From the NCBI GenBank assembly GCA_951812755.1, contig OX638329.1, forward strand, positions 4,224,522-4,288,521: a stretch of DNA of 64,000 nt, given 5' to 3'. The notes under the pieces are model-generated. The model was not told the origin of the DNA. It did no database searches and was given only the letters and a program-made list of their open reading frames with translations. Numbering within the stretch: the first letter of the stretch is position 1; each line of letters starts with the position of its first letter. The DNA is from an uncultured Latescibacterota bacterium. GTDB lineage: Bacteria > Latescibacterota > UBA2968. Position numbers and translations under genes: made by a program. Shown in pieces: positions 1 to 64,000 of this stretch.

Positions 1-2
1 GC

Positions 3-770
3 TACGGTTGTGGTCAGAGTGAAATCTACACAGGCAGAGCGCTCAAAAGTAAGCGCTCTGAGGTCTATATCGCGACAAAGGCTGGCAACTGGGGACGCCG
101 CCAGGAAGATCCTCTCGGGTACAAGACGATATACAGCATCATCAATTGCTGTCACGCAAGCCTTTACCGTCTCGATACAGACTATATCGACCTGTATCAA
201 TGTCACATCGGAACCCCGGAACATCCCGAGATCTTTGTCGAAGCCTTTGAGTTGCTCAAGAAAGAAGGAAAGATCCGTCACTACGCGATATCCACCAACG
301 ACCTGGATTCGCTCAAAGCGCTCAACTCAGAGGGCGCATGTGCATCGTGTCAGATCAACTACTCGCTCCTTAACCGGAGCCCTGAAAAGGACATCCTCCC
401 CTACTGCCTGGACAACAATATCGGGGTATTATTGCGAGGACCAATCGCTCAGGGTCTTTTGGCGGATAAATTTACCGCAGATACAATATTCGACGATTCG
501 GTTCGAGATCACTGGAATCCAGGGGAAAGTCAACGCGAGGCTTTCCTCGCCAGACTCGACGAGGTCGCAGCGATTCGCGAGTTAGTACCTGAAGGCATGA
601 ACATGGTCGATTTCGCGCTCAAATTCACCCTCGCCAATCCCGCCGTCACCTGTCCCATTCCCGGAATGAAAACGCCCGAGCAGGCAAAACAGAACGCTGC
701 CGCTGTCGACGGCGAACTCGATAGAGCCACCCTGGACAAGATAGACGCGATCTGCCCGCCCGGAAAATAA
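3..770 (+). CDS. Aldo/keto reductase, 3' part (cut by window edge)
   Basis: The frame is open from the first bases of the window, so the gene begins upstream. An NAD(P)H-dependent aldo/keto reductase of the TIM-barrel family is read: the strand/helix pattern around 'YIATKAGNWG', then 'DTDYIDLYQCH' (the usual 'DYIDLYQ.H' segment after the catalytic region), 'QINYSLLNR' (family 'Q..YNLL.R') and the C-terminal 'NPAVTCPIPGMKTPEQ' (cofactor-binding region). The catalytic Asp-Tyr-Lys part would be mostly off the left edge. Its likely role is reduction of sugar or ketone aldehydes in the cytoplasm. It ends 128 bp before the efflux operon and shows no link to it. An internal ATG at 252 is not the start because coding similarity continues upstream of it. 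Confidence 0.9.
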   Translation, partial: YGCGQSEIYTGRALKSKRSEVYIATKAGNWGRRQEDPLGYKTIYSIINCCHASLYRLDTDYIDLYQCHIGTPEHPEIFVEAFELLKKEGKIRHYAISTNDLDSLKALNSEGACASCQINYSLLNRSPEKDILPYCLDNNIGVLLRGPIAQGLLADKFTADTIFDDSVRDHWNPGESQREAFLARLDEVAAIRELVPEGMNMVDFALKFTLANPAVTCPIPGMKTPEQAKQNAAAVDGELDRATLDKIDAICPPGK

Positions 771-898
771 TTGGCAAATAAGTAAGTGGTTACTTGATCC
801 CATAATTCTATTTGGTTATTATATTGTGGGGTTTACATTACAGGCTGTCATTTTGTATTGAAACGGATGTTTTTGGTCATTTGGGAATTATCTTACGC

Positions 899-2254
899 AT
901 GCTATATGTTCGCTCATTTCTTTTGATCTGGCTCGCGTTTGTTTTTGGGTGTTCGCCCAGGTCTGCAAATCTTACCCTTCCTTTTGAACCTCCCAAAGCT
1001 TTTTCCAGTCATGCCTCACATGCGCTTTCTGAACAGTGGTGGACCGCTTTTGGAGATGCGAGTATGGACAGCCTGATCAATCGCGCATTGCAGTCCAATT
1101 TCAATTTGGAGACGGCGTGGCATCGGTTGCGAAGTGCACAGGCTGTTGTGGATCGCGAAGGGGCTGGCCGGTTTCCAACGCTGGAAGTATCCGGGCGCGG
1201 TGAGGTTCAACGTCCAGATTCTGGAAATGATGCACAGATCCGTTTGGGCATCACGTCTGAATACGAAATAGATCTGTGGGGGCGGATTCGTTCGGGTGTG
1301 GATGCCGCGCGTTATCGAATGCAGGCGACTGAGGCGGATTATCAGACTGCTGCATTGTCGCTTTCTGCAGAGGTCGTGCGTACTTATTTTCAGTTGATGG
1401 AAGCACAAAATCAGCACGAACTTTTTGAGCATCAGATTGAGACCAATCAGCAAGTGCTGAGTCTGATCCGAGCGCGTTTTGGCAGTGGGCAGATTCGCAG
1501 TGTGGATATTTTGCGACAAAGGCAATTGCTCGAATCCACACGCGAACAAAAAATCGCGACAGAATCCAGAATTGAGGTGTTAGAACACCAACTCGCTGTT
1601 TTGTCGGGTCATGCCCCTCAGGATGGAATTGCCTATACGCATCGCGCTTTGCCAGATCTGCCACCTCTGCCGGATACGGGCTTGCCTGTTGAGTTGATTC
1701 AGCGACGTCCAGATGTCAAAAGGGCTTATAACCTGCTGCTGGCGGCGGATCGCGATGTGGCGGTTGCTATCAGCAATCGGTATCCGCGTTTGAGCCTGAC
1801 AGCATTGGCATCGGGTGATGACCGCGGTGGTCTGTTTAAAGATTGGGTGGGCAATCTGATAGGCAATCTTTTGCTGCCTGTTATCGATGGTGGTGAACGG
1901 GGGGCAGAAATCAAGCGCAATAAAGCCAACAAAAGCGCGCAACTTTCGGCTTATGGGCAGACGGTTTTGACGGCATTTGCCGAAGTGGAAAATGCATTGG
2001 TTCAAGAACAAAAACAGGTTGAACGCATCGCGAGTCTCGAAGTGCAGGTCGATCTGGTGAGGCAGACCTATGATCAGTTAAGGCTGGAGTATTTAAATGG
2101 CATCAGCGATTATCTTGACGTGCTTACCGCACTGACAAACGAACAGAGGCTCCGGCGAGCGTTGATCTCTGCGAGACTCGATTTGCTGGAATTCCGCATT
2201 GCGCTTTACCGGGCGCTCGCAGGTGGTTTTGAAATTGCTCGTATAGACGAATAG
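899..2254 (+). CDS. RND efflux outer-membrane lipoprotein (NodT/TolC-like)
   Basis: Outer-membrane channel of a tripartite efflux pump. The ATG at 899 is preferred over the longer start at 812 because it puts a lipoprotein signal peptide right at the N-terminus: 'MLYVRSFLLIWLAFVFGC', with the lipobox Cys at residue 18. Two OEP repeats follow, rich in long helices and heptads. Family hallmarks are 'W.AFGDASMDSLINRAL..N' near the N-terminus, 'VVRTYFQLMEAQ' mid-protein and 'RRPDVKRAYNLLLAADRDVAVA.S..YP' at the start of the second repeat. Length, about 450 aa, is normal. It is followed after 173 bp by the adaptor and permease genes, so the three form one pump. No obvious regulator is next to them. 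Confidence 0.92.
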   Translation: MLYVRSFLLIWLAFVFGCSPRSANLTLPFEPPKAFSSHASHALSEQWWTAFGDASMDSLINRALQSNFNLETAWHRLRSAQAVVDREGAGRFPTLEVSGRGEVQRPDSGNDAQIRLGITSEYEIDLWGRIRSGVDAARYRMQATEADYQTAALSLSAEVVRTYFQLMEAQNQHELFEHQIETNQQVLSLIRARFGSGQIRSVDILRQRQLLESTREQKIATESRIEVLEHQLAVLSGHAPQDGIAYTHRALPDLPPLPDTGLPVELIQRRPDVKRAYNLLLAADRDVAVAISNRYPRLSLTALASGDDRGGLFKDWVGNLIGNLLLPVIDGGERGAEIKRNKANKSAQLSAYGQTVLTAFAEVENALVQEQKQVERIASLEVQVDLVRQTYDQLRLEYLNGISDYLDVLTALTNEQRLRRALISARLDLLEFRIALYRALAGGFEIARIDE

Positions 2255-2280
2255 ACGAACCCCGCTCCACCACCCACTGG

Positions 2281-2364
2281 ATTGCGGCTTAAATCATGCC
2301 GCAATGACGATGGTTGGGATTGATCGTTGATTCGTTGATTCGTTGATTCGTTGATTCGTTGATT
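2281..2364. repeat. Inverted repeat plus five tandem octamers
   Basis: In the gap between the channel and adaptor genes, ATTGCGGC (2281-2288) and GCCGCAAT (2298-2305) form a perfect 8-bp stem without a T-run. It is followed by five head-to-tail copies of CGTTGATT at 2325-2364. The octamers could be a slippage-prone spacer or a binding array. No function is shown by the sequence. Confidence 0.8.
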
Positions 2365-2427
2365 ACTCGCTTCGCCTGTGCGTTTTGTCGTGTACCATGT
2401 AAATCATTATAAAAAGATAGGCATAAC

Positions 2428-3627
2428 GTGGATAGCAAAAAAGTGATAATTATTTGTTTTTGTATTTTGATTGTGGGCACAGGTGTTACTGCGCTGATTT
2501 TTATGACAGAGCCTACGGCGACTCGCGTTGCGGCGACTAAGAGAACCGCGATGCTCGTCGATGTGGTTGAGGTGGAACGCGGGACGTATCGCCCTGTGAT
2601 TGTGGCGACGGGGACGGTTGAAGCAGAACAGGATATCATCTTGAGTCCACAAGTCGGTGGACGGGTACTTTCGCTGTCATCGACTTTTACGCCGGGTGGG
2701 TTTGTCAAAAAGGGTCAGGTACTATTGCAGATTGATCCGGCAGATTATCAGAATGCACTTTTGCAAAAAAAGAGCGATCTGCGTCGTGCCACTGCTGATC
2801 TGAATATTGAGATGGGACGGCAGAATGTGGCGCAGAAAGACTATCAGATTCTGAATGAGACGCTGTCGGGTGAGCTTGAGGCGCTTGTGCTGCGCCAACC
2901 TCAGCTCAATGCAGCTCGGGCACGGGTAGAAGCGGCGCAGGCGGCAGTGAATCAGGCTGAACTGGAATTGCAGAGAACAACCATTAAAGCGCCTTTTGAC
3001 GCGCACATTTTAAGTCGCAATGCCAATGTGGGTTCTCTGGTTTCTCCACGCGATAATCTCGGGCGTCTGGTTGGTCTGGATACATACTGGGTGGTGACGA
3101 CCATTCCGCTTTCCAAAATTCCGTGGCTTTCTTTTCCCAACAGCGAGGCAGAAAAGGGATCGTTGGTACAGATTCGCAATCGTGTGACCGAAAAGAAAGG
3201 TGCTTATCGCACAGGCTCTCTTCACAGACTCATTGGTGCTTTGGCAGAAAGGACGCGTATGGCGCAGGTACTGGTTTCTGTTCCTGATCCGCTTGCTCAT
3301 CGGGATGGATCTGACCATCTATCCCCGTTGATGATTGGCGCATTTGTCGAGACGCATATTGAGGCCAACGAAATTCCCAATGTGGTGCGTCTGGCACGCG
3401 ATTATATCCGGACTGGCAATACGGTCTGGGTGATGAAAGACGGCCTGTTGCAAATTCGGTCTGTTGAGATCGTTTTTCAAGATGCCGACTATGCTTATAT
3501 ATCGGATGGGTTGCAGGATAAGGATCGGGTGGTTACAACCAATTTGTCTCGAGTCGCTGATGGTGCAGAATTGCGTTTGAAAAGCGTTGGGGCGGAAGAT
3601 CCTAAAACCCTGGGAGACACTCGGTGA
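2428..3627 (+). CDS. RND efflux periplasmic adaptor (HlyD/MFP family)
   Basis: Membrane-fusion protein that bridges the inner-membrane permease and outer-membrane channel. It starts with GTG at 2428 and begins with an N-terminal membrane anchor (residues about 5-27, '[20 protein letters not shown]'). A biotinyl-lipoyl half follows ('[24 protein letters not shown]', '[14 protein letters not shown]'), then a coiled-coil hairpin (about 110-180), the second lipoyl half ('[11 protein letters not shown]') and beta-barrel domains. 399 aa is typical. Its stop codon overlaps the permease start, implying translational coupling. The start codon has only a weak ribosome-binding site. Confidence 0.93.
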
Positions 3628-6600
3628 TGAATGAGACACAGGATACATTTGAAGAAATACGAGGTCCGATTGCCTGGATGGCGCGCAATGCTATTGCGGC
3701 CAATCTGTTTATGGTCATCCTCGTTGGAGGCGGGATCTGGACGGCTTTTCATATCCAGAAGGAGGTCTATCCGCAGTATGAACTGGATATCGTCTCGGTC
3801 AGTGTGGGCTATCCGGGTGCGGCACCTGCGGAGGTGGAGCAAGGGATTTTACAGCCGATAGAAGAAGCTGTGCGCGGTGTGCAGGGGATCAAGGAGATAA
3901 CGTCGCAGGCTCGCGAAGGGCGTGGGAGTGTGACCATTGAACTGGTGGCAGGCACCAACCGGGGGAAAGCCTTTCAAGATATTGATCAGGCAGTCAATCG
4001 GATTCGGACATTTCCCGATGATATAGAACAACCCGAAGTCAGCTTGAGGGCACAACAGCGCAATGTGATGGATATTGGGCTGTATGGCGATGTGGATATC
4101 GGCACGCTGAGAAGTCTGGCCGAACAGCTAAGGGATCGATTGCTGAGCGATCCGACCATTACACAGGTTGAGCTTGGCAATGTGCCAGAATACATGACGC
4201 ATATTGAAATTCCTCAGCACAGGTTGCGTGAATACGGTCTTACACTACGCGATGTGGCACGCGTGATTGTTTCGTCGAGTGAAGACATTCCTGCGGGTTC
4301 TGTGGAGACGGGTACGGGTGAAATTTTGTTGCGCATGAAAGAGCGCAAGCAGTGGGCCGATGAATACGGTCGTATTGTGATTATCCCTTCAGAAGGAGGC
4401 GGTGGGGTTACACTGGCGGACCTGGCAGAGGTCACGGATGGCTTTGAAGAAGGCGGATTTCACGAACGGTTTAATCGGCAGCTTACAGTTGGTGTGGATA
4501 TCTACCGGATCGGGAATCAATCGCCACTTGAGATTGCTGAGGCTGTAAAAAATATCATGGCAGATTTTGAGACCACCCTGCCGCCTGGTGTGAAGTATCG
4601 GATCGACAGCAACAGTGCAGAGGATTACAAAGATCGGTTGTTTTTGCTGATCGAAAACGGGGGGCTGGCTGTTGTGATTGTTTTGCTTATTCTGGCGATG
4701 TTCCTCGAGTTTCGGCTTGCATTTTGGGTGATGATGGGGATGGCCATTTCATTCATTGGCGGTCTGGTGTTTCTGCCTGCTATTGATGTGAGCATCAATA
4801 TGGTTTCTATGTTTGCATTTTTGGTGGTGCTCGGCATTGTAGTGGATGATGCGATTGTTGTGGGTGAAAATGTACATGAATATCGGGAACAAGGTATGAG
4901 CCCGATGCAGGCGGCCATTGCGGGTACACGTGATATTGCCAGGCCGGTTACGTTCAGCATTTTGACTACGATTGTGGCTTTTGTGCCGCTCTTGTTTATG
5001 CCCGGCACCACGGGAAAATTCTGGTGGCCATTGCCTGCGGTTGTGATCACTGTGCTGGCCGTATCTCTTTTGGAGGCGCTGTTTATTTTGCCAGCGCATC
5101 TCGGGCACCTTTCAAAACGCGCTGTTTCGCCGATAAATGGCACTGCGCATCGCTGGCAACGATCTATTGCCAGCCATTTCAATCGGTTTATCGACCAACA
5201 CTATCGCAGGTTTCTGGATGTATGCATTCGGCATCGGTACGTTACGATTGCATCTGCTGTTGCTTTGCTGATGATGGTGGGCGGTTATGGATACAGCGAT
5301 CATATGGGTATGATTATGATGCCCGAAGTTTCTGCCGATGAGATTGAGGCGGGTATCCGATTGCCTGTGGGAACCACGCAGGATCAAGCAGCGCGGGTTG
5401 CACATGAGGTGACTGAATCGACCCATCGCATGTTTGAAGCGCACAACCTTTATCGCGTAGCCGAAGGGATTAAAACCAATGTGCGCGGGGGGAGTTTTAT
5501 CGATGTAGAAATTGTGATGAAACCGCCCGATGAACACGATATGACGACAGGAGAGATCATCTCACTATGGCGCGATAACATCGGGGATATTGATGGTGTC
5601 AGTCAGATTACGTTTGAGGCCGAGAGCGGGCCCGGCGGTTGGCAACAGGATATCAGCGTCGATTTGAGCCATTCGGATATCGACGTGTTGGCCAAAGCCA
5701 GTCGGGCATTTTTAGAGCGCGCCGAAGGGTTTGAAGAGACGCACGATGTGAGTGACAATTACAATAAAGGTAAAGCGCAGTTTGATTTTGTGTTGCGTCC
5801 GGAAGGCCGAAATTTGGGACTGACGGCGGTTGAGGTAGGGCGTCAGTTGCGCGATGCATTTTACGGCGCACTGGCGATGCGTCAGTTGCGCGGTACAAAT
5901 GAAATTGAAATGCGCGTGAAATTGCCGATGGCAGAGCGAAAGGATATTCGCTATCTCGAAGAATTTGTTGTGCGTACACCCGATGGCACAGAAGTGCCTT
6001 TGATGGATGTGGTAGATATTGAGCGTGGCGAAGCGTTTACAAGTATTAATCGGCGAGATGGTCGGCGCGTGGTGACGGTGAGTATGGACGTGGAGCCCAA
6101 GCGAGCGATGACGCGCGTTATGGAAGCGATTAATACCGATGTGTTGCCACAAATTCGCGCTGAGTATCCGGGATTAACCTGGACGTTTCAGGGGACGCAG
6201 GCAGAGATGCGCGAATCCACGCAGGCGCTATGGGGCGGGTTTGCCATGGCGATGGCCATTGTGTATATGTTACTCGCCATTGCATTTGGCAGCTATTTCC
6301 AGCCCTTGATTGTGATGGCGGCGATTCCGTTTGGGATTGTGGGCGCTGTAATCGGCCATATTTTGCTCGGTTATGATTTGTCGCTTATCAGTTTGATGGG
6401 GGTGATCGCCTTGTCGGGTGTTGTGGTAAATGACTCACTGATTATGATCGATTATGCAAATAAAAGGCGTGCCCAGTGTTCGGTTTTTGAGGCGATTCAC
6501 ACTGCTGGGCTTCGGCGTTTCAAGCCGATTATTTTGACGACGTTGACAACATTTGGTGGTTTGACACCGATTATTTTGGAGACATCCCGCCAGGCTTATT

Positions 6601-6758
6601 ATCTCATTCCTATGGCAATCTCTCTCGGATTTGGTATTGTTTTCGCGACGTCTATAATTCTTTTGTTAGTGCCCTGTCTGTATATGATTCTGGAGGATGT
6701 TGTCTCTCTGGTCACAAATGCCCGGTACAGTTTGAGCCGTTCGACAGACGGACTTTAA
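3624..6758 (+). CDS. RND efflux permease (AcrB/HAE family)
   Basis: Proton-driven inner-membrane pump subunit of 1044 aa, the normal size. It shows TM1 ('[16 protein letters not shown]'), a large periplasmic porter loop, the TM4 proton-relay motif '[14 protein letters not shown]' with paired Asp, then '[18 protein letters not shown]', a second loop and the second TM bundle ending '[15 protein letters not shown]'. The start is GTG 3624 or ATG 3627, both overlapping the adaptor stop; GGGAG at 3612-3616 can serve either. Substrate cannot be predicted. It is the last gene of the operon, followed by the terminator at 6841. Confidence 0.95.
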
Positions 6759-6840
6759 AAAAGGGGATTATGTAGGATAGTGCCGCAACCCACAATACTG
6801 CGCGCTGGTGGCTTGATGCAAATTTTTGTCTAATATGTAT

Positions 6841-6872
6841 GCCCTACTTCTGCAAAGAGGTAGGGCGTTTTT
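6841..6872 (+). terminator. Rho-independent terminator of the efflux operon
   Basis: GCCCTACTTC (6841-6850) pairs with GAGGTAGGGC (6857-6866) with one G-T wobble around a 6-base loop and is followed by GTTTTT. It lies 83 bp after the permease stop. Confidence 0.85.
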
Positions 6873-6997
6873 CATTTATAAAAAAATAATGGTATATCGC
6901 CAAGTTGCCTTTCTGGCGGTAGCCCTTATTACTCTTTCAAAAAAGTTTATTAACTGGAGTTACCCCGCTTCAGTGGAGAGTTTAAGGCTTGTGTATC

Positions 6998-7150
6998 AAT
7001 CCTGTGAACGCCTGATCGGTGCCTTGTGTATGGAATGGTCTGACGAGTGGATCACGGGCAGACGCTATCTGGACATGACGGATTTAAAATAAAATCACTG
7101 ACCCCTATTACGGAGCTACCTTTTTACAGAACTTTTCGGACTTGACCCTA
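6998..7150 (+). mobile_element. IS256-family remnant: transposase C-terminus and right end
   Basis: The frame reading 'CERLIGALCMEWSDEW' then 'GRRYLDMTDLK' and ending at 7092 is the C-terminal tail of an IS256/mutator transposase. It closely matches the tail of the longer fragment at 48296-48586. The following bases to about 7150 (CTACCTTTTTACAGAAC and onwards) match the other copy's end in inverse orientation, so the element's outer end is retained. The transposase upstream of residue 'CERL' is gone. The element cannot move by itself. Confidence 0.75.
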
Positions 7151-7172
7151 TAGACTGTGGAGCTTTTTGGGG

Positions 7173-7201
7173 TTGACAATGTTCTGCATTCCCCCTTAAT
7201 T
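7173..7201 (+). promoter_or_regulatory. Candidate sigma-70 promoter for the toxin-antitoxin genes
   Basis: A perfect -35 hexamer TTGACA (7173-7178) is followed by a 17-bp spacer and a weak -10, TTAATT (7196-7201). It lies 22 bp before the toxin ATG at 7223, just downstream of the IS256 remnant end. Confidence 0.4.
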
Positions 7202-7222
7202 TTGTAAAGTATTTTGTTCACT

Positions 7223-7642
7223 ATGGAAGATTGTGGGGCAGATATTGTGTGGAAATACAAGGAATATAAAAGTAGCAATGGAACGCGCCCTGTCGAAAAT
7301 TGGTACGAAAAATTGCCCCACCAAGACAGAGCAAGAGTAAAAGCATTTTTGTTTAGAATAAAAGATTTGAGTGTTTTGCAAATGCCCCATTGTAGGAATA
7401 TAAAAGGGCATAAAGGCTTGTGGGAGGTGCGATGTGGAGCCAGTCGTCCATATCGGATATTATATTATTCACCCGGCGGGTGCGTATTAATCTTCTTATG
7501 TGGATGCTACCATCAAGACAAAAACAATTATGAACCATCTGGCGCACTAGATACAGCCGACAAAAACCGTAACGAGATAGAGAAAGGTGTTGCGTATGCA
7601 TGCAGAGTACAGTTCCTTGCTATGGGAAGAACTGGAGAATAA
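7223..7642 (+). CDS. HigB/RelE-type toxin (Gp49-like, DUF891)
   Basis: Predicted mRNA-interferase toxin. The family pattern is visible: 'ENWYEKLPHQDRARVKAFLFRIKDL' (two helices), 'MPHCRNIKGHKGLWEVRCGASRPYRILYY' (beta-sheet core with 'LWE.R....YRI.Y') and 'VLIFLCGCYHQDKN', equivalent to 'L.gF.KK'. Here the usual basic pair is replaced by 'CYHQDKN', and the ORF carries about 30 extra residues at the C-terminus ('NRNEIEKGVAYACR...'), partly because it runs into the antitoxin gene. ATG 7223 is chosen; a TTG at 7214 is also in frame. It is directly followed by an HTH gene that starts inside it, the gene order of HigBA. Confidence 0.8.
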   Translation: MEDCGADIVWKYKEYKSSNGTRPVENWYEKLPHQDRARVKAFLFRIKDLSVLQMPHCRNIKGHKGLWEVRCGASRPYRILYYSPGGCVLIFLCGCYHQDKNNYEPSGALDTADKNRNEIEKGVAYACRVQFLAMGRTGE

Positions 7643-8177
7643 AGAGTATCGACAAGGTTATGTTGATGCTCAATATTCTGTTGAAATGCCATTTCAAATA
7701 AACGCGCTCAGAAAAGCGCGGGGCTGGACACAAGCAGAGCTTGCGGGTCGCGCTGGCCTTTCGCGGAGCTATATATCCAAGATCGAACAAGCCGGTTATG
7801 GCTCTTCGTCGCTCAAGACACTAAAAAAACTTTGTGGGGCTTTTGATGTTGGACTACACCTTACATTTATCTCGTTTAGCGAGTTAGTCCAAAAAAGTGT
7901 AGTGTTTAATATTGAAACCTTTGATGTGACTCCTTTTTCAGAGGATTCTTTGCATTCCGAAATCTCTTTACACAGTGAAGATTTTTGTGGATACGAGCGC
8001 GAGAGGGAGGTTCCGTCCGATATTGAAGTGCAACCTTACTTTTGCAGCGTACCAGTAAAAAGAAAAAGGGTAACTATTGGGATAGCATACAAAAGCGAAT
8101 CCACTGAATTAGAGCCACCAACCCAACCAAAGGAAGAATTATGGCACGATCCTCACCTTCATCATCTCATCCCGTAG
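7596..8177 (+). CDS. HigA-like antitoxin / XRE-family regulator
   Basis: The helix-turn-helix of the Cro/C1 type is at about residues 35-85: 'INALRKARGWTQAELAGRAGLSRSYISKIEQ', followed by 'SSLKTLKKLCGAFDVGLHLTF'. ATG 7596 is preferred because AGAAAGG lies 8 bases before it. Upstream in-frame GTG/TTG codons at 7587-7590 have no comparable site. It overlaps the toxin by 47 bp. The C-terminal 100 residues are not part of the HTH and resemble the tail of long HigA-like proteins ('SFSELVQKS..F..ETFDVTPFS'). It is expected to neutralise the upstream toxin and repress the promoter. Confidence 0.82.
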   Translation: MHAEYSSLLWEELENKEYRQGYVDAQYSVEMPFQINALRKARGWTQAELAGRAGLSRSYISKIEQAGYGSSSLKTLKKLCGAFDVGLHLTFISFSELVQKSVVFNIETFDVTPFSEDSLHSEISLHSEDFCGYEREREVPSDIEVQPYFCSVPVKRKRVTIGIAYKSESTELEPPTQPKEELWHDPHLHHLIP

Positions 8178-8452
8178 TGAAAGATGAAAATTATATTTCA
8201 ATATATGCAAACTCTGTTGAAATTGCCTACACCGATGGGGATTTTCAGTTCTTTATGCTGGACCACACTACGGACGAAGACACAAATGACCATGTAATAA
8301 GAAGAAAAGCAAGAATAGTTCTGTCTCCTGAGAACACCAGAAGGTTTGCTCATTTATTAAACAATATGTTAGCTAATTGGAATTACGAAAAAGAGCGTGC
8401 AATCGAGGAAGCCAAAGCAGCCCAAGAAGCCAGAGAAGCGCGAAAACTTTGA
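8141..8452 (+). CDS. DUF3467-like small protein
   Basis: 103 aa. 'YISIYANSVEIAYTDGDFQFFMLDH' then 'RRKARIVLSPENTRRFAHLLNNMLANW' is the DUF3467 pattern (a beta-sheet start, then 'aRvvlSPehak.l...L...i'). A good ribosome-binding site, AGGAAG, ends 6 bases before the ATG. The start lies 36 bp inside the antitoxin gene, so it is probably co-transcribed as a third member of the toxin-antitoxin operon. The biochemical function of the family is not known. The C-terminus is a charged Ala/Glu-rich helix. Confidence 0.65.
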   Translation: MARSSPSSSHPVVKDENYISIYANSVEIAYTDGDFQFFMLDHTTDEDTNDHVIRRKARIVLSPENTRRFAHLLNNMLANWNYEKERAIEEAKAAQEAREARKL

Positions 8453-8568
8453 CCATCGAAGAGAATACGGTAAGGTTGTAAAAATTACTGCCCAATTTCA
8501 GGTGGACGCCCTGCACGTCCACCAAAACCGTCGCCAAAGCCACCACCCCAAAAATAATTTTTATCTAC

Positions 8569-8600
8569 GGGCCGTGTTCTCTGCACGGCCCTTTCTTTTT
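8569..8600 (+). terminator. Rho-independent terminator after the toxin-antitoxin operon
   Basis: GGGCCGTG (8569-8576) pairs with CACGGCCC (8584-8591) around a 7-base loop and is followed by TTTCTTTTT. It lies 117 bp after the DUF3467-like gene. Confidence 0.85.
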
Positions 8601-8791
8601 GTGGTGTTTTTATTCATTCGGCACTATTATACCAATGGTACGGACATTAAGCGGCAATATTGCCATAATTGATGAGATATGTGTATTTGGGTGATTTTTT
8701 AATGAGTATGGTGGTAAAAAGGGTGATGAGAAACTTTTTTTGAGGTTTGCAAATGTTTATCCGATTGAGTATCTTTTCTGCCAGTTCCATT

Positions 8792-8864
8792 GTGCCGTTC
8801 ACTTGTTGGTGTGTCATTGATTTGGACGTCTTTGACATCCTATCTGCGTGAACGGCACTTTTTT
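8792..8864 (+). ncRNA. Long-armed hairpin ending in a T-run: possible small RNA or terminator
   Basis: GTGCCGTTCAC (8792-8802) pairs perfectly with GTGAACGGCAC (8848-8858) and six T follow directly. The 45-base loop can form an inner hairpin between TGTCA and TGACA extended by GG/CC pairs. An 11-bp closing stem plus U-tract with a structured loop is more than a simple terminator needs. No gene on the + strand ends shortly before it, because the previous terminator is 190 bp upstream. A stand-alone small RNA is one reading; a decayed mobile-element end is another. Confidence 0.4.
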
Positions 8865-9014
8865 GTCTATGATTTTTTTAACCTTTTGCAAAAAAACTGT
8901 CCGAAGTATTGTTATACATAATCCTCTTAAAAAAACAGAAGATCTTTCCGATCAGAAAATTCATTTGTCTGATTGCTAAACGAAATTATCTTGTCAGGTG
9001 TAGCGGGACAACGC

Positions 9015-9082
9015 AATCGCAACGGTTGGTTGCGATTAATACCAAATACAGATCCCCACTGGATAGGTTGTCCAGTGGGGAT
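9015..9082 (+). promoter_or_regulatory. Two consecutive hairpins in the leader of the fusion-hydrolase gene
   Basis: AATCGCAAC (9015-9023) pairs with GTTGCGATT (9029-9037). ATCCCCACTGGA (9052-9063) pairs with TCCAGTGGGGAT (9071-9082), a perfect 12-bp stem around a 7-base loop. Both lie within 112 bp of the ATG at 9127. There is no U-tract after the second, so they look more like operators or leader structures than a terminator. They do not match a riboswitch class I know. Confidence 0.45.
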
Positions 9083-9126
9083 TCTCTACAATAGCGATCT
9101 CTTGTTGAAGAACTAAGGAATAAGTC

Positions 9127-11808
9127 ATGCAAGTCGGCCAATGGGATATGTTCGAAATTGATGTACCAAATGCCAACACCTACGAAAATCCATTTGAAGA
9201 CGTATCGCTCAATGCCACCTTCCGTGCCCCCGATGGGCGCACCCTTGAATTTTACGGATTTTACAACACAGACGGCTGGCAACTCCGCTTTATGCCCGAC
9301 ACATTGGGCACCTGGTTTTATGAAGCGACATTTTCCGACAACGCACCCGGTGTATCGGGCACCTTCGCGTGCATATCGTCTAATATTCCCGGTCTCATTC
9401 ACAAAGATGTCAATAACCCTACCTGGTTTGGTTACAAGAGTGGTCGCCCCTTGCTCGTTCGCAGTTTCCATATTGGCGATTGCTTTTTTGCCAAAAAAAA
9501 CAATACCGTGTCAGGCGATGCCTGGAACCCCGACATGCGAACCGCTTTTCTCGACTGGGCACAAAACCAGGGATACAACATGCTCTCTATTGCCAGCCAT
9601 TATCTCAACCGCGCAGGTAGAACGCGAGGCCAAATTCGCGGCGAAGGCTGGGTTACGCCCAATCTCTGGGATTCGGACAATCAGATGCCCCGCCCCGCAG
9701 AGTACGAAAAAATGGAAACCGTGCTCAACGACCTCGCACAACGCCAGATGCTCATCTATCCATTCGCTGGTTTTTTAGGCCGGGAGTCTAACCACCCCAA
9801 AGACCCCGCCAGGCAAGAAGCTTATATCCGCTACACAATCGCACGTCTGGCACCCTACTGGAATGTGCTGTTCATGGTAGGCGGCCCAGAACCCCACATG
9901 AAAAACGGTCTATACCTCACATCCAAAGATGTGAACCGCATCGGTCAGTTCATTCGCTATAACGACCCATTCGATCATCTGATATCGGTACATAACCCCA
10001 CAGGCGATGATTATTTTCGACAAGAAGATTGGGTCTCTTACGTCATTCTGCAAGGCCCTAAAACTGTTGACAGAGAAAAGCTCTACAAAGATCACATTCG
10101 CAACAGCTATCCCGCCAAACCACTCTATGCGCAAGAAACGCTTTGGCCGGGCAATGAATTGCACAGCAATCGCATCGGGCACGATTATACGCCTGACGAC
10201 ATTCGCAAAAATGCGTTTACCATGCTTTTCTCTGGGGCAACCATTAACTTTGCCGACATGGACGGGCTATCATCTTCGGGTTTTAGTGGACGCCCAGACC
10301 TTGCACTCAAAAAGCAACCCATTCACGACATCATTCACCATGTTTGGGACACGTTTGAAACCTTCCCGTTCTACATTCTCAGCCCCAATCAGGATCTCGT
10401 GACCAACGGCTATTGCCTTGCCGATGCCGAAGCCCAACGCATCGTGGTCTATTTCCATACGCAGACCTCTTTCAACATCACCTGCGAAGGAACCTATCGC
10501 GCCGAATGGATCAATCCACAACACCCTACCGAGCGCAAAGAAATCGGCCTCGTCACATCAAAAGATCAGCTTCACACACCCAATGACCACGATGACTGGA
10601 TTCTCGATCTTATTCAAACCGGCGATTCCGTTGCCGACCAAATCCACCTATCCTGGTCCGAAGACCCGGCCACAAGCCTCACAGTAACCTGGCATACCGA
10701 AACCGCAAATACACCAACGACATTGACTTATCGCACCCCATCAGGCGATTGGCACGAAGCAACCGGTGAATCGTTTCCTTCGCCCAATACGGGTCAGCTA
10801 CATCGCGTAACACTCAAAGAACTCAGTCCAAAAACCAGCTGCGATTACCGCGTTGCAAACGGTCCAGTCTATCGCACCCGCACTGCGCCAGACAATTCGT
10901 CCGATTATACGTTTGCCTTCATTTGCGACACAGGCCTGATCGGTCGTCTCGACGGCAATGCCACCGGTACGCGCCAAATCATCAACGAAGTTTTGCGCGA
11001 TCAGCCCAATTTTATTCTGGGTGGTGGCGACTATGCTTATGGAAATAAAGATGGCCGGTTCGAAAAAATGGGGGATGCCATCGATACATGGTTCTTACAA
11101 TGGCAAGATGTGCTGGCCCAATATCCATTTATGGCACAATATGGAAACCATGAAATTCATCTCGTTGAACGATTTGAAGATTGGGGACCACGGTTCGCCT
11201 ACCCAAACGGATTCGACGAAAAACGCAACTACAGTTTTGATGTGGGCAATATGCACTTCACATCCATTTTCCTGCCCAAAAACGATCTCACAGGAGAACA
11301 GCTCGCCTATATTGATGCCGATCTCGCACAGGCACGCGATCGCGATATTCCCTGGCTGATCGTCTTCCAGCACGAAGCCATGTACGGCCACGGCACCAGC
11401 CACCCCGCCCGGCCAGAAAACCGAGCCGCACTGGCACCCATTTTTGAGCACCACAAAGTAGATCTACATTTGAGTTGTCACGATCAAAATTACGAACGCA
11501 CATTTCCACTCACCGAAGTGCCCGACAACCCAACACCCGGATCAACGGATCTGAACCATTACGCAAAAGGCAAAGGCGTCATTTACGCCAAAATCAGCCC
11601 CAGTGGAAAGAAATCAGAAATTGGCCACCAGTTCTCACAGTTCACCACCGAGCAACAGGATTTTATGGCCGTGCGTGATTGCACTGCCCATCACTACGCC
11701 CTTGTGCATGTCAAAACTGCAGGCGACATCGTCGTTGAAGTATTCAGCGTTGTAGGCGATGGATCTCCCAAAACACTTCTCGACACCTTTACAATCTCAG
11801 CACAATGA
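9127..11808 (+). CDS. DUF5060/DUF4038 glycoside-hydrolase-like protein fused to purple acid phosphatase
   Basis: 893 aa, multidomain. Residues about 1-95 are a DUF5060 beta-sandwich ('VGQWDMFEIDV...NPFEDVSLNATFRAPDGR'). About 105-480 is a DUF4038/apiosidase-like TIM barrel ('GRPLLVRSFHIGDCFF', 'FMVGGPEPH'). About 500-590 is a purple-acid-phosphatase Fn3-like domain ('QIHLSWSEDPATSLTVTWHT'). About 595-893 is the metallophosphatase, with CDTG (D601), GDYAY (D635, Y638), GNHE (N674), QHE (H749) and CHDQNYER (H785). The last motif normally reads GHxHxYER; here the second His is Gln787 and Gly is Cys784, so one metal ligand is replaced. No signal peptide is visible. AAGGA at 9115-9119 supports the ATG. 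It heads the catabolic gene run and is presumably involved in glycan and phosphate-ester breakdown. Confidence 0.85.
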   Translation: MQVGQWDMFEIDVPNANTYENPFEDVSLNATFRAPDGRTLEFYGFYNTDGWQLRFMPDTLGTWFYEATFSDNAPGVSGTFACISSNIPGLIHKDVNNPTWFGYKSGRPLLVRSFHIGDCFFAKKNNTVSGDAWNPDMRTAFLDWAQNQGYNMLSIASHYLNRAGRTRGQIRGEGWVTPNLWDSDNQMPRPAEYEKMETVLNDLAQRQMLIYPFAGFLGRESNHPKDPARQEAYIRYTIARLAPYWNVLFMVGGPEPHMKNGLYLTSKDVNRIGQFIRYNDPFDHLISVHNPTGDDYFRQEDWVSYVILQGPKTVDREKLYKDHIRNSYPAKPLYAQETLWPGNELHSNRIGHDYTPDDIRKNAFTMLFSGATINFADMDGLSSSGFSGRPDLALKKQPIHDIIHHVWDTFETFPFYILSPNQDLVTNGYCLADAEAQRIVVYFHTQTSFNITCEGTYRAEWINPQHPTERKEIGLVTSKDQLHTPNDHDDWILDLIQTGDSVADQIHLSWSEDPATSLTVTWHTETANTPTTLTYRTPSGDWHEATGESFPSPNTGQLHRVTLKELSPKTSCDYRVANGPVYRTRTAPDNSSDYTFAFICDTGLIGRLDGNATGTRQIINEVLRDQPNFILGGGDYAYGNKDGRFEKMGDAIDTWFLQWQDVLAQYPFMAQYGNHEIHLVERFEDWGPRFAYPNGFDEKRNYSFDVGNMHFTSIFLPKNDLTGEQLAYIDADLAQARDRDIPWLIVFQHEAMYGHGTSHPARPENRAALAPIFEHHKVDLHLSCHDQNYERTFPLTEVPDNPTPGSTDLNHYAKGKGVIYAKISPSGKKSEIGHQFSQFTTEQQDFMAVRDCTAHHYALVHVKTAGDIVVEVFSVVGDGSPKTLLDTFTISAQ

Positions 11809-11917
11809 TCTGGCGCGCAACATCATCTTCAGACGTTTTTACGAATGTGGCGGGCCACTCGGAAACGTAGAGAGGTATGGTATTAATAGGTATGAGGACA
11901 CAATAGGGAGAGACCAC

Positions 11918-12157
11918 ATGGCATACGTTGTACTTATCGCAGAAGGAGATGCATCCGACACGCTTCAATCGACCTGGAGCGAAAAATCGGAACGCCTCCG
12001 AACCCACACACAGTCACCGGGCGCGTTGGTACTCTACGATACCAACCTCGCCCGCGAATTCGTGCGGGATGTAAAAAACCGCATCGACAGCGGCAAACTC
12101 GTCGTTTTCCGCTGCGACGAACCACACGAAACCGTAGAGCCGGGAGCGTCCGTATGA
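11918..12157 (+). CDS. Small hypothetical protein upstream of heparinase-like gene
   Basis: 79 aa, 'MAYVVLIAEGDASDTL...' ending '...ETVEPGASV'. AGGGAG at 11905-11910 lies 7 bases before the ATG at 11918. A longer in-frame extension to 11759 overlaps the previous gene and lacks a ribosome-binding site. Its stop overlaps the next start by 4 bp (ATGA), so the two are translationally coupled. I do not recognise the family. The fold looks alpha/beta with a strand 'AYVVLIAEGD' and a later strand 'KLVVFRCDE'. Confidence 0.65.
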   Translation: MAYVVLIAEGDASDTLQSTWSEKSERLRTHTQSPGALVLYDTNLAREFVRDVKNRIDSGKLVVFRCDEPHETVEPGASV

Positions 12158-14262
12158 TCGACTACCCCCCACTCGACACGAACGCGCCGACTTTCCCGTC
12201 CGAGGCCGACCTCATTCATCTGATGTGTCGGCACATCCCCTACATCGAACAGTACTGGGTCGATGATGATGACGCGCATGGCTACTTCGGTACCCTCGAT
12301 GAGAACGAGTTTCAACCCCCGGGCGGACCGATCAACGAAATGATCATCCGATCTCTGGGCGATGAACTTCGAGGCTACGCTGCACTCCATCAAAGCGCGT
12401 TCTTCGATCCGGCACTTGCTGGAATCGAGAAACCCGTCCTGCTCGACCGATTAAACCGATGCCTCCGCTGGATCTGCGCGCACCATCTGAGCGGATCGCG
12501 AAAAACGGAGCCGCTCGAATGGAATGGTCAGTGGGGTGACGACTGGGAATCGTCCCTCTGGATCGCGGACATTGCAATGGCAGCCAACCACGTTGCGAAC
12601 GAACTGGAACCGGACGTGATTGAAGCCGTCCATCGCGTGCTCGCGTTTGAAGCGGACCGATTTCTTGGGGTCGATCCCCCGGACGGACGCTGGCACGACA
12701 CAAAGGAGGAGGAAAATGCGTGGGATAGCTATCTGCTTGCCTGGGCGCATTGTCTCCTCCCCGACCATCCCCACGCGGACGAATGGCTCTACCGGGGTAA
12801 GCTATTTGCCATCAACACCTTCACTACCGACCTCGATCGGGTCGATACGCGACTCTTCGACGGTCGCCCGCTGAAAGACTGGATCTGCACACAAACGTCC
12901 CACCCCGACCTCACCGTGGAGAATCACGGCTCCTTCCATCCGGGGTACCTCGGCTGTGGTGTCCTCCTGATGACGGGACGCCTCGCCTTCACACTGACGG
13001 GCAAGACACCTCCCTCCCACTACCTGCACCACATCTACGATGCCTGGAAGGTGCTAAGGCGATTCTTCCTCTATAACGGATTTACGGCCTACCCATCCGG
13101 CCAGGACTGGACCTACCACGAACCCGACATCAGCTATCAGCACGCCGTCATGTTCGAGGAATTCGGCGACCGATTTGCGGGTCATATGCTGTGGCAGAAC
13201 CTCAAGTACCTGGACGAGTCTATGCGGGATGCAGGAGACGGCAGATTCAACGCCCGAATGCCACACACGGCAGGTGGTCGCTACTTCCAGTTCGAAACGG
13301 GCATCATGGGGCAGCTGGGCACCCTCGTGATTGCCAGCGTACCCGACATCTCGCCGATATCCGTCGAAGAATTCAGACGCGAACAGGTCGGAACCGATGC
13401 CTATCCCTATGTCTGGCTGCAGGTTCGCCGCAGCAAGCAGGGCCTGTTCTCATTCGCCTGGCGATCCCTATCACACAGCGTGATGGGGATGGTCGTACCG
13501 GCTGGCGGAGAGGACACGCTGGGGTCGGAACAGGACGCCTTCATCGGACGTTTCGAAATCAACGGCGAGCGTCTGAAGCCCACGCCGCTCTTCCACACCG
13601 ATCACACATCGCAGAAAGGCTTCACGACCACGGGTGTAATCGAGTACGCAGACGGGCGTATTCGACAATCGATCGCAGTCGTCGCGCTCGAAGACGGGGA
13701 AACTTCTCTCTTAATAGACTGGACGACAGTCGCGGATGTCGCGCTCTCGCTGAACGAGGGATTTGGCGTCTATATCATGAACGATTTCCTGAACGGCAAC
13801 CGGGTCCCGATCTCCTTCGAAGGCGCTCGGCGCACCATACGAGGCGTCGGTGGACGTGCGCAGGTGATCGAAACAGGTTCGACCTGGATCAAGATCGCGG
13901 GATGTCTGGGGATCGAGACGTGCGGCGAGCAGCTCTTCTATGAAGATGCCTCGGAGAGAAATACGCCCGAGCGGTGGAAGAACTTGCTCCAGGACCGCGT
14001 ATTCCTGCGTCCCAAAGTGAGCGGTAGAAACGTCCGCGACTACGCGTGTGTCATACGCCAGGGTCGTGCCGGAACGCGCCGCATAGGCCATGGCGTGGAG
14101 AGACTGCAAACAGCCCAGGACGGGGTCAGAGCCTATCGCTTTCGGTCCCGCACGGGTGACGTAATCGCCGTTGCGAACTTCACAACAGTGTCCAAGTCCG
14201 TGGAACTGGCTGGCAGATTGATCCAGGTTCCGGCGATGGACACGGTACTGATCGAAGATTGA
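12154..14262 (+). CDS. Heparinase II/III-like or alginate-lyase-like polysaccharide-active protein
   Basis: 702 aa. The first ~410 residues are helical with repeated aromatic/Trp-rich pairs typical of an (alpha/alpha) toroid ('DWESSLWIADIAMAANHVANEL', 'YLLAWAHCLLPDHPHADEWLYRG'). The segment 'LTVENHGSFHPGY' carries an Asn-His pair in the position used by heparinase-type lyases. The C-terminal ~270 residues look like the beta-sandwich of that family ('GFGVYIMNDFLNGN', 'VIAVANFTTVSKSVELAG'). No signal peptide is visible. It sits in a tight run with an EEP phosphatase/nuclease-like gene and other glycan genes. Lyase versus hydrolase activity is not settled by the sequence alone. Confidence 0.65.
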   Translation: MIDYPPLDTNAPTFPSEADLIHLMCRHIPYIEQYWVDDDDAHGYFGTLDENEFQPPGGPINEMIIRSLGDELRGYAALHQSAFFDPALAGIEKPVLLDRLNRCLRWICAHHLSGSRKTEPLEWNGQWGDDWESSLWIADIAMAANHVANELEPDVIEAVHRVLAFEADRFLGVDPPDGRWHDTKEEENAWDSYLLAWAHCLLPDHPHADEWLYRGKLFAINTFTTDLDRVDTRLFDGRPLKDWICTQTSHPDLTVENHGSFHPGYLGCGVLLMTGRLAFTLTGKTPPSHYLHHIYDAWKVLRRFFLYNGFTAYPSGQDWTYHEPDISYQHAVMFEEFGDRFAGHMLWQNLKYLDESMRDAGDGRFNARMPHTAGGRYFQFETGIMGQLGTLVIASVPDISPISVEEFRREQVGTDAYPYVWLQVRRSKQGLFSFAWRSLSHSVMGMVVPAGGEDTLGSEQDAFIGRFEINGERLKPTPLFHTDHTSQKGFTTTGVIEYADGRIRQSIAVVALEDGETSLLIDWTTVADVALSLNEGFGVYIMNDFLNGNRVPISFEGARRTIRGVGGRAQVIETGSTWIKIAGCLGIETCGEQLFYEDASERNTPERWKNLLQDRVFLRPKVSGRNVRDYACVIRQGRAGTRRIGHGVERLQTAQDGVRAYRFRSRTGDVIAVANFTTVSKSVELAGRLIQVPAMDTVLIED

Positions 14263-14275
14263 ATGAGGAAATCTG

Positions 14276-15127
14276 ATGACGGACGAGAAGACGATCAAGA
14301 TGATGACTTACAACCTGAAATTTGCCAGTCCCATGTTTGAGCCACCCTGGGAAGTACGGCGCGATATGCAAGTGGCACTGATTCGCAAACACAGTCCTGA
14401 CATCATTGGTAGCCAGGAAGGCTTGAAGGAGCAGATCGACTATCTGATGGATCATTTGCCTGAATACGTGGTCATCGGAGAAGGCCGAAAGGGAGGGGAT
14501 GATGACGAGCATATGGCCATCTTCTTCAAGCGCGATAGATTCCGACTCAGGGAAATGGGCAGTTTTCAGCTATCGGAAACGCCGGAAGTCATCGGTAGCG
14601 GCCCTGATAGCAATCCTCGTATGGTCACATGGGCCCGCCTCGCGTTCATCACCAGACCGGCAGATAGAGAAACGAGTCCCTATCCAATGGACTACAGGGG
14701 GCACTGGGAGAATACTCAGGAGTTGTATGTCTTCAACACGCATCTGGCCGTAGGCAAGGGAATGGCTCTGGCAAGGCTGAATAGTGCAAGACTAATCGTC
14801 GAGCGGATCCGTGCGCTCGACCGGTTTGGTGAATGGACCAGGCCGCGCCCTGTATTTCTGTTGGGAGATTTCAACGCAAGACCGGAGAGCGATGTCTATA
14901 AAGCATTTGTCGGGGATAAAGGCTCGATAGAGCCTGGCGTACTGAAAGACAGTATAGAAGGCGGCAGCGGAATCGACTGGATTTTGTTCAGAGGAGACGT
15001 CGAGGTCCGCTCGTATGAGGTCGTGGACTACAATATCGACGGTGTTTATCCATCCGACCATAAACCGATTCAGGTCGAATTTCAGATTAGACCGGAGGAC
15101 GCTGATGAACCCCGAAACCATGCTTGA
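14276..15127 (+). CDS. Endonuclease/exonuclease/phosphatase (EEP) family protein
   Basis: 283 aa. The EEP motifs appear in order: 'MTYNLKFA' (Asn13), 'DIIGSQEG' (metal-binding Glu48), 'VFNTHLAVGKG' (His), 'PVFLLGDFNARPES' (Asp/Asn pair) and 'YPSDHKPIQVEF' (terminal Asp-His). Proteins of this type hydrolyse phosphodiesters in nucleic acids or small molecules. In this glycan setting a sugar- or lipid-phosphate substrate is as likely as DNA. No signal peptide is visible. The next gene begins 23 bp inside it. Confidence 0.88.
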   Translation: MTDEKTIKMMTYNLKFASPMFEPPWEVRRDMQVALIRKHSPDIIGSQEGLKEQIDYLMDHLPEYVVIGEGRKGGDDDEHMAIFFKRDRFRLREMGSFQLSETPEVIGSGPDSNPRMVTWARLAFITRPADRETSPYPMDYRGHWENTQELYVFNTHLAVGKGMALARLNSARLIVERIRALDRFGEWTRPRPVFLLGDFNARPESDVYKAFVGDKGSIEPGVLKDSIEGGSGIDWILFRGDVEVRSYEVVDYNIDGVYPSDHKPIQVEFQIRPEDADEPRNHA

Positions 15128-16523
15128 GAAGGTGTGCCGTTCGCTGGATATTCTGGTCGCATTGGGAGCGACCTATGAGGGATTGTTCCCTTCGATTATT
15201 GATCGATCGACCCATCAGATGATGCCGGAAATGCCGCCGGGGATTGCGGGACAGCGAGACGGCGATCGGTCACACCTGGGCAGCAATCTCATCCACGATC
15301 AGACGGCGCTAAAGACAATGTACGCGCTTGCCGAGGCGTTGGACCGTCCGGATTACGCACAGGCGGCAGACCGATATTTGCAGCGGTTTGCAACCCACTG
15401 CACGAATACGATAACGGGTATTTTCCCCTGGGGAGAACACGCGTACTGGCACCTATTGGAAGATCGGGTGGCAGACAGCTATCAGTTGCGGGAGGAAGCA
15501 AGGCCCAGTAAGACGACACACGATCACCTGCGACAGGCACCGCTCTGGCTGTGGGAAAAACTGTATGCCTTCAATCCGCCATGCGTCGAGCACTTTGCCG
15601 AGGGGATTGACGGACATTGGACCGAAGGCGAGCCGCTGGAATATATCCGGCATGCTTATATCGATGAGAAACGACCCTATGCCCGGGGAACGCGATCCTG
15701 CGATTTTCCGAGACATGGAGGATTTTACATTTTCGATTGGTCATTTGCCTACTTGAAGACGGGTCGGACGGATTTTGTACAACAGATCGAAACCATGCTG
15801 GACTACTGGTGGGAGAAGCGGGACGACCTGGGCCTGCTGCAGACGGAGAGCCGGTCCCCCGAGGACGATGTGGATTTTTATCAAATCAATGCGCCCGGGC
15901 AGACGCTCTCCCTGGGGGTGAGCCTGCTTGAATCCGCCGAGTTGATTGCAGGTGCGTTACCAGAACTGGCCACTCGCATGAGAGAACGGGCGGCCGTTTA
16001 TATCGACGGATTTTTAAAAGCCCCCCACGATCTGGAACGGGGTATTTATGTGAATTCCTCTTACCGAAGTTCCAACGAGGCGAAAGGGACGATGCCGGTT
16101 TGGGGCAGCGTATATGGAAACTGGCCCGCTTGTTATGCCGCACTATTTGCTCTGTGTGGGCATCGCATTCGGCCCCATCAGGAGCTTTTTGCCTGGGCCA
16201 TCGCAGTTGGAAAGAGCTATTTGGAAACCGATTTCCCGGATGACATTGCCGTGCCGGCAATGGATGCCGGATTGGGGGTGGAGTTGTTGGCAGATTTATA
16301 TGATCTGACGGGAGAGGCCAGGTGGTTGGACGGGGGCATGGCCCTTGCCGAGAAGCTTATGGGCATTTATATGGACGGCGATCTGCCGAGAGGAGCGTCG
16401 GGAATTGATTGGTACGAGTCGCAGATGGGACCGAGTTTTTTACAGCATGGATTGGCGCGAATTGCACTGATGGCCCGCGATGGTCTCCCCTGTATTTTGG
16501 AGGGGGATTATACAGCGAGGTAA
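15105..16523 (+). CDS. Predicted (alpha/alpha)6-toroid carbohydrate-active protein
   Basis: 472 aa. ATG 15105 is chosen because CGGAGGA lies 6 bases before it; the longer reading from 15015 is simply the overlap with the EEP gene. The protein consists of paired amphipathic helices with conserved aromatics: 'HLGSNLIHDQTALKTMYALAEALDRPDYAQAADRYL', 'GIFPWGEHAYWHL', 'WGSVYGNWPACYAALFALCGH' and 'TGEARWLDGGMALAEKLM'. This is the usual look of a six-hairpin glycosidase, pectate-lyase-like protein or epimerase. I cannot name the family. It overlaps the EEP gene and is followed after 17 bp by a beta-propeller glycosidase, so it belongs to the same operon. Confidence 0.7.
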   Translation: MNPETMLEKVCRSLDILVALGATYEGLFPSIIDRSTHQMMPEMPPGIAGQRDGDRSHLGSNLIHDQTALKTMYALAEALDRPDYAQAADRYLQRFATHCTNTITGIFPWGEHAYWHLLEDRVADSYQLREEARPSKTTHDHLRQAPLWLWEKLYAFNPPCVEHFAEGIDGHWTEGEPLEYIRHAYIDEKRPYARGTRSCDFPRHGGFYIFDWSFAYLKTGRTDFVQQIETMLDYWWEKRDDLGLLQTESRSPEDDVDFYQINAPGQTLSLGVSLLESAELIAGALPELATRMRERAAVYIDGFLKAPHDLERGIYVNSSYRSSNEAKGTMPVWGSVYGNWPACYAALFALCGHRIRPHQELFAWAIAVGKSYLETDFPDDIAVPAMDAGLGVELLADLYDLTGEARWLDGGMALAEKLMGIYMDGDLPRGASGIDWYESQMGPSFLQHGLARIALMARDGLPCILEGDYTAR

Positions 16524-16540
16524 AATGAGGAAAATAGATT

Positions 16541-17476
16541 ATGGACAAAAACCAATGGCTGGATCCACAACTCTGGGAGCGAGACGTTGATGCACCCTGT
16601 CTGTCCCTGGGCGCAGCCGGTCAATTTGACGATACCCACCTTTTTGCTCCCTGTGTCGCTTTGGAAAACGGGTGCTATTACATGTGGTACAGCGGCTCGC
16701 GCGGCGAAGTGGATCTGCGGGTTTTTGCTCTGGGGCTGGCCACCAGCGACGACGGCCTGCATTTTACACGACACCCCGCCTCTCCGGTTTGCACCCTGGA
16801 GGCCGACCACTCCATCCTTACCCCTACCCTGGTACGCGACCCAGACGGCTCCCTGCGGCGCGAGGCGGGCAAGCTGCGTATGTTTTTTTCCTCGACCGAT
16901 TTTCCCTCTGGCGACACACGCCACACCCTGCACGCCATGACCAGCGACGACGGACTTCGCTGGGAGACGCCCTCCGAGCCCCTATTGGAAAACGCCTACG
17001 CCCCCACCCTGTTTTGGGAAGACGACCACTACCGCCTGTGGTACACCGATGTGACCGCCGATCCCTGGACCATACGCGCCGCCCAAAGCGACGATGGCTT
17101 TGAGTGGCAAGTCCATCCCCACCCGGTGTTGGAATTGAATCAGGAATGGGAATTCCAGCGCCTGATCTATCCAGCCGTCCTCAAAGAGGACGGTTATTAT
17201 CTGATGTGGTACGGCAGCTATAACAGCTATCCGCCCGAGGTCATGAAAACCTCCATCGGATTTGCCATCAGCGAAGACGGCCTCAACTGGACTAAAAACT
17301 CTCACAATCCGATCTTCGGCCCCGACCCTTCGCGGCCCTGGGAATCGCACTTTACCACCAGCCATTCGCTCTTACGCCTGGCCGACGGCTCCCTGCGTCT
17401 GTGGTACGCTTCGCGCACCAAACCACCTTTCGTACACAAATATTACGCCATCGGCACCGCGCGATGGTCCGCTTAA
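16541..17476 (+). CDS. Five-bladed beta-propeller glycosidase-like protein (GH43/GH130 type)
   Basis: 311 aa. Repeating blades carry 'YYMWYSGSR', 'LGLATSDDGLHFTRH', 'HYRLWYTDVT', 'AAQSDDGFEWQVHP', 'GYYLMWYGSYN', 'IGFAISEDGLNW' and 'SLRLWYASRT', the 'W(Y)...(S)DG..W' signature of GH32/43/62/68/130-type propellers. A catalytic Asp/Glu set cannot be assigned with confidence. It is probably cytoplasmic, since it has no signal. GAGG lies 11 bases before the ATG. A paralogous fold is at 29541-30440. Confidence 0.75.
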   Translation: MDKNQWLDPQLWERDVDAPCLSLGAAGQFDDTHLFAPCVALENGCYYMWYSGSRGEVDLRVFALGLATSDDGLHFTRHPASPVCTLEADHSILTPTLVRDPDGSLRREAGKLRMFFSSTDFPSGDTRHTLHAMTSDDGLRWETPSEPLLENAYAPTLFWEDDHYRLWYTDVTADPWTIRAAQSDDGFEWQVHPHPVLELNQEWEFQRLIYPAVLKEDGYYLMWYGSYNSYPPEVMKTSIGFAISEDGLNWTKNSHNPIFGPDPSRPWESHFTTSHSLLRLADGSLRLWYASRTKPPFVHKYYAIGTARWSA

Positions 17477-17559
17477 TGGACGCCGACAATATAGAACAGT
17501 GGCTGCGCTTTGAGCCTCCATGGCAGGGTCAACCACGGATTCTGATTTTAGAAAAGTAA
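17476..17559 (+). CDS. Possible tiny ORF between propeller and enolase-family genes
   Basis: 27 codons, 'MDADNIEQWLRFEPPWQGQ...LILEK'. Its ATG overlaps the stop of the preceding gene (TAATG), which suggests coupled translation. It may be the surviving start of a larger deleted gene rather than a functional peptide. I do not recognise it. Confidence 0.3.
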   Translation: MDADNIEQWLRFEPPWQGQPRILILEK

Positions 17560-17593
17560 CTTCGAGCATTGTGATTGAAAAGGAGAGAGCACC

Positions 17594-18754
17594 ATGGCGC
17601 GAGATATTGAGATCACCCGCATTACCTCGACGAGTTTCGCCTATGAGATCGCCGATATGGAGTTGGAGGAGCAATTGGGCTTCGACACGGTCTTCCGCAA
17701 GGGCGGCCGCCTGACTCTGGGCGGCGGCTTGCTGACCATCGAGACCAGCGTCGGCATCAGCGGCATTGCCTCCGGTGGCATCGATTCCCGCCCGGCGCAG
17801 TACTTACTCGGTCGCAATCCGCTGGACCGCGAGATCATCTGGCACGACCTCAAGCGCTCGCGCCGCGGGCAGGACGGCACGCCGCCGGGCGCGGTAGATA
17901 TCGCGCTGTGGGATTTCGCTGGCAAACTCTACGACGCGCCGATCTACGAGCTTTTGGGCGGGGGTTGGCGCAAGAAGTTGCCGGCTTACGCTTCGACCTA
18001 CCACGGCGACGAAAACGGCGGTTTGACGACGCCGGACGACTTTGCGCAATTCGCCCTGCGCTGCAAGGAGCAATACGGCTATCCGGCCTTTAAGATCCAC
18101 GGTTGGATCAACGGACCGATCGACCGCGAGGTAGCGGCGGTATTAGCCATCCGCGAAGCGGTGGGCGACGATATGGATCTGTTGCTCGATCCGGCCGGGT
18201 GTTTTCCCACATTCGAGGATGTACTCAAGGTGGGTCGCGCCTGTGACGAGGCGCGCTATATGTGGTATGAAGATCCGTTCAGGGGCGGCGGGTTTTCGCG
18301 CTTTGCCCACGCCAAGTTGCGCGAGTTGATCAATACGCCGATGCTGATGGGCGAACACGTGCGCGGGCTGGAGGCCAAGGCCGATACGATTACCGCCGGT
18401 GCCACCGACTTCGTGCGCGCCAACGCCCAGACCGACGGCGGCATCACCGGGGTAATGAAGATCGCTGCTATGGCCGAGGCACACGGGCTGGACGTGGAGT
18501 TGCACGGCGGCAATCTGGCGCACCGGCATATCATGGCGACCCTGCGCAACGCCAATTACTACGAATTGGGCCTGGTGCATCCCCTGGTGCCCGATACCAA
18601 GCCAGCGATCTACGCAGAAAGACGCTGGCTCGACGAGTTGGATTCGGTAGATGAGAACGGCTGCGTCGAAGTGCCGGAGGGGCCAGGGCTGGGGGTGGCG
18701 TTCGACCGGGACTGGATCGAGGGCCACAAGACCGGGGAGATGGTCTATGAGTAG
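17594..18754 (+). CDS. Enolase-superfamily sugar-acid dehydratase/racemase (mandelate racemase subgroup)
   Basis: 386 aa, with a strong AGGAGAG site before the ATG. The N-terminal capping domain is followed by the barrel: 'PPGAVDIALWDFAGKLYDAPIYELLGGG', 'PAFKIHGWINGPI' (Lys-x-His at the place of the usual KxK base motif), 'DLLLDPAG' (metal Asp), 'MWYEDPF' (metal Glu), 'MLMGEHVRG' (metal Glu) and 'VELHGGNLAHRH' (His base region). The K-x-H motif points to an acid-sugar dehydratase-like member rather than mandelate racemase itself. The exact substrate cannot be read. It fits a pathway with the SDR, Gfo/Idh and isomerase genes downstream. Confidence 0.88.
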   Translation: MARDIEITRITSTSFAYEIADMELEEQLGFDTVFRKGGRLTLGGGLLTIETSVGISGIASGGIDSRPAQYLLGRNPLDREIIWHDLKRSRRGQDGTPPGAVDIALWDFAGKLYDAPIYELLGGGWRKKLPAYASTYHGDENGGLTTPDDFAQFALRCKEQYGYPAFKIHGWINGPIDREVAAVLAIREAVGDDMDLLLDPAGCFPTFEDVLKVGRACDEARYMWYEDPFRGGGFSRFAHAKLRELINTPMLMGEHVRGLEAKADTITAGATDFVRANAQTDGGITGVMKIAAMAEAHGLDVELHGGNLAHRHIMATLRNANYYELGLVHPLVPDTKPAIYAERRWLDELDSVDENGCVEVPEGPGLGVAFDRDWIEGHKTGEMVYE

Positions 18755-18846
18755 GGCTTTAGTTATGCGGTTCCCGTTCCGGCCTCAGAGCACCGGGCAA
18801 TGAAGGGGGCAGAAAATTGGTTGGCCTTAATTCATGGGAGTGATCT

Positions 18847-19566
18847 ATGGGCTTAATTACAGATGAGCAGAAGAAGCAGTTTCGCGAAGCAGGGTATTTG
18901 TTGGCGTCGGGTTTGATTCCTGAGGATGTAGCTCGCAAGGGTGAAAACGCGATGTGGGCGGCTTTAGAAATGAACCGTGACGATCCCGAAACCTGGAACC
19001 GTGTGTCAGCGCATGCGATTAGTCAACGGCATCGCGCATTGCCGGAAAATCGAAGATTGGGCGCGCCGGATATCTTAGCGTGTTATACGGATGATATTTT
19101 GGCCGCACTTTCTGAACTGACGGGTGTGAATCGCGAGGAGATCTACGCGCCGAAGGATATCCTGACGCAGAACACGTTTCCGACGGAAGGTCAATGGAGC
19201 CACCAGAGACCTCATTTCGATGGCGGAACCAACCGGGAGAAGTTTAATGTGACGTTTCCGATTCCAATCAGTGTGCATTCAATTTTGTATTTGAGTGATA
19301 CAGTATCGCATGGGGGTTGCACGTTTGGATGGCCGGATTCACATAACAAGATGCGGGGTCTTGCAGAGAGCAATCCAGAGAAGTATCCCTATCTGTGGGA
19401 CGTGAATTCGGATATGCATAAGGTGGATATTGGCGAAGGTGTGGAATTGCTGGCAAAGCGTGGAGACATTCTGTTTTACCAGAACTTTTTTGTACACGCG
19501 GGAAGCAAGAACGTGAATGATTATCCACGGCTTGCCTGTCGCAATACGTGGCGGTGGGATGTGTAA
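18847..19566 (+). CDS. Phytanoyl-CoA dioxygenase (PhyH) family protein
   Basis: 239 aa Fe(II)/2-oxoglutarate-dependent oxygenase. It shows the facial triad: 'QRPHFDGG' (His-x-Asp) and a distal His in 'LFYQNFFVHAGSKN', plus the 2-oxoglutarate-binding Arg in 'YPRLACRNTW'. GGGAG lies 6 bases before the ATG. It is followed by a sulfatase after 36 bp. Substrates of bacterial PhyH proteins are diverse. It is the first of six PhyH-like genes in the window. Confidence 0.88.
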   Translation: MGLITDEQKKQFREAGYLLASGLIPEDVARKGENAMWAALEMNRDDPETWNRVSAHAISQRHRALPENRRLGAPDILACYTDDILAALSELTGVNREEIYAPKDILTQNTFPTEGQWSHQRPHFDGGTNREKFNVTFPIPISVHSILYLSDTVSHGGCTFGWPDSHNKMRGLAESNPEKYPYLWDVNSDMHKVDIGEGVELLAKRGDILFYQNFFVHAGSKNVNDYPRLACRNTWRWDV

Positions 19567-19602
19567 TCAGGATCCATAACAACAGAAAAGGAGCGTAACA
19601 AT

Positions 19603-20949
19603 ATGGATCGACGCGCAGCCTTAAAAACGTTGGGAATAGGAGTATCTGGAATGATAGCAAACCCATTTGTATGGGCCGAAGATGCCAAACGACCAAACAT
19701 TGTGGTGATTTTGTCAGATGACCAGGGCTTTGGAGATGTGAGTTACCAGAAACATCCCGCAGAAGTCTATACACCACATACCGACGCACTGGCCAACGCG
19801 GGCATTCGAATGACAAATGGATATGCCAGTGCCTTTGTATGTGCGCCCACCAGGGCGGGTTTGATGACCGGTCGATACCAACAGCGCTTTGGTTTTTATA
19901 CAGCCAGTGACTCACGCGCCGGTATGCCGGTTGACGAAATTACACTTGCAGATCTACTCAAAAAAGCGGGGTACAGGACAGGTATATTTGGAAAATGGCA
20001 TTTGGGTTTGACGCCTGAATATCATCCGAACAACCGTGGATTTGATGAATTTTACGGATTTTTAGGGCACGGGGCGCACGACTATTTTGATTTGAATTAC
20101 AAAGAGGACAACGCCCATAATGCGATATATCGAAATAAAGAGATTATCAATGATACCGGTTACTTGACCGATAATCTGGCTCGAGAGGCTGTTGGCTTCA
20201 TTGAACGAAACAAAAACGATCCATTCTTTCTTTATCTTCCTTTTAATGCTGTACATGCGCCGCTGCAAGCGCCCGAAGAGGATATCAAACAATTTAATAC
20301 AGGAGATTCCAAGCGCGATATTTTGATGGGCATGCTCAAAAGAATGGATATCGCTGTTGGCGATGTGGTGGCAGCACTCAAGACCAATGGCGTGTGGGAA
20401 AATACACTCATCTTTTATTTTTCAGATAATGGTGGTGCAAGGGCCACAAATGCAAACAATATGCCCCTGCGCGATTACAAGCAGAGTGTCTATGAGGGTG
20501 GGCTGCGCGTGCCGTTTCTCGTGTCCTGGCCAGGGCATTTGGAAGCAGGTGGTGTGTGTGATGAACCGGTTATTTGTATGGATATTTTGCCGACTGTCTG
20601 TGCAGCTGTTGGCATCCCATTGCCCGAAGACCGTATCTACGATGGCAAAAATATGTTGCCAGTCTTGCAAGGTAAAACAGAAGAGGCATTGCACGATGCG
20701 TTGTATTGGGATGGCGATTCGGGAACCTGGGCGATTCGAGAAGGGAAATGGAAGCTGACATTTAGCAGGTCTAAGAAGCTGGAATTGTACGATCTGGATG
20801 CAGATATAGGTGAGAAAAATGATTTGGCAAACCAGCAACCGGAAATTGTTCAGCGACTACAAAAAAAATTCAAGGCATGGAGAAGCCAGATGGCGCCAAG
20901 GATTAGAAGACCTCGGAGAAATAGAAACAGACCTGCGCAACAGAATTGA
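19603..20949 (+). CDS. Sulfatase (formylglycine-dependent, exported)
   Basis: 448 aa. The N-terminus 'MDRRAALKTLGIGVSG...WA' looks like a twin-arginine signal with cleavage near 'VWA|EDAK'. The sulfatase core follows: 'NIVVILSDDQGFGDV' (metal-binding Asp pair), 'CAPTRAGLMTGR' (Cys80, to be converted to formylglycine) and 'TGIFGKWHLG' (the usual 'GKWHLG' block). 'FYFSDNGGA' supplies the later metal ligands. AAAGGAG precedes the ATG. It presumably removes sulfate esters from glycans in the periplasm. No formylglycine-generating enzyme is in the window. The last ~20 residues are Arg-rich and unlike the family. Confidence 0.92.
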   Translation: MDRRAALKTLGIGVSGMIANPFVWAEDAKRPNIVVILSDDQGFGDVSYQKHPAEVYTPHTDALANAGIRMTNGYASAFVCAPTRAGLMTGRYQQRFGFYTASDSRAGMPVDEITLADLLKKAGYRTGIFGKWHLGLTPEYHPNNRGFDEFYGFLGHGAHDYFDLNYKEDNAHNAIYRNKEIINDTGYLTDNLAREAVGFIERNKNDPFFLYLPFNAVHAPLQAPEEDIKQFNTGDSKRDILMGMLKRMDIAVGDVVAALKTNGVWENTLIFYFSDNGGARATNANNMPLRDYKQSVYEGGLRVPFLVSWPGHLEAGGVCDEPVICMDILPTVCAAVGIPLPEDRIYDGKNMLPVLQGKTEEALHDALYWDGDSGTWAIREGKWKLTFSRSKKLELYDLDADIGEKNDLANQQPEIVQRLQKKFKAWRSQMAPRIRRPRRNRNRPAQQN

Positions 20950-22184
20950 TGAAGGCAGAACCATCGTCGTTCAAAAACAGCAAAGAGACAATGCACAAAC
21001 ACATCGAAAAGACAAAGCTAGATAAGAAATTACAGGCGGTATTTGGGCCTCATGCTTACAGCGAAGGACCGTTGGCCACAAGCGGAACAGGTCGGCGGTA
21101 TGTGGGTGTAAAACTCTCTACTCCTCTCAATTCAGATCAAGTTGAATTCCTGGTGGATTCGCTCAGTCATTTCCAGATTCTCTGCATTTCGGGTCAGAAT
21201 TTCGAGTCGTTTTCGCTTGCTCATTTTGAACGCTTTGCGAATCATTGGGGAGCACCTATTCCACATCCCAGCAATGTCAGACGACGTGGAGAGAACGTCG
21301 AGTGGAAACCCTTTAAAGACCGGAATGTGTCTGCCGTAAACGCGACTTTCCCTGACCAACTGCAATGCCTGCCACACACGTCACCAACGGTATTTGTAGC
21401 ATCCAATATGAGCGGTCCGAGAAAGGAAGGTGAGCCGGTGAGCGTGAGTCCTGGCGGTGACTGGCATGTAGATATCGAGTGTGAACGACTCCCCATCTAC
21501 GTGTCTATGTTTCTCGTCCATAAGGTTCCTGAGTCACGCGACGCACCGGGTGGAACGTGGATCGAAGCGCCGAACGACATTGAGAAATTTGGATCTCTAC
21601 AGGAAAATCCAGATGAGGAACTCAGGCGCTTGCGCAGTCAGCTTCCACTGGATGGCGGAACGGCTTATGCCGATACGGAAGCCGCGTTTGCTGCACTTCC
21701 GGAGTCAGAACAGGAAGTGCTTGAGCGCACCCGAGTGCATAGGCGGCTCAACTGGAAGGACGAAGGATGGCTTGCGCCTCTCGTTCGCACAAATCCGCAA
21801 TCAGGTCTGAAGTCTCTGCACAGTCCCATTTGGAATTCCAGACCTGCCATAAAACCGCCTGTCCTTGTAGAAGGAATGAACGCTGGTGAGTCCAGAGCTT
21901 TTTTGGATCGGCTTGAAAAGCATGTACTCCAACCCCGATTTCGGTATGACCACACACATACGCCGGGTGACGTAACCATCTGGGATAATTACATGATCCT
22001 GCACAATTCACCGCCGATCAAGACGAACATCCATTCCATCGACGATGCGCGACTCCTTTACCGAATAAGCTGTAAAGGAGAACCCGCATTGACTCTTCCC
22101 AGAAATGACGTACAGGAATGGCTTGACCAGCATATCAATGGGGGGTATGTCACCCCGAAGGAAATCATCCGCGTGGATAAATAG
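20949..22184 (+). CDS. TauD/TfdA-family Fe(II)/2-oxoglutarate dioxygenase
   Basis: 411 aa. The start overlaps the sulfatase stop by one base (TGATG); a TTG at 20946 or the ATG at about 20991 are alternatives. The motif 'DWHVDIECE' gives His-x-Asp, and 'VTIWDNYMILHNS' gives the distal His in the TauD-type 'WDNr...H' context, with 'DARLLYRISC' for the 2-oxoglutarate Arg. The protein is longer than TauD (about 280 aa), with extra N-terminal residues and an insert between the triad halves. Next to a sulfatase, a sulfonate or sulfate-ester substrate is conceivable but not shown. Confidence 0.82.
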   Translation: MKAEPSSFKNSKETMHKHIEKTKLDKKLQAVFGPHAYSEGPLATSGTGRRYVGVKLSTPLNSDQVEFLVDSLSHFQILCISGQNFESFSLAHFERFANHWGAPIPHPSNVRRRGENVEWKPFKDRNVSAVNATFPDQLQCLPHTSPTVFVASNMSGPRKEGEPVSVSPGGDWHVDIECERLPIYVSMFLVHKVPESRDAPGGTWIEAPNDIEKFGSLQENPDEELRRLRSQLPLDGGTAYADTEAAFAALPESEQEVLERTRVHRRLNWKDEGWLAPLVRTNPQSGLKSLHSPIWNSRPAIKPPVLVEGMNAGESRAFLDRLEKHVLQPRFRYDHTHTPGDVTIWDNYMILHNSPPIKTNIHSIDDARLLYRISCKGEPALTLPRNDVQEWLDQHINGGYVTPKEIIRVDK

Positions 22185-22391
22185 ATAGGAACTTTCACGC
22201 CCACAGGCAGAGCCCTTCGGACGGAGCGTTTGAAAGGGGCGCATACTATGTCTATGTAAGCCCCGCTTCCTGAAAACCGCGATCCCCTGCAATTAAGCCG
22301 ACAATCGACTTGGTGGCGAGAGTTTGATACTCTCTTGATCTATTTTGAATAGTTCTGTAGGGAGAAGCCGTCTATAAACCGGGATAAATTC

Positions 22392-24212
22392 ATGATGTCA
22401 GCATATCAAAAGCGCAGGAAGGCGTATCTCGATTGGCGTGTGGCTCAGAAATTTGATAAACCACCAATCGGTTTGCACCCCAAAAAAGGCACGACGTTTT
22501 CCAGAGAATACGCAAGGGAAACGAGTGCCTATGCGTTTTTGATGCTGTCTTACAAGCAAAACATTGATCTTGCCAATGAGTTGATTCGTGAACTGTGCAC
22601 GTATTTTTTGGAGCAACCTGATCAACTGCACGAACCCCACAGCTTTTATTGGGCAACAGAGTTTTATCTGAAGATCTATTATGCTACTGATGATGAAATG
22701 GATCTTTTAGCGCCTGAAACAGAAGACCTCTTACTTGAGATGATGTGGCAATATGTGACCGAATGGTCGAAGATCGAACGACTGAAAATCAGTTTGAATC
22801 ACCATACGCTCTGGTACTGGTTGAGCGAAAATCACTGGTTTCAGGAGATCTGTACTGCGTGGGCTTTTGCTGAAATTTTGAGTAAAAAATCGGCGTATCA
22901 AGATTGCGTTTTGAAGGATGGTTTTTCTCTTAATGAACACACTGAATTGCTTCGCCTTTATTTGCTTGCGTACTTGAAAGAAAAAGGGAGTAAAGGTTTT
23001 CTGGTAGAGATGGCCTCGGGTTCTTATGGACCCAGGATGTTGATGATGTTTCTCACGGTCTATGAATATGCAGAAGATTCAAAGCTGAAGACCTTGGCGA
23101 AGAACATCATTGATCTGTGGTGGGCAACATGGGCAGAAGAACAAATCAATGGTGAACGGGGTGGAGGGAAAGTGCGGCAAAGAAGCCTGAAGGGATTAAT
23201 GCCCAATGAGCAAATCGGGCATCTGGCTCATATGTATCTGGGCATGGGGTCATCAGAATTCAAAAATTGTCCCACAATGTTGATTTTTCCATTGTATTGT
23301 AGCTATACCATTCCGGATTTGATTGCAAATATTGCAACGAGCAAAAAGAAAGATCCTTACGAAATTGTTCAACGCAGGCTTGCGAGACGAGATTCGAGTA
23401 AGCCTTTTGAACCGTTTATGAATATATACGACTATGAGCAGGGACAGTGCCTGAGGTACTCTTACTGCACTTCAGATTTTATCCTGGGGACTGTGATGCG
23501 ACCACCTGAATCTGTTGACACCTGGATTTTGGGAAGCGCGCAGTCGTGGCATCATGGATTGTTGATAAAAAATGGTGCTGTGAACGAACGTATTGTGCCT
23601 ATCTGTGTGCAGAACAAAGATACGTTGGGAGAGCAGTGGTCTGTGCAATCGAAGGGGACTTTGATCTGTCAGAAATTGCGAGATGCCAGAAATGCAAAAG
23701 AGATGGCGGTTTTTGTGTCTGAAGGATTGGTGAGTCATGCAGAGCAAGAAGGGAATTTTCTGTTTGTTTGGGCAGGGGAAGTTTACTGTAGCATCTGTTT
23801 TGTTGGGACTGAATACGCTGAGAAAATGCCAAAAATACAAAAGAAAGTTGATGGACAGTGGTATGTCAGTTCTGATGCGTTTGCGCCAGTGATTTTAGAA
23901 GTGACTCCAGCAGAACAGTTTGTATCCTTCGAGGGTTTTAGAGAAGAGGTGAGAAGGCGAAAAATTGTGTATCACGATCAGGTTTTGCAGTACACGAGTA
24001 TCTCTGGCGATGATTTTGTGTTTGACGCTAGTCAAGAGGCGGTGCCAATAATCAATGGGGCGTCGGTCAATTACCATCCGGAAAAATTGTTTGACAGTCC
24101 GTTTGTACAATCTGTGTGGGATAGCGGGATGGTTCATATCCGGGATGGAGATGAGGGTTTGAATCTGGTGTTTGATGTAGAACAGAATCGGTTAAGGCCT
24201 AAGTTATTATAA
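22392..24212 (+). CDS. Large helical protein, toroid-like; function unknown
   Basis: 606 aa with no signal peptide. The first ~320 residues are paired helices with many aromatics: 'FYWATEFYLKIYYATDDEMDLL', 'LNHHTLWYWLSENHWFQEICTAWAFAE', 'LLRLYLLAYLKEKGSKGFLVEMASGSYGPRM'. The rest is beta-rich. The order, with alpha/alpha toroid then beta-sandwich, resembles the heparinase-like gene at 12154 and related lyases, but no catalytic motif is certain. A 207-bp gap separates it from the TauD-like gene; I see nothing in that gap beyond short imperfect repeats. GGGAG at 22361-22365 is too far for the ATG. Confidence 0.65.
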   Translation: MMSAYQKRRKAYLDWRVAQKFDKPPIGLHPKKGTTFSREYARETSAYAFLMLSYKQNIDLANELIRELCTYFLEQPDQLHEPHSFYWATEFYLKIYYATDDEMDLLAPETEDLLLEMMWQYVTEWSKIERLKISLNHHTLWYWLSENHWFQEICTAWAFAEILSKKSAYQDCVLKDGFSLNEHTELLRLYLLAYLKEKGSKGFLVEMASGSYGPRMLMMFLTVYEYAEDSKLKTLAKNIIDLWWATWAEEQINGERGGGKVRQRSLKGLMPNEQIGHLAHMYLGMGSSEFKNCPTMLIFPLYCSYTIPDLIANIATSKKKDPYEIVQRRLARRDSSKPFEPFMNIYDYEQGQCLRYSYCTSDFILGTVMRPPESVDTWILGSAQSWHHGLLIKNGAVNERIVPICVQNKDTLGEQWSVQSKGTLICQKLRDARNAKEMAVFVSEGLVSHAEQEGNFLFVWAGEVYCSICFVGTEYAEKMPKIQKKVDGQWYVSSDAFAPVILEVTPAEQFVSFEGFREEVRRRKIVYHDQVLQYTSISGDDFVFDASQEAVPIINGASVNYHPEKLFDSPFVQSVWDSGMVHIRDGDEGLNLVFDVEQNRLRPKLL

Positions 24213-24245
24213 GTTCTGCGGAGGCCCGCTCTATACCGTCCAGAT

Positions 24246-24279
24246 CGCCGACTTCACGGAGTTTCTCGCGAAGTCGGCG
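24246..24279. repeat. Inverted repeat between genes
   Basis: CGCCGACTTC (24246-24255) and GAAGTCGGCG (24270-24279) form a perfect 10-bp stem with a 14-base loop. It has no T-run, so it may be an operator, a decayed terminator or a cruciform. Confidence 0.55.
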
Positions 24280-24380
24280 GTGAAGCCACAGACTCGCGGG
24301 GTGCAACTCAGACCGTTCCAACAGATTGTCCGTCATCCAGGGCGATCAAGAATTTTGGAGAACAGGAGAAATGCAATACA

Positions 24381-25619
24381 ATGAGAATAATTACATTGCC
24401 GATTATTTTTACAGTAATGCTGAGGACTTTGAGCGTGCAAGCTGATTACCACACTGAGGAATCAAAAATACTCGCACTGGCTGAGCTGACAAATGCGCCG
24501 GTTGTCCGCAATGAAAAGGAGCAAATCGTCAGTATTGGTGCTGGTGAATTGAAAGCGATCTACTTTGATGCGCTTATGTACGAGGAAAAACCAACCCGCG
24601 TCTATGCATGGATCGGTATCCCTGAGGAAGCATCGTCGAGCCACAAGGTCCCGGGAATCGTGTTAATCCATGGCGGTGGCGGAACCGCCTTTAAGGAGTG
24701 GGTTGAAAAGTGGAATGCCCGCGGATACGCGGCAATCAGTATCGCAGTGGAAGGGCAGATAGATGAAAGGGAGCCGAGAAAACCCGGCGACAATAGGCGC
24801 AACAGATGGAAAAAACATCCCTGGCCGGGACCCTCTCGCACAGGTATTTACGGCGACTCCGACAAACCGATTGAAGAACAGTGGATGTATCACGCCGTCG
24901 CCGATGCAATCCTGGCGAATTCGCTACTGCGTTCCCTGTCGCAGGTAGATAGTACGAAAGTCGGCCTGATGGGTATCTCCTGGGGAGGCATCATTGCAAG
25001 CACTCTTATCGGTATCGACAGCCGCTTTGCTTTTGCCATTCCTACGTACGGATGCGGGAACCTATCCCAGGCGGCCAACCAATACGGCAGGGCGCTTGGA
25101 AATAATGATCTTTACAAGGAGGTCTGGGATCCTATTCTACGCTTAAAAAAAGTGGAGACCCCGACCCTGTGGCTCTCCTGGCCGGGAGACCAGCACTTTC
25201 CATTGGACAAGCAGGCCTCCTGCTATCGCACTGTATCTGGGCCCTACATGGTATGTCTGATTCCCGGCATGAGACACGGACACCAAGCCGGCATGAAACC
25301 TCCGGATAGCTATGCCTTCGCAGACAGCGTTGTCAAAGAGGGCAAACCCTGGGCCAGGCAAATTTCCTCCAGGACTGAGAGCGGACAGTTCACAGTGATT
25401 TTTGAATCATCAAGGCCCTTGGATGAAGCCCTTCTGATATCAACTGCTGATACCGGGATAACCGGCAAAAGGAAGTGGGTCGAATCACCTGCAAAGCTGG
25501 AGAAAAGAGCTGATCAGTGGGTGGTAACCGCCACACAGCCCGAGGGCACAACTGCCTGCTTTATTAATGTGAAGTCGGGTGGTTTAACGCTCACCTCAGA
25601 CTATACAAAAATAGAATAA
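24381..25619 (+). CDS. Secreted alpha/beta hydrolase (dienelactone-hydrolase/acetyl-xylan-esterase-like)
   Basis: 412 aa. A signal peptide is seen ('MRIITLPIIFTVMLRTLSVQA', cleavage near residue 21). The hydrolase core contains the oxyanion region 'IVLIHGGGGTAFKEWV', the nucleophile elbow 'GLMGISWGG' (Ser), an acid in 'LWLSWPGDQHFPLD' and the His in 'IPGMRHGHQAG'. A C-terminal beta-rich segment (about 320-412) extends the family core. It probably de-esterifies glycans outside the cytoplasm. GGAG lies before the start at a long spacing. Confidence 0.85.
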   Translation: MRIITLPIIFTVMLRTLSVQADYHTEESKILALAELTNAPVVRNEKEQIVSIGAGELKAIYFDALMYEEKPTRVYAWIGIPEEASSSHKVPGIVLIHGGGGTAFKEWVEKWNARGYAAISIAVEGQIDEREPRKPGDNRRNRWKKHPWPGPSRTGIYGDSDKPIEEQWMYHAVADAILANSLLRSLSQVDSTKVGLMGISWGGIIASTLIGIDSRFAFAIPTYGCGNLSQAANQYGRALGNNDLYKEVWDPILRLKKVETPTLWLSWPGDQHFPLDKQASCYRTVSGPYMVCLIPGMRHGHQAGMKPPDSYAFADSVVKEGKPWARQISSRTESGQFTVIFESSRPLDEALLISTADTGITGKRKWVESPAKLEKRADQWVVTATQPEGTTACFINVKSGGLTLTSDYTKIE

Positions 25620-25666
25620 ACGACATTTACGAGAAGACAGATTGCCCAACTCACGGAGAATCGAAA

Positions 25667-26494
25667 ATGAGAGATCTATTTTCACTGGAGGGAAAAACCG
25701 CACTGGTGACTGGTGGTTCGACTGGCATCGGAGCGATGATAGCCGAAGGCTTTGTCAATTTTGGGGCGAAGGTTTACATTGTCGCACGCAGAGAAGAGGT
25801 CTTGAAAAAGAAACAGGAGGAACTTGCACAAATCGGCTCCTGCGAGTATATCGCAGCCGATGTAAGTTCAGTCTCCGGAATCGAGGTGCTGGCAAAGGCC
25901 TACGGTGAACGAGAACAGTCGCTCGATATTTTGGTCAACAACGCTGGAATCAGTGATGGTCGCAGGGAGATCGAGGATGTGACGGAGGAAACATGGGACG
26001 CGGTGATGGATCTCAATCTCAAAAGCATCTTTTTTATGACCCAGGCATTTTTGCCATTCCTGCGCGTGGGGGCTTCGCCAGAAACCCCAGGCAATGTGAT
26101 CAATATCGCGTCTATCGACGGCTGTGGTAAACTCAACACAGCTTACAATTATGCCTACGGAGCCAGCAAAGCAGGTGTGATCCATTTAGGCCGACACCTG
26201 GGTGATAGTTTGGCCTGGGAAGGGATTCAAGTCAATACCATCTCCCCTGGTGATTTTCCCAGCGATTTGAATAAGGTGGCTCGGGATCACACAGACGAGA
26301 TGAAGAAGAACATTCCGGGCAAGCGGGTTGGAGAGAAGGAAAATATCGCAGGCATGGCCATCTTTCTCGCTTCGCAAGCAGGCAACTTCAGTGTAGGCTC
26401 CAATCTCGTTGTTGACGGCGGGGAGAGCGTACGAGGCATCCAGCGGGCATTTTTTGCCAGCGTTTGGCCCGATTGGGTTAAACTGGACAGGTAG
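25667..26494 (+). CDS. Short-chain dehydrogenase/reductase (SDR)
   Basis: 275 aa classical SDR. The cofactor motif is 'TGGSTGIG' (residues 15-22), followed by 'NNAGIS' and 'NIASIDG' (catalytic Ser), then the 'YGASK' motif (Tyr164, Lys168). The C-terminus 'SVGSNLVVDGGESV' fits the 3-ketoacyl/sugar-alcohol type. It is likely to oxidise or reduce a sugar or sugar acid in the same pathway as the neighbouring enolase-family and Gfo/Idh genes. It is followed by an NHL-propeller gene after 26 bp. Confidence 0.93.
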   Translation: MRDLFSLEGKTALVTGGSTGIGAMIAEGFVNFGAKVYIVARREEVLKKKQEELAQIGSCEYIAADVSSVSGIEVLAKAYGEREQSLDILVNNAGISDGRREIEDVTEETWDAVMDLNLKSIFFMTQAFLPFLRVGASPETPGNVINIASIDGCGKLNTAYNYAYGASKAGVIHLGRHLGDSLAWEGIQVNTISPGDFPSDLNKVARDHTDEMKKNIPGKRVGEKENIAGMAIFLASQAGNFSVGSNLVVDGGESVRGIQRAFFASVWPDWVKLDR

Positions 26495-26520
26495 TCGGGC
26501 ATATCTGAAAGGAGTACACG

Positions 26521-27366
26521 ATGGCAACTTATCAATACCGCGTTGTTGAAGGGTGGGGCCGAGGTCCTGAAGGGAAAGAGATGGGTGGGGTCGTGCCCGA
26601 TGTGGCAGTTGACTCGCAGGATCGCGTTTATGTCACCCTGCGAGAGCCTGCGGGTATTCTGGTCTATAATTCGGAAGGTCGCTTTCTCGGTGCATGGGGT
26701 GATGATGTGCTCTTAAATCCGCATAATATCTGGATCGACCCGGCGGATCGGATTTATTGTGCGGATGTTGACGATCATACTGTGCGTATCTTCAGCACGG
26801 ATGGAGAAGTGCTTCAGACTCTGGGTATGCCAGGCCAGACAGGTTCACCGGGCGAGCCGTTCAACATGCCAACCAAGGCAATGGCCGCTCCCTCAGGTGA
26901 GATTTTTGTCTCGGACGGATACGGCCAGCACCGGGTGCATCGTTTTTCAGCGAACGGCGAACGGATTCTTTCCTGGGGCGAGGAAGGCACAGGACCCGGC
27001 CAGTTTGCCCTGCCGCACGATTTATGCATTGACCCACGCGACCGTGTGCTTGTAAGCGACCGGACCAACCACCGCATTCAGCTTTTCGATTTTGACGGGA
27101 ACTTTCTGGAGGAGTGGACAGATATCCAATCTCCGAATAACATTCACATCGATGCAGATCAGATTGTCTATATTGCTGAAGCGCCCCATCGCGTCAGCAT
27201 TTTTGATCTGGAAGGTGCTCTGCTGGCACGATGGGGTGAGGAAGGCTCAGATCCCGGGCAGTTTATCGATCCTGCGCACGGCATCTGTGTTGATAGTCGC
27301 GGTGATATTTACGTCACCGAAGTGCCCTACCAACCCAACCGACTGCAAAAATTTACACGGATTTGA
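26521..27366 (+). CDS. NHL-repeat six-bladed beta-propeller protein
   Basis: 281 aa. Repeated NHL blades are visible: 'VAVDSQDRVYVT', 'IWIDPADRIYCADVDDHTVRIFSTDG', 'PSGEIFVSDGYGQHRVHRFSANG', 'LCIDPRDRVLVSDRTNHRIQLFDFDG', 'IHIDADQIVYIAEAPHRVSIFD' and 'ICVDSRGDIYVTEV'. The fold resembles peptidyl-amidoglycolate lyases and lactonase-type propellers. It lacks a signal peptide. AAAGGAG lies 6 bases before the ATG. A lactonase-like or binding role is plausible. Confidence 0.88.
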   Translation: MATYQYRVVEGWGRGPEGKEMGGVVPDVAVDSQDRVYVTLREPAGILVYNSEGRFLGAWGDDVLLNPHNIWIDPADRIYCADVDDHTVRIFSTDGEVLQTLGMPGQTGSPGEPFNMPTKAMAAPSGEIFVSDGYGQHRVHRFSANGERILSWGEEGTGPGQFALPHDLCIDPRDRVLVSDRTNHRIQLFDFDGNFLEEWTDIQSPNNIHIDADQIVYIAEAPHRVSIFDLEGALLARWGEEGSDPGQFIDPAHGICVDSRGDIYVTEVPYQPNRLQKFTRI

Positions 27367-27461
27367 GGAAGAGTTCAGCATTTCTCAAATCTTCGGAGTA
27401 GATATACTGGATGTGAAGCCGACGGTGAAGACAGCAATTAAATGTGAGGGAGACATATGGA

Positions 27462-28631
27462 ATGAAGACCAGAGATCCGATCCCTTTGTTATGGCTGTGC
27501 GGTCCGTGTGGTGTCGGTAAATCCACAGTTGGGTGGCAATTCTTCTCTCAACTGGCACAGGATGGGATCAGAATTGGCTATCTCGACATCGATCAACTTG
27601 GCATGTGTTATCCCGCACCCGTTTCGGACCCAGAGCGTCACCACATAAAAGCGCAAAATCTCGGCGCGATGGTAGCTACCTTCAAAGCAGCGGGCGCCTA
27701 TTGCGTCCTTGTGTCTGGCGTTGTCGATGAGATCCACGGAGTGCGCGACTATGTTGGTCAGATATCGCATACTGATCTCACCTTGTGCCGACTCCGAGCG
27801 GATCGCGACATACTGGCAGAGCGGCTGACCAATCGCAGTCTGGAATCTTACCAGGTGGATGCAATGCTGCGCGAATCAGATACTCTGGATCGCAGCGACT
27901 TCGCTGACGTATGCATCGACACCAGCGGATTGACTGTCTCTGAGGTCATTCAGCTCCTGGATAGGAAGACCGACGGATGGCCCGCTCTCCCCAGGAGGAC
28001 CTGCTTATCCAACAGCCGCGCCTCGACGCGCTTCCCCAGGTTGCCCACCACTCCCGGATCGATCCTATGGCTTTGCGGTACGACTGGTGTTGGAAAGTCA
28101 ACTGTCGGATGGCGAATCTTTGAGGAAGTCAGGCGGGCTGGTATCACAGCCGCTTTTATCGACCTTGAACAGATCAGTTTCTACCGGCCTGTCCCGGACA
28201 ACGATCCCGACAACCACCAGATCAAGGCGCACAACCTCGCTGCTATGTGGCAGACCTTTCACGAGAGCGGCGCGCGATGTCTCATTGTCGTCGGTCCAAT
28301 CAACGACCTCGACGCTATCCAGACCTATACCAAAGCGCTACCAGAAACAAATCTGAGGTTATGTCGGCTTCATGCTGGATCAGAGCAGTTGAGGCATAGA
28401 ATCAGACTGCGAGGTCAAGGCTTCGGCCCAGGGATACCTGGTGACGAGTTAAAAGGAAAGCCTGACACGGCCCTCCAGCAGATCGCTGAAAAGGCGATTG
28501 AGGCCGCAGAATCTCTACAACGCAACGCGATCGGCGACCTGTGCATTGATACTGATAACCGAACCATAGAGGAAATCGCTCAGATGATCCTTATAGAAGT
28601 TGGTCTTGAGCGTTTAATGAGATGGAGATGA
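27462..28631 (+). CDS. Tandem P-loop kinase-like protein (two copies of one domain)
   Basis: 389 aa made of two homologous halves. Half one has 'LWLCGPCGVGKSTVG' (Walker A Lys20), then 'GYLDIDQLGMCYP', 'HHIKAQNLGAMV' and 'FADVCIDTSGLTVSEVIQLL'. Half two has 'LWLCGTTGVGKSTVG' (Lys212), then 'AFIDLEQISFYRP', 'HQIKAHNLAAMW' and 'IGDLCIDTDNRTIEEIAQMI'. Both Walker A motifs are intact. The nearest known folds are adenylylsulfate-kinase/chloramphenicol-phosphotransferase-like small-molecule kinases, where the second motif 'D.(D/E)Q' would bind the substrate. ATG 27462 is chosen after GAGGGAG at 27446-27452; GTG 27444 is an alternative. It sits 6 bp before a PhyH gene. Confidence 0.75.
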   Translation: MKTRDPIPLLWLCGPCGVGKSTVGWQFFSQLAQDGIRIGYLDIDQLGMCYPAPVSDPERHHIKAQNLGAMVATFKAAGAYCVLVSGVVDEIHGVRDYVGQISHTDLTLCRLRADRDILAERLTNRSLESYQVDAMLRESDTLDRSDFADVCIDTSGLTVSEVIQLLDRKTDGWPALPRRTCLSNSRASTRFPRLPTTPGSILWLCGTTGVGKSTVGWRIFEEVRRAGITAAFIDLEQISFYRPVPDNDPDNHQIKAHNLAAMWQTFHESGARCLIVVGPINDLDAIQTYTKALPETNLRLCRLHAGSEQLRHRIRLRGQGFGPGIPGDELKGKPDTALQQIAEKAIEAAESLQRNAIGDLCIDTDNRTIEEIAQMILIEVGLERLMRWR

Positions 28632-28637
28632 GTAGCC

Positions 28638-29498
28638 GTGGAAATCACTGTCACACTGGAAGAGCACGCAGCCGAATCTCTCACCGACGCGCACTTGAAA
28701 CAGGCCCTCGATGCTATTCGAACGGAGGGCTACATCATCCTCAATGCAGTGGTCGCGCACGAACACCTCGACCTTCTCCGTGAGCGGATGACCGAAGACA
28801 TAGAGAAGATCATGAATGCCCCTGCGCCACCCCATAACTTCGTTTGGGGAAACGTCCAACAGGATCCGCCCCCCTGCCCCCCATACGTCTTTCGCGACGT
28901 TATAGCGAACCCATGGGTAGTCCAGGTCTCGAAAGCCCTGCTCGGCGAGGGGATCTTCAACAATCGCTACACCGGCAATACCAACTTGCCGGGCAGCAAG
29001 CTCCAACCGGTACATGTCGATTCGGGACAACTCTGGCCGAACCTGGAGATTGCGCACCCGCCGTCCAAAGTCATTGTCAATATTGCCCTGGACGAGGTGA
29101 CCGAAGCCAACGGAAGTATCGAACTCTGGCCCGGCTCCCATCTGGAAACGCAAAAGGTAGTTGGAGATGATATCAAAGTCGAAGAACACCTGCAGGAAGC
29201 ACGCCGGAAAGTGGCACCACCGGTTCGGGGGAACACAAAAAAGGGAAGTATCCTGATCCGCGACCCCCGGCTCTGGCACCGGGGGATGCCAAATTTTTCC
29301 GACCAAACGCGGTTCATGATCGCAGCGATCTACTCATGCCACTGGATGCGTCGCCTTCCCCCTCTCAGGTTCAATACCGGTTGTGAAACCGCCTTTGCAG
29401 AAAGCGACCTGGACTCGAACACAATTTTTGTAGATGAACCAATAGACTACCTCTTCCGAAACCGGCCCTACGATTACAATTTAGAACCCCCATGTTGA
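28638..29498 (+). CDS. PhyH-family dioxygenase
   Basis: 286 aa, GTG start. The triad is 'QPVHVDSGQLWPN' (His-x-Asp) and 'IRDPRLWHRGMPN' (distal His), with Arg in 'DQTRFMIAA'. The N-terminal helix pattern 'LKQALDAIRTEGYIILNAVV' is the usual PhyH start. It sits 6 bp after the tandem kinase and 42 bp before a propeller glycosidase. This supports one operon of oxygenase and glycan genes. Confidence 0.87.
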   Translation: MEITVTLEEHAAESLTDAHLKQALDAIRTEGYIILNAVVAHEHLDLLRERMTEDIEKIMNAPAPPHNFVWGNVQQDPPPCPPYVFRDVIANPWVVQVSKALLGEGIFNNRYTGNTNLPGSKLQPVHVDSGQLWPNLEIAHPPSKVIVNIALDEVTEANGSIELWPGSHLETQKVVGDDIKVEEHLQEARRKVAPPVRGNTKKGSILIRDPRLWHRGMPNFSDQTRFMIAAIYSCHWMRRLPPLRFNTGCETAFAESDLDSNTIFVDEPIDYLFRNRPYDYNLEPPC

Positions 29499-29540
29499 GA
29501 AAGGAACACATTTCATGAATCGCTATAAAATGGAATACGT

Positions 29541-30440
29541 ATGAATAAATTTGCTCATTTCGATGGATTTACATACTCAACTGCGGTGGCTTTCGAGGAG
29601 GGTGTTACGCGGAGAGATCCAAGTCCGGTGATTCAGGTGGATGGCACGTACTATGTTTGGTATTCTCGAACCGAAGAATCGTTTAGTGGCTACTCCGCTT
29701 CAATCTGGTATTCTACAAGTCCCGACGGTGTGACCTGGTCTGAGGAAGGGGAAGCACTTCCCAAAGGTGCAAAAGGTGCATTCGATGAGCACGCTGTATT
29801 CACACCCACGATTCTTGTCTCAGGTGGTCAATACTATTTGTTTTACACAGCGGTACCCGAGCCGTTCAGCAATGATAATGGCGGTCCGAATGGAACAAAG
29901 ACCGCCATTGGTATTGCAGTAGCAGATTCACCTCGGGGACCGTGGGTTCGGTTTGAAGGCAATCCGGTGTTGCGGCCCAGCGACAATCCGGAGATTTTTG
30001 ACAGCATGCGGGTTGACGACACGTGCCTGATCGTTCGAGACGGAAAATACTGGATGTATTACAAGGGCCGACAGATGAACCGCAAGCCAAATCAAACCAG
30101 GATGGGGTTGGCGATTGCCAGTGAGCCGACAGGTCCCTATATCAAACATTCTGAGAACCCGGTGTTGGACAGTGGTCACGAGGTCTGCGTCTGGCCCCAT
30201 GGCAATGGCGTCGGATGTCTGGTCTCCAAGGTGGGACCCCAGGGCAACACCTTACAGTATAGCGATGGCGGTGTCCATTTTCAAAAAATAGCGGATACCT
30301 CTCCCCCCAGTGCCCCCGGCCCCTTTCGGGCTGATAACTTTGTCGATGGCGCAGGACCCGGCGTGACTTGGGGCATATCCATGGCGCATCATCACTCGTG
30401 GCCGTATCTCGTTCGGTTTGATTGTGATCTGAGATATTGA
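29541..30440 (+). CDS. Five-bladed beta-propeller glycosidase-like protein
   Basis: 299 aa with blades 'DGTYYVWYSRTEES', 'IWYSTSPDGVTWSEEG', 'GGQYYLFYTAVPE', 'IGIAVADSPRGPWVRF', 'DGKYWMYYKGR', 'MGLAIASEPTGPYIKH'. The Asp of 'RRDPSPVIQVDG' at the first blade is where GH43-type enzymes place their base. It has the same fold class as 16541-17476 but is not a close copy. No signal peptide is seen. Confidence 0.75.
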   Translation: MNKFAHFDGFTYSTAVAFEEGVTRRDPSPVIQVDGTYYVWYSRTEESFSGYSASIWYSTSPDGVTWSEEGEALPKGAKGAFDEHAVFTPTILVSGGQYYLFYTAVPEPFSNDNGGPNGTKTAIGIAVADSPRGPWVRFEGNPVLRPSDNPEIFDSMRVDDTCLIVRDGKYWMYYKGRQMNRKPNQTRMGLAIASEPTGPYIKHSENPVLDSGHEVCVWPHGNGVGCLVSKVGPQGNTLQYSDGGVHFQKIADTSPPSAPGPFRADNFVDGAGPGVTWGISMAHHHSWPYLVRFDCDLRY

Positions 30441-30486
30441 ACATTCGACAACGAGTTCTTCCCACGATTTTCCCCGGAGCTTTTCT

Positions 30487-31539
30487 ATGCAAGTTTATAA
30501 CGTTGGTGTTATCGGCTGTGGCAGGATTGCAAGTTTACTGGAGCAGGAAACACATCGCGGAACGCCGAACACTCATGCGGGTTGTTACGATCACTGTGAT
30601 CGAACCCGTATTATCGCAACAGCAGATCGGGACGATGAACGCCGACAGAGTTTTGGAGGCAAATGGGATGTTCCGGGCCTGTACACAGATTGGCAGGAAA
30701 TGCTGGATACTGAAAAGCTGGATATCGTGAGTGTTTGCACCTATCCCATTCCGCATCGAGATATCGTTGTTGCCGCGGCTCAGTCAGGTGTGAAAGCCAT
30801 ATTCTGTGAGAAGGCGATGGCGACTACGTTGCGAGAGGCAGACGAAATGATTGATGCTTGCCGGAGAAACAATGTAAAGCTGAGTATTAACCACACGCGC
30901 CGATGGGATTGGCAATTTCGCCAAATTAAAGAGTTAATCGATCAGGAGGTCATCGGTACTCTTCAGGCGATGACACTCCAGTACAGCGCCGGGCTTGCCA
31001 ACAACGGAACCCACTTTTTTGACATGCTGCGCTTCTTTGCAGGCGATGTCGCGTGGGCAACCGGTCACCTATTGGATCCGGATGCCCTGGATCCCCGTGG
31101 CGCCGGGTACTTTCAGTTTCAGAATGGCGTACAATGCATCGTAAATGGATCTACCGGAGGGAGAGCCCAGCACCTATTTGAATTGTTGGGCTCCAGAGGA
31201 CGGATAACGGTGGACAATACACGGCCACGTCATTTCAAGCTCTTCGTTGGCAATAAAGAGGAAAAATTTCCCGAAATACCAGAGGAACACAAGCTGAATA
31301 CAACGAACGAGGGCCGATGTGTGATCCCGTTGTCAGTAGAGGAGATTGCAGAAAGCCTCGACCGCGATCAAGATACGATATCCACTGGAGAAGACGGACG
31401 GGCCGCGCTGGAAATGGTGCTTTCTCTTCACGAATCGGAACGGTTGGGCAACGCGCGGGTGGATTTTCCTATGACAAACCTGGATCTTCAGGTTCTGGTG
31501 AGAGACGAAGGGTTCATGAGCAGCGCTGTACCGCAATAA
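30487..31539 (+). CDS. Gfo/Idh/MocA-family oxidoreductase
   Basis: 350 aa NAD(P)-dependent sugar or sugar-acid dehydrogenase. The Rossmann motif is 'YNVGVIGCGRIASLLE'. The family motif 'IFCEKAMATTLREADEMIDAC' carries the conserved EK(P/A) Lys, and 'LSINHTRRWDWQFRQIKELI' gives the 'N..R......' active-site region. The C-terminal beta-sheet domain includes 'GTHFFDMLRFFAGD' with the His of the usual 'G.H..D'. It is likely part of a sugar-acid pathway with the enolase-family enzyme and the isomerase that follows on the other strand. Confidence 0.92.
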   Translation: MQVYNVGVIGCGRIASLLEQETHRGTPNTHAGCYDHCDRTRIIATADRDDERRQSFGGKWDVPGLYTDWQEMLDTEKLDIVSVCTYPIPHRDIVVAAAQSGVKAIFCEKAMATTLREADEMIDACRRNNVKLSINHTRRWDWQFRQIKELIDQEVIGTLQAMTLQYSAGLANNGTHFFDMLRFFAGDVAWATGHLLDPDALDPRGAGYFQFQNGVQCIVNGSTGGRAQHLFELLGSRGRITVDNTRPRHFKLFVGNKEEKFPEIPEEHKLNTTNEGRCVIPLSVEEIAESLDRDQDTISTGEDGRAALEMVLSLHESERLGNARVDFPMTNLDLQVLVRDEGFMSSAVPQ

Positions 31540-31546
31540 TCAAGGA

Positions 31547-32479
31547 TCAGTCCCCTACCCCATCGATCAACGCTTTCATATTCGCAAAGTTGATACGCAT
31601 CGCTTCTTCCGCCGATCCGCTTTCCGGCTTGAAGTGGGTGGCGATAGATATCACTGCGTCGATCTGATGATCACGCAGGTTCCGCAGTACCGTCGGAAAA
31701 TCCACGTCTCCTTCGCCGATGGGACAGTATTCAAACTCACATTTCAGACCGTCTATAACTTGCAGATCCTTTATATGGAGCGTATGAAGATATGGACGGA
31801 CATTCTGAAATCCGCGGGTGGCGGTGTCCGATTCGCCGCAGTTCATGGTATCCGCCGGTCCCCAGACCGTTTTCAGGCGAGGTGAGCCGACCGCCTCAAT
31901 CACCTGCCGCATGTGTTCCGTGGTATTCGTGTAATTCCACGGCATCATGCACAGCGGCAGGTCCACATCGTAGCGGTCTGCGTCTTCGGCCAGCAGCGTA
32001 AACGCCCGGACCAGTTTGTCCATGTCCAGATCTGAAATGACGCCGCCGCGGGTCATCCATCGCATGGGCCAGGTCGGCTTACCGGCGGTATATTCACCCG
32101 GCCAGGCGAATGTAAACGTGGCCACTGCCGAAATTTTGAGCCGGGCGGCCATCTTCATGGCGGCGTTCAGTTCCTCTCGGGCTTCCTGGAATTCAGGGTG
32201 TTCGGCCATATAGTCCAGATCCAGATCGCAGAGATGCACTTTTTTGAACTTACGGCCTCCGCAGAGCAGGAATATATCCGTTTGATGCTGCTCGGCGCAC
32301 TCGCCGATGCGGTCCATATCCGCGTCGGTCATGGCTTCGAACGGAAGGTCGCCCGCCGAAGGCGCGTACCAGAGGCGGTCCGCGCCGATCTCTTTCGCCT
32401 TGGAAAATGCCCGATCATAGGGCAGTCTCAGTTCGGTCGTGAACATGGCAAGTTTAAACGTGTAATCGGACATGAGCAT
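31547..32479 (-). CDS. Sugar phosphate isomerase/epimerase-like TIM-barrel protein
   Basis: 310 aa of the xylose-isomerase-like/AP-endonuclease-2 TIM-barrel family. Visible are 'LAMFTTELRLPYDRAFSKAKEIGADRLWY' (strand 1/helix 1), 'DLPLCMMPWNYTNTTEHMRQVIEAVGSPRLKTVWGPADTMNCG' (a metal-binding strand region) and 'YLHTLHIKDLQVIDG' (family 'v.lHiKD'), then 'PIGEGDVDFPTVLRNLRDHQIDAVISIATHF', the usual 'GeG.vdf' C-terminal block. The start is ATG 32479 or ATG 32473; AGGAT fits the first. It converges with the Gfo/Idh gene (8 bp apart). Confidence 0.87.
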   Translation of the reverse strand: MLMSDYTFKLAMFTTELRLPYDRAFSKAKEIGADRLWYAPSAGDLPFEAMTDADMDRIGECAEQHQTDIFLLCGGRKFKKVHLCDLDLDYMAEHPEFQEAREELNAAMKMAARLKISAVATFTFAWPGEYTAGKPTWPMRWMTRGGVISDLDMDKLVRAFTLLAEDADRYDVDLPLCMMPWNYTNTTEHMRQVIEAVGSPRLKTVWGPADTMNCGESDTATRGFQNVRPYLHTLHIKDLQVIDGLKCEFEYCPIGEGDVDFPTVLRNLRDHQIDAVISIATHFKPESGSAEEAMRINFANMKALIDGVGD

Positions 32480-32521
32480 AATCCTGTAGTCAGAATGAAG
32501 GGTGACATCGAATATTATCTT

Positions 32522-34075
32522 TTAATCCCTGATCAATTCCACCTTATCCAGATAGAGCGTCTGTTGTTTTGAACCGACGTCGAGTTCGAATCTGACGTCC
32601 ATGACATTCGGTGATTCATGGGTGTAATGGCGAGTGTAGGTCTTGGGTGTGGTCGATATTTTTATCCAGTCACCATCTTTCTCATAGCTGTCGTAAAGGA
32701 CGCTGTTGTCTGCGACATCTCTCATCGCGATTTTTATTTGACCTTTACCATGATCAGTCCTGGCCAAAAAACTCATTTTATACCTTTGCCCTTGAATGAG
32801 ATGGATCAATGTTCTGCCGGGTGCCTGTGGTCTTTTAATATTGCCGGAAGATGTGAGAGTTTGTTGATATAATTGACCGCCAACTGCCGATGGAACGGTC
32901 AATTTCAAGGAACTGATGCCATTGAGGGCTTCATCTCCATATACATAATCTTTTGTGATGGCCACAGAAGACAAATGCCAGCAATGATCAGGTCTGAAAA
33001 ACTCGCCATTTAATAGTTGAGGTGTATTGGGAATCGATGCAGGGACAACGCCGGTAAGCTTATCAAGGACAGGTTGATTCCATCCCAGTTCGGAATTAAA
33101 GATGGCGAATTGTCTCTGGTTGTTTTGTATGCCAGTGTACCACATGGAGCCGATGTTATACATTCTGAATTGATCCATATGATAGTCCAGCCACACAGCA
33201 AGATCAGACTTTGAACGGCCATCAAAAAGCCAGCATCCCCATTCGGTGACAATGATGGGCATTGATGGATTATACTTTCTTCTCCACTCTACAGCCAGCA
33301 TGATCTCCCTATATATGGAAGATTTCCAATTCCCTTTTAGCGGGGCTGTCCACATGGCAAAGTTGACGCCTTCAGCACTGCCTGGCTTGTAAAAATGGAT
33401 GGACACGCCAATGTTCTTGTCATCGAAAAATCCAGTGCCATCCTTTAGCCTGTAAGTAAGATGTTCCTCTGTAACCCATGGATCCAATTTGTCGGAGTCA
33501 TTATAGCCTGGCGGACTGACAAGGATGGGGCGGTCGGGATCAACTTCCCTTATAGCCGCAATAGCAGCATTGTACAGTTTCATAACCTGTGCATGCTGGT
33601 TGTCTTTAAAGCCTATCCCCTTTGGTTCATTGAGTATTTCAAAGACGACATCATTTGGCAAATTTTCCCATGCTTGAGCCCTTTGTCTCCATTTTTTTGA
33701 TATTTGTGATATTCCTTTGCCGATATCGCCTTTGGACCAGGACTTGAGACCCCACATGCATACAACTACAGCCAATCCGTTGTCGAGAGCGTCCCTTATA
33801 CGCCTTTCTGTATCCGCAATGCCTGCGCCATAGGGCATAAAGATGCGCACAGATTCAAAGCCAGCCTCCTTGATGGCCTGCATGTGTCCTGGATGGTGTT
33901 GGACTTTGTTCCAGACTCCAGAGGTGGGTAAAGCGACATCCTGATTTATCCCATTATACAATTTCTTGAAAACAGGCGCATAAGAATGGCGTGGAGCACC
34001 CCATGATGTCCCCATGAGTGTCAAACAGGTTATCAAAATGAATTGACAATAAGTGATGAAAATATTGGTTTCCAT
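32522..34075 (-). CDS. Secreted GH5-family glycoside hydrolase with C-terminal binding domain
   Basis: 517 aa. The signal peptide is 'METNIFITYCQFILITCLTLMGTSWG'. The barrel spans about 40-350: 'IKEAGFESVRIFMPYG', 'VVFEILNEPKGIG' (acid/base Glu in NEP), 'IGVSIHFYKPG' (His-x-Tyr) and 'MPIIVTEWGCWLF' (nucleophile Glu), a complete GH5 set. Residues about 375-517 form a beta-sandwich of the CBM4/9 type ('GISSLKLTVPS', 'VRFELDVGSKQQTLYLDKVEL'). It should cut beta-linked glycans such as cellulose or mannan. An IS1380-type element begins only 14 bp upstream of its ATG. The ribosome-binding site AAGGGGA (34085-34091) overlaps the element's edge, so expression may now depend on the element. Confidence 0.9.
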   Translation of the reverse strand: METNIFITYCQFILITCLTLMGTSWGAPRHSYAPVFKKLYNGINQDVALPTSGVWNKVQHHPGHMQAIKEAGFESVRIFMPYGAGIADTERRIRDALDNGLAVVVCMWGLKSWSKGDIGKGISQISKKWRQRAQAWENLPNDVVFEILNEPKGIGFKDNQHAQVMKLYNAAIAAIREVDPDRPILVSPPGYNDSDKLDPWVTEEHLTYRLKDGTGFFDDKNIGVSIHFYKPGSAEGVNFAMWTAPLKGNWKSSIYREIMLAVEWRRKYNPSMPIIVTEWGCWLFDGRSKSDLAVWLDYHMDQFRMYNIGSMWYTGIQNNQRQFAIFNSELGWNQPVLDKLTGVVPASIPNTPQLLNGEFFRPDHCWHLSSVAITKDYVYGDEALNGISSLKLTVPSAVGGQLYQQTLTSSGNIKRPQAPGRTLIHLIQGQRYKMSFLARTDHGKGQIKIAMRDVADNSVLYDSYEKDGDWIKISTTPKTYTRHYTHESPNVMDVRFELDVGSKQQTLYLDKVELIRD

Positions 34076-34088
34076 TTTTTATATTCCC

Positions 34089-35813
34089 CTTCTAAACCCG
34101 AAAAATTCATAAAAAAGGTAGTTTCCCTATTCAAGTTATTGTATTATATTAGGTTACACGCATAACCATTGAACAATAAACTTGGGAGAAACTACCGTGA
34201 GCACACAAGATAATCATAGCAAGGTTCCTTTGGCAAGCATTTTCGGAAAACGTCTCGACCTCGCCTTTGATGGGGGTATTCTCACCAGCGATAGCGGTGT
34301 CTTATTGCTTCGAGAAGTGGAGGCCAAAACCGGCATTTTATCACGCATCATTGAGGCGATCAAAGACCGTCGGCATCCAAGTTATGTGGCTCACAGTGTG
34401 TCAGAGTTGGTCAAGCAGCGGGTGTTTCAAATCGCCTGCGGGTATGAAGATGCCAATGATTGCGATGCCTTAAAAAGCGATCCCGGCTTCAAGGCGGCGT
34501 GTGGTCGCTTGCCCTTGCAGGGGAAAGATCTGAGTAGTCAACCCACGATGAGTCGGTTTGAGAATCAGATGAGCAGAAGCGATTTGTATCGCGTTGCTCG
34601 TGCCTTCCTCGATTGTTTTATTGCCTCGTATAAAAAGCCGCCTTCGTCGATCATCTTAGATATAGATGATACACAAGACACGGTTTATGGGACGCAGCAG
34701 TTGTCCTTATTCAATGGGTATTTGGGTGCCTACGCCTACCAACCCTTGCACATTTACGAAGGGCAATCGGGTAAGCTAATCACGACGATTTTGCGTCCGG
34801 GTGTGCGTCCTGATGGCAAACAGATTGTCACGATTCTCAAGCGGTTAGTCGCTTATATTCGTCAGGCTTGGCCTCATGTGGCACTCTTTTTGCGAGGCGA
34901 TGCCCACTTCTCAAGTCCAGAAGTCCAGGACTTCTGTGCGACAAAGGACCTCTATTTTATCCTCGGACAGACCGCCAATACCCGACTTTTAACCTTGGCA
35001 AAGCCCCTTATAGATCAGGCCAAAAGCCTGTATGCAGATACCGGGCAACCGGTGCGACTTTTTACCTCATTTTATTACCAAGCCCAGACTTGGACCTGTG
35101 CCAGACGCATCATCTGCAAAGCTGAAATCACCGCCCGAGGCCAAAACACACGCTTTGTCGTGACCAACCTTGAAAGTTCAAGGGCCTCCTTTATCTACCA
35201 AAACATCTATTGTGCGCGCGGACAGATGGAAAACTTCATTAAAAATCACAAGACCTTTCTCCACTCAGACCGCACATCCTGTCACGCTTTTGGAGCCAAT
35301 CAGTTCCGCCTCTTCCTCCATTCGGCTGCCTATGTCTTGTTGCACAGTTTAGCGCAAATCGGATTGCAGGGCACAACGTGGATAAACGCACAGGTCAATA
35401 CACTCCAAAATCGCTTTCTTAAAGTCGCAGGACGCGTCTGTGAGTTGAAAACTAAGATCACCTTCCATCTGCCTATGTCATTTCCATTGCCACACTTGTA
35501 TGATAAAATCCTGAGCAATCTGGCAAAAGCTGTGCCATAACTCGTCAACCGGGGAGGGGGAAGGGGGCTGCACCATCATTGGCTGACTTTACAAATACAC
35601 CGACCGCTCCACACAAAGAGCAGGCAAGGGCGAGTCTGTACTTTTTGACACCCTCAGGGACGGGCAGGTGACGATGCTGGGCGGCTTGCTCCTTATGAAC
35701 ACGCCTATGCAGGCAGACAAGACTGCAAACGCCCTAATTTTGATGCTTGGAACCCACGCCGACTGCCATACACAACCAAACATTACTGTTCATGAATTAG
35801 TCGGGCTAAGAAG
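34089..35813 (+). mobile_element. IS1380-type insertion sequence, complete
   Basis: About 1725 bp. The left end reads CTTCTAAACCCGAA then AATTCAT (34089-34110). The right end is its imperfect inverse: ATGAATT (35792-35798), TCGGG (35801-35805), then AAGAAG ending at 35813, with roughly 4 mismatches in 21. The length agrees with the IS1380 family (about 1.6-1.8 kb). No 4-bp target duplication is clear (TCCC left, CTGT right), so ends may be off by a few bases or the duplication was lost. Its transposase is at 34197-35540. The stretch between the transposase stop and the right end (about 250 bp) holds no recognisable gene. Confidence 0.8.
34197..35540 (+). CDS. IS1380-family transposase (DDE)
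   Basis: 447 aa. GTG 34197 is chosen since GGGAG (34184-34188) lies 8 bases before it; a TTG at 34182 lacks a site. Family blocks: 'LASIFGKRLDLAFDGGILTSDSGVLLLREVE' near the N-terminus, 'PTMSRFENQMSRSDLYRV', the first catalytic Asp in 'ILDIDDTQDTVYGTQQ', 'LFLRGDAHFSSPE' with the second Asp, and the Glu in 'YCARGQMENFIKN'. The reading frame is intact, so it could be active. Confidence 0.93.
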   Translation: MSTQDNHSKVPLASIFGKRLDLAFDGGILTSDSGVLLLREVEAKTGILSRIIEAIKDRRHPSYVAHSVSELVKQRVFQIACGYEDANDCDALKSDPGFKAACGRLPLQGKDLSSQPTMSRFENQMSRSDLYRVARAFLDCFIASYKKPPSSIILDIDDTQDTVYGTQQLSLFNGYLGAYAYQPLHIYEGQSGKLITTILRPGVRPDGKQIVTILKRLVAYIRQAWPHVALFLRGDAHFSSPEVQDFCATKDLYFILGQTANTRLLTLAKPLIDQAKSLYADTGQPVRLFTSFYYQAQTWTCARRIICKAEITARGQNTRFVVTNLESSRASFIYQNIYCARGQMENFIKNHKTFLHSDRTSCHAFGANQFRLFLHSAAYVLLHSLAQIGLQGTTWINAQVNTLQNRFLKVAGRVCELKTKITFHLPMSFPLPHLYDKILSNLAKAVP

Positions 35814-35856
35814 CTGTTTTAAAATTAATACCTGATGTTACGCATGTCAGGCGTTT

Positions 35857-35942
35857 TGTCATGCTGAGCGTAGCCGAAGCATCTTTTCCACCTGCGTCAG
35901 TAGCAGATTCTTCGACTCCGCTGCGCTCCGCTCAGAATGACA
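35857..35942. repeat. REP-like imperfect palindrome
   Basis: GTCATGCTGAGCG (from 35857) and, inverted, CGCTCAGAATGAC (ending at 35942) enclose a variable middle that includes CGAAGCATC and GATTCTTCG arms. Such GTCATnCTGAGCG-type palindromes are dispersed in many bacterial genomes. It lies in the 180-bp gap between the insertion sequence and the arylsulfotransferase gene; nothing else is seen there. Confidence 0.65.
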
Positions 35943-35992
35943 GTGCAATAGAGCATAGCCAAGAAGGGGCAAAATGAGTTTTAAAACAGTCT

Positions 35993-37240
35993 CTAAGAAG
36001 ATGGGCAGTAATCCAGGGTGTTTGACACAGGTAGGCCGAGGTGATCGGGAACCGGGAGGTCTGCGGACTTCAGGTCAGGAGGGTCCAGTGGACAATCGGG
36101 GTAGGCAATGCGCTGGGTTCTGTAGAATCCGCCTCTCGGGTTGATGTATTCCCACACGATTTCACCTTCCCATGTCACTTCGAAGATCCGTCCCTTGTCC
36201 GTGTCCAGACTTAGCGTGTTCCCATTCGGGAGGCGCTGTACACCGCCGGTAACAATGCTCAGGAATTTGCTGGCCTGAGGTCCCGCAGCATATTCCCATA
36301 CGACTTCTCCACTCACGGGATTGATTTCTACAAGCCGAGTGTAGAATCGATTAATCGGAGGATAGCCCGTACCGCCTCCATTGTCGTAGATCAGGATATT
36401 TCCGTTGTGCAGCATTTTGGGATCGTGTGGACCTACCAGGTATTGATTCTGCCTTTCGGTCCCGTTTAACCACATGGTTTCCATCTGATCCAAATAGCCC
36501 CACTTCCAGACGATGTTTCCAGTCGATTTCTCGATAATGAATATCTGATTTCCATTTCTGGAACAGCTGAGAATATTTCCCGGCTTGAATCTCGTGTCGC
36601 CCTGATCATATAGGGGATTGTCGGGAAGTGTGTGAAGCGTATTCAGATGGAGCCAGTCTCCTACCTGTCCCGGCTGTTGCCCCCCGCCAGTTTCAAATAT
36701 GATCTGCTTCGCACGATCGCTAAACCCGAATTCCTCCAGGTGGTGATGGCCCCACCATTCCCAGACGATCTCGCCCTCCGAAGTTATTTCCATGATGTGA
36801 TCGTCTTTGAGTGTGACGCGCGATACCTGGGGGGCATCCACGCGATCCGCGACCATAGCGAGATAGGTGTGTTCAGAAGTCTTCTGGATGTCGTGATGAA
36901 AACCCGTTGGTCGCGCATCCACGCGGAAGTCTGAGGACAGAGACCAGACAATATTTCCATCCCAGTCCTGTTCTATGATGGAGTTCCCATTGCTGATATA
37001 GTGGCCGTTTGCGACGCGTTCAAATAACTGAGAGCCGCGCTGCGTCGCCGGGTTTCCGTAGAACTCGTGAACCACCTGACCCTCCATGTCTATCAAGTGC
37101 CATCGATCGACCTGTTCGGCCGAGATACCACGCACGGGGTCCCAGGGTCCTCGCCCGTGAACGAGCGTGTACCCATTGTAACATCGATCGGGGTGATAGA
37201 CGGTAACGCCTGTTGGCCAGTCGAGAACAGAACGATTCAT
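35993..37240 (-). CDS. Arylsulfotransferase-like beta-propeller protein (Arylsulfotran_2)
   Basis: 415 aa. The propeller blades carry 'WHLIDMEGQVVHEF', 'WDGNIVWSLSSDF', 'HHDIQKTSEHTYLAM' (an HD pair usual in ASST), 'EGEIVWEWWGHHHLEEFG', 'LHLNTLHTLPDNPLYDQG', 'GNIVWKWG', 'GPHDPKMLHNGNILIYDNG' and 'SGEVVWEY'. This matches arylsulfotransferase/PQQ-like family members, which move sulfuryl groups between aromatic donors. No signal peptide is obvious. The window also has two sulfatases, which is consistent with sulfated substrates. It is the last gene of the minus-strand operon, 16 bp after the enolase-family gene. Confidence 0.8.
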   Translation of the reverse strand: MNRSVLDWPTGVTVYHPDRCYNGYTLVHGRGPWDPVRGISAEQVDRWHLIDMEGQVVHEFYGNPATQRGSQLFERVANGHYISNGNSIIEQDWDGNIVWSLSSDFRVDARPTGFHHDIQKTSEHTYLAMVADRVDAPQVSRVTLKDDHIMEITSEGEIVWEWWGHHHLEEFGFSDRAKQIIFETGGGQQPGQVGDWLHLNTLHTLPDNPLYDQGDTRFKPGNILSCSRNGNQIFIIEKSTGNIVWKWGYLDQMETMWLNGTERQNQYLVGPHDPKMLHNGNILIYDNGGGTGYPPINRFYTRLVEINPVSGEVVWEYAAGPQASKFLSIVTGGVQRLPNGNTLSLDTDKGRIFEVTWEGEIVWEYINPRGGFYRTQRIAYPDCPLDPPDLKSADLPVPDHLGLPVSNTLDYCPSS

Positions 37241-37256
37241 TTCAATTCCTTTTATG

Positions 37257-38411
37257 TTAGACCCATTTTGTATCTTGCAATGATGCGACCGTGCCAGGAC
37301 GGGGCCGCCAAATATTTGCGTCGTCGCGCCAGGGGTTTGCCTTGAGCCACTCTTCGTTCATGGCCACGCCCAGCCCGGGGCCGGGCGGGATCGGCAGAAA
37401 TCCGTCCTTCTGAACCGGGAAGTCGCCCGTGCAAGCGTCTTGAAACCACGGGCTGATTCCGCCTTCCTGTATCATAAAGTTCGGGGTGCAGGCGTCGAGA
37501 TGCAAAGACGCGATTGTGCATAGCGGGCCGTAGGGGTTGTGTGGTTGGAAACCAACATAATGGGCTTCTGCCATCGCCGCAATCTTCTTCAACTCCAATA
37601 TGCCGCCCCCCTGAACAATGTCGGGTTGAATCATCTTCACAATTTGTCGGCTCAGCAAGTCGGTAAATTCCCACTTGGTGTAAAGCCGTTCACCTGTCGC
37701 CAGTGGTATGCTTACGGCTTCGGCAACCCGTTGCATTGCGTCGAGGTTTGTTGGTGGCACGGGTTCTTCGTACACAAAGGGACGATACTCGGCCATCGCA
37801 TTGCCGATGCGGATGGCATCTGCCGGGGCAAGCCGTCCATGCACCTCCACGAGTAGCTCAACGTCGTCGCCCACTGCTTTGCGAACGGCTTCGAGTTTTT
37901 TTATGGCTACGCGTTCGGCTTCTGCCGGAATAAACAGCCCGCAATGGTCAAACGGGTCCCCCTTGAGCGCCGTCAATCCATTCGCTGTGTTATTTAGCGC
38001 AGTTTCGGCGGCGGCTTCGGGCGTAGGCCCATCCCATCTGCCATAGCACCAGATCCGATCTCTCATCTTTCCACCCAGCATTTCGTATATGGGCAGTCCC
38101 ACGGCCTGGCCTTTGATGTCCCACAGGGCGATTTCTATACCGCTTATGGCTGACATCTGCACGACACCACCCCGCACAAAAAAGTGATGGTAGAGTGTCT
38201 GCCAGTGTTTCTCGATCTGCCAGGGGTCTTCGCCCACCAGCACCTGCCCGACCTCGTCGATCTGGGTTGCAACGCTAAGCGGACCGGCGGTCGCCTCACC
38301 CCAGCCTGTGATGCCTTCATCGGTTTCAATCTTCACAAACATGTAGTTGCGTGGCGGGCGGCCTTGCGGTGAAGATGATGCGGGGACTGCTTTTACCGAT
38401 TTGATCTTCAA
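37257..38411 (-). CDS. Enolase-superfamily dehydratase, galactonate-dehydratase-like
   Basis: 384 aa. 'ETDEGITGWGEATAGP' in the cap, 'ISGIEIALWDIKGQAVGLPIYEMLGGKMRDRIWCYGRW' at the barrel start, 'VELLVEVHGRLAPADAIRIG' (metal ligand with an HG motif), 'FVYEEPVPPTNLDAM' (Glu), 'LATGERLYTKWEF' (Glu) and 'FQPHNPYGPLCTIASLHLDAC' (His) are the pattern of D-galactonate dehydratase-type members. It shares a 4-bp overlap with the PhyH gene upstream, so they are translationally coupled. It likely dehydrates an aldonic acid. Confidence 0.9.
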   Translation of the reverse strand: MKIKSVKAVPASSSPQGRPPRNYMFVKIETDEGITGWGEATAGPLSVATQIDEVGQVLVGEDPWQIEKHWQTLYHHFFVRGGVVQMSAISGIEIALWDIKGQAVGLPIYEMLGGKMRDRIWCYGRWDGPTPEAAAETALNNTANGLTALKGDPFDHCGLFIPAEAERVAIKKLEAVRKAVGDDVELLVEVHGRLAPADAIRIGNAMAEYRPFVYEEPVPPTNLDAMQRVAEAVSIPLATGERLYTKWEFTDLLSRQIVKMIQPDIVQGGGILELKKIAAMAEAHYVGFQPHNPYGPLCTIASLHLDACTPNFMIQEGGISPWFQDACTGDFPVQKDGFLPIPPGPGLGVAMNEEWLKANPWRDDANIWRPRPGTVASLQDTKWV

Positions 38412-39604
38412 GATATACCTCCCTTGGAAAGTTCCTCATCCATGGTGATCGCTAAACGCCCTTGAGGCCCATCGATTCGGCTTACCATGAGACTTTCCAG
38501 CTCGATATGCTCCCGCTCCGTCAGTTGAATCGCCAGAGGACTCGCAAGGAACTCCTTGTAGGGACGAGCGGTCTCCATAAAAGGCATGATGTACATGGGA
38601 ACCACGGACTGAAGCATCGCCGCTCGCTTTTTGTTCGTGCGGTTCACGCCTGCCCGATGCCAGGTTCGGGCATCATAGATGACGTAGCTGCCCGCCGGCG
38701 CCTCGACGACGTCTGCTTCGGAGCCCGTATAGGGGAGGCCCTTTGCCTGGCGAGATCCCTCCTCCCTGTACGCATTCCCACTCCCCCATTCCAGAGGAGG
38801 CCCTTCCCCAAGCGTATGCGATCCGAGTTTGAAACAGGTCGCGCCGTTTTCACTCTTAAATTCGGTCACACATAAATTTCGCTGAACGCCAAGCACAAGA
38901 TTCAGCGCATTGTGCGGTACGATCCGATTGCCATCAGAGGAATTCCTGGCGATCCCCCAGAGGTAGGGATAATCCGAATGCCACCCCCCCACTTTGCGCT
39001 CACCGTCATCCGGAGCCACGACGGCGAAACCGGGCCTGTGAGCCAGCCGAATTTCCCGACACTGCATATACTCCCGCATCACCCAGAGGGATACGGGTTC
39101 GGTTGCAGCTCTCGCCACTTCTACAGACTGCGTGAGGGTCGGCAGGCTTTTGTCTAATTCTTCATTGTCCCACTTGCCGGTGCAACTCACCCTCTGCAGT
39201 TCTTCGATCGCGTGGGGAGACAAGATGCTCGGAAGGCAGACCCATCCGTTCTCGCGGATTTGCTGGAGGTATTCAGACGGGAGATGGGCAGGACCGTGAC
39301 CCGGCTGAAAACGCCCCGGCACGGACGGTTGAGAGCCATCTTCGCCCAGTGATTTCCCATTCAGGGCGAGATGCACACCTTCGTCATTCGCGGCAGACAC
39401 ATCGAGTGTCAACCCTGACACCACGTGGCGATAGGTGTCGCCTTCTTCTTTCCAGATCGCTTTGTCGTCGGCATGGTCGAAAACGGCTGTTTCGCCTTCC
39501 GATACGCCCAGAAAATCACCCTTTTCGTTCCTCAACAGCTCGAAGTGAGCGGAGGGTTTCTCCACGCGAACGACGCGTTCTCCAAATTTCTGAGTCGGGG
39601 GCAT
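38408..39604 (-). CDS. PhyH-family dioxygenase with N-terminal extension
   Basis: 398 aa. The PhyH core begins near residue 110 ('YLQQIRENGWVCLPSILSPHAIEELQRV'). His-x-Asp is in 'KVGGWHSDYPYLWG', and the distal His is in 'YDARTWHRAGVNRTNKKRAAML' with Arg. The first ~105 residues are a small beta-rich domain ('HFELLRNEKGDFLGVSEGETAVF...') not present in its paralogues. AAGGTG lies 6 bases before the ATG, inside the end of the tiny ORF upstream. It overlaps the next gene by 4 bp. Confidence 0.85.
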   Translation of the reverse strand: MPPTQKFGERVVRVEKPSAHFELLRNEKGDFLGVSEGETAVFDHADDKAIWKEEGDTYRHVVSGLTLDVSAANDEGVHLALNGKSLGEDGSQPSVPGRFQPGHGPAHLPSEYLQQIRENGWVCLPSILSPHAIEELQRVSCTGKWDNEELDKSLPTLTQSVEVARAATEPVSLWVMREYMQCREIRLAHRPGFAVVAPDDGERKVGGWHSDYPYLWGIARNSSDGNRIVPHNALNLVLGVQRNLCVTEFKSENGATCFKLGSHTLGEGPPLEWGSGNAYREEGSRQAKGLPYTGSEADVVEAPAGSYVIYDARTWHRAGVNRTNKKRAAMLQSVVPMYIMPFMETARPYKEFLASPLAIQLTEREHIELESLMVSRIDGPQGRLAITMDEELSKGGIS

Positions 39605-39607
39605 GTG

Positions 39608-39766
39608 TCACACCTTAGTTAAAAGAAAATGTCGCGGACGGATTGAAACGGGCGACCTTCTGATCGACGGCGGCTGGATTTGGATTTTGTGGATAATAAT
39701 CAGGGATTTGTCTGCCAACTCAAAAGGACAGGTTAAACCATACTGTTGTAATTGCTCGATTGACAT
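39608..39766 (-). CDS. Short ORF of 52 codons with a strong ribosome-binding site
   Basis: 'MSIEQLQQYGLTCPFELADK' then a basic tail ending '...RHFLLTKV'. AAGGAG lies 6 bases before the ATG, better than for most genes here, and the ORF fills the gap between two PhyH genes, ending 3 bp before the next start. The first 15 residues resemble the N-terminal helix of a PhyH protein, so it may be the start of a deleted oxygenase that now acts as a translational bridge. I see no other homology. Confidence 0.45.
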   Translation of the reverse strand: MSIEQLQQYGLTCPFELADKSLIIIHKIQIQPPSIRRSPVSIRPRHFLLTKV

Positions 39767-39799
39767 TGTTACTCCTTTTCAGAGAGTTCCTAATTGAGG

Positions 39800-40606
39800 T
39801 CATCCCTCGTCTGAATCTGGAAAATAGACCGTTGGATTGTTCGCGTCACTCAGATGCTTTCGCTCGTTGCCCCAGTTGCCTGCTGTGCCGTTCCAATATC
39901 GCGTGTCGGAAGGCGAGTATGAGAAGAGGTATGACCAGCGCGACTTCTCGGTGCTGTTGACTGGAGCGCCATGGATTGTGTACCCGTGATGCACTGTGCA
40001 ATCACCTAACTGGTAATGGAAGGGCGGAGAAAGCTCCAGCACAGATGTCAGATTTGGAAATTGCTCGAGCAGGTCGCCCTGGCCATCGCCGCCTACCGAG
40101 CCAAGCGGTCCTTCGCGATGCGAGCGACTGACGAATCGCATGGCGCTCATCTCCGGTGTCACTTCCGCCAGCGCAAGCCAGAACTGGAGCTCGCCCACGC
40201 GATCAGAGCCGTGCTGAGCCGAGTCCTGATGATAATGGGTTCTGGCTGCCCCTGGGGGCTTTTCTCTTATGACGTCAGCGCGATAGCGAAGTGGGATATC
40301 TACACCCTTGAGCCGCTTCCTGTTCACGAGTCGCATCGCGTTTTTTGACATGCGTTCGCTGAACATGAACGAGCGGAATGGCTCAGCCTCTTCCTGCAGT
40401 ACCAGGCCAACGGCCCGTCTGCCGCCCTTCTCTTCGCCATGTCGTTCCAGCCACTCCTGGCCGACAGTTAGGAGCTCCGAGACGAACTCCGGATCTACGA
40501 GTTGCTTCATCATGACCCATCCGTATTCCTGGTAGAAAGCCACTTCTTCGTCTGTGACCTCCCGAACGACGGCTTCGATTTCACGCTCCATCAATGCTTG
40601 TCCCAT
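39800..40606 (-). CDS. PhyH-family dioxygenase (paralogue of 42821-43615)
   Basis: 268 aa from ATG 40606. That start is supported by GGAGG at about 40617-40621 and by equal starts in the paralogue; the longer reading to 40636 overlaps the next gene. 'TDEEVAFYQEYGWVMMKQLVD' is the PhyH N-terminal helix. His-x-Asp is in 'RTHYHQDSAQHGSDR', and the distal His is in 'TVHHGYTIHGAPVN' with Arg in 'KSRWSYLFSYS'. It is nearly the same protein as the one 3 kb upstream, with the largest differences in the loop after 'GPLGSV'. The two flank a sulfatase and another PhyH gene. Confidence 0.88.
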   Translation of the reverse strand: MGQALMEREIEAVVREVTDEEVAFYQEYGWVMMKQLVDPEFVSELLTVGQEWLERHGEEKGGRRAVGLVLQEEAEPFRSFMFSERMSKNAMRLVNRKRLKGVDIPLRYRADVIREKPPGAARTHYHQDSAQHGSDRVGELQFWLALAEVTPEMSAMRFVSRSHREGPLGSVGGDGQGDLLEQFPNLTSVLELSPPFHYQLGDCTVHHGYTIHGAPVNSTEKSRWSYLFSYSPSDTRYWNGTAGNWGNERKHLSDANNPTVYFPDSDEG

Positions 40607-40635
40607 AACCTGTGCTCCTCCAGTGTCGTGTTCCA

Positions 40636-42069
40636 TCAGAACCCCCTTGGATCTCCTCCGACGGGAACAGTATCAGAGGTTTTCATAAACCAATCCAACA
40701 TAGACCTTTCCAGATCTAACTTTGTCTCTTGCATACTTGAGTCATCGATTAAATTCTCTAACTCCCGAGGATCATTTTTGAGATCGTATAATTCGTCTTG
40801 ACCGGCTGTACGTCGAATGAGCTTGTGATTCAAACCCCTGATCATCGTCGTACGGCAAACACTTTCGGGCACTTCTTGTTGCAGTTTGCCCTTGGGAAAA
40901 TAAACACCATCCCTATTGGGATTACTCCAGTCCCATCGTCCTTCAAACGCATGGGGTTCACAAATCTCATAGCCCCCTTCTGCGAATACCAATCGATCCT
41001 TATCTTCTGCTTCACCCCGGAGTTGCGGCACAAAGGACCTGGCGAAATGGGTGTGTGCAGGCGAAAGACCGGCCAGTTCCATAACAGATGGCATGAGATC
41101 GAACATCTCAACCGGACCTTCCACCACATGACCTGCTTTGTTACCTGGCACCTTTACCAATAGCGGCACCCGTGTCAGCGCATCACTGTAATCACTTGGC
41201 CATTTTTCCACCAAACCAAAGTCCCCTGCCCAGTCACCGTGATCAGAAGAAACGATTAGAACCGTATTTTCAAAAAGCCCCTTCTCCTCCATAACAGTCA
41301 TCAGTTCCCCCAGAAGCCAGTCCGTATAGCTGATCATACCGAGATAAACAGCATTCAATTTTCGAAAGAAATTCCCCGACAATTCATTCAGGCGGCGGTA
41401 CTTTCTGATGAGCGCGTAGAAATCCGGCTTTTTGTCCAGCCCTGCGGGTCTCAAGTCCGGTATATCTTTGGGATCATACATGTCATAAAAATCGCGGTGG
41501 GTGGTATAACCTGGATGGGGTTGCAGAAGCGGCAAAAACAAAAAGAAGGGATTGTCATCATCTTTGCGATTGTGCAGAAAATCGATCCCCGCTTTGACTT
41601 TAATATAATCAGCGACCTCTTCCCTTTCGCAATCCAGAGTTTCAAAATCAAAACTATAGAATTCCTTATCACCGCTTTCCCAGCGATTCTTCCTTTTATC
41701 ATCTTTGTATTCATAATATTCTTTTATGCAGGACAAACTATCTCGTGCGAGTAAATCATTTTTGCCATACCAGTGAATGTCGTATCCCGCTTCATGCAGA
41801 TATTTAAAAAGATGGGGTTCATGAGGCCTTATCAGATGCCACATGGAGCGATGCCCTGCACAATGGGGATAAAGCCCCGTCATCATCGAAACTCTGGAAG
41901 GCGTACATTGCGCGTTTTGCACATGGCACTGGTCAAAGCGAACCCCTTCTGCCGCCAGGCGATCGTAATTTGGGGTTTTGATCAATGGATGACCATAACA
42001 GGCCAAACTTTCGGCTCGCATTTCGTCTGGTTGAAAAAATATAAAATTCAATGGCTTTTGATTGGCCAT
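40636..42069 (-). CDS. Sulfatase (formylglycine-dependent)
   Basis: 477 aa from ATG 42069. TAGGAG lies 7 bases upstream, and the longer reading to 42117 overlaps the previous gene. 'NFIFFQPDEMRAESLACYGHP' gives the first metal-binding region (Asp-Glu rather than Asp-Asp). 'CTPSRVSMMTGLYP' contains Cys55, to be converted to formylglycine, and 'VSSDHGDWAGDFGLVEKWPSDYSD' gives the later metal/Lys ligands. No signal peptide is seen, unlike the sulfatase at 19603, so it may act inside the cell. It is the fourth gene from the start of the operon. Confidence 0.92.
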   Translation of the reverse strand: MANQKPLNFIFFQPDEMRAESLACYGHPLIKTPNYDRLAAEGVRFDQCHVQNAQCTPSRVSMMTGLYPHCAGHRSMWHLIRPHEPHLFKYLHEAGYDIHWYGKNDLLARDSLSCIKEYYEYKDDKRKNRWESGDKEFYSFDFETLDCEREEVADYIKVKAGIDFLHNRKDDDNPFFLFLPLLQPHPGYTTHRDFYDMYDPKDIPDLRPAGLDKKPDFYALIRKYRRLNELSGNFFRKLNAVYLGMISYTDWLLGELMTVMEEKGLFENTVLIVSSDHGDWAGDFGLVEKWPSDYSDALTRVPLLVKVPGNKAGHVVEGPVEMFDLMPSVMELAGLSPAHTHFARSFVPQLRGEAEDKDRLVFAEGGYEICEPHAFEGRWDWSNPNRDGVYFPKGKLQQEVPESVCRTTMIRGLNHKLIRRTAGQDELYDLKNDPRELENLIDDSSMQETKLDLERSMLDWFMKTSDTVPVGGDPRGF

Positions 42070-42077
42070 AAGATCTC

Positions 42078-42803
42078 CTAACCAAATGACGCCAGAGGAT
42101 CTGGAATGAGTACACAATGCTCGCCCAACCGCTCGCGAATATCCTGCGTCAAAGAACCTGCAATTTCATATTGAGGCGCAGTGTTTGGACAACTGTATCC
42201 CATATGGATCACACGCCTGGGCAATTTTGAAAGGTTTGCTCGTGCGCCATGCCAGACATCACCGTGGCAAAAAATGCCAGTTCCAGCCTTACAGGTCGCG
42301 TAGATTTCTCCAGCAACTGCCTCTTTGAGATCGTCCAGAACATCTCGGGGCCAGGGTTTTTTATGCGATCCCGGCACAAGGCGAGTCGCACCGTTTTCTT
42401 CTGTCATATCATCGAGTGCCCACACCACATTGAGGTATGCAGTACAATTCTTAAAGAACGATCGATCGGCATGGATTGCCTGAAGAGGACGCGGATCACC
42501 GGGCATGGGATCGTGAAAATTCATAGCCTGCCAGCGCATATCCTTTCCAATCGTCAGCCTGGCCATTTCTAATGCAATCGGCTCGATTGCCAGCTCTTCT
42601 AAGACGCGGCCTTTACCAATGAGATTGCATAACCTGCGAACGCCCGGAGGGGTCGATCCTTCTGTCCCTGCCTTTTCGCCCTCCAGATCATATCTCTTTT
42701 CCAGGGCCTCTCGCAACGCTGCCAATCGTTGCACAGAGAGCACATTTTCAACGATCAGATAACCGTGTTCTTGAAAAAAATCCCATTGTTGTACAGAAAT
42801 CAT
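42078..42803 (-). CDS. PhyH-family dioxygenase
   Basis: 241 aa. 'QQWDFFQEHGYLIVENVLSVQRL' is the PhyH start. His-x-Asp is 'AIHADRSFF', and the distal His is in 'CHGDVWHGARANLSKLPRRVIHMGY' with Arg. AGGGG precedes the ATG. It ends 8 bp before the sulfatase and starts 17 bp after its upstream PhyH neighbour. It is clearly divergent from the flanking near-identical pair. Confidence 0.87.
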   Translation of the reverse strand: MISVQQWDFFQEHGYLIVENVLSVQRLAALREALEKRYDLEGEKAGTEGSTPPGVRRLCNLIGKGRVLEELAIEPIALEMARLTIGKDMRWQAMNFHDPMPGDPRPLQAIHADRSFFKNCTAYLNVVWALDDMTEENGATRLVPGSHKKPWPRDVLDDLKEAVAGEIYATCKAGTGIFCHGDVWHGARANLSKLPRRVIHMGYSCPNTAPQYEIAGSLTQDIRERLGEHCVLIPDPLASFG

Positions 42804-42820
42804 TTCAATCCCCTGAAATC

Positions 42821-43615
42821 TTATTCGAAAAAATGGACCGTTGGATTGTTCGGCTCACTCAAACGCTTCCGCTCGCTGCCCCAGTTGGCTGCGGTGCCGT
42901 TCCAGTATCGCGTGTCAGAAGGGGAGTATGAGAAGAGGTATGACCAGCGCGGCTTGTCGGTGCTGTTGGGTGGACCGCCATGGACTGTGTATCCGTGATG
43001 CACAGTGCAGTCACCCGGCTGGTAATGGAGCGGCGGAGAGAGCTCCAGCACAGACGTCAGATTTGGGTACTGCTCGAGCAGGTTGCCCTGGTCATCTTTG
43101 AATACCGAGCCAAGCGGTCCTTCGCGATGTGAGCGGCTGACGAATCGCATGGCACTCATCTCTGGTGGCACTTCCACCAGTGCAAGCCAGAACTGGAGTT
43201 CGCCCACGCGATCAGAGCCGTGCTCTGACGAGTCCTGATGATAAGTGGCTCCGGCTGCCCCCGGGGGCTTGTGTTGGAGGATGTCGATGCGATAGCGAAG
43301 TGGGATATCTACGCCCTTGAGCCGCTTCCTGTTCACGAGTCGTGTTGCGTTCTTTGACATGCGCTCGCTGAACATGAACGAGCGGAACGGCTCGGTCTCT
43401 TCCCGCCGCGCCAGGCCGACGGCCCGTCTGCCGCCCTTCCCTTGGCCATTGCGTTTCAACCACTCTTGACCAACGCGCAGGAGCTCCGTTGCGAACTCCG
43501 AGTCCACGAGTTGCTCCATCATGACCCACCCGTATTCGTGGTAAAAAGCCACTTCTTCGTCTGTGACCTCCCGGACGATCGATTCGATTTCACGCTCCGT
43601 CAATGCTTGTCCCAT
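42821..43615 (-). CDS. PhyH-family dioxygenase (paralogue of 39800-40606)
   Basis: 264 aa from ATG 43615; AAGGAG lies 9 bases before it. The upstream in-frame extension to 43771 overlaps the neighbouring glycosidase end and is unlikely. The key motifs match the paralogue: 'ATYHQDSSEHGSDR' (His-x-Asp), 'TVHHGYTVHGGPPN' (distal His) and 'KPRWSYLFSYS' (Arg). Conservation continues at the nucleotide level, including the leader CACAGGTTATG, so the duplication is recent. The C-terminus ends 'TVHFFE' against 'TVYFPDSDEG'. Confidence 0.88.
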   Translation of the reverse strand: MGQALTEREIESIVREVTDEEVAFYHEYGWVMMEQLVDSEFATELLRVGQEWLKRNGQGKGGRRAVGLARREETEPFRSFMFSERMSKNATRLVNRKRLKGVDIPLRYRIDILQHKPPGAAGATYHQDSSEHGSDRVGELQFWLALVEVPPEMSAMRFVSRSHREGPLGSVFKDDQGNLLEQYPNLTSVLELSPPLHYQPGDCTVHHGYTVHGGPPNSTDKPRWSYLFSYSPSDTRYWNGTAANWGSERKRLSEPNNPTVHFFE

Positions 43616-43673
43616 AACCTGTGCTCCTTCAATAGAGTGTCCCTGAACAGGATGACATACTGATCTCTCGTAT

Positions 43674-44852
43674 CTAACGAATATGTTTGTGTACCTCATC
43701 TCTGACGCGGCACAGATTTTCATCCAATTCGGCGATTTCAGAAGAACCATAGGGATCTGTTGCGCGTTCATAGATTTCCTTGTTGGCCTCCCTCACGGCA
43801 TCCACGAGCCCGGGCTTTGGGTTGCCGTCCCAGTCGTACAGGCCTTCCATCATGCCGGACATTTTCATCAACGGACCGTCATCAAGATCGTACAGAGTCG
43901 CGCAAAAATTGACACCGCAGACGTTCGAGTCTCGCAAGTGGCGGTCGAGCAGCAAGCTGTAGATGCGGCCTTTGTGCTCGGACGTCACACTGCGCGGATT
44001 CTGGCGTGACGCTTCAAAAATATGGCCTGACTCCTCGTCAGAGACCAGCACAGACCTGCCCGTTGCTGCACTCTGTTCGGCAAAACTGATGTCGCGGTTA
44101 AAGTGCTGGGGCGAAAGCATATCGACATAAGGCGTCAAATCCTCCCACGTTTTCAGGTCAAAGGACTGCTCCTTGACATAAGGTCCGAGGATCAGGTGAT
44201 TGGGGTCATGCCGACGTATCGCATCGTAGATCATGCGGTACATGTGAACCGCCATTTTGCGGATATTCTCCTGCTCTGGTGCTTTGCTGTCGAGCGACGG
44301 TATTGAATTGATCCAGTTCTCCGGTCTGATGAAGGTGCCGAAACCATAGTAGTATCCCATCATCAACGGATCATTGGCGTACCGCGAGCAAACATCGGCT
44401 ACCAACGCTTCTACCCATTCCTGGTAAGCAGGGGCGAAAATATCTGGTCGTTCCTGACCTTCCGGCAGTTCGTTGGGGTGAGGGATCAGGAAGAGTCCGG
44501 CAGCGTAGGGGAAAGATTCGCGGCGAAACAGCGCCACCACCTTCTCGACATCGACATAGCCCCTGGGGTCCCGACACTGGCTCGTCGCGCCTGCGAGTGC
44601 GCAGTTAAACCCGAGCGCGCGTATCTGGCCGAACCACTTTTCAATCCACGCATCCTTGTCGCCGTCGTAAAGCTTTTGCACGGTCGGCTGACTGTTCCCG
44701 GTGTAGATATGGGACAGCGACACGGGGAAAAAGGCATTGCCCTCGGGTGTGATGAACCATCTGCGCCCGCCCAGTTCCTCGAGATGGAACCAGCCAGTGC
44801 TTTTTCCCTTCAGTTCGGTTGTGCCGCCGTACGAATCAAGTGTATGTGTCAT
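43674..44852 (-). CDS. Clan-A glycoside hydrolase, agarase-like (GH50/GH86-type N-terminus)
   Basis: 392 aa with no signal peptide. 'ELGGRRWFITPEGNAFFPVSLSHI' is the typical opening of agarase-like and related TIM-barrel hydrolases. 'DPLMMGYYYGFGTFIRPENW' takes the position where acid/base residues of clan A lie, and 'SVLVSDEESGHIFEASRQNP' the nucleophile region; the exact catalytic pair is uncertain. 'FCATLYDLDDGPLMKMSGMMEGLYDWDGNPKPGLVDAVREANKEIY' closes the barrel. It is the first gene of the minus-strand operon that runs to 35993. Confidence 0.7.
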   Translation of the reverse strand: MTHTLDSYGGTTELKGKSTGWFHLEELGGRRWFITPEGNAFFPVSLSHIYTGNSQPTVQKLYDGDKDAWIEKWFGQIRALGFNCALAGATSQCRDPRGYVDVEKVVALFRRESFPYAAGLFLIPHPNELPEGQERPDIFAPAYQEWVEALVADVCSRYANDPLMMGYYYGFGTFIRPENWINSIPSLDSKAPEQENIRKMAVHMYRMIYDAIRRHDPNHLILGPYVKEQSFDLKTWEDLTPYVDMLSPQHFNRDISFAEQSAATGRSVLVSDEESGHIFEASRQNPRSVTSEHKGRIYSLLLDRHLRDSNVCGVNFCATLYDLDDGPLMKMSGMMEGLYDWDGNPKPGLVDAVREANKEIYERATDPYGSSEIAELDENLCRVRDEVHKHIR

Positions 44853-44925
44853 GGGTTTTGCCTCTATATTTTATTCATCACCCCAGTGGACGGCGACCAG
44901 TCGGTCGTAATAATCGTCCCACATT

Positions 44926-44985
44926 TCTCACGCAGATACGACCTCAAAGGCCGTGATGCAGTCTGTGTCTGGTCATATTATGCAC
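44926..44985 (-). pseudogene. Deletion scar of an AAA-ATPase-like/PD-(D/E)XK gene
   Basis: On the minus strand GTGCATAATATGACCAGA, which matches the start region of the gene at 48612-50159, is followed almost directly by GCCTTTGAGGTCGTATCTG CGTGA, which matches its last codons ('AFEVACA' then stop). About 1.5 kb between the first ~4 and last ~8 codons is missing. Its upstream flank also carries the same dispersed repeat as the intact copy. Confidence 0.6.
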
Positions 44986-45060
44986 CTTTTTCTTTTGATA
45001 TTTGCAATTTACTCGAAAAAACAGGGGCTTGCAATGGCAATTTGGAGTATAAAGATTATT
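44970..45060 (+). repeat. Dispersed repeat, copy 1
   Basis: The core reads ATTTGCAATTTACTCG, then AAAAAACAGGGGCTTGC, AATGGC and TATAAAG. It has two TTGCAA sites about 25 bp apart. The same sequence recurs at 45968, 50154 and 51835 in the same orientation. With its left flank CATATTATGCAC it is closest to copy 3. Confidence 0.75.
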
Positions 45061-45103
45061 GCAAAAATCAGTGGACAAAAGATCTATACGAATTGCCCAA
45101 CTG

Positions 45104-45226
45104 ATGAGTGTATCTGTTCGAGCATTGCAAGACTGGGAGCTGGGCCGCCGTCGTCCGTCGGGTGCAGCCCGGACACTACTGATGATCGCAGACAAAAATC
45201 CTCAAGCGATATTGGATGTAATGTGA
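45104..45226 (+). pseudogene. C-terminal fragment of a HigA/NadS-like antitoxin
   Basis: 40 codons read 'MSVSVRALQDWELGRRRPSG' then 'AARTLLMIADKNPQAILDVM'. This is the second half of the helix-turn-helix domain ('...G(V/I)SVRTLQDWEQGRRRPSGPAR.LL.I....P..L'). The N-terminal half is missing. The partner toxin is not present. Confidence 0.7.
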
Positions 45227-45272
45227 GAACCTGATTGAGTTGATCCCCAATTGACGTGAGGGCATCGGTTTA

Positions 45273-45324
45273 AGAAAAAAGAACGAGTAGAGAATTATAA
45301 TATTCTTTACCCGTTTTCTTTTTT
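45273..45324. terminator. Bidirectional terminator hairpin
   Basis: AAAAAAGAACGAGTAGAGAAT pairs, with a few mismatches, to ATTCTTTACCCGTTTTCTTTTTT. T-runs occur on both strands, so it can end the antitoxin-fragment transcript from the left and the MNT/HEPN transcript from the right. The second copy is at 51140-51191. Confidence 0.65.
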
Positions 45325-45427
45325 CCAGACAGCGTCTGGCAAATCGGTTGTTGAGGGGATTGATCAAATTCTCCAGACAATGTCTGGAGAATTTCGCTGA
45401 GTTCTGATTTTTCAGACAGTGTCTGAA
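45325..45427. promoter_or_regulatory. Three related palindromes, CAGACA-n-TGTCTG type
   Basis: Site 1 is CCAGAC-agc-GTCTGG (45325-45339). Site 2 is CTCCAGACA-a-TGTCTGGAG (45371-45389). Site 3 is TTCAGACA-g-TGTCTGAA (45411-45427). The common half-site is CAGAC(A). Centres are 48 and 39 bp apart. The arrangement suggests a multi-site operator for a dimeric repressor. It lies between the terminator and the truncated HEPN/MNT genes. Repeated at 51192-51294, where site 2 has one changed arm. Confidence 0.6.
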
Positions 45428-45518
45428 GAATTTGCACAGGTGGATACGACTGGTAGAACAGATGTGCTCGCAATCCGCCAATTTGTTACTATGGAGTAGA
45501 TACAGGCATCTCCGAGAT

Positions 45519-45588
45519 TCACTTCAAAGTGTGTTGAAACGCCGCTTTATAGACCCACGCTTGTATATCACCTGGCGGATTTGTAGAG
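45519..45588 (-). pseudogene. Truncated HEPN-domain toxin, N-terminal end only
   Basis: Just after the MNT gene a frame reads 'NPPGDIQAWVYKAAFQHTLK' then stop. This resembles the N-terminus of HEPN proteins, for example 'PPDDPREWLNRARSNLALA' in the intact gene at 52103-52495. The rest of the HEPN domain is absent. The second copy is at 51386-51455. Confidence 0.5.
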
Positions 45589-45906
45589 GGTGCGTCCAAG
45601 TTTGAAAATTTCCTCGAGAAATGGATCAAAGTTTTGCAGATGGGTTTGAATTTCTTCAGGTGTACGCACGACAATATCCATCGCAACGTATTTGGGACGA
45701 CAAATGCGAGCAATTGCGGCACTTCGCGCTGTTGGACGCAAATCTGTATCCATAATGACGAGCAAATCTAAATCGCTATTGGTCTTTGGCTCGCCATAAG
45801 CATAAGAGCCGAAGAGGATGATCTGATCTGGATGAAAGTGTTCGACAATTTTATTTGCGATCTCATTCAAAAGCGATTCTGTAATTTTTTGTTCTTTCGC
45901 ACTCAT
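45568..45906 (-). CDS. MNT-type nucleotidyltransferase antitoxin, copy A
   Basis: 112 aa. 'QIILFGSYAYGEPKTNSDLDLLVIM' carries the GSx(10)DxD nucleotidyltransferase motif, and 'YVAMDIVVRTPEEIQ' the third acidic strand. Such proteins normally pair with a HEPN toxin encoded next to them and, where studied, modify and neutralise it. Here the HEPN partner is reduced to about 20 residues. It differs from copy B at four residues (for example 'KTNSDLD' against 'KTDSDLD'). Confidence 0.85.
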   Translation of the reverse strand: MSAKEQKITESLLNEIANKIVEHFHPDQIILFGSYAYGEPKTNSDLDLLVIMDTDLRPTARSAAIARICRPKYVAMDIVVRTPEEIQTHLQNFDPFLEEIFKLGRTLYKSAR

Positions 45907-45967
45907 CTGAGTATTTCCTAAAATGCGCTGTCGAACCGGGCGAATCGCCCATCCGCTTTTTGTATAT

Positions 45968-46036
45968 AATGATAAATGCCTATTTGCAATTTACTTGAAA
46001 AAACAGGGACTTGCAATGGCATTTTGGCGTATAATG
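45968..46036 (+). repeat. Dispersed repeat, copy 2
   Basis: It carries ATTTGCAATTTACTTG, AAAAAACAGGGAC and TTGCAATGGC and ends near GTATAATGCAGG. It sits upstream of MNT copy A on that gene's strand. Confidence 0.7.
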
Positions 46037-46120
46037 CAGGCGTTTTTGGAGGTGTTCCTGACAAAATACGAATTATGTCTATATCTTTTTCTGCCTGGAA
46101 TCCCGATAAATCGGGTATCT

Positions 46121-46375
46121 TCACGGCCCTTGTATCCCCAGGCGAATGAGGATCAAAGCCACCGTCAGCGCAATGCCGTTGACACCGAGCGTCGCATAGA
46201 CCGCGAAAATGGCGATCATCGCTAGCGCAGAGAGACTGAGAAAACGCTGAAAGTGCTCCCGAACCACATTGTCTCTGGATCCGAAGACATCGAGGACGTC
46301 GGGTGTGGGATGGGTTTCTGGCGGGACTGTACGGGACGGTACTGCTGGACGGGTTACGAGTGACTGGTGAACCAT
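46121..46375 (-). CDS. Small membrane protein, hypothetical
   Basis: 84 aa. AGGAGGG lies 9 bases before the ATG at 46375. The first ~45 residues are polar ('THPTPDVLDVFGSRDNVVREHFQRF'). They are followed by one long or two short membrane segments ('FLSLSALAMIAIFAVYATLGVNGIALTVALILIRLG'). I do not recognise it. Confidence 0.55.
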   Translation of the reverse strand: MVHQSLVTRPAVPSRTVPPETHPTPDVLDVFGSRDNVVREHFQRFLSLSALAMIAIFAVYATLGVNGIALTVALILIRLGIQGP

Positions 46376-46553
46376 GGGAATACCCTCCTGTGTGGGTTGG
46401 AACTGAAAATTTTGATCTCGTGCCCTTTAAATAGTGCAAAAAGCGTGCCAAAATTTTCCCAAAATCCCGTAACTGCTTGCAGGAGAGCGTGTTTTTAAAA
46501 AATGTCCTGAAGAACACAGGGCATTTAAGAATCTCCAAAATTTTAAAACATGT

Positions 46554-46719
46554 TTACGAATGGTTCAATGAAACGCCCTGGGCTACCACGCAAACATCAT
46601 CCTTGGCTGCTTTGGCCGCATATAATTTGGCAACCGCATCTAAAACGGGTCAAGCCCACCATCTCTACCTCAGCACGCGCTTCTTCAGCGTCTCTCTGCG
46701 ATGTAGATTCGGAACGCAT
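46554..46719 (-). pseudogene. Small gene broken by a frameshift
   Basis: A strong site (AAAGGGGGG) precedes an ATG at 46719 reading 'MRSESTSQRDAEEARAEVEM'. After a frame change near 46640 the sequence continues as 'DAVAKLYAAKAAKDDVCVVA' and ends '...GVSLNHS' at 46554. Together these would make a helical protein of about 55 residues. The + strand reading of the same stretch (46477-46734) looks less natural. The rest of the 46376-46800 gap holds only the terminator below. Confidence 0.35.
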
Positions 46720-46746
46720 AAGGCCCCCCTTTAGGCGGGAAAGACA

Positions 46747-46786
46747 CCCCCAAATAGTAGGGTCAGTACTATTCGGGGGTTTTTTA
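46747..46786 (+). terminator. Rho-independent terminator
   Basis: CCCCCAAATAGTA (46747-46759) pairs with TACTATTCGGGGG (46767-46779) with one mismatch and is followed by TTTTTT. The T-run is on the + strand, although recognisable genes around it are on the minus strand. This suggests a lost or unnoticed + strand transcript. Confidence 0.8.
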
Positions 46787-46801
46787 TTTCTCTTTGGCCT
46801 G

Positions 46802-47752
46802 TCAAGGGTTTGTAGCTTCGATTTTAACCTCTGCCGGTGGTTTCACTAACTCGCTATTACATTTCGGGCATATCTGGGCATCTTTGTGAATGTGTGATTG
46901 GCACTTAGGACATTTCGGACCGGATAAAAATAATGCGGGTATTACAGCTATGGGGCCAAATAGCAATCCCCATAAGAACCACAAACCCGGTCTATTGCCA
47001 CCCTTTTCATTGCATATAAACAGAGCAATAACACCGCAGATTAAAGCAAGTATGAAATAGAATATTTCAGAGATAATTTCAGAGCCGATGTTTTCATAGC
47101 TGCCAGTCGTTTCGTTGGTGCTATAATCACCTTGGTTGGAATCTGCAGAGGGTAAATTAGGGTTTGTATAAGTAAAATTTGGTAAATCGGTCACCCCCAT
47201 ATAAGTCACCTCAATATCGCCTTTGGCATATTTACCGGTCAAATTGAATTTTATCGATACAAACGTTCTCTTATTTGGTGTATTCCAGGAGGTACTTAGG
47301 AAATGAGATAACCCCAGAACGCCCAATTCAGTATCTTCTGGCAGCCCATAGGCGTGATGTAATCCTTTTTTTCTTGAGTCGTATTCACTTGCTGGTGTAC
47401 CGTAGGTCTTATATAATTCATTCTTTATTGCATCGTAGATTTGTTTGTTTTTATATTTCGTATCCTCATATTTCCACTTATAAGTGGCCATCTTTAATCT
47501 ATTTTCTACGTTAGAAAATGCATAGATTAATTCACAATCAACACCAAATAACTGTCCTTTATATTCTAATACGGGACCCAGCGGGGACTTATAATCTCTA
47601 CGGTGGTCAAATGTCCATTCGCTGCCTGTTTCGGATGCTTTAACTTCGACCTCGGTCATGCCCCATCTGGTCTTTCTAAAATCAAAATCTTCTTGCCCGT
47701 AACTTTGACTAAAAAATAAACAAATAACAAATATAAAACGTAGAATTCTCAT
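46802..47752 (-). CDS. Exported/membrane protein with C-terminal zinc ribbon, unknown function
   Basis: 316 aa. The N-terminal signal peptide is 'MRILRFIFVICLFFSQSYG'. A periplasmic-type domain (about 20-205) begins 'FDFRKTRWGMTEVEVKASE', a pattern seen in proteins with 'W.mt.aEV'. Two membrane segments follow at about 228-247 ('SEIFYFILALICGVIALFIC') and 258-278 ('WFLWGLLFGPIAVIPALFL'). The protein ends in a zinc ribbon 'CPKCQSHIHKDAQICPKC'. Composition is more A+T-rich than the catabolic operons, which suggests a different origin. No partner gene is evident. Confidence 0.65.
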   Translation of the reverse strand: MRILRFIFVICLFFSQSYGQEDFDFRKTRWGMTEVEVKASETGSEWTFDHRRDYKSPLGPVLEYKGQLFGVDCELIYAFSNVENRLKMATYKWKYEDTKYKNKQIYDAIKNELYKTYGTPASEYDSRKKGLHHAYGLPEDTELGVLGLSHFLSTSWNTPNKRTFVSIKFNLTGKYAKGDIEVTYMGVTDLPNFTYTNPNLPSADSNQGDYSTNETTGSYENIGSEIISEIFYFILALICGVIALFICNEKGGNRPGLWFLWGLLFGPIAVIPALFLSGPKCPKCQSHIHKDAQICPKCNSELVKPPAEVKIEATNP

Positions 47753-47835
47753 ATCTTTTTCCTTTGCGGAATTGTGTATTATATACTCCGAAATTTCCCA
47801 AACTGGTATTATTTTTTTAAATCTCCTAATTTTGG

Positions 47836-47866
47836 CTGAGATAGGTTCCTTACAAACCTATCTCAG
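47836..47866. repeat. Perfect 12-bp inverted repeat
   Basis: CTGAGATAGGTT (47836-47847) and AACCTATCTCAG (47855-47866) are separated by 7 bases. No T-run follows on either strand. The rest of the 47753-47944 gap shows only A+T-rich sequence and no gene. Confidence 0.6.
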
Positions 47867-47944
47867 AATCACCGGATCCGCGTTTTTCTACGCGCGAAGG
47901 CATCCAACTCCTGATGGTCAATGTTCTCTTCATTGCGTCGCGCC

Positions 47945-48235
47945 TCACCCTTTATCAATTTCACGGCATTTTAAGTAACCTGCCCTAATTGATCCAGCTT
48001 CAACTGCTTGCTCAACAGTCAATGTCCTGGCGATTCTCATAGAACGTCGGGCCGGTATTATGGGATTAATTCCACAATCATCAGTAACAAAATCTTCCCA
48101 CTCTCCGTAGCGCGCGACTGCTTTGGCCTTGTTAAGTACAGTACCGAATTTATGTACAAGTTTCATATTTGGTTGCTGATTATTGTTTATTCTTTTATAT
48201 AATTTCTTAATTTTTTGAGTATATGTGTCCAACAT
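47945..48235 (-). CDS. DUF3102-like small protein
   Basis: 96 aa. 'VLNKAKAVARYGEWEDFVTDDCGINPIIPARRSMRIARTLTVEQA' follows the DUF3102 pattern ('..L..AK..v.HGeW..W....f....rtAqryMrla'). Such proteins are found on phages and mobile elements. A dispersed T-rich leader and the IS256 remnant lie just upstream. It may be a decayed or stand-alone cargo gene. Confidence 0.45.
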   Translation of the reverse strand: MLDTYTQKIKKLYKRINNNQQPNMKLVHKFGTVLNKAKAVARYGEWEDFVTDDCGINPIIPARRSMRIARTLTVEQAVEAGSIRAGYLKCREIDKG

Positions 48236-48249
48236 GTCACCCTCCTATG

Positions 48250-48588
48250 GGTTAAGTCCAAAGAGTTCTGTAAAAAGGTAGCCCCGTGATAGGGGTCAGA
48301 GATTTTGTTTCAAATCCGTCATGTCCAGATAGCGTCTGCCTGCGATCCACTCTTCAGACCATTCCATATACAAGGCCCCTATGAGGCGTTCACAGGCTTG
48401 CTCGTTGGGGAAAATCTGGATCACATCGGCACGTCTTTTGATCTCTCGATTGAGTCTTTCCAAACTGTTGGTGGTACGGATGCGTTTGCGATGTTTTTGG
48501 GGATAGTCGAAACAGGTCAGGCAATGCGCTACATCGCGGTCGAGTTTGTCCACGAGTTTGGGCAGGACATTTTCGCATTCATACACTG
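48250..48588 (-). mobile_element. IS256-family remnant with transposase C-terminus
   Basis: The minus-strand frame 48296-48586 reads 'VAHCLTCFDYPQKHRKRIRT', then 'TNSLERLNREIKRRADVIQI' and 'FPNEQACERLIGALYMEWSE', ending 'RYLDMTDLKQNL'. This is the C-terminal third of an IS256 transposase. The outer end (GGTTAAGTCCAAAGAG then TTCTGTAAAAAGGTAG, 48252-48283) matches the remnant at 7100-7150. The upstream two thirds of the transposase are gone, so the element is dead. Confidence 0.8.
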
Positions 48589-48611
48589 AGCATTTTCTAA
48601 TTTCTCACGTC

Positions 48612-50159
48612 TCACGCACATGCCACTTCGAAGGCCGTGATATTGCGGGTATCCTTGCTGAACTCTACCCCGATCAGATATATCGGCTGATCCAGACCCC
48701 GATATTTGTCTGCGTATCCCTTTTCCTGTAACTGCGCCATCGCAGCTCCCTCAGACGCCAACTCTATCACCTTGAACTCGAACAGGTAGATGTTATCGTT
48801 GAAGTGTACAGACATATCCACACGTCCATGGCTGCTGCTATCCTCTACTGTGATATTGAGTCCCAGTCCCGCGAAATAGGAATAGAACACGCTGGCATAG
48901 TAGCCCTCAAAATTGGCGATGTCGTTGTTGGTGTACCACTCATAGGGAATACTGGCAAAGAAGGCGTGGAATAAGGTCTCGAGACCGGTGAAGTCGTTGA
49001 TCAGCAACAGATCATACAAACGGGCACTGTGCTCAACGCGGCGCGACGAGTGTCCAATCAGGTGATTCAGCAGACTCTCGTTCAAGCTCTGCCGAACTTC
49101 CCGGTTCGGGTAGCCCAGGCGATAGAAGAAATTGCCGCCGAGGTTTTCTGTTTCTGTGATGGTGAGATAACCAGTCTGAAACAAGAGGGTTTCGGTTGCT
49201 ATGTGGTCAAGGTCAACGGTCGATAAGAGTCCATCGGTACCCAGCATATTGTCCAAAGCTATGGAACTTACGCCCCGGTCCAGTAATATCTCGATAAGAA
49301 AGGTCGGCGTACCAGTCTCGAACCCGTAGGCACCGAACTCGCGGCTGTCGAAGAGCATGAGAATATCGAAGGGATTATAGACCTTCTCCTCTCCTCGCCA
49401 GCTATAGCCGTTGTACCAGTTGCGAATCTCCTCTCGATCCAGGCCGGGAAGCTCGGGCGCGAACACAGTGTCCAGATCCGCATCGGTATAGCCGCAAATA
49501 GCCGAGTAGCGCGTATCCAGCGTGATATTGATCAAGTTGTTGAGGCCAGAGAAGATGCTCGCTTTGGAGAATTGGCTGACGCCCGTGAGGAAAGTGAAGT
49601 GAATGTGTGCGTCGCAGTCTTTAGTGGTGGCGTACAGGCTGTGCAAAAAGTCGCGATTGGCCCGGGCGACTTCGGGCACCGCCAGCGCGTCCAGGATCGG
49701 CTTGTCATTTTCATCAACCAGTAGCACAACGCGCTGCCCACTGCGCTCGTGGAGAACTTTCATCAAGTGGTGCAAGCGGGCTGATGCGTTTTCGTCGCGC
49801 GGGCTGACCTTTGCTTCGTTTTCCAGGGCGTCCAATTGCACCGCCACTTCCTTCCGCAAGTCGTCCGGCCCCTGATAGTTCCCACTGCTGAAGTCGAATC
49901 GCAGGACGGGATAGCGAACAGACCAGTCCCAGTGGTCGTGGATGTACAGCCCCTCGAACAGCGGTTCATTGCCCTCAAACAGTTCCTTCAGCGTGTCCAA
50001 AAACAGGCTTTTGCCAAAGTGCCGTGGACGCGATAAAAAGTAGTGCTTACCTTCGTCTATCAGTCGCCGCATGTGAGCCGTTTTATCGACATAGTAACAG
50101 TTTTCCTCTCGTATCTCGCGGAAGGTCTGAATACCAATGGGCAGTCTGCGTTTGGTCAT
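48612..50159 (-). CDS. AAA-ATPase-like protein with C-terminal PD-(D/E)XK nuclease domain
   Basis: 515 aa from ATG 50159. 'RLPIGIQTFREIREENCYYVDKTAHMRRLIDEGKHYFLSRPRHFGKSLFLDTL' is the AAA-ATPase-like N-terminus with the P-loop variant RPRHFGKS. 'RVVLLVDENDKPILDAL' is the Walker B region (the usual family reading is 'vDEYD'). The C-terminal 'DSSSHGRVDMSVHFNDNIYLFEFKV' holds the D...ExK nuclease motif. Such proteins are very common in Bacteroidetes-like and uncultured genomes, often repeated, with unclear function. The ATG has no good ribosome-binding site. Dispersed repeat copy 3 starts inside its 5' end. Confidence 0.88.
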   Translation of the reverse strand: MTKRRLPIGIQTFREIREENCYYVDKTAHMRRLIDEGKHYFLSRPRHFGKSLFLDTLKELFEGNEPLFEGLYIHDHWDWSVRYPVLRFDFSSGNYQGPDDLRKEVAVQLDALENEAKVSPRDENASARLHHLMKVLHERSGQRVVLLVDENDKPILDALAVPEVARANRDFLHSLYATTKDCDAHIHFTFLTGVSQFSKASIFSGLNNLINITLDTRYSAICGYTDADLDTVFAPELPGLDREEIRNWYNGYSWRGEEKVYNPFDILMLFDSREFGAYGFETGTPTFLIEILLDRGVSSIALDNMLGTDGLLSTVDLDHIATETLLFQTGYLTITETENLGGNFFYRLGYPNREVRQSLNESLLNHLIGHSSRRVEHSARLYDLLLINDFTGLETLFHAFFASIPYEWYTNNDIANFEGYYASVFYSYFAGLGLNITVEDSSSHGRVDMSVHFNDNIYLFEFKVIELASEGAAMAQLQEKGYADKYRGLDQPIYLIGVEFSKDTRNITAFEVACA

Positions 50160-50262
50160 ATTATGCACTTTTTTCTTTCTATATTTGCAATTATCTGCAA
50201 TTTACTCGAAAAAACAGGGGTTTGCAATGGCTTTTGGGCGTATAAAGATTATTATACGTCAG
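50154..50262 (+). repeat. Dispersed repeat, copy 3
   Basis: It contains CATATTATGCAC, TTGCAATTATCTGCAA, TTTACTCG, AAAAAACAGGGG, TTTGCAATGGC and TATAAAG. It is closest to copy 1 but with an extra TTATCTGCAA insert. It overlaps the start of the AAA-ATPase-like gene. Confidence 0.7.
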
Positions 50263-50272
50263 ATTTTGACCC

Positions 50273-50839
50273 TCAGAATATTTCTCTTACAATGGTGTTC
50301 AAGTTGTAATTCGGCAGGTCGAGTACCACATAAGATGGCAGGTTCAATTGTTGCCAGAGGTCGAAGCCATTTGTCCGGGTTTTTTGGGCGACAAATAAAG
50401 AGATGACGGTACCGTGGGTGGCGATGGCTATGGTTTTGCGAGAATGTATTTTCACTGCTTTTTCAACGGCTCGGGTGAAACGCAGACGGGCCTGATGTGC
50501 CGTTTCATTGCCAAAGATCAGGTCGTTGGGGCGTGCAAAGAAGGTTTTTACGGTGGTGTGCCATGTTTCCTGGGGGATAAAGGGGACGCCTTTGCGGTCG
50601 TGTTCGTGAAGATTGGGTGCTGATGTATAGAGGATCTGAAGGTGTTCGGCTACGAGTTGACCTGTTTCGCGGGCTTTGGGTTCTTCGCTTGTGATGAGAA
50701 GGTCTGGTTTATAGGGACGCAACGCTTTGGCGAGAGGGGTGCAACTTGCGCGTCCACTGTCCGATAGTTGCCAGTCTCGGGCGGATTTTGTTTCGTCGAT
50801 TTGAGGCATTGCGTGTTTTATTAAGATGAGATAGTTCAT
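50273..50839 (-). CDS. Histidine-phosphatase-family protein (phosphoglycerate-mutase-like)
   Basis: 188 aa. ATG 50839 is chosen because GGAG lies 8 bases before it and the family domain starts there. The opening 'MNYLILIKHAMPQ' corresponds to the usual '..LiRHG.' with Lys-His-Ala instead of Arg-His-Gly. The later 'TIAIATHGTVISLFV' supplies the second His, and 'SEEPKARETGQLVAEHL' and 'ETAHQARLRFTRAV' the Arg/Glu positions. Replacement of the first Arg is unusual, since it normally binds phosphate, so activity may be altered. It lies inside the toxin-antitoxin zone without an obvious link. Confidence 0.82.
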   Translation of the reverse strand: MNYLILIKHAMPQIDETKSARDWQLSDSGRASCTPLAKALRPYKPDLLITSEEPKARETGQLVAEHLQILYTSAPNLHEHDRKGVPFIPQETWHTTVKTFFARPNDLIFGNETAHQARLRFTRAVEKAVKIHSRKTIAIATHGTVISLFVAQKTRTNGFDLWQQLNLPSYVVLDLPNYNLNTIVREIF

Positions 50840-50872
50840 AAGAGTGCTCCAGTTATGTGTTGGCTTATATGA

Positions 50873-51093
50873 CTTAGACTGAGCGGTGAACACGGTCGTA
50901 TCATTACAGTGCCTGATACTGCTCAAACGAGAGCAAAAGTCGGTCTTTCTCAATCTCAGTTTGCCCATTGATGGGTGTATCTGTTCGCACATTGCAAGAT
51001 TGGGAGCAGGGTCGCCGTCGTCCATCGGGTGCTGCTCGGACACTACTGATGATCGCAGACAAAAATCCTCAAGCGATATTGGATGTAATGTGA
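50873..51093 (+). pseudogene. HigA/NadS-like antitoxin broken by a 1-bp frameshift
   Basis: Reading starts after a stop, 'LRLSGEHGRIITVPDTAQTR' then 'AKVGLSQSQFAH', and hits TGA at about 50969. In the next frame it continues 'MGVSVRTLQDWEQGRRRPSG' then 'AARTLLMIADKNPQAILDVM'. Adding one T at GCCCATTGATG (giving CAT TTG ATG) would restore one helix-turn-helix antitoxin. The real start and the toxin are missing. Confidence 0.7.
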
Positions 51094-51191
51094 GAACCTG
51101 ATTGAGTTGATCCCCAATTGACGTGAGGGCATCGGTTTAAGAAAAAAGAACGAGTAGAGAATTATAATATTCTTTACCCGTTTTCTTTTTT

Positions 51192-51294
51192 CCAGACAGC
51201 GTCTGGCAAATCGGTTGTTGAGGGGATTGATCAAATTCTCCAGACACTGTTTGGAGAATTTCGCTGAGTTCTGATTTTTCAGACAGTGTCTGAA
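51192..51294. promoter_or_regulatory. Three CAGACA-n-TGTCTG palindromes, copy B
   Basis: Sites 1 and 3 are the same as in copy A. Site 2 reads CTCCAGACA-c-TGTTTGGAG, with one arm base changed, so symmetry there is slightly reduced. Confidence 0.6.
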
Positions 51295-51434
51295 GAATTT
51301 GCACAGGTGGATACGACTGGTAGAACAGATGTGCTCGCAATCCGCCAATTTGTTACTATGGAGTAGATACAGGCATCTCCGAGATTCACTTCAAAGTGTG
51401 TTGAAACGCTGCTTTATAGACCCACGCTTGTATA

Positions 51435-51773
51435 TCACCCGGCGGATTTGTAGAGGGTGCGTCCAAGTTTGAAAATTTCCTCGAGAAATGGATCAAAGTT
51501 TTGCAGATGGGTTTGAATTTCTTCAGGTGTACGCACGACAATATCCATCGCAACATATTTGGGACGACAAATGCGAGCAATTGCGGTACTTCGCGCTGTT
51601 GGACGCAAATCTGTATCCATAATGACGAGCAAATCTAAATCGCTATCGGTCTTTGGCTCGCCATAAGCATAAGAGCCGAAGAGGATAATCTGATCTGGAT
51701 GAAAGTGTTCGACAATTTTGTTTGCGATCTCATCCAAAAGCGACTCTGTAATTTTTTGTTCTTTCGCACTCAT
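51435..51773 (-). CDS. MNT-type nucleotidyltransferase antitoxin, copy B
   Basis: 112 aa, 'QIILFGSYAYGEPKTDSDLDLLVIM' with the GSx(10)DxD motif. It is nearly identical to copy A at 45568. As in copy A its HEPN partner is truncated to an N-terminal stub, so it is a solo antitoxin unless it serves the intact HEPN at 52103. Confidence 0.85.
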   Translation of the reverse strand: MSAKEQKITESLLDEIANKIVEHFHPDQIILFGSYAYGEPKTDSDLDLLVIMDTDLRPTARSTAIARICRPKYVAMDIVVRTPEEIQTHLQNFDPFLEEIFKLGRTLYKSAG

Positions 51774-51834
51774 CTGAGTATTTCCTAAAATGCGCTGTCG
51801 AACCGGGCGAATCGCCCATCCGCTTTTTGTATAT

Positions 51835-51912
51835 AATGATAAATGCCTATTTGCAATTTACTTGAAAAACAGGGACTTGCAATGGCGTTTTTGAATATAA
51901 CGATAATTATAC
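51835..51912 (+). repeat. Dispersed repeat, copy 4
   Basis: It contains ATTTGCAATTTACTTG, AAAAACAGGGAC and TTGCAATGGC, then degrades. It is one A shorter than copy 2. Confidence 0.7.
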
Positions 51913-51973
51913 TTAAAAATTAAGACCCGACAGACGACCACTCTTGAGTGGGCTTTTACTCGCCTCGAATACA

Positions 51974-52011
51974 ACACAAGCCCGCAGGTCTGCACCTACA
52001 GGCTCTTGTGT
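51974..52011 (+). other. Compound hairpin in the gap before the HEPN gene
   Basis: ACACAAG (51974-51980) pairs with CTTGTGT (52005-52011), with a second inner stem AGGT/ACCT. A T-rich stretch follows. It may end + strand transcription coming from the cassette. Nothing else recognisable lies between 51912 and 52103. Confidence 0.35.
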
Positions 52012-52102
52012 TTGATTGTTTGTAACAGCCGTTTCAATCATCGTTGTTTTGTCACAGCAATAGGGAAATCCTCTTCGGCGAGACGCTTGCATGCTTTGGG
52101 GA

Positions 52103-52495
52103 TCATATCTGCTCCTCAGCCCAGTGGACGACGGCTTCGGCTATCTCAATCGCTTTCGCGTACTCCTGTTCAGAAACCGGTTCGACCCTGGCAGGATAGC
52201 GTATAACCGTGGCATAATCGGTGAGATCCTCGGCTTGACGGACCAAATGGGGAATCGTCTCGCCAGTCTCTTCAAGTAGCAATAGAAGGCGGCTCAGGTC
52301 ATGTATATAGGGAAATTCAATGCCGCGCTGGATTAACAATGCCTTGATGGCCTTCTCGGCGGCCTGTTGAGCCTCAAAGCACAGTTCTTCCAGATAGACA
52401 TGGTGGATGCGACTCCTCGCCAGGGCAAGATTGCTACGGGCGCGATTCAACCACTCCCGCGGATCGTCTGGTGGAAAGCGTTCAGGCGGCCTCAT
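52103..52495 (-). CDS. HEPN-domain toxin of an MNT/HEPN pair
   Basis: 130 aa, all-helical. 'PPDDPREWLNRARSNLALARSR', 'LEELCFEAQQAAEKAIKALLIQRGIEFPYIHDLSRLLLLL' and 'YATVIRYPA' are the usual HEPN (COG2250-type) pattern, with the Arg and the His of 'RGIEFPYIHDL' in the position of the active-site R-x(4-7)-H motif. Such toxins act as RNases. The start overlaps the MNT gene by 14 bp, so the two are coupled. Confidence 0.85.
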   Translation of the reverse strand: MRPPERFPPDDPREWLNRARSNLALARSRIHHVYLEELCFEAQQAAEKAIKALLIQRGIEFPYIHDLSRLLLLLEETGETIPHLVRQAEDLTDYATVIRYPARVEPVSEQEYAKAIEIAEAVVHWAEEQI

Positions 52496-52832
52496 AAATC
52501 ACTCTTCCCTCCTGTAGCGCGGGCTTGATGATCAGCGCATGGCTGTCCTTGTAACGTTCTACATCCTCGGGCGTGACCACGATCACATCTACAGCCATCC
52601 TTATGCCATACAGCTTCCGGCGTATCTGCCTCGCCAGACTCCGCCGATGTACGCACGCCTTAACGATGAGCAAATCGACATCGCTATGGCGGTTCATGTC
52701 GCCTCGGGCGGCAGAGCCAAAAAGGATGATCTTTTCAGGATCAGCTACTTCCACAATACGACTGATGATGTCGGCCAGGATTGTTTGGTCCATCATCGTG
52801 CTGTCCTTTTTTATCTCCATTTGATCAGACAT
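52482..52832 (-). CDS. MNT-type nucleotidyltransferase antitoxin of an intact pair
   Basis: 116 aa. 'KIILFGSAARGDMNRHSDVDLLIV' gives GSx(10)DxD, and 'GIRMAVDVIVVTPEDVERY' the third strand. It is only distantly related to the solo copies A and B. It overlaps its HEPN partner, and the pair is the only complete one of the three in the window. Confidence 0.88.
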   Translation of the reverse strand: MSDQMEIKKDSTMMDQTILADIISRIVEVADPEKIILFGSAARGDMNRHSDVDLLIVKACVHRRSLARQIRRKLYGIRMAVDVIVVTPEDVERYKDSHALIIKPALQEGRVIYEAA

Positions 52833-52900
52833 GCAAGGTACCTCTTATTTCGTCTAAATCTCAAATTTAGTGCGACAATGATATATGGCATTGGGGGCGC

Positions 52901-52925
52901 ATCCATCCGATTGATGGATTTTTTT
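52901..52925 (+). terminator. Short hairpin with T-run
   Basis: ATCCATC (52901-52907) pairs with GATGGAT (52913-52919), followed by a run of T. It lies in the 270-bp gap between the MNT gene and the TIR-like gene. Its orientation would stop + strand transcription, while neighbours are on the minus strand. The gap otherwise shows short inverted repeats such as CTCAC/GTGAG and no gene. Confidence 0.4.
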
Positions 52926-53103
52926 CTTGGTCGATCACCTTGACCACAAAATCTTGTTGATGCAGTTGGCCGAGAAAACACAAGATATTGATCCCCTATG
53001 GAAATACCACTGCCCACGGTCACTGGTGGGGTTTCCAACAGTGATCGCTGATCTCACCGTCAGCAGTGAGGTTCGGGATTCGTTATAGACCTTTTAGGGA
53101 TGG

Positions 53104-53922
53104 CTATTCTAAAATCCGATCCACATCAACCTCAAATCCCGCGCTCTTCAACTCTCTCATAAGAGTCATCTTCCATCCGCCAGATTCGTCAAGGGGAATA
53201 TATAGTACGCCATCATAATCAGAGGGTATCTCGACATTCTCCCCTTTCAATGCACAAACCCGACCGCGGTCCAACTTACCCGTGAAATATCCCAACTCAA
53301 ATATGACATTTTGCCGTGCACGTGGTTTGAGAGACTGTTCTTCTCCTGATAGGCCACCAGTATCGTCCGGGGTCAGGAGAGCAATGGCGAATGCAACCTC
53401 AGCATGTCGCTCAAATTTCTCAATAATCGTTTGCCCTTGATTGGGTTGTTCGTGAAGGATAATAGGATTTAGCCTGAGTTGCTCGATAAATCGAGCGACG
53501 GCTTCTTTGGTGCCTTCGTCGCGTCCATGAATTATGAAAACATCCCGCATGTGCTCTGAACTTGTTTGGTTTTGTGATGTTGAAATTTCTGTGAATGATT
53601 CATCCTCCCAATACTCTTCAATCTCCTCAATCATTGATTGCAAAATAGCTGTAGATCGCTCTAGCCCCTCAATATAGGCCTGTTGCCAGTCTGAATCTGT
53701 AGTGCTTGAGGATAACGCGAATAGTGAGTAGGAGATCCCATCGAAATCCTCCATCTGACTGGAATCCTTTTCAAATGTGTGGGCAATGGCAATTTTAGTA
53801 TTGCGGCGCCATTTTATAAACTCAGGTGAACTGCTATGGTGTTTGGACTGTTTAAGATCCTCTATTGCGTCAAGTGCTCTTTGAAGGCGTTGTATCGCTG
53901 TATCTTTTGGTGGTCTTGTCAT
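53104..53922 (-). CDS. TIR-like nucleotide-binding protein (CAP12/PycTIR-type)
   Basis: 272 aa from ATG 53922; the longer reading to 54009 overlaps the next gene. The N-terminal half is helical (about 1-130). The C-terminal half is the predicted TIR-like domain: 'DVFIIHGRDEGTKEAVARFIEQL', 'PIILHEQPNQGQTIIEKFERHAEVAFAIALLTPDD', 'RARQNVIFELGYFTGKLDRGRVCAL' and 'EIPSDYDGVLYIPLD'. This pattern belongs to TIR-like proteins of which some act as NAD-degrading effectors in cyclic-nucleotide antiphage systems (CBASS, Pycsar). No cyclase is in the window, so it may act alone or with the DUF6884-like gene upstream. Confidence 0.85.
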   Translation of the reverse strand: MTRPPKDTAIQRLQRALDAIEDLKQSKHHSSSPEFIKWRRNTKIAIAHTFEKDSSQMEDFDGISYSLFALSSSTTDSDWQQAYIEGLERSTAILQSMIEEIEEYWEDESFTEISTSQNQTSSEHMRDVFIIHGRDEGTKEAVARFIEQLRLNPIILHEQPNQGQTIIEKFERHAEVAFAIALLTPDDTGGLSGEEQSLKPRARQNVIFELGYFTGKLDRGRVCALKGENVEIPSDYDGVLYIPLDESGGWKMTLMRELKSAGFEVDVDRILE

Positions 53923-53998
53923 TATTTTTCTCAGACGTTGAGATATTCGTAGAAACGGACGGTATCTGCGATGCGATCCGACGAAGGTCTGGCCACAA

Positions 53999-54463
53999 TC
54001 ACTGATCACTCTCCTCTTCTTCTAAGCAAGCTTTCAACCAAGCAAGCTGCTCGCCCTGTCTTAAGCCTTCCATCGGAGTGCTCACCGCGATGCCACGCCT
54101 GTGTAGCACCGACTCTAAGAACTCACGATATTTTTTGCTGGCAAGGAATACCACGGATTTGACGTCAGTCAGGTGCGGATCGAGTGCCTCTATCACACCA
54201 CGCGCCCACGCACGCCGATCATCTACTCCCATGTTATTCAGCGTTTTTTCATACGGCTCGATTTGCTCGTTTGGATCGACAAGGCCATATTTTGCCGACA
54301 GTATGTACCATGATCGTCCAGTCCTTTCAACACAGGTGCGTGCCTTGACAAACCAATCAGAGGTATATAGGTCTCTCGCTAGTGCAGGACAGCATTGTTT
54401 GGTCTTGACGCAATAGACAAGGTAGAGGTCTGCATCTGGCAATTTACAGCATAACGTACGCAT
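53999..54463 (-). CDS. DUF6884-like protein
   Basis: 154 aa from ATG 54463, because TTAGGAGA lies 6 bases before it; the ATG at 54469 is too close. 'DLYLVYCVKTKQCCPALARDLYTSDWFVKARTCVE' and 'SWYILSAKYGLVDPNEQIEPYEKTL' are the typical core ('v.C...K......pA.dLY.s..F.k.r.y.e......yILSAkyGLv.p...i.pYd.tl'). Such proteins are common in defence islands; function is not established. It is 76 bp before the TIR-like gene. Confidence 0.75.
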   Translation of the reverse strand: MRTLCCKLPDADLYLVYCVKTKQCCPALARDLYTSDWFVKARTCVERTGRSWYILSAKYGLVDPNEQIEPYEKTLNNMGVDDRRAWARGVIEALDPHLTDVKSVVFLASKKYREFLESVLHRRGIAVSTPMEGLRQGEQLAWLKACLEEEESDQ

Positions 54464-54499
54464 ACTCATTCTCCTAAGGTAGAGTGTTAAAGCAGCTTC

Positions 54500-55300
54500 T
54501 CAATCTAATGTCTCAGGCAATGACCGCGTACGTTGATCAATGGGCTGGGGTGCATCGAGTTCGTCGTCTCCAACGTCCAATTCCTGGAGCCGATTTACAG
54601 AGGGCAAGATCCGGCGCTCCAGTGACCCGATGGACTGATTATAACTCTCAACAGTCTGATCGATGTGACGTCTCAAGTTGTTAAGATGGCGGAAAAATGG
54701 CGTTATGCGCTGGTATAGCTCTTTGCCCTCGGCGGCTATTTGGCGTGCGTTTTCAGACACCGCCTGTTGTTGCCAGCCGTAAGCAACAGCCTTCAAAAAC
54801 GCCAAAAGTGTAACGGGCGTTGTAATCAGCACCTTGCTCTGCAAAGCATCGTCCAACAAACTCGGCTCTTCCTCAAATGCCGCGGCAACACTGGCTTCGA
54901 CTGGCACAAACATAACGACAAATTCCGGTGCCTTTTCAAACTGCGACCAGTAGGCTTTTTGTCCCAATTCGCGCACCCGACCGCGCACCGCTTGAGCATG
55001 TGCTCTCATGTAGCTTTTGTATGTTGCATCATCACCAGCTTCGGCTGCGTTCCAATAAGCTGTCATAGGCGTTTTTGCATCCACCGGTAGTACTCCCCCA
55101 CCTGGCAAATACACAACCATATCTGGTCGGCCACTGCCCCCTGACACCTGTTCTTCAAAAGCCACGTACCGCTCCATGCCCGCCAGTTCCATCACACGAC
55201 GCAACTGGCGGGATCTCGCCCTATTACCCGCGCACAGAAGACGATTTGAGTGCCTGAGACAATGTGATGATCGTGGTCTGAAGTTTGTGCTGCGCGTTCG
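54500..55300 (-). pseudogene. rmuC: rmuC fragment, disrupted
   Basis: The long frame reads 'LRRVMELAGMERYVAFEEQV', then 'GGGVLPVDAKTPMTAYW', 'AYWSQFEKAPEFVVMFVPVE' and 'LLAFLKAVAYGWQQQAVSEN'. This is the RmuC nuclease-like domain, including the 'DAK' of a PD-(D/E)XK-like core. The preceding conserved region is in another frame, 'KLQTTIITLSQALKSSSVRG' then TAA TAG where 'RW' of VRGRWGE belongs. The N-terminal membrane anchor and coiled coil are missing. The junction lies just after the stop of the 1277-aa gene. The gene cannot make normal RmuC; the residual C-terminal part could still be translated from an internal start. Confidence 0.75.
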
Positions 55301-55320
55301 CGTGATACCAGCCCCAACTC

Positions 55321-58300
55321 TCAATCGAAACGTCTCTTCCTGACCTCTGCGTCGGAATCCCACATCTCGGCGTCGCGCTCGCAAGATGCGGCGACGGCCT
55401 CGAGGACCCTCCCAACAAAGGGATAGTCGAAAAGCAAGTGCTCGGACCAAGCTCGGTATTCCGCAGCGCGTTCGTGTTCTTGTTTGCCTCCTTCGTCCAG
55501 TTCGACAACGCCGCGAGAGTTGCGAGTGCCGAAATAGAATCCCTCGCCGATTTTCGTAGATGCCATCCCTTCCATCGCCTCGCAGACCGCTTCGCAAGGC
55601 CAGATACCATTCTTGCCAGCAGGTGCCTTGGCAAGCAGTTCACCGATGCAGTGATCCCCAATATTGACGCGGGCGTAATTGCGGCACAGTTGCCGAACCT
55701 CAGAGATCCAAGCGGCGAGTACGTGTCCGTCAATCTCTCCGTCATCATTTGTGCCAGGAATCTTCGTTATCTCCCTGAGAAGGTGACGCGCCGCCCATGC
55801 GGCTGCCTCCCGTTGTTTGGGGTCCTCGATCTTCCATTCCAGCGGGTCTTCTCCGTCGTCACTTCTTTTGTAGATGAGCGCCACCACATAGGCAAAAAAC
55901 GCTGGTGATTCTGTGATCTGATTTTCGAGATTCGGGATTCCATGCTGGCTGTACTCAAGGGGTTTGATGAACATAAATTCGAATTTCGCCATTTCATCAC
56001 GGGTGACGCCCGGACGGTTATTAAGCGAATCCAGTGCCTCGGAAATATTGTATCTTTCGGGCAGGTAATGGCTTTCTGGTTCAGCATTAACTGTGGCAAC
56101 TTCGCGCAAAAGCTGCTTGAGACGGGACGTCTCGATATCCTTGAGATTCATGTGAACAGCATGGAACGCCGCACGCGGTCGCCGGACCTCCAGAAGACAA
56201 TCAATCAGTTCGGTAAGTTCTGCGGGCGTGTACCGGATCACTGATGGGGAGACATTCCTCCAGTACTCGGCTCGGGTATCCTCGTCATAGTCGTCCAGAA
56301 GACGCCAGGTGGATGCCTGAAACGGCGCGCATACAAATAGCCGCACACGCTCTTCGGCGGACAACTCCTTGGCCGCAGCCTGCAATACCCCAGCACGCGA
56401 GTCTTCCTCGATCGAGACAAGAAAACCCTTCAAGCACTGCTCAGCCTTACCCTGGAAGTCTCCGTCAAGTGAAAGGCAACACTTGATAAAATCGATCTGG
56501 GGCTTCACACCGGTAACGCACGACGACATGTAATGGCCGACGATTTCGGCGGCACCACTGTCGGCAAGCAATTTCTTAACACCCCGAAAACCGCACTCGG
56601 TCCATATCTCGATCATCGCATCACGGCGCAGCCTGTGGATCCGTTCTGCGTGCTTCTGATGGTCGAAATCTTCTTCGATCTCGTCAGCCGATTCCTGCAC
56701 CCACCCACTGGCGAATAGCCAGCCGTGATGTATGACTGGATCCTGGGGACAGAGGCTATCATAAACTTCGCGAGCACGGTCGCGGGTCGATTCTCCAAGC
56801 TTCTGGCCGCCCTGCCGAGGAGAAAAGGCAAAGCATCGGATGCGCTCGCGCAGCATGGCCTTAGCAGATTCAGTGGCATTCTGGGACCATTCCTGAATCA
56901 GGTCCCAAACCTTGGTCTGGTCTTTTTCCGCCATACAGGAGAGAGACTCTATGAGACTGCCAAGAGTTTTTTCGTCGTGGGACGGCCAAGCAATCAGCAA
57001 GTCCAGAGCCTTTCGGTTGAAGTCGCATATTTCCTTGTACGTGACGACTTGGCCAGCCCCTGAGGCGTCACTACGCCAACGGGGTCTGTAGCTAGGGATG
57101 CCTATTTGGGAACCCGGCTGGAACTGCGCGATGCAGATCGCCCAACCAATATTTGGGAAACGCTTGATTAGCATTTCGAGCACCTTAACTCTATCCCCCA
57201 CCGAAGCTGCCGTCTGCGGCATCCATGATCTGAAGATGTCCTGAAGGCTGTCGCCCGGTTTATTCATCCAGTTGTCGTTTATTTTTTGCTGAGAGAGTTG
57301 GGAGAGGATTAACGATACGCACGAGAGGTTTCGCGGTTTCCAAGCAAGGCACTCCAACGCCCAGAGAAGGCCCGTTCGTGATGGCGATGCCCATAACGAG
57401 CCGCTGGGAACCGGCTTGAGAAGGCCAAAGACAATGGGGTCTTTGTCTTTGCTCTGTAAATCTTCTTCGATGAGGTCCAGAAACACACCGGGCGCGGCTT
57501 CTGCGAAGCGCGGCAGATCATGGTCGTGGGAGAGTAATTTTTCAAGCGTCAGCGGCGTTAGGAGTCCTCGGATCAGACCTTCGACCTGGCCTTCGACATT
57601 GATACCGAGGCGACTCTGGAATAGGTCGTTGCCATGAACCGAGAGGATGACGAGGGTATCGCAGATACTCTCGCGCAACGCGCTGGAGTGGTTGCGTTTC
57701 TTGCCGTACAGGGGCGCGGCCCACCGTTTCTCTTCTGGGAGTTCAAGTGCCGGATCGGACTCGGACAGGACGTATTCAGCTGCGGTGAAGAACCGGTCGA
57801 GATCCGCTGATATGACCCTCTCAGCTATTGCAAACAAAGCATCAATCTTGGAGGTAACACCTTGGAAACGCCCGGCAGACCACACCGGGCTGTCATCGAA
57901 CCCAAGTAGGCGCGCGACGCCGTCTTCTATCTCCTCGTATTTTCGATCCGCCACGTAGGAGACTATCTCGCGATCCGCTTCCGATTCTGCGTGCCATGTG
58001 CCAATCAGAGCCATCGGTACGAGGTCTTTTGCCGTTTTATCATCGCGCGCCCATGCCGGCATTCTGATTGCGGCATTCTTCGAGAGGCGCCGGCGCAAGA
58101 TCGTTGGTGATCGTCCCGATTCCCTCGCAAGACGTTCAATTTTATCTTTTTTGAGTCCCATGGCGGTGAGTGCCTTCTTGAAGGCGTCATAGCCAAGCAG
58201 GTCAAGCACAATGTCGGTTTCCCTATCGGCCGCGTTGCGTGTACGGAACACGATGCAATGAAGTCGCCGATGGGCGTCACCGAGTTCGCGCTCGGTATCA

Positions 58301-59154
58301 TGGGAATGGACTATCGGGATAAAATTCTCGGAGGACGCAACGAGCATCTTGAGCGGCTCTGGAGAAGTGAAGACCGCGGCTCGATCCTCGAATTGGCGGA
58401 GATCCTTGTTATCGAACAAGCAGGCGAGAAAGGCGAGCGCCTCGTCCCGCGAGTCAGCCGCGACATAAAAAGGCTTCTCACTCGGCTTGTCGAGCCAATC
58501 TTTGAACTTGTCCCGGTACGCAACGATCGAGGATGCGAAGATCTCAGGCGTTAGATGAGGCTCGCTGACGTTCGCCCAGCGGTCCCATACCCGTTCCAGC
58601 GTTTCATAGCCGCTGGTTGGTTGGCCGAGTTGTCCGGCAAGCCAGATCTGCGCCAGCACCGCCTGTTCCAGCCACTGCTCGAGATCGCTTGCATCTAAAG
58701 CTCTGACTTCCTTCCAGTCGCCGGTTTCTTTCTTCTGGTTCTCCCATGTGGTCTTACCGGGCCAATTGCGAGGTGTCACAAAGACGAAGGTGATATTTGC
58801 CCGCTCAGCGGGATCAACTAACTCCAGCCGATTGGAATAATCCTTCTCCGCCTTGCCACGTGGGTTTTTGTCGGTGCCGAACTCCCAATAGGAGGTCCCC
58901 TCGGGAATCCAAGGATTAGAAGCTCCCGATTTGACAACACCGTCGGGGCCATGGCGCTGCGCGTTGTCGTAGCCAGGAAAGTCAACTTGATGGAGGTCAC
59001 GGCCTGTTGAATGAACGAGCTTTCGTAGTAAGACAGGAAGGTAGGTGCGGGCATCGATCTGGTCGGCCCAGTTCTCGATCTGTCTTGCCTTAATAGTCAA
59101 AAAACTCGGGATAAAATCGTCGTGATGGTGATGGGTATCAGAGAGGGTGGTCAT
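55321..59154 (-). CDS. 1277-aa protein of unknown family; possible N-terminal nuclease
   Basis: The N-terminal ~200 residues include 'HQVDFPGYDNAQRHGPDGVV' and 'EGTSYWEFGTDKNPRGKAEK' then 'DYSNRLE'. The PDG...WEFG layout resembles a restriction-endonuclease-like (PD-(D/E)XK) core, with Gly where ExK would have Lys. 'LKKDKIERLARESGRSPTILRRRLSK' (about 345-370) is a helix-turn-helix-like segment, and the remaining ~900 residues are helical, HEAT/ARM-like. I find no P-loop. GAGGAAG precedes the ATG. It is the last gene of the sigma factor/helical/ImmA-IrrE run, 80 bp behind, and its length fits large antiphage effectors. No signal peptide or membrane segment is seen. Confidence 0.7.
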   Translation of the reverse strand: MTTLSDTHHHHDDFIPSFLTIKARQIENWADQIDARTYLPVLLRKLVHSTGRDLHQVDFPGYDNAQRHGPDGVVKSGASNPWIPEGTSYWEFGTDKNPRGKAEKDYSNRLELVDPAERANITFVFVTPRNWPGKTTWENQKKETGDWKEVRALDASDLEQWLEQAVLAQIWLAGQLGQPTSGYETLERVWDRWANVSEPHLTPEIFASSIVAYRDKFKDWLDKPSEKPFYVAADSRDEALAFLACLFDNKDLRQFEDRAAVFTSPEPLKMLVASSENFIPIVHSHDTERELGDAHRRLHCIVFRTRNAADRETDIVLDLLGYDAFKKALTAMGLKKDKIERLARESGRSPTILRRRLSKNAAIRMPAWARDDKTAKDLVPMALIGTWHAESEADREIVSYVADRKYEEIEDGVARLLGFDDSPVWSAGRFQGVTSKIDALFAIAERVISADLDRFFTAAEYVLSESDPALELPEEKRWAAPLYGKKRNHSSALRESICDTLVILSVHGNDLFQSRLGINVEGQVEGLIRGLLTPLTLEKLLSHDHDLPRFAEAAPGVFLDLIEEDLQSKDKDPIVFGLLKPVPSGSLWASPSRTGLLWALECLAWKPRNLSCVSLILSQLSQQKINDNWMNKPGDSLQDIFRSWMPQTAASVGDRVKVLEMLIKRFPNIGWAICIAQFQPGSQIGIPSYRPRWRSDASGAGQVVTYKEICDFNRKALDLLIAWPSHDEKTLGSLIESLSCMAEKDQTKVWDLIQEWSQNATESAKAMLRERIRCFAFSPRQGGQKLGESTRDRAREVYDSLCPQDPVIHHGWLFASGWVQESADEIEEDFDHQKHAERIHRLRRDAMIEIWTECGFRGVKKLLADSGAAEIVGHYMSSCVTGVKPQIDFIKCCLSLDGDFQGKAEQCLKGFLVSIEEDSRAGVLQAAAKELSAEERVRLFVCAPFQASTWRLLDDYDEDTRAEYWRNVSPSVIRYTPAELTELIDCLLEVRRPRAAFHAVHMNLKDIETSRLKQLLREVATVNAEPESHYLPERYNISEALDSLNNRPGVTRDEMAKFEFMFIKPLEYSQHGIPNLENQITESPAFFAYVVALIYKRSDDGEDPLEWKIEDPKQREAAAWAARHLLREITKIPGTNDDGEIDGHVLAAWISEVRQLCRNYARVNIGDHCIGELLAKAPAGKNGIWPCEAVCEAMEGMASTKIGEGFYFGTRNSRGVVELDEGGKQEHERAAEYRAWSEHLLFDYPFVGRVLEAVAASCERDAEMWDSDAEVRKRRFD

Positions 59155-59234
59155 GCCTTCTTCCTCGCAACCGTAAAAAACAAAATAAAAGGTATCTTTG
59201 ATCGGCTTTTTCAGATACTAAATACACTTCACCG

Positions 59235-60071
59235 CTACCAAGCGGCTGACACTGCTCGATTGGTGAGAAACCGATTCAGCGGAGAAGCAGGTTGGATTGA
59301 AATGAGGCTGATGACGGTTTGATATCTCTTCAGATACACAGCATCTTCTTGAATAGTGAAGCTTTGGGAAAACTCCTGATCCTCAACCCACATCTCTACA
59401 GGCACTTGCTGCGGACCGCCAGGAGAAAGATCGCCTGCAAAGAGTTGTCCTGCAAGAGAATCTGGATCTACCATTGTTCCCATATCTAGCAGTCGCAACG
59501 GAAATGTCTCGCAGGTTTTGAACCAAGTCATTTTACCATCACGGCTCACTATCGCCGCACAATCATGCCGAGTGAAATCAAGATATCGGAGAGTTGTGGC
59601 AGTTAAACTCGTCTCAAACTCTGTACTCAATTTCTCAATTGTTGCTACAGTCGGACTCTCGCTGCTGCATCTTGACTCAAACAGAAAATTAGGCATTAGG
59701 AGTTCAACTGCAAAAGTATTCGCCTCTTGCTCTTCTGGAGACAGTTCTTTGTACCAAAATAAAAGTTCTTTTTGATGGTACAAAGAAAGCTGATTCTTTT
59801 CTTGATGCAGCATGAAGTGCCCAAATTCATGTGCAATAGCAAAACGGCGTTGTCCTACCTCCCGAACCCTATCAGAGACACGTATCAAAGCTTTATCTTT
59901 TCCATTGCGAATCAGACGAGCAAGCGCTCCTTTCAACGGTGCTTCAATCACCAAAATACCTTTGTCAAAGCAGATGGCATTGAGATCAATCTGATCCGGA
60001 TCATCAATTCCGTAATCCCTGAGAATTTTATGTGCAGACCGAATAGGTCGACGTGATGTCTGATGGTTCAT
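59235..60071 (-). CDS. ImmA/IrrE-family metallopeptidase
   Basis: 278 aa from ATG 60071. 'FAIAHEFGHFML' is the zinc HExxH motif (His81, Glu82, His85), and 'EEQEANTFAVELLMP' gives the third ligand (Glu116). GGAGGT lies 11 bases before the ATG. The start overlaps the stop of the helical-protein gene (ATGA, 4 bp). Proteases of this family cleave a helix-turn-helix repressor to switch on mobile-element or stress genes. Here the likely target is a regulator of the sigma factor or the neighbouring helical protein (inference). The C-terminal ~120 residues are a beta-rich extension. Confidence 0.9.
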   Translation of the reverse strand: MNHQTSRRPIRSAHKILRDYGIDDPDQIDLNAICFDKGILVIEAPLKGALARLIRNGKDKALIRVSDRVREVGQRRFAIAHEFGHFMLHQEKNQLSLYHQKELLFWYKELSPEEQEANTFAVELLMPNFLFESRCSSESPTVATIEKLSTEFETSLTATTLRYLDFTRHDCAAIVSRDGKMTWFKTCETFPLRLLDMGTMVDPDSLAGQLFAGDLSPGGPQQVPVEMWVEDQEFSQSFTIQEDAVYLKRYQTVISLISIQPASPLNRFLTNRAVSAAW

Positions 60072-60526
60072 GGTGCTTTTCCACCTCCCCCACTTTCGTT
60101 TTCCAAATTTTCCCACCATTGGAGCAATTCTGCGTCTTGTGCGAGGCTTTCCATATCTTCCTCTTCAATTGTATCCAATTTGCGATAGAGTACTTGCAAA
60201 GCAGGACCAGATACATTACGGCCAAATTCTTCTTTTAACCATGTGCCTATTTGGTGCTTTGGATCATTCATTGAAGAGAGAGATTCTTTTACCTGATTAA
60301 CAAAGCCCACAAGACGTTCTCTGCGTTGCTTTGCCTTAGCCAGACGTACGCGACCTTTCATTCTTTGGATAAATGCCTGTCCGCGTTGCCTGAGCTTATC
60401 CGGATCGTAACCACTACGACGCAATTCTTCATTCAAGGTCTCCTCATTTTCAGTGGCGGCCTCGTACAGTGCTTCGACCAGATTATCCATTATCTCTGCG
60501 GGGGAGAGTTGACGCCTATTATCCAT
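60068..60526 (-). CDS. Helical protein between sigma factor and protease; function unknown
   Basis: 152 aa. Strongly helical and charged: 'AEIMDNLVEALYEAATENEETLNEELRRSGYDPDKLRQRGQAFIQRMKGRVRLAKAKQRRERL' is followed by 'KESLSSMN' and an acidic tail 'IEEEDMESLAQDAELLQWWENLENES'. I know no domain for it. A protein this size next to a sigma factor and an ImmA/IrrE protease could be an anti-sigma factor or the protease's substrate. This is inference. AAGG precedes the ATG, and it sits 6 bp after the sigma-factor stop. Confidence 0.65.
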   Translation of the reverse strand: MDNRRQLSPAEIMDNLVEALYEAATENEETLNEELRRSGYDPDKLRQRGQAFIQRMKGRVRLAKAKQRRERLVGFVNQVKESLSSMNDPKHQIGTWLKEEFGRNVSGPALQVLYRKLDTIEEEDMESLAQDAELLQWWENLENESGGGGKAP

Positions 60527-60532
60527 ATTTAA

Positions 60533-61138
60533 TCAACCTTGTTTATTTAAGGCAGGAAGATCTTGTAGTTTCCGGCGAATGCGTTTTATAATCACATAGA
60601 TTTTTGTCACCGATTTGCCAAGTTCTTCTGCTATTTTTTTGGGCTTTGCGCCGTCTTGCAAATACAAAAAAACCATGCCCGCTTCCTCGTCATCTTCCAA
60701 CAGGCTTTCAATCTGGGCAATCCGCTCTTCGAAGGCAAGGCATTCTTCTGGCGAAGGATTGTTGCTCAAAGCATCGTGTCCCCAACCATCTATACCGGCA
60801 TCTTCTGAAAGAGCTTGGCGCGTTTGATTGTCCCGTCCCTCTGTTTGGTGGCTTACAAGGCTTTTAATAATTCCTTTAAGAACTGCCTCAAGATTGGGAT
60901 ATTTGGCTACATCCCAAGTTCTCTGGCCAATATAAAGTAATTTAATGGCTTCTTGAACAAGATCTTCAGCTTGTGTGCCTCCAGGCGGGTGTCCACCGGG
61001 CCAGGATATAGCTTTCAACCTGAACTGAGCATATACAACTAATTTGGGGAGAATTTGATCCCAATTAGCTTCTTCAAGTCGCCGCAAGACATCTGAACTG
61101 GGAGGTTCAGATGCACGTTTTTCGCCGTCGACAATCAA
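60533..61138 (-). CDS. Sigma-70-family RNA polymerase sigma factor (ECF-like)
   Basis: 201 aa. The start is TTG 61138: AAGGAGG lies 7 bases before it, so the unusual start codon is well supported. Region 2 is 'GGTQAEDLVQEAIKLLYIGQRTWDVAKYPNLEAVLKGIIKSLVSHQ', the DLVQE helix of the sigma-70 family. Region 4 is 'LYLQDGAKPKKIAEELGKSVTKIYVIIKRIRRKLQ', a helix-turn-helix. There is no region 1 or 3. Its promoter region is shared with the ubiquitin-like operon on the other strand, with three tandem repeats between them. It is the first gene of the four-gene minus-strand run. Confidence 0.88.
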   Translation of the reverse strand: MIVDGEKRASEPPSSDVLRRLEEANWDQILPKLVVYAQFRLKAISWPGGHPPGGTQAEDLVQEAIKLLYIGQRTWDVAKYPNLEAVLKGIIKSLVSHQTEGRDNQTRQALSEDAGIDGWGHDALSNNPSPEECLAFEERIAQIESLLEDDEEAGMVFLYLQDGAKPKKIAEELGKSVTKIYVIIKRIRRKLQDLPALNKQG

Positions 61139-61141
61139 AAC

Positions 61142-61460
61142 GGTTCCTCCTTATATCTATATGCCACTCACTCAGATTTTTGCCATCCTCGTGGCAAAAT
61201 TTCCGAACTAACGGGCACATAGACGATGAAGGGTTTAATCAAAATGGTTCCTCCTCATATCTCTATATGCCACTCATTACATATTTTTTGCCTTCCTCGT
61301 GGCAAAATTTCCGAACTAACGGGCATATATAGATGATGGAGGCTTTAATCATATCAGCTTCTCCTCATATCTCTATATGCCGCTCATTACATATTTTTTG
61401 CCATCCTCGTGGCAAAATTTCCGAACTAATGGGCATATATACGATGAAGGCTTTTAGATA
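61142..61460. repeat. Three tandem ~104-110 bp repeats between divergent operons
   Basis: Units begin at 61142, 61246 and 61356. Each starts GGTTCCTCCT (or AGCTTCTCCT) and contains CCATCCTCGTGGCAAAA with an inverted repeat, then TTTCCGAACTAA and TATA-rich GGGCATATATAG (unit 1: GGGCACATAG), ending GATGAAGGCTTT-like. The hairpin arms are at 61178-61185/61192-61199, 61286-61292/61301-61307 and 61396-61403/61410-61417. On the minus strand each unit begins with an AGGAGG-like site followed by a start codon and ATT, as for the sigma factor. The unit is therefore a multiplied promoter/leader/start region. Confidence 0.85.
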
Positions 61461-61485
61461 ATACCCCGAAGGGAGGTGAATTTAC

Positions 61486-61674
61486 ATGGCTAAATCTCTG
61501 AAGCCAGGACAGAAAGCCCCAGCATCCGGCCAATACGAAATTGTTGGTCCCCGTGGTGGGGCTACGGGCAAAGAACGAACCGTTGTTAAAGGTGAACCGC
61601 TTCCGCCTACGCCCAAATCAAAACAAGGCTACGTAATCGCAGACCGAACAAAGAACAACAGTGGACGTGGCTAA
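61486..61674 (+). CDS. YjzC-like small protein, first gene of the ubiquitin-like operon
   Basis: 62 aa, 'MAKSLKPGQKAPASGQYEIVGPRG' (shown in part) then 'GEPLPPTPKSKQGYVIADRTKN' and ending '...NSGRG'. The pattern 'kPG..aP.SGqY...gprgg..g.E.tv.kGepLPPTp..gq.Y...d.Tk' is that of YjzC-like proteins. GGGAGGTGA lies 6 bases before the ATG. Family function is unknown. Its C-terminus ends in Gly-Arg-Gly. It lies 91 bp before the Ubl gene; a role as substrate, modifier or signalling partner is possible. Confidence 0.78.
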   Translation: MAKSLKPGQKAPASGQYEIVGPRGGATGKERTVVKGEPLPPTPKSKQGYVIADRTKNNSGRG

Positions 61675-61765
61675 TGCGATTCTGTTTTGATAGCCGTAAG
61701 GCTGAAAATTCGTTTCCAGTTTTTCAAGACACCTATGTGTCCAACCCTATCCTATGGAGGATATG

Positions 61766-62101
61766 ATGGCAGATGTAATCGATGTATCTGAGGCGATCCG
61801 GGAAGAAATTCTCGATGAAATCGCCGATCTCGAAGAATATGCAGCGCGCGGAGAACGCCCGCCGCAGTGTCGTGGTTATCGCATTCGCGTCAATCGCGAG
61901 CGGTTTGTAATGTATGAATCAAAACCGACGCGTGAAATGATTCTGGAAGCAGCGGGTCTATTCCCTGTCAAGGACTGGACATTGCGATTCGTAATACGGG
62001 GTTGCAAGCCCGAGTTGATCAAGCCGGGCGAACAGGTTGATCTTACACGCCCTGGGGTCGAAAAATTTAAGGCCCTACCGCGTGACCAGACGGAGGGTTG
62101 A
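61766..62101 (+). CDS. Ubiquitin-like protein (multiubiquitin family, single domain)
   Basis: 111 aa. ATG 61766 fits GGAGG at 61756-61760; ATGs at 61754 and 61763 are too near. Residues about 1-35 are a helical acidic leader ('SEAIREEILDEIADLEEYAARGERP'). The ubiquitin-like beta-grasp runs from about 38: 'YRIRVNRERFVMYESKPTREMILEAAG', 'WTLRFVIRGCKPELIKPGEQVDLTRPGVEKF'. The C-terminus is '...PRDQTEG', so a terminal Gly is already exposed for adenylation. Multiubiquitin proteins can carry several domains; this one has one. It is followed after 1 bp by the E2-like gene. Confidence 0.88.
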   Translation: MADVIDVSEAIREEILDEIADLEEYAARGERPPQCRGYRIRVNRERFVMYESKPTREMILEAAGLFPVKDWTLRFVIRGCKPELIKPGEQVDLTRPGVEKFKALPRDQTEG

Positions 62102-62102
62102 A

Positions 62103-62504
62103 ATGTTGCGGCATCATTTTGAACTTCTGGCAGAAGATCACCAATTTTTAGATGACTACGGTTGCCCATGGGAGACCATCTCTGATGGCTCCCAATGGGT
62201 GCTGCTGCATAATTTCAGCACCCAGGACTCCGGGTACAACCATCAACACGTCACCGTGGCAATCCGTCTGGAAACCGGCTATCCAAAGACGGCACTGGAC
62301 ATGGCGTATTTCTACCCGACGCTTGCACGCAAGGATGGAAAGCAGATTGGAGCTACCCAAGCAACGCAGCAGATCGATGGGAAGGCCTTTCAAAGGTGGT
62401 CTCGTCACCGCACGAGCACGAACCCCTGGATCATCGGTCAAGACAACCTCGGAACGCACATTCTCTTGGTTGAAGACTGGCTGCGTCGAGAATTTGAAAA
62501 GTGA
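62103..62504 (+). CDS. Prokaryotic E2-like protein (family E type)
   Basis: 133 aa from ATG 62103, with GGAGGG at 62092-62097; the longer frame from 62037 overlaps the Ubl gene. 'EDHQFLDDYGCPWETISDGSQWVLLHNF', 'HVTVAIRLETGYPKTALDMAYFYPTLARKDG' and 'QRWSRHRTSTNPWIIGQDNLGTHILLVEDWL' match the Prok-E2_E pattern (YP..aLDM, WSRH...W..G.D.L.T). The only Cys is residue 21, near the N-terminus and not in the expected E2 active-site position, so the transfer chemistry is unclear. It likely passes the Ubl from the E1 domain to a target. Confidence 0.82.
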   Translation: MLRHHFELLAEDHQFLDDYGCPWETISDGSQWVLLHNFSTQDSGYNHQHVTVAIRLETGYPKTALDMAYFYPTLARKDGKQIGATQATQQIDGKAFQRWSRHRTSTNPWIIGQDNLGTHILLVEDWLRREFEK

Positions 62505-62511
62505 GGCTGAT

Positions 62512-63978
62512 ATGGACGTGACACTTACTTTGACCCAAGACCAGCACAAAGAGCTTAAAACGCATCTCTTTCCAGGTGATGGATATGAGGCATCGGCGAT
62601 CATTCTTTGTGGGAGATGTGCCGGAGATCGGCGACATCGTCTGGTTGCGCGAGAAGTGCATCCAATCCCGTATAAACAATGCTCTGAGCGCACACCTTTA
62701 GGGGTGACTTGGCCGACTGATGTTATTGCCCCTCTACTTGATCGTGCTGAAGAACACGGGTGGACAGTGATAAAGAGTCATAGCCATCCTAACGGCAGAG
62801 CACGGTTCTCTGAAATCGATGATGAGGGTGATCGCAAACTAATACCCGCGGTTCGCGACTGGTTCGATGACGATTTCTTCCACGGTAGCGTCGTTATGCT
62901 TCCCAATGGAGAGATGTTTGGCCGCTGCCTTGATGGTAAGGGTGATTTTGTACCCCTGGCACATATCAACGTAGTTGGGGACGATCTCCTATTTTGGTAT
63001 GCCGATCCACACAGCGACAACATCCCGGATTTTGTGGCGTCGCACACTCAAGCATTTGGTGAAGGAACCTTTGAACGCATTCGCCGTCTGTCGATTGCAG
63101 TTGTTGGCTGTTCCGGGACCGGTAGTCCGGTGATTGAGCAACTTACTCGACTCGGTGTTGGGGAACTGGTGCTCGTTGATGGAGATATAATTGAAGATCG
63201 AAATATCAATCGCATCCTGAACGCGACAATGAATGACGTGCAAGCCGATCGGTACAAAGTCAGTGTTCTCACCGAGGCGATCAATCGCATCGACATCGGA
63301 ACCCGCGTTATTCCACTGGCTACGAATCTTTGGACACCGGAGGCAGTACGGGCCGTTGCACAGTGCGATCTCGTTTTTGGGTGTGTAGATACAATCGACG
63401 GGCGTTTTCTGCTCAATACGCTCGCTACCTACTACATACTTCCTTATATCGACCTTGGTGTCCGAATTCGGGCAGTCCCAGAGGGTGAGCACAAAGGGGA
63501 TATCCAGGCTATTTGCGGCAGTGTTCACTATCTGAAACCGAGTGGATCGAGCTTAATCAGCCGAGACATATTTACCCTTGAAGAAGTCGCGGCCGCAGGG
63601 TTAGCGCGAAACGACCCAGAAGCCCACGCACGACAGGTTAAAGATGGTTATATTGGCGGTGTAGCTGTGGCTCGGCCCGCTGTCATTAGTCTGAATATGT
63701 CTTTGGCTTCGCTTGGGGTGCATGAATTGCTCGCCAGATTACATCCATTCCGAGATAATCCTAACGGTGATTACGACCACATTCAGGTTGATCTTGCTGG
63801 TATGATGATGGATTTCGATTCGAAACCCGATCCTTGTTCAGTCTTCCGCAGTGATGTTGGTAAGGGAGATGTCCGCCCACTTCTCGGAATGTTGGAACTG
63901 TCGGAGAAAACACATGAGGATATCGATACTAAAACGGTTCAGGAACTGGCTACGCAACTTGTTACGTCCCCAGTTTAG
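62512..63978 (+). CDS. JAB (JAMM) protease fused to E1-like ThiF adenylyltransferase
   Basis: 488 aa. The N-terminal ~150 residues are a JAB metallopeptidase with Glu26, then 'IKSHSHPNGRARFSEIDD' holding His90, His92, Ser100 and Asp103, the JAMM motif. The C-terminal part is the E1/MoeB/ThiF domain: 'IAVVGCSGTGSPVIEQLTRLGVGELVLVDGDIIEDRNINR', with a nucleotide loop at 199-205, Asp223 and Arg230/Asn231, and 'DLVFGCVDTIDGRFLLN'. It would activate the Ubl by adenylation and could also remove it from targets. The two activities are in one chain, a fusion of opposite functions. GAGG precedes the ATG. The next gene starts 65 bp inside it. Confidence 0.92.
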   Translation: MDVTLTLTQDQHKELKTHLFPGDGYEASAIILCGRCAGDRRHRLVAREVHPIPYKQCSERTPLGVTWPTDVIAPLLDRAEEHGWTVIKSHSHPNGRARFSEIDDEGDRKLIPAVRDWFDDDFFHGSVVMLPNGEMFGRCLDGKGDFVPLAHINVVGDDLLFWYADPHSDNIPDFVASHTQAFGEGTFERIRRLSIAVVGCSGTGSPVIEQLTRLGVGELVLVDGDIIEDRNINRILNATMNDVQADRYKVSVLTEAINRIDIGTRVIPLATNLWTPEAVRAVAQCDLVFGCVDTIDGRFLLNTLATYYILPYIDLGVRIRAVPEGEHKGDIQAICGSVHYLKPSGSSLISRDIFTLEEVAAAGLARNDPEAHARQVKDGYIGGVAVARPAVISLNMSLASLGVHELLARLHPFRDNPNGDYDHIQVDLAGMMMDFDSKPDPCSVFRSDVGKGDVRPLLGMLELSEKTHEDIDTKTVQELATQLVTSPV

Positions 63979-64000
63979 AACCGTCTTTGTCGAAGAAGAC
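63914..64000 (+). CDS. Start of a DUF6527-like gene (cut by window edge)
   Basis: From ATG 63914 an open frame reads 'MRISILKRFRNWLRNLLRPQ' then 'FRTVFVEED' to the edge. The basic amphipathic start followed by 'R..FVED' resembles DUF6527 proteins, which are often found next to multiubiquitin genes. GGAG lies 7-8 bases upstream. The rest is outside the window. Confidence 0.5.
   Translation, partial: MRISILKRFRNWLRNLLRPQFRTVFVEED

Follow-up and report, generated by a model that had tools for sequence, protein, structure and literature searches.

ECF sigma factors with autoregulated promoters are small proteins coupled to a downstream partner gene, and their promoters have a -35/-10 spacing of 17-18, usually with an AAC motif in the -35 element. 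In CBASS and Bub (bacterial ubiquitination-like) operons, an XRE repressor (CapH) is combined with an ssDNA-activated M78 protease (CapP), which cuts the repressor on accumulation of ssDNA (PMC10904395, PMC13373217). In type III CRISPR, CalpL cuts the anti-sigma factor CalpT and thus frees the sigma factor CalpS (PMC12751052).

The locus described here lies at the end of a 64,000-nucleotide stretch of DNA (the window, always meant at its full length). It combines a CapP-type peptidase gene with genes for a divergent ECF-like sigma factor and an all-helical protein, opposite a Bub operon (Table 1). The DNA between the two operons consists of three tandem units, U1 to U3. Each unit has two-fold symmetry and probably serves a defence-control sigma factor as a bidirectional promoter region, which is present here in triplicate.

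The repeat array and its two operons

Tandem Repeats Finder reported one array at 61133-61454 (3.0 copies, period 110, score 479), which occupies the gap between the sigma/helical/CapP-type operon on the minus strand and the Bub operon on the plus strand. An earlier note on this DNA had proposed three tandem units at 61142-61460; the repeat finder and the alignment (pairwise identities among U1, U2 and U3 of 91.3, 87.5 and 91.6%) bear out the units and the array, with the edges displaced by 9 bases on the left and 6 on the right. No special sequence marks the unit boundaries, and the 352-base repeat region matched only itself when the whole 6.5-Mb genome was searched. Two further features described in the note recur in all three units: on the minus strand, an AGGAG site (Shine-Dalgarno) followed by a start codon and ATT, and a GCCA/TGGC hairpin with a TATATA block. 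The 24- and 29-codon frames opened by two of these start codons encode unrelated peptides, which rules out the duplicated starts as conserved leader peptides.

Table 1. Features of the locus (positions in the window)
Feature	Position	Strand	Remarks
U1, sigma side	61133-61236		104 bp; contains Shine-Dalgarno site and start codon of the sigma gene
U2, middle unit	61237-61346		110 bp
U3, Ubl side	61347-61454		108 bp
U1 start copy	61138	-	TTG-ATT-GTC, the sigma gene start
U2 start copy	61242	-	TTG-ATT-AAA, opens 24-codon frame
U3 start copy	61352	-	ATG-ATT-AAA, opens 29-codon frame
U1 sigma-facing half	-10 61158-61165, -35 61178-61185		spacer 2 nt short
U1 Ubl-facing half	-35 61192-61199, -10 61214-61221		has GGCACATA
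U2 sigma-facing half	-10 61264-61271, -35 61286-61293		-35 with one mismatch
U2 Ubl-facing half	-35 61300-61307, -10 61322-61329		exact
U3 sigma-facing half	-10 61374-61381, -35 61396-61403		exact
U3 Ubl-facing half	-35 61410-61417, -10 61432-61439		exact
CapP-type M78 (ImmA/IrrE) peptidase, HExxH	59235-60062	-	Peptidase_M78 1.9e-14; PADLOC capP 1.4e-53
All-helical protein, 152 aa	60068-60526	-	candidate for anti-sigma factor and for substrate of the peptidase
Divergent ECF-like sigma factor, 201 aa	60533-61138	-	start TTG
YjzC-like protein, 62 aa, first Ubl-operon gene	61486-61674	+	PF14168 2.3e-5, at gathering score
Multiubiquitin-type ubiquitin-like protein	61766-62101	+	PF14452 2.1e-10
Prokaryotic E2 family E	62103-62504	+	PF14462 1.7e-39
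JAB-ThiF (E1) fusion	62512-63978	+	PF00899 1.9e-28, PF14464 2.4e-7

The sigma factor matches TIGR02937 at 2.1e-9 with 37.2 bits, below the curated cut-off of 42.9, and 10 of 17 members of its family match the same model at E<=0.01. Similarity to ECF-like sigma-70 factors extends over regions 2 and 4; among solved chains, the family profile finds sigma-H factors (best 8e-8), and a fold search with the structure model listed mainly ECF factors, at E >0.04. The models of the sigma factor and the helical protein were built from two-row alignments and are poor. A plasmid-type query found no sigma relatives in phages, and a sigma match in L005 was set aside as an unrelated FecI-type locus.

The helical gene stands between the sigma and peptidase genes, as in the plasmid modules described below, and gene order and overlapping frames suggest that its product is a putative anti-sigma factor. 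Its model is all-helical at low confidence, its profile has no informative solved relative and its family no HTH match. Neither the sigma nor the helical gene matches XRE, i.e., no XRE-type CapH repressor is encoded upstream of the peptidase. The peptidase frame extends without a stop as far as an ATG at 60119. On the same strand, a 1277-aa protein without a Pfam match (55324-59154) is encoded some 80 nt beyond the peptidase gene and may be part of the sigma operon.

On the plus strand, PF14452, PF14462, PF00899 and PF14464 follow in the order of a Bub operon, and a DUF6527-like gene after JAB-ThiF crosses the window end (downstream frame in L007). Relatives of the E1/JAB protein were not found in viral contigs. 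Judged by its gene content, this end of the window resembles a defence island. A CAP12/Pycsar-type TIR effector (PF10137, 3e-39) is encoded at 53107-53919 and a DUF6884 protein at 54002-54469, both on the minus strand. Two nucleotidyltransferase-fold genes and a HEPN gene at 51438-52832 (minus strand) resemble MNT-HEPN toxin-antitoxin pairs. Near the other end of the window, a short array of TTGATTCG units lies at 2320-2374.

Dyad symmetry of the units

A single dyad, overlooked in the earlier note, unites the hairpin with the TATATGCC/GGCATATA blocks: TATATGCC-N14-TTTTGCCA-N6-TGGCAAAA-N14-GGCATATA. Read outwards on either strand, TGGCAAAA-N14-GGCATATA resembles a -35/-10 pair, with a TGGCAA-to-GCATAT distance of 17 nt in five halves and of 15 nt in the one of U1 that faces the sigma gene. 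Three of the six halves are perfect, two carry one mismatch and the remaining one, the sigma-facing half of U1, has the short spacer. Of 20,000 dinucleotide-shuffled versions of U3, none had two 8-bp arms on one dyad, and the full dyad pattern with up to three mismatches has two matches in the 64-kb window, against 0.00 expected. In a motif-agnostic symmetry test, U2 and U3 were each significant (p 0.005) and U1 alone was not (p 0.38). The spacer sequences of the two halves are unrelated by inspection, so the symmetry is more than an inverted duplication. The -10 of U1 ends 20 nt 5' of the sigma start and that of U3 ends 47 nt 5' of the first Ubl-operon gene, both within the range of the plasmid loci.

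A search for the sigma-70 housekeeping promoter (TTGACA/TATAAT) returned one weak site, with no excess over shuffles. A sigma-54 -24/-12 promoter was rejected by inspection, as the required GC is missing.

An 8-bp hairpin in every unit, as well as the minus-strand upstream frames with their Shine-Dalgarno sites, might be expected if the repeats function as RNA, i.e., as leader hairpins, a riboswitch, an attenuator or a terminator. Such a function is very improbable: the repeats have no Rfam match at E<=1 and no intrinsic terminator was called within them, the upstream frames are unrelated to each other, and a hairpin leaves the outer arms and the fixed spacing unexplained.

With at most one mismatch, all five matches of TGGCAAAA-N14-GGCATATA in the 6.5-Mb genome fall within the array, and the sister genome G008 has a single match, 5' of its Bub operon. 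At two mismatches the excess is modest (14 matches in G000 and 8 in G008, against 5 and 4 for a reversed-pattern control). G008 shares the sigma start and the Shine-Dalgarno spacing with the window. One unit is seen there, with an intact Ubl-facing half and an IS end inside the sigma-facing half; because of the position of this IS end, an earlier higher copy number is conceivable and may have existed. Two different IS elements (L006 9571-10504 and 13293-13700) flank the broken sigma/Ubl-operon junction of G008, in which the sigma gene and the Ubl operon now have the same orientation. G015 and G004 have no sigma gene, and their Bub operons lack the element; in three other Bub operons of the same phylum, XRE-M78 pairs occupy the corresponding place. 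The Ubl operon of G004 is decayed (L042 8900-10826, L043): its YjzC-like gene has no start, and E1/JAB is split across contig ends, one of the pieces containing stops.

The mirror layout beside related modules

Plasmids were searched with the peptidase, and the combination sigma-helical-CapP was taken as the module. It is present on plasmids of Bacteroidota and of Alpha-, Beta- and Gammaproteobacteria, mostly divergent from the neighbouring operon, which is of the multiubiquitin/ThiF type (L069, L074, L078, L080, and L083), of the CBASS type (L073, L079, L081, and L090) or small (L071, L075, L077, L082, and L093). PADLOC capP was the best match for 9/9 plasmid peptidases tested. The divergent small operon of L071, L082, and L093 contains a DUF2188 gene and a hypothetical gene of ~93 aa. 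L085, L088, L091, and L095 encode a sigma relative and a small gene without the peptidase, and the mirror promoter is kept in L085 and L091.

The intergenic DNA of these modules contains the motif TGTCCG-N17/18-GCATAG on both strands, first noticed by eye in its N18 form. With at most two mismatches it occurs on both strands in 8/15 loci (0.007 expected from shuffles), a count that is not independent because the motif was derived from those loci. Among 11 validation loci fetched afterwards with sigma queries, nine carry it on one strand or both (0.57 expected), six of them on both (0.01 expected). The eight regions used as controls, which precede XRE-type CapH/CapP genes or sigma-less Ubl operons, all lack it. 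In ten whole plasmids, every exact spacer-18 match lies within the intergenic region of the module. The motif-agnostic symmetry test gave p 0.005 in seven plasmid loci and p 0.01-0.03 in four more; several others were not significant, and among five CapH control regions one was significant as well (p 0.02). A symmetric element seen by eye in Pontibacter failed this test (p 0.62). The -35 of the window (TGGCAAAA) is unlike the plasmid TGTCCG, and only the -10 core GCATA is common to both.

The two best-scoring halves have an equal spacer in 17 of 18 unambiguous loci, a test repeated without hand choice of tied halves. Over the -10 variant and the five preceding bases, halves of the same locus are alike at 8.3/11 positions vs 6.2/11 between loci (p 5e-5), in a comparison that includes near-duplicate loci (L092/L093, L085/L091) and a few tied halves chosen by hand. 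Examples of such pairs are GCCTAA/GCCTAA in L072 and GTATAG/GTATAG in L094. The -35 boxes of a locus lie 6 to 32 nt apart, or 178 nt in L074 and 152 nt in L078.

This geometry bears on whether the symmetric unit could instead be an operator array for a dimeric repressor that the peptidase removes, as in CapH/CapP. The repressor would be the helical protein or an unseen HTH protein, and the sigma-like protein would act elsewhere or as a plain DNA-binder. Indeed, TTTTGCCA-N6-TGGCAAAA is a good operator-like palindrome, and repressor cutting is known for CapP-type peptidases (PMC10904395, PMC13373217). An operator array is nevertheless unlikely, given that the inner-box gap is 6-32 nt or more across loci while the spacing within a half stays at 17-18 and is the same on both sides, that the helical family has no HTH match, and that XRE-type CapH loci lack the element. 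Equal spacers and common -10 variants across a variable gap thus favour two promoters over one operator; a fixed half with a free inter-half distance is what would be expected if the local sigma factor reads two promoters that are independent of each other.

Copy number, proposed switch and known systems

Tandem duplication within this lineage gave rise to the three copies; conservation does not extend to the triplication. The earlier note had pointed to homologous operons as a place to look for the repeat; there the mirror layout recurs as a single unit. The exception is L073 (2279-2507, a Pseudoalteromonas CBASS locus), with an independent, diverged and decayed two-copy unit at an offset of ~100 nt. 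The note's proposal that the system's own sigma factor has several sites here, serving either direction, is well supported as a promoter-site reading, given the paired halves and their conservation on plasmids, and unsupported as regards multiplication as part of the system.

Among the three units, 2/32 columns of the promoter boxes are variable vs 22/76 of the remainder (p 0.0065). Conservation of the loop and of the Ubl-side spacer is about equal to that of the boxes, which places the constraint on the core and not on the boxes alone. U3, which adjoins the Ubl operon, is perfect, and U1, which adjoins the sigma gene, is flawed both ways. The extra copies may raise or tune the promoter dose or may be neutral; tuning is possible, and neutral duplication equally so. 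There is about an even chance that one ordinary bidirectional promoter slipped to three copies and left control unchanged, a scenario that concerns copy number only and is compatible with the promoter explanation. The single unit at homologous loci, the flaws of U1 and the plain unit boundaries agree with it, whereas the lower variability of the box columns, the nearly complete promoters retained both ways in U2 and U3 and the separate decayed version in L073 speak against it. As to the promoter explanation itself, several points count against it: the imperfect U1, the sub-threshold sigma match, the conservation of loop and Ubl-side spacer besides the boxes, a -35 unlike that of the plasmids and, in the motif-agnostic test, the significant CapH control and the plasmid loci short of significance.

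Since the logics of CapP and CalpL appear combined in the module, we infer a switch in which the sigma factor is freed by peptidase cleavage of its helical partner. One promoter of each unit would face the sigma-helical-CapP operon, for positive autoregulation, and the other the Ubl-E2-E1/JAB operon. The helical protein would keep the sigma factor inactive until it is itself cut by the CapP-type peptidase, for which single-stranded DNA is the probable trigger; the released sigma factor would then fire the sigma-operon and defence-operon promoters together.

Tentatively, and with somewhat less than even probability, the modules constitute a family of immune regulators: a dedicated sigma factor, an anti-sigma factor and a DNA-damage peptidase of the CapP type would together switch Bub and CBASS operons, among others, via a mirror-image promoter, amplified threefold here to change the response. 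Such a family was not found in the open-licence literature searched, and a description elsewhere is possible. The predicted promoter sequence that accompanies the sigma-factor switch of such defence operons is directly testable. If the switch is true, its targets could be recognised from sequence alone, and DNA-damage proteolysis would be tied to active transcription of defence genes rather than to derepression. The triplicated copy constitutes a natural experiment in promoter dose.

The bidirectional promoters studied in E. coli reportedly consist of overlapping elements common to both directions, read by the housekeeping polymerase. The locus resembles them in its pseudo-symmetric DNA with (here predicted) divergent transcription (PMC12825309), but its two complete halves stand back to back and apparently serve a dedicated sigma factor. 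With autoregulated ECF systems it shares the small sigma factor, the coupled downstream partner gene and the 17-18 spacing; unlike their promoters, its -35 is without the usual AAC motif, and its two predicted promoters, arranged back to back, form a conserved mirror pair. As in CalpL/CalpT/CalpS, infection would lead a protease to release a dedicated sigma factor from its partner; however, the CalpL protease is a Lon-SAVED protein that answers cA4, whereas that of the window is a CapP-type Peptidase_M78 and not of the Lon-SAVED type. In gene content the locus resembles CapH and CapP, with a CapP-type peptidase in a small regulator operon beside Bub or CBASS genes, often divergent. Here, a sigma factor and a helical protein replace the XRE repressor, and, unlike at XRE-type CapH loci, the intergenic DNA contains two mirror-image promoter-like halves.
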